Shown piece after piece: positions 1 through 8,929 of a stretch of 8,929 nt of DNA. The position numbers were made by a program, and so were the translations under genes. Numbering within the stretch: the first letter of the stretch is position 1; the number at the start of each line of letters is the position of its first letter. Source of the DNA: a bacterium (lineage in GTDB: Bacteria; SZUA-182; DTGQ01); contig JAILZY010000124.1 in assembly GCA_023512255.1 (NCBI GenBank), positions 1 through 8,929 of the forward strand. The letters run 5' to 3'. The notes under the pieces were generated by a model. That model was not told the DNA's origin. It did not search any database and worked only from the letters and a program-made list of their open reading frames with translations.

Positions 1-48
1 TCGTTCAACTTTTTCTTTCACCCTACTCTCAATCCCCAGGTCGAGCGA

Positions 49-1263
49 ATGGTCAATCTGAGTAGCTTGAAAATTGAAGCCATTCTGGATGAGATGAATC
101 GGGAAATAGCTATGAACGCCAAGATCTTCAACCTGGAGATCAATGACCTAAAGGGGTTCAGAGAGGCGCTTCAGCGGGCCAACCTTGAGCTTGGAAAGCT
201 CAATTCCCTGTATGATGATACCAGAAAGAGGCTGGAAAAACATATCCATGAGCTGAATACCTTAAACACGATCACCTATAAAGCTCGTGAGACCCTAAAG
301 CCGCTTCAAATCATTCAAAATGCCCTCAAGGAAACAAGCGAGGGCTTTGGTTTCCCTCGGCTTATATGGTTTTCCGTTGATGAGCAAAAAAGATTTATCA
401 CCCCCCAAGCAACCTGCGGCCAGTTCCCTAACCATTTGTCTATTACCAGTGTGGGGCTAAGCTGGGATGATGAGATCGGCTCTTGCCTCCTGCCCTCTAT
501 TCAGGAACAAAAAATTCTCCACCTAAAAAGCGAGCAAAGCAGTCAACTGCCAGCTATCCAGCTCCTTAGGGCAATGCAGAGCAGCGAGTTACTCATTGTG
601 CCAATTAGAACTGATCAGAAGGTTACCGATCTGCTCCTAATCGACAACCAGGATGCAAGAGTGGCTATCTCCCCTGACACGATCAAGGTGATCGAAATCC
701 TGGCTATGAATCTTGGGCTGGTTCTGGAAAACGCCAAGTTGTTTCAATTCACTGCTCAGATGGCAAGAATTGATTCTTTGACCGAAATCTATAATCGACG
801 GCATTTGGATGAGTCATTAGGCATTGAGGTCAACCGATCGGCTCGTTTTCAGCAGATATTTTCGATCGCTCTCTTTGATATCGATCACTTCAAAAAAATC
901 AACGATACCTATGGCCATCAGGCGGGCGATGTTGTCTTAAAGGATGTGGCGGCAATCATAAAGAGCAATTCCAGAAATATTGATATCGTCGGCAGACTCG
1001 GGGGCGATGAATTTTTGGTTATCCTGCCAAATACTGATAAGCAGGGGGCTATTATCTTTGCCGAACGGGTCAGGGCCATTGTGGAAAGATACGGATTACT
1101 AAGACAGAAAAATTTCCCCAACTGTCAAATCACGCTCAGTATTGGATTAGCTGAATTCCACAGCAGCCTAGATACCCCTGAGCGGCTCTTACATAAGGCT
1201 GATCAGGCACTATATCAGTCTAAGCAAAGGAGAAATACGGTTACTCTGTTTAAGGAAACATGA
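49..1263 (+). CDS. GAF-like/GGDEF diguanylate cyclase, probably 5'-truncated by the window edge
   Basis: Predicted to condense two GTP into cyclic di-GMP in the cytoplasm. Numbering from the ATG at 49, residues about 25-72 look like a helical coiled-coil linker, 75-232 a GAF-like sensor region, and 240-402 a complete GGDEF domain. The catalytic motif GGDEF is intact at 318-322. The metal and substrate region FDIDHFKKIND lies at 276-286. An RxxD inhibitory I-site (R309, D312) sits exactly five residues before GGDEF, so product inhibition is expected. No transmembrane segment or EAL domain is visible. The frame stays open from 48 back to position 1, and there is only a weak AGG before the ATG, so the true start is probably outside the window and another sensor or receiver domain may be missing. 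The ligand of the GAF-like region is unknown. The enzyme call is firm; the start is not. Confidence 0.93.
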   Translation: MVNLSSLKIEAILDEMNREIAMNAKIFNLEINDLKGFREALQRANLELGKLNSLYDDTRKRLEKHIHELNTLNTITYKARETLKPLQIIQNALKETSEGFGFPRLIWFSVDEQKRFITPQATCGQFPNHLSITSVGLSWDDEIGSCLLPSIQEQKILHLKSEQSSQLPAIQLLRAMQSSELLIVPIRTDQKVTDLLLIDNQDARVAISPDTIKVIEILAMNLGLVLENAKLFQFTAQMARIDSLTEIYNRRHLDESLGIEVNRSARFQQIFSIALFDIDHFKKINDTYGHQAGDVVLKDVAAIIKSNSRNIDIVGRLGGDEFLVILPNTDKQGAIIFAERVRAIVERYGLLRQKNFPNCQITLSIGLAEFHSSLDTPERLLHKADQALYQSKQRRNTVTLFKET

Positions 1264-1327
1264 GGCATGCAGCTAATAGTGTAAGATAGACTACTAATAA
1301 CCTTCTATGAAGAGGGGTGATGTCGAT

Positions 1328-1459
1328 CAATCCCTCTTATCTGAACAATCCCTCTTATCTAAAGAGAGTAAACTCATCTAAAAAGGGTAAACTCAATCGA
1401 CATGGCCAAGCAGATTAGCCAAGCAGATTAAAGGCGGACAATCCCCTTTTATCTGAACA
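1328..1459. repeat. Degenerate short repeats in the convergent intergenic region, including a copy of the 3' end of the next gene
   Basis: The 15-mer caatccctcttatct occurs at 1328-1342 and 1346-1360, an 18-bp period. A variant, caatccccttttatctga, starts at 1439 and contains the stop codon of the minus-strand coiled-coil gene (1449-1451). Between them are gtaaactc copies near 1368 and 1387 that resemble the gtaaacagg near 1463. Read on the minus strand, the stretch just past the stop codon looks like several decayed copies of the gene's last bases. The 1264-1448 gap otherwise shows no gene. A weak 7-bp stem (1310-1316 with 1332-1338) lacks a T run, so no terminator is called for the cyclase. 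Confidence 0.7.
1405..1430. repeat. Perfect 13-bp tandem duplication
   Basis: gccaagcagatta occurs at 1405-1417 and again immediately at 1418-1430. It is intergenic, between two convergent genes, and its function is unknown. It is one of several short tandem duplications in the non-coding parts of this window. Confidence 0.9.
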
Positions 1460-1907
1460 GGGTAAACAGGGTAATGATGACCCCTGTTTGGGCCACCAGC
1501 AATCCAGCTACCCATTTAATCACACTAGAGCGGACCTGCTCTATTTCTTTGGTCAGTCCTCCCCGCATCTGCTCTATCTCTTTGATCAGTCCTCCTCGGA
1601 CCTGCTCTATCTCTTTGGTCAGTCCTCCCCGCATCTGCTCTATTTCTTTGATCAGTTCTCCCCGCAGCTGCTCTATTTCTTTAGTTAGCTCTCCCCTAAC
1701 CTGCTCTATTTCTTTGGTTAGATTTAGGCGTAACTGCTCTATTTCTTTGGTTAATCTCAACTCGGACTCTCGCAAATCCCCTTTTGTGATTACATAATCT
1801 CTGGCACGACTGATTAATGCCTCAATATCTTTCACGGCTAACTGAGCTTTCTCTTTGCCGAAACTCTCGGCGAAGATAGTAAATAGCTCCATGACTTCTG
1901 TACTCAT
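1449..1907 (-). CDS. Coiled-coil protein with seven 11-residue repeats and a C-terminal membrane anchor (DUF1640/CCDC90-like)
   Basis: A 152-residue protein of unknown function. Residues 1-45 are a helical head (starts MSTEVMELFTIF). The KGDLRESELR segment at 42-51 resembles the 'TKxDL' region common before the coiled coil in bacterial DUF1640/CCDC90-like proteins; that link is from memory of the family. Residues 52-128 are seven uninterrupted 11-residue units of the form L(T/I)KEIEQ(L/V/M)R(G/L)x, a hendecad pattern predicting a long coiled coil. Residues 132-151 (start WVAGLLVAQ) form one hydrophobic segment, followed by a lone terminal Arg. This suggests a tail-anchored protein with the coiled coil in the cytoplasm. 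The ATG at 1907 is chosen because a near-perfect Shine-Dalgarno lies upstream; a TTG at 1931 in the same frame would overlap it. The gene has its own promoter and converges with the cyclase gene. The role is unknown; oligomeric scaffolding is possible. Confidence 0.85.
   Translation of the reverse strand: MSTEVMELFTIFAESFGKEKAQLAVKDIEALISRARDYVITKGDLRESELRLTKEIEQLRLNLTKEIEQVRGELTKEIEQLRGELIKEIEQMRGGLTKEIEQVRGGLIKEIEQMRGGLTKEIEQVRSSVIKWVAGLLVAQTGVIITLFTLFR
1524..1754 (-). repeat. 33-bp coding tandem repeat, seven copies, with a 66-bp higher-order unit
   Basis: Seven 33-bp units encode the 11-residue hendecads (residues 52-128) of the coiled-coil protein. Units 4 and 6 encode the same peptide (LIKEIEQMRGG). 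Unit 5 (LTKEIEQVRGG) matches unit 7 except for its last two residues. The most recent duplication step therefore seems to have been 66 bp. The high DNA similarity makes the copy number prone to slippage, and any copy change keeps the frame. Confidence 0.92.
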
Positions 1908-1918
1908 TGTACAACCAT

Positions 1919-1926
1919 ACCTCCTT
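1919..1926 (-). promoter_or_regulatory. Strong Shine-Dalgarno sequence of the coiled-coil gene
   Basis: The minus strand reads AAGGAGGT, an almost full anti-16S match, with 11 bases between it and the ATG at 1907. Another ATG directly abuts this site, too close to be used. The site decides the start in favour of 1907 over the TTG at 1931, which would place the Shine-Dalgarno inside the coding region. Confidence 0.8.
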
Positions 1927-1950
1927 GACAAATAGGATCATTTACCTAAT

Positions 1951-1983
1951 AACTATATTTATCTTTTAACTATATTTATCTTT
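1951..1983. repeat. 17-bp-period tandem repeat in the promoter region
   Basis: aactatatttatcttt is present at 1951-1966 and, identically, at 1968-1983. Each copy holds one TATAGT hexamer on the minus strand, so the duplication doubles the -10 element of the coiled-coil gene's promoter. Confidence 0.9.
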
Positions 1984-1997
1984 CGACCCAAAGTCAA
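1952..1997 (-). promoter_or_regulatory. Sigma70-type promoter of the coiled-coil gene with a duplicated -10 box
   Basis: On the minus strand, TTGACT (1992-1997) is followed after exactly 17 bases by TATAGT (1969-1974), each matching five of six consensus positions. A second TATAGT lies at 1952-1957 because the -10 region is tandemly duplicated with a 17-bp period. Only the upstream -10 has a good -35 at the right spacing. Transcription would start near 1962, leaving a leader of about 55 bases to the ATG. This is a pattern match only. Confidence 0.6.
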
Positions 1998-2096
1998 ATA
2001 GCTCCTATGCCCTGACTCAGTTAATACTTTTTGATCGGTCGGTCATAGTTTTCACCAATGAGAATTGTTAAGTTTCAAAAATCATGTCCTGGATTT

Positions 2097-2204
2097 AGTG
2101 GCCTTTTCGCTAAGTAAATATAAATTCACGATAAACTCTTAAGGCCAAGATCTTAAAGATTGGCCTTTAGTTTTATTGATTACATACTTAGCGAGAAAAC
2201 CATT
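2097..2204. repeat. 108-bp inverted-repeat element A (MITE-like), downstream of the giant gene
   Basis: The left arm at 2097-2116 begins AGTGGCCTTTTCGCTAAGTA. The right arm at 2185-2204 contains tacttagcgagaaaacca. As inverted repeats the arms match at 15 of 19 positions. The interior of 68 bp is AT-rich and holds its own hairpin, AAGGCCAA (2141-2148) with TTGGCCTT (2160-2167). The ends match element B at 8652-8771 in the same orientation. There is no coding potential, no clear target-site duplication, and no T run on the minus strand to make it a convincing terminator of the giant gene. It is probably a non-autonomous mobile or dispersed intergenic repeat. The rest of the 1908-2259 gap, apart from the promoter and terminal repeat listed separately, shows nothing recognisable. 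Confidence 0.75.
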
Positions 2205-2220
2205 TATGGTATGCCAATCT

Positions 2221-2282
2221 CAATATCTCTACCAGAAGAAGCTACCCGCATCAATATCTCTACCAGGATAAACCACCCGCAT
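2221..2282. repeat. 31-bp tandem duplication of the stop-codon end of the giant gene
   Basis: Positions 2221-2251 and 2252-2282 match at 27 of 31 bases. The upstream copy holds the real end of the giant gene (A-G-G-L-S-W-TAG, stop at 2260-2262). The downstream copy still carries TGGTAG but in a different frame, because 31 is not a multiple of three. There it would read A-G-S-F-F-W-stop. Confidence 0.9.
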
Positions 2283-2853
2283 TATTGTAGGCTGACGGCC
2301 AGGCACTCCCAAAGCTAGACCAGCTTGTCGAGGAGGGGTAATTGCCCAGACTAAATCCGCTGCCCTGATAGCCGCTGCCCTGATAGCCGCCGCTATAGTA
2401 GTATTGGCTTTCCCCGTAATATGCCCCACCATAGGATGTCCCACCATAATACCAAGGATTCCACAGGTTATAACTGCCTGCTGTCAACCAGGAGTAAATG
2501 CTATTGGAAAATCCATAGCCGGAGGCTGATGGCCAAAAACTAGTTAAGCCAGAGTATGACCAAGAGCCACCCAATGGGCCGATTAGGTTAAGCGGTCCAT
2601 ATACTCCTCCGAAGGCGGCTAGGGAGCCGAAGGTATAGGCTGCTGGCGGGCTGAGGGAGGGAAGCTGCGACCAGCTACCACTAGTAAGGCCACTCATCCA
2701 GGAAGAATAGCCAGAAGATACCAAAACTTGTGGATAGCCACCACCTCCGCTGGATCCTGGATTCGCACCTGTTGCGCTGCCTACACCTGCCGCACCCTGT
2801 GCCGGTACACCTTGTGCCGGTTGGCTAGCAGCCGACTGCTGTCCCCCTTGAGG
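2260..2853 (-). other. Nearly uncharged Gly/Ser/Tyr/Trp-rich C-terminal tail of the giant protein
   Basis: Residues 1869-2065 contain one charged residue (Glu 2016) and no Lys, Arg, His or Asp. The first 40 are a Gln/Ala/Gly/Pro linker. The rest is Ser/Gly with Trp, Tyr and Phe spaced every few residues, ending in YYGG, SYGG, AYYGES, QYYYSGG and a doubled GYQGS. The doubling reflects a 15-bp tandem repeat at 2358-2387. The composition recalls silk-like or low-complexity self-associating sequences. It is not a recognised sorting signal. A role in assembly or surface attachment is inference. Confidence 0.85.
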
Positions 2854-5800
2854 TTTAGCTGGCAAAATACTATAGGTTTCCGATCTGACCGCCCCACGGT
2901 TGCCAAAGGAATCTATAGCCAAAACCTTCAGGGTGGTTGTATTGGACAGATGCAGGGGCTCGGTATAGATATTCGATTCGGTATCAGGGTCAGTGCCGTT
3001 GGTGGTGTAGTAGAGAATGGCCGGCTCATCGGTGCTGAGCACTACGGTTTGTGGGGAGGAGTAGGGTCCTCCTCCAGGAGAGATGATAATAGTTGAAGCT
3101 TTAGTATCAAGGAGAAAGGGTGCGCTTTGCGCCTCAGCTAGCCCATTTGCCGCCTGGCCGTCATCAGCTTTGATTTTGATTCGACAGGCGGCAAGCTGCT
3201 GGCCGCTAAATTCCTCTTTAGCCTGCCAAATGGCGGTCAGGTTTGATCCGATAGGCTGTGGGAAGCTATATCCAGAAGCAGCCTGACAATCCCTCCACCG
3301 CGAGCCGTCCCAGTATTGGAAACTAATTGATATCAGGGACTGTTCCTGATCAAGGCAGCTATAGGTGATAATCACAGAACCATCCCCTTCTTGCTGCCTG
3401 GCCGATATAATTTGAACCCTTGGGGGGCTGTTAGTTGTAGCCCCAAAAGTCTGGTTAACAGGATCAGCTTCACCAAAGGGAGGATTCACCATCTTGACCA
3501 TAAAGGAGCCATCCGGTATGCTTGAGGAGAGGAGGGCCTTAATCTGCCTGCCGCTAGAGTTAACTTCGCTGGTTTGGGCAGACCAGTAGGAGGGCTTGCT
3601 GAGAATGACCAGACCTGCTGATCCTGCGGCACAAAATAGATACTTATCACTCAGACAAAGCCCCCGTACCTGAAGCTGTTCAGGCAAGTCCATACCAGCC
3701 ATGAGAAAAGGATATCCAGGCTGGGCAAGGTCGATCACCTGCAACTTTGAGTAGCCATCAGCCACATAAGCACAGTGCTCGAAGATTGAGACCCCCTCGG
3801 CATAGCCTGGCGTATCGCAGCTTGCCACAAGATGCGGATTTTCAGGCCGACTTGTGTCGATAGCCAAAAGGCCTGAATATCCAGCAGCTACATAGAGATA
3901 ATTCCCTTGTCCGCTTACACCATAAGCCCAGTCTGGTATAGGAAGGCTTTTTTTGAACACTGGCTTATCAGGCTGGCTTATGTCAATGACCTGAATACCT
4001 GCCCACTCATCAGCCACATAAGCTATATTCCCCAAAACCCACACACCGCGGGCATATCCTGGCGTATTGCAGCTTCCTGTTACCCGAGGTTGCTCTGGCT
4101 GACTAAGATCAATGACCAAAAGACCTGAATATCCAGCGGCCACAAAGGCATAGTTTTTACTCCTCACCCCGCCATCCTCTGCTTTAGCCAACAGAGTAGC
4201 GAGACAGATTCCATAGGCTCCCTCATCCAAAGGACAGCTTCCCTTAAGAGCCGGATTCTCCGACTGGCTGATATCAATCACTAAAAGACCACTTCGCCCA
4301 GCAGCCACATAGGCATAATTTCCCACCGTGCATACTCCCAGGGCTTCTCCCTGAGCAATTCTATAGCTTCCAATCTTCACCAGAGGCTCATCCCGAAAGA
4401 TGCCGATCAGGGTGGAGGCAGTGAGATTTTCTCCATCTATGGTCAGAATGGGAACTCCATCCGAAGACCAGCCTGGCCGAATGGATTTGACAGATGGCTT
4501 GGTCTGCTTATTGCCAGGATCGAGAGCACAGAGGCAGAGCTTATTCTTCTCGCTACTGCACATGGCCGGATTATTAGGATCTGGTCCGACTTCAAAACCA
4601 TCCCACACTCCATCCTGATCAGTGTCCGGCCTGGTATAATCTGTCTTGAGGATAAAATACTCCTGGCCATCAGAAAGCCCATCATTATCGCTGTCATAAT
4701 CAAGAGCATCGATCAGGCCGTCATTGTCGCTGTCCAGAGGCTTTTGGGCATTAGGGCCCCATTCCAGGCCATCAGCTAGCCCATCGCCATCCGTATCTTT
4801 TAGGCAGGGGTCAGTAGCATTTCGGTATTCAAAGAGATTTTTAATTCCATCACCATCAGGATCACCATAAGGGCCGTGGCTAGGATTTCCCAATCCAGCA
4901 TCGCAAGGGTCAAGACAGGGGCGGCTGTATTCATATCCATCAGGTAAGCCGTCCTCATCCGAATCAGCGCTGCTCACCTTAAGACAACCTGATAAGGCTT
5001 CAAGCCGGTTTGCCAGGCCATCGCCATCCTCATCTTGGTCAGGATCAAGGAATTTGACTAAAAGCCCGCTCTCAGGGGCGGCAATCTCAAGCCCCATCCT
5101 CTCTGTATCTTTGACCACAAGGTGTAGCTCTTCTGCTCGGCTGTCAGTTAGGCTGAGGACAACCTTTCCAGCCTCGGTCTCAACTAGGGCTCTACTGCCG
5201 CTGCTGTTCATCAGGAGCAGCTTGCCGACCGAAGGATTTGGACTGAAAACTGCCGACCCATCGACCGACAGGGTAAATTTGACTGCTTCTCCAGCCGCTA
5301 GGCTGCCATCCGGGTTTTGAACCACACAGCTGATGCTCAGGCTTGTCCCTGGCCAGGCAAAATCAGGAGTTTGAATAACAACCTTTTTAGACATCCGATA
5401 TTGTTCCACCCTAACCGGCTCTTGGTTTCCAAAACTGTCTACGGCAAAGAATTTCAAGATCATGGTCTTGTCAATGACTATCGGCTCGGCTGCGCTAAAG
5501 CGGGACGATCGAACCGTAGGGTTTGACCCGTCAGTGGTATAGTAGATGGCGACCACTTTCGAATCATCGCTGGCAGTCAAAGTTACGGCTATCTTTTGGC
5601 TATAGACACCCCCGGCCGGGGTAGCCAAAGACTTGGGAGGAGCAGTATCGAGAGCAAAAGCCTGACTCTGTCCCTCGGCCAGATGATCAATCGCCTGGCC
5701 ATCATCGGCTATGACCTTAATCCAGCAATTCTGATAGTAGCGGCCAGCAACATCTTCCCTGGCTCTCCATGAGGCGGACAGAAGTTGTCCGGTCGGCTGC

Positions 5801-8457
5801 ACTCCTGCGCCGCTTACGCTGCTGCATGAATGCCACCCAGAGCCATCCCTATACTGAAAGGAGATATTCACCGAGCTCTGCTCATTGTCAAGGCAGCGGT
5901 AGTGGATAAGCACTGTGCCATCGGCCTGCTGCTGTGCGGCGACATCCAGAACCTGCGGCCGGCTATTGCCGTTAGCGATGGAAAATGGGAACTCAGAGAC
6001 AGCCTGAGATATGATTTTCCGCTCCCCCTGATCCCATGCCCGACAGGTTATCCTGATCAGGTAATCATCGCCGTCCGCCACTCGGCTGGTATCCCACTCA
6101 TACAGACCATCATTTTTCTCGCCCGTAGCGATGGATTTCCAGCTCTGGCCTCGGTCTGGGCTGTAGTCAATATCTATCGACACCGCCTCTGAGCTAAAGC
6201 TACCCTGATCAGCCATCCACTGAATTCGAATCATCTGCTTGAATATCTCCCCTGCCTGGGGATAGAGGATGCGGATTAAGGGATTATCGCTCATTACTTC
6301 AAAGGAGTTAGTCAGCCAACTAGTATTCAGGGTGTTTTTGTCGATCATTCTTATAGTATAAAACCCTTCTGCCAGACCAGCCGGTATAATTGCCTGAGCC
6401 AGGGTTCCTTCGGCATTTGCCCCTTTGATCTGGCTGGGCCAGAAAATTGGCAGAGAGAGAACCTGAAGGCCAAACTCACCTGAGGCAAGATAGAGGCGGC
6501 CCTGATCAATCCATAGCCCGATAGGCTCGCCAGTAAGATTCTGACCAAGATGAGCTACAGGCAGGGGCTGGTTTGGATTTTTGGCATCAACGATCATTAA
6601 ACCTCCTGTCTTATCAGCCACATAGACATAGCCTTCGAGCACAAAGACCTCTTCGGCATAGCCTGTGGTGTCTAAGTTACCAGCAAGGGTAGGCTGGCTG
6701 GGATTTTGTATATCGATGATCGCAAGGCCGCAAGCGCCGTCAGCTACATAGGCATATTGACCGCTGATAAAGACTCCGTGGGCCGTGCCCGGGGTATCAC
6801 ACCTGCCGACAAGGGCTGGCTGACTGGGATTTTGAACATTGATGATGGTAAGGCCACTATCACCATCAGCCACATAAGCAAGGCCGCCACAAACCCTAAC
6901 TCCATAGGCTGTGCCTAGGGTATCGCATCTGCCGACAAGGGCTGGCTGACTGGGATTTTGAACATTGATGATGGTGAGGCCACTATCACCGTCAGCTACA
7001 TAGGCATGATTATTGGCAACAACGACCTTGTTGGCCTGCCCTGGGCTGTCACAAGTTCCCTTGAGCTCAGGCTTAGCAGGTTGGCTGACATCAATTATTG
7101 CCAGACCAGCATCACCCTCGGCCAGGTAGAGGAATTTATCCGCAGCCCAAACCCCCTGCACCCGGCCAGGCATATCAAGGGTTGCAATCTGAGTCGGCTG
7201 GCCACTGGTGTTAAAACCTACAATCTGAAGGCCAGCATCGCCATCAGCTAGATAAGCATAACCATTGAGAACAAAGACTCCATAGGTCCAGCCTGGGGTA
7301 TCATAGTTTTTGGGCAAGGTGGAACTGTTGATATGGCTGATATTTATCATCTGAACACCAAAGCCGCCATCAGCCACATAGGCCTGGTTCCCCAGGATAA
7401 AAATCCCGTAAGGTGATCCTGGCGTACGGCAGCGTGCCTTGAGGATTGGCCTAGCTGGATAGGTAACGTCGATTACCTGAAGACCAAAGCTACTGTCAGC
7501 CAAAAAAGCCATCCCTTCACGAGTCTGTACTCCACAAGCCCAGCCAGAGCCGCTCTGGTAGCTGCCTATAAGGAAGGGCTTAGTGGGTCGGCTGATATCA
7601 ACAATCTGAAGACCAAAGCCGCTATCAGCCACATAAGCCAAGGTGCCAGCCACCGAGACGCTGATAGCATTTCCTGGCGTGTCATAGCTTCCCACAAGAG
7701 CTGGTTTGGCTGGCTGGCTGACATTTATGATCGCAAGACCAAAAGCACCATCAGCCACATAGGCATAATCTGAGGCCACATAAACACTGTGGGCAGAGCC
7801 AGCTGTATCACAGCTCCCCTTGAGAGTAGGCCGATCAGGCTGGCTGATATCAATGATTTGAAGGCCGCAACGGTCATCAGCCACATAAGCATAGCTCCCC
7901 CGAACAAAAACCCCATAGGCATAGCCTGAGGTATCGTAGCTTCCCACCATTAAGGGCTGATCAGGCTGGCTGACATCAATTATCGCAAGACCGCAATATC
8001 CATCGGCAATATAAGCGTAATTCCCCTGAACCTGTACTCCGCAGGCCCAGCCTGGCGTGTCGTAGCTTCCAACCACCAGAGGCCGATCAGGCTGGCTGAC
8101 ATCAATGATTTGAAGCCCTACGGTGTCATCAGCTACATACACATAGTTTCCCTGAGCATACACTCCTTGTGCCCAGCCTGAAATTCTACACTCCCTCCTG
8201 GGCAAGGGATCCTCCTGGTAGATGCTGATAGCGGCCTCTTTAGTCAGATTTTCCCCCTGGATTGAGACTAGGGTGGCGGCATTGGTATAGCCTTTAGCCG
8301 GAGTTATTGATTTTATGACCATAGCCGTCTCGGATTGAGCCCAGCAGACCGAAGGCAGAGCTCCAGAGAGTAGGATGTTCATAAGAATCATACCTGGAAG
8401 GATAATAAAATAACCAAAACTCCCCCGATAACCAATCTCTTTCCTAACCTTATGCAT
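2260..8457 (-). CDS. Giant secreted multidomain protein: two IPT/LVIVD/chitobiase-C modules, TSP3 linker, aromatic Gly/Ser tail
   Basis: A 2065-residue protein, probably exported by Sec. A signal peptide covers residues 1-41 (basic start, hydrophobic 18-39, likely cut after CWAQ). Module A: IPT/TIG start 46-88, about 14 LVIVD repeats 90-670, IPT-like end 673-722, Ig-like 726-826, bacterial Ig/FN-like 831-935, chitobiase C-terminal-like domain 940-1022. Then come a Big_1-like stretch (1024-1135) and seven calcium-binding TSP3 motifs (1138-1290). Module B: IPT start 1321-1360, about six LVIVD repeats 1362-1622, IPT end 1624-1673, FN-like 1676-1784, chitobiase-C-like 1786-1864. A Gly/Ser/Tyr/Trp tail runs from 1869 to 2065. 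No catalytic motif is visible, nor LPXTG, PEP-CTERM, Por-type sorting tag or beta-barrel. The role is probably extracellular adhesion or scaffolding (inference). The ATG at 8457 has a Shine-Dalgarno and is directly followed by the signal peptide. The single uninterrupted frame and domain order make the gene certain; its function is unknown. Confidence 0.96.
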   Translation of the reverse strand: MHKVRKEIGYRGSFGYFIILPGMILMNILLSGALPSVCWAQSETAMVIKSITPAKGYTNAATLVSIQGENLTKEAAISIYQEDPLPRRECRISGWAQGVYAQGNYVYVADDTVGLQIIDVSQPDRPLVVGSYDTPGWACGVQVQGNYAYIADGYCGLAIIDVSQPDQPLMVGSYDTSGYAYGVFVRGSYAYVADDRCGLQIIDISQPDRPTLKGSCDTAGSAHSVYVASDYAYVADGAFGLAIINVSQPAKPALVGSYDTPGNAISVSVAGTLAYVADSGFGLQIVDISRPTKPFLIGSYQSGSGWACGVQTREGMAFLADSSFGLQVIDVTYPARPILKARCRTPGSPYGIFILGNQAYVADGGFGVQMINISHINSSTLPKNYDTPGWTYGVFVLNGYAYLADGDAGLQIVGFNTSGQPTQIATLDMPGRVQGVWAADKFLYLAEGDAGLAIIDVSQPAKPELKGTCDSPGQANKVVVANNHAYVADGDSGLTIINVQNPSQPALVGRCDTLGTAYGVRVCGGLAYVADGDSGLTIINVQNPSQPALVGRCDTPGTAHGVFISGQYAYVADGACGLAIIDIQNPSQPTLAGNLDTTGYAEEVFVLEGYVYVADKTGGLMIVDAKNPNQPLPVAHLGQNLTGEPIGLWIDQGRLYLASGEFGLQVLSLPIFWPSQIKGANAEGTLAQAIIPAGLAEGFYTIRMIDKNTLNTSWLTNSFEVMSDNPLIRILYPQAGEIFKQMIRIQWMADQGSFSSEAVSIDIDYSPDRGQSWKSIATGEKNDGLYEWDTSRVADGDDYLIRITCRAWDQGERKIISQAVSEFPFSIANGNSRPQVLDVAAQQQADGTVLIHYRCLDNEQSSVNISFQYRDGSGWHSCSSVSGAGVQPTGQLLSASWRAREDVAGRYYQNCWIKVIADDGQAIDHLAEGQSQAFALDTAPPKSLATPAGGVYSQKIAVTLTASDDSKVVAIYYTTDGSNPTVRSSRFSAAEPIVIDKTMILKFFAVDSFGNQEPVRVEQYRMSKKVVIQTPDFAWPGTSLSISCVVQNPDGSLAAGEAVKFTLSVDGSAVFSPNPSVGKLLLMNSSGSRALVETEAGKVVLSLTDSRAEELHLVVKDTERMGLEIAAPESGLLVKFLDPDQDEDGDGLANRLEALSGCLKVSSADSDEDGLPDGYEYSRPCLDPCDAGLGNPSHGPYGDPDGDGIKNLFEYRNATDPCLKDTDGDGLADGLEWGPNAQKPLDSDNDGLIDALDYDSDNDGLSDGQEYFILKTDYTRPDTDQDGVWDGFEVGPDPNNPAMCSSEKNKLCLCALDPGNKQTKPSVKSIRPGWSSDGVPILTIDGENLTASTLIGIFRDEPLVKIGSYRIAQGEALGVCTVGNYAYVAAGRSGLLVIDISQSENPALKGSCPLDEGAYGICLATLLAKAEDGGVRSKNYAFVAAGYSGLLVIDLSQPEQPRVTGSCNTPGYARGVWVLGNIAYVADEWAGIQVIDISQPDKPVFKKSLPIPDWAYGVSGQGNYLYVAAGYSGLLAIDTSRPENPHLVASCDTPGYAEGVSIFEHCAYVADGYSKLQVIDLAQPGYPFLMAGMDLPEQLQVRGLCLSDKYLFCAAGSAGLVILSKPSYWSAQTSEVNSSGRQIKALLSSSIPDGSFMVKMVNPPFGEADPVNQTFGATTNSPPRVQIISARQQEGDGSVIITYSCLDQEQSLISISFQYWDGSRWRDCQAASGYSFPQPIGSNLTAIWQAKEEFSGQQLAACRIKIKADDGQAANGLAEAQSAPFLLDTKASTIIISPGGGPYSSPQTVVLSTDEPAILYYTTNGTDPDTESNIYTEPLHLSNTTTLKVLAIDSFGNRGAVRSETYSILPAKPQGGQQSAASQPAQGVPAQGAAGVGSATGANPGSSGGGGYPQVLVSSGYSSWMSGLTSGSWSQLPSLSPPAAYTFGSLAAFGGVYGPLNLIGPLGGSWSYSGLTSFWPSASGYGFSNSIYSWLTAGSYNLWNPWYYGGTSYGGAYYGESQYYYSGGYQGSGYQGSGFSLGNYPSSTSWSSFGSAWPSAYNNAGGLSW
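3592..4374 (-). repeat. LVIVD repeat array 2 (about 6 units) in the giant protein
   Basis: Residues 1362-1622 repeat the pattern YAYVAAGxSGLLVIDISQPxxPxLxxSCDTPG about six times. The second unit carries a 12-residue insertion (around 1420-1434, KAEDGGVRSK) between strands. VAAG replaces VADG in several blades. Like array 1, it starts after an IPT-type first half and ends in an aromatic-W-x-Q/S stretch that leads into an IPT-type second half. Six units plus flanking strands could close one propeller (inference). Confidence 0.83.
4588..5046 (-). repeat. Thrombospondin type 3 calcium-binding repeats of the giant protein
   Basis: Residues 1138-1290 hold seven motifs of the form DxDxDG followed by an acidic residue, including DSDEDGLPDGYE, DPDGDGIKNLFE, DTDGDGLADGLE, DSDNDGLIDALD and DTDQDGVWDGFE. 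The family binds calcium and stiffens in its presence. Here the block lies exactly between the two duplicated modules, so it may act as a calcium-dependent hinge or rod (inference). Paired cysteines in the block (1158, 1181, 1185, 1218) could form disulfides after export. Confidence 0.9.
6448..8190 (-). repeat. LVIVD repeat array 1 (about 14 units of 42 residues) in the giant protein
   Basis: Residues 90-670 consist of units such as GNYAYVADGxxGLxIIDVSQPxxPxLVGSYDTPG, almost always 42 residues (126 bp). This is the LVIVD family pattern, known from surface proteins and expected to form beta-propeller blades. Fourteen units would suit two seven-bladed propellers (inference). Some blades are decayed: unit 7 has lost the (D/N)P turn, unit 8 reads IVGFNTSG in place of IIDVSQP, and units 13-14 are irregular. 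Conserved Asp in VAD and Cys in GSCDTPG recur through the array. Confidence 0.85.
6793..7005 (-). repeat. Recently duplicated pair of LVIVD units
   Basis: Positions 6793-6879 and 6919-7005 (126-bp period) encode an identical 29-residue stretch (residues 485-513 and 527-555). They differ by only a few silent bases, for example gatggtaagg versus gatggtgagg. This is far closer than any other pair in the array, so one blade was gained recently by duplication or gene conversion. Confidence 0.9.
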
Positions 8458-8462
8458 ATCTT

Positions 8463-8488
8463 ATATACTCCCCTTAATATACTCCTTA
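8463..8488 (-). promoter_or_regulatory. Duplicated ribosome-binding region of the giant gene
   Basis: On the minus strand the leader reads TAAGGAGTATAT, then TAAGGGGAGTATAT, then AAGATATG. The purine-rich Shine-Dalgarno segment is therefore present twice in tandem. The proximal copy AAGGGGAG (8468-8475) is 10 bases from the ATG at 8457 and is likely the working site. The distal TAAGGAG has no start codon at a suitable distance. Confidence 0.65.
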
Positions 8489-8507
8489 GATGGTATATTT
8501 TTCGCAC

Positions 8508-8536
8508 ACCATACATCCTTAAAAAAGACCAGCCAA
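8508..8536 (-). promoter_or_regulatory. Possible promoter of the giant gene
   Basis: On the minus strand TTGGCT (8531-8536) is followed after 17 bases by TATGGT (8508-8513), each four of six to the sigma70 consensus. The spacing is ideal but the hexamers are mediocre. The -35 lies inside an imperfect 20-bp tandem repeat. A start near 8501 would give a leader of about 45 bases. Confidence 0.3.
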
Positions 8537-8559
8537 TACTTAAAAAAACCAGGCAATAC
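8519..8559. repeat. Imperfect 20-21-bp tandem repeat upstream of the giant gene
   Basis: ttaaaaaagaccagccaatac (8519-8539) is followed directly by a 20-base variant at 8540-8559 (ttaaaaaaaccaggcaatac). It overlaps the proposed -35 hexamer and could be a doubled operator or a slippage product. The stretch from 8560 to 8651 holds nothing I recognise. Confidence 0.8.
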
Positions 8560-8651
8560 ATGCAATATTTCTGCTATGCCGACCGCGCCACTCTTCTTAA
8601 TCCCTACTCTGTCCTTATCCGGCGGGATGAAAGATAGAAGAAAGCAGCCTA

Positions 8652-8771
8652 AGTGGTCTTTTCGCTAATAAAGCGCGCAAGCTGCCGCGGACCTAAGGGC
8701 CGCCCCTAGACGTAGGAATGGGTTTAAAACCACCCCCTACCTTGTGTTACGCATTTGGCGAGAAAACCACT
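8652..8771. repeat. 120-bp inverted-repeat element B, same ends as element A, upstream of the giant gene
   Basis: The left arm AGTGGTCTTTTCGCTAA (8652-8668) matches the left arm of element A at 16 of 17 bases. The right arm TTGGCGAGAAAACCACT (8755-8771) shares the 12-mer GCGAGAAAACCA with element A. The two arms are imperfect inverted repeats of each other. The 86-bp interior is GC-rich (gcgcgcaagctgccgcgg and following), contains further dyads such as gtagg/cctac around GGTTT/AAACC at 8713-8741, and has no resemblance to the interior of element A. No open reading frame or transposase is present. Confidence 0.75.
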
Positions 8772-8800
8772 AAGTGTAATTTTTTTAACCTAAGTGTAAT
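8770..8800. repeat. 11-bp direct repeat beside element B
   Basis: ctaagtgtaat occurs at 8770-8780 and 8790-8800, a 20-bp period. The first copy overlaps the right edge of element B, and ctaagtg also appears at its left edge (8649-8655). That could be a trace of insertion, or a tandem operator for the gene that may begin to the right. Confidence 0.7.
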
Positions 8801-8864
8801 GTTAATACTATACTCTATTATCTAGCCAAAAACAATACAATAGCTTATTTGACAGATGTTCCCC

Positions 8865-8929
8865 ATGTTTAAATTAGGAGGAGGAGATAAGCCGCAGGGG
8901 AAGGGTATTGAGGTAAAAGACAATAGTAT
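8865..8929 (+). CDS. Possible start of a plus-strand gene running off the window
   Basis: An ATG at 8865 opens 21 codons without a stop to the window end, starting MFKLGGGDKPQGKGIEV. A consensus -35-like TTGACA lies just upstream at 8849-8854, with only a weak -10-like taaatt at 8870 after 15 bases. No Shine-Dalgarno precedes the ATG. The aggaggagga at 8876-8885 lies inside this frame and could instead serve a start beyond the window; the window ends in AT, possibly the start of an ATG. The product cannot be named from so few residues. Confidence 0.3.
   Translation, partial: MFKLGGGDKPQGKGIEVKDNS

Follow-up and report, generated by a model that had tools for sequence, protein, structure and literature searches.

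The window, by which we mean the whole stretch of 8,929 nucleotides analysed here, contains a single long open reading frame (positions 2260-8457, minus strand), which encodes a protein of 2065 amino acids. The protein carries two arrays of LVIVD repeats of 42 residues, which belong to Pfam family PF08309 (577.5 bits, with the cut-off at 20.2; E 2.8e-178, 18 stretches). Pfam also identifies two CHB_HEX_C_1 stretches and a match to TIG (PF01833) that reaches 27.3 bits at residues 47-79 and covers only positions 2-35 of the 84 in the profile, that is, half a domain. An earlier note on this DNA had described the reading frame and quoted motifs from its translation, all of which are found at the residues it gave, and had proposed that each array lies between the two halves of a split IPT/TIG domain. 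We call the two halves and the array between them a unit. From the N-terminus to the C-terminus, we delimited the protein as follows.

8335..8457, minus strand: signal-peptide-like N-terminus, residues 1-41 (hydrophobic, ends ...VCWA; by eye from the translation)
8212..8322, minus strand: unit 1, predicted IPT/TIG N-half, residues 46-82, strands A, A', B and C (Pfam, hhalign and model)
7336..8211, minus strand: unit 1, first predicted 7-bladed LVIVD propeller, residues 83-374 (7 blades and model)
6451..7335, minus strand: unit 1, second predicted 7-bladed LVIVD propeller, residues 375-669 (7 blades and model)
6292..6450, minus strand: unit 1, predicted IPT/TIG C-half, residues 670-722, strands C', E, F and G (hhalign and model)
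5389..6291, minus strand: Ig-like stretch with CHB_HEX_C-like domain, following unit 1, residues 723-1023 (Pfam CHB_HEX_C_1, two stretches)
5053..5388, minus strand: Ig-like linker, residues 1024-1135 (sequence inspection alone)
4507..5052, minus strand: Asp-rich TSP3-like repeats, residues 1136-1317 (Pfam TSP3_bac below cut-off; DxDxDG motifs)
4393..4497, minus strand: unit 2, predicted IPT/TIG N-half, residues 1321-1355 (Pfam 12.5 bits, below cut-off; hhalign)
3592..4392, minus strand: unit 2, predicted 6-bladed LVIVD propeller, residues 1356-1622 (6 blades and model)
3439..3591, minus strand: unit 2, predicted IPT/TIG C-half, residues 1623-1673 (hhalign)
2872..3432, minus strand: Ig-like and CHB_HEX_C-like stretch after unit 2, residues 1676-1862 (Pfam CHB_HEX_C_1 at 1794-1858)
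2263..2865, minus strand: Gly/Ser/Tyr-rich low-complexity C-terminal tail, residues 1865-2065 (from the translation)

Judging from their sequence, the Asp-rich repeats probably bind calcium. A Gly/Ser/Tyr-rich low-complexity C-terminal tail is also found on a 788-aa open reading frame (L017), and the frame that neighbours a nested paralogue on contig C120 has a similar end tail. Two further genes lie in the window. The first, at the far end from the LVIVD frame and on the opposite strand (49-1263, plus strand), encodes a GGDEF protein with a GAF-like region. The second (1449-1931, minus strand) encodes a coiled-coil protein of 160 amino acids, built on a 33-bp tandem repeat in 6.6 copies with the 11-residue unit TKEIEQ.RG.L; its match to CCDC90-like proteins is weak and below the cut-off. 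An Rfam scan of the window gave no match.

Predicted propeller rings in the two arrays

The earlier note had counted about 14 and about 6 blades, and our local profile gives exactly 14 (residues 92-666) and 6 (residues 1369-1618), 20 in total. It had also taken each array to be one propeller, which stands for the 6-bladed unit 2 and has to be revised for unit 1, where the model points to two 7-bladed rings. The AlphaFold model of unit 1, made from nine aligned units (model residue + 41 gives the protein residue), has a mean pLDDT of 90.5 and a pTM of 0.75, with flank blocks at about 69-91. Its residues 44-331 match a WD40 propeller of seven blades (Z 36.9, 269 residues aligned at 1.7 A), and its residues 39-627 match the double propeller 2ymu with Z 36.0 and 519 aligned residues at an rmsd of 12.9, a fit that is loose overall. 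We considered and rejected a single 14-bladed ring for unit 1: model residues 44-331 fit a ring of seven blades, and a single large ring is also disfavoured by the clustering of the sampled arrays, which were picked by likeness to a 14-blade query, at 14, 21 and 28 blades.

Propellers usually close by means of their first strand, which completes the last blade. The first modelled ring of unit 1 starts with a strand of the N-flank (model residue 44), and its final strand is the third of blade 7 (model residue 331); its opening outer strand, at residues 87-90, closes the ring. Residues 83-91, and residues 1356-1363 in unit 2, belong to the propeller as the outer strand closing the last blade and are not part of the TIG domain. 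The model of unit 2 matches closed 6-bladed propellers such as phytase (1qlg, Z 27.2), an NHL propeller (6d69, Z 25.8) and DFPase (1pjx, Z 24.8). These 7- and 6-bladed matches of the AlphaFold predictions, closed rings of 4-stranded blades, place both arrays among the beta-propellers.

The presence of two enzymes, phytase and DFPase, among the best structural matches of the unit 2 ring raises an alternative to the binding role proposed below: the propellers could be enzymes, with the TIG domain just mounting a catalytic ring. We find this improbable, because these matches share a common fold at 8-16% identity, no catalytic motif was identified (without a systematic search), and the arrays are near-regular repeats. 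A sequence search of the PDB with unit 1 returned no relative at E 0.01.

The flanks as probable halves of one domain

The flanks described by the earlier note are present, and its statement that neither is a full IPT domain holds; in both units they match complementary, non-overlapping parts of the profile. Their limits were corrected. The N-halves, given as residues 46-88 and 1321-1360, span 46-82 and 1321-1355, and the C-halves, given as 673-722 and 1624-1673, span 670-722 and 1623-1673. We compared two-sequence alignments of the window units with 14 intact TIG domains (88 columns) using hhalign. In unit 1, the N-half matches columns 2-35, the C-half columns 49-86, and the joined halves columns 2-86 with probability 98.1. 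The corresponding matches in unit 2 are columns 2-30, columns 48-74 (90.2 alone) and columns 2-74 (91.8). These profile-profile matches support the assignment of the joined halves of both units to IPT/TIG. The break point is constant, at the C-C' hairpin of the TIG domain (about profile position 38-44), where intact TIG domains vary in length also. A profile of 15 joined sequences matches the solved IPT/TIG domains of CGTase, plexin and Met, and residues 498-581 of CGTase match its positions 2-87 of 90, straight across the junction.

The model of unit 1 has strands at residues 47-52, 62-69 and 76-81 in the N-flank and at residues 672-680, 686-691, 698-705 and 712-722 in the C-flank. Strands C (76-81) and E (686-691) are both called, though their partners in the Ig fold sit in the opposite half. 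From these strand calls and the Ig topology, we infer that the two flanks of unit 1 would contact each other. The flanks of unit 2 were modelled from an alignment of two sequences and have pLDDT < 50, so that the model is silent on their packing.

The same flanks could be arranged in tandem, as a truncated TIG-like cap before the array and a separate small Ig-like domain behind it that do not make one domain. The Pfam profile, which does not join the flanks of the window, is on the side of this arrangement: the score passes from 23.0 to 21.9 bits in unit 1 (positions 2-38), without gain, and from 12.5 to 13.4 bits in unit 2, which is below the cut-off and was also scored as no gain. The low confidence of both flanks in the unit 2 model and the existence of an LVIVD protein (L079) with a complete TIG domain simply behind its array point the same way. 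We read the Pfam result on the window as a false negative, which sequence divergence would explain. When the same profile is applied to homologues, joining the C-half to the N-half raises the score from 27.4 to 44.6, 22.4 to 34.9, 22.3 to 34.9, 19.8 to 29.3, 23.1 to 33.6 and 24.3 to 37.4 bits. The best of these joined flanks covers positions 1-78 of the 84 in TIG, and decoy C-flanks from un-nested LVIVD proteins, attached to the same 27.4-bit N-half, give 26.9 or 27.8 bits. The C-half is textbook-like in several homologues, e.g. LNVDTPPGLSSGTYHITLTDPNG.

A stricter test used a TIG profile built from the 14 intact domains. Each nested unit was scored with its own C-flank and, for comparison, with shuffles and with the C-flanks of LVIVD proteins that are not nested (77 in number). 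The intact domains had been located with a profile made mostly of nested sequences, a mild circularity, and the independent Pfam numbers agree with the outcome. Joining the flanks raises unit 1 of the window from 28.7 to 40.1 bits, and none of the 77 decoy flanks does as well. Unit 2 of the window passes only from 5.2 to 6.4 bits, and one of the 77 decoys is as good; in the orthologue, unit 2 rises from 4.7 bits for the N-half to 18.3 bits, a score attained by no decoy (0/77). The expectation of the earlier note that the joined flanks would outscore each half thus fails with Pfam on the window and is borne out with the profile of intact domains, weakly so for unit 2. Over all nested units, the score increases in 18 of 24, mostly by 11-39 bits (1.2 for unit 2 of the window), and in 21 of the 24 the C-half by itself gives 8.4-36.6 bits. 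The six units without gain under the automatic cut are L124, L046, L017, L048, L019 and L051. In L017 and L046 the last blade had escaped detection, which misplaced the cut; scored by themselves, the C-halves of these two reach 21.7 and 27.0 bits. L017, L019 and L124 gain in Pfam once the flanks are cut by hand; L048 and L051 remain weak.

These results leave the tandem arrangement very improbable. First, the flanks are complementary, non-overlapping parts of one profile in the homologues as well as in the window. Second, the 77 ordinary arrays include no clear case of an N-half only or a C-half only (best N score 4.0 bits, best C score 5.3). Third, flanks of about four strands each are too few for two Ig domains. 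Fourth, a constant break at one hairpin is not expected of chance pairing. The proposal of the earlier note that a propeller was inserted into a loop of an Ig-like fold is upheld by the complementary halves, by their recurrence in 24 units in all and by the joined profile that crosses the junction. We consider it very likely, from the profile matches and the unit 1 model, that each unit is one IPT/TIG domain in which the C-C' turn is replaced by a closed LVIVD propeller body.

Recurrence and origin of the nested unit

The nested layout occurs in 22 further units, in several bacterial lineages. An orthologue in another species has both units and is 67% identical, and the genome of the window encodes three more proteins that consist of a TIG N-half, an LVIVD array and a TIG C-half (contigs C69, C120 and C162). 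Besides the orthologue, nine further nested proteins were found in relatives, one of them a fragment. One homologous unit, in L056, has 7 blades (379 residues). In the phylum of the window (9 genomes), junctions between a blade and a C-half are present in the genome itself and in three relatives, drawn from the genus, the family and the order to which it belongs. Of a set of 290 genomes, two that belong to a single unrelated genus together have seven nested units, each of 14 or 21 blades. We also scanned named genomes and retrieved 80 LVIVD loci (L064-L143), picked by likeness to a 14-blade query. Both TIG halves are present in three of the 80: an Ectothiorhodospiraceae MAG (L084, 14 blades; a gammaproteobacterium), a Desulfocapsa MAG (L124, 14 blades) and an unclassified bacterium (L120, 21 blades). 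None of the 80 loci has a clear single TIG half. Their arrays have mostly 14 blades and otherwise 7, 21 or 28, as if LVIVD arrays were built from 7-bladed rings. The nested design is a real and reused building plan in several bacterial lineages.

Some other proteins of these genomes differ in layout. Four large LVIVD proteins of the window's family (L018, L047, L050 and L053) lack TIG halves, and in at least L018 the array is followed by a long stretch of caspase-like appearance (DLTILLIDHGRKN..., VTVIIDACYAGDF). In the genome of the window, an 809-aa frame on contig C29 (L021) has a TIG-like N-half, ISSILPQPGRLESLTGCIMTLIGRRL, and a C-half, ISDTEVRFRANTAGLGHGPYYLWVTNN, that are about 250 residues apart. 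The joined halves score 15.4 bits in Pfam over positions 1-75, below the cut-off, and with the local profile 0 of 200 shuffles are as good, though the score is low (5.7 bits).

The two units of the window are related by duplication, as the earlier note had suggested: the Ig-like and CHB_HEX_C stretches behind them are 45% identical over 194 residues (E 2e-50). The orthologue also has both units, which dates the duplication of the whole module to before the divergence of the two species. Nesting did not originate in this protein, being common to its paralogues and to other lineages. Nested arrays group together in a tree built from 14-blade arrays, with 4 changes against 14.2 in shuffles, and a single clade of nested arrays is not rejected (p-AU 0.498). 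A single origin is not established by this tree, because of its long branches and possible repeat homogenisation. LVIVD arrays could instead have been inserted repeatedly and independently at a permissive C-C' hairpin, as might be suggested by the Desulfocapsa array (L124), which the free tree places among un-nested arrays, and by L021, a possible TIG domain interrupted at this hairpin by another kind of domain, about 250 residues long. The clustering and the AU test speak against repeated origins, which we hold to be rather unlikely, with a tree of repeats and long branches that is weak either way.

Proposed architecture and known systems

The nested design combines known elements by a known process: both families, LVIVD and IPT/TIG, have been known, and domain insertion is a known process. 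The LVIVD family was described in surface proteins of Methanosarcina acetivorans (PMC2447325). The arrays described here are made of ordinary LVIVD repeats; whereas most of the sampled arrays stand alone or in tandem, these lie inside another domain. The joined flanks match IPT/TIG (PF01833; plexin, Met, domain D of CGTase) over nearly its whole length. To our knowledge, the known IPT/TIG examples are all continuous. In Met and plexin, a sema propeller and IPT domains are consecutive, not nested. The earlier note knew of no description of the nested arrangement, and we found no paper in the open-access literature that describes an LVIVD array nested in an IPT/TIG domain, which is not proof of absence.

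Other proteins provide parallels for parts of this plan. Prolyl oligopeptidase and DPP4 have a propeller that another domain accommodates or wraps, with the connections at adjacent ends; the host there is an alpha/beta hydrolase, whose active site is gated by the propeller. The hybrid domain of integrins has an Ig-like fold. In integrin beta chains, the betaI domain is inserted in this hybrid domain (PMC9856412, PMC8249084). As in the units studied here, a globular domain (the ligand-binding betaI) is set in a beta-sandwich through two tethers in an extracellular adhesion protein; the betaI insert is vWFA-like and not a propeller, and we claim no homology. It would be the nearest functional analogy. 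In lipin/Pah, one Ig-like domain is formed from two segments hundreds of residues apart (PMC7066176), so a sandwich can form from distant segments. The spacer of lipin/Pah differs from the propellers in being an extended linker in an enzyme, at another turn of the fold (near strands E and E').

The architecture that we propose would put closed rings in place of the turn, two of seven blades in unit 1 and a single one of six blades in unit 2. The chain would 1) form TIG strands A to C and then the outer strand that closes the ring; 2) run round the blades and exit once the last blade has its innermost three strands; and 3) complete the TIG domain with strands C', E, F and G. The ends of a closed propeller lie side by side, and it can therefore replace a tight turn without pulling its host apart. 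Both ends of the host TIG domain are free, so that it can remain in line with the neighbouring Ig-like domains. A start that resembles a signal peptide, Ig-like domains, TSP3-like repeats and a tail rich in Gly, Ser and Tyr give the protein the look of a secreted stalk on the cell surface, from which the propellers would project sideways on two-strand tethers. The case for this stalk with side-mounted propellers seems to us evenly poised. The side branches could tentatively be assigned a role in binding partners or ligands outside the cell.

Family profiles see half a TIG domain and a run of LVIVD repeats, and the true architecture is therefore missed in annotation. The nested plan accounts for these half-domains and suggests how a propeller hangs sideways off a line of Ig-like domains. 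The number of blades changes (6, 7, 14, 21) while the host domain is constant, which is expected if the inserts are one or more closed rings. The plan also marks the C-C' hairpin as a natural insertion site and a candidate graft point. More speculatively, bacterial surface proteins might use this hairpin of IPT/TIG domains generally as a docking slot, with different closed or compact domains inserted as side branches, among them LVIVD arrays of 6, 7, 14 and 21 blades and the unrelated domain of about 250 residues in L021. If true, this would provide a modular way of decorating an Ig-like stalk while keeping its line intact.
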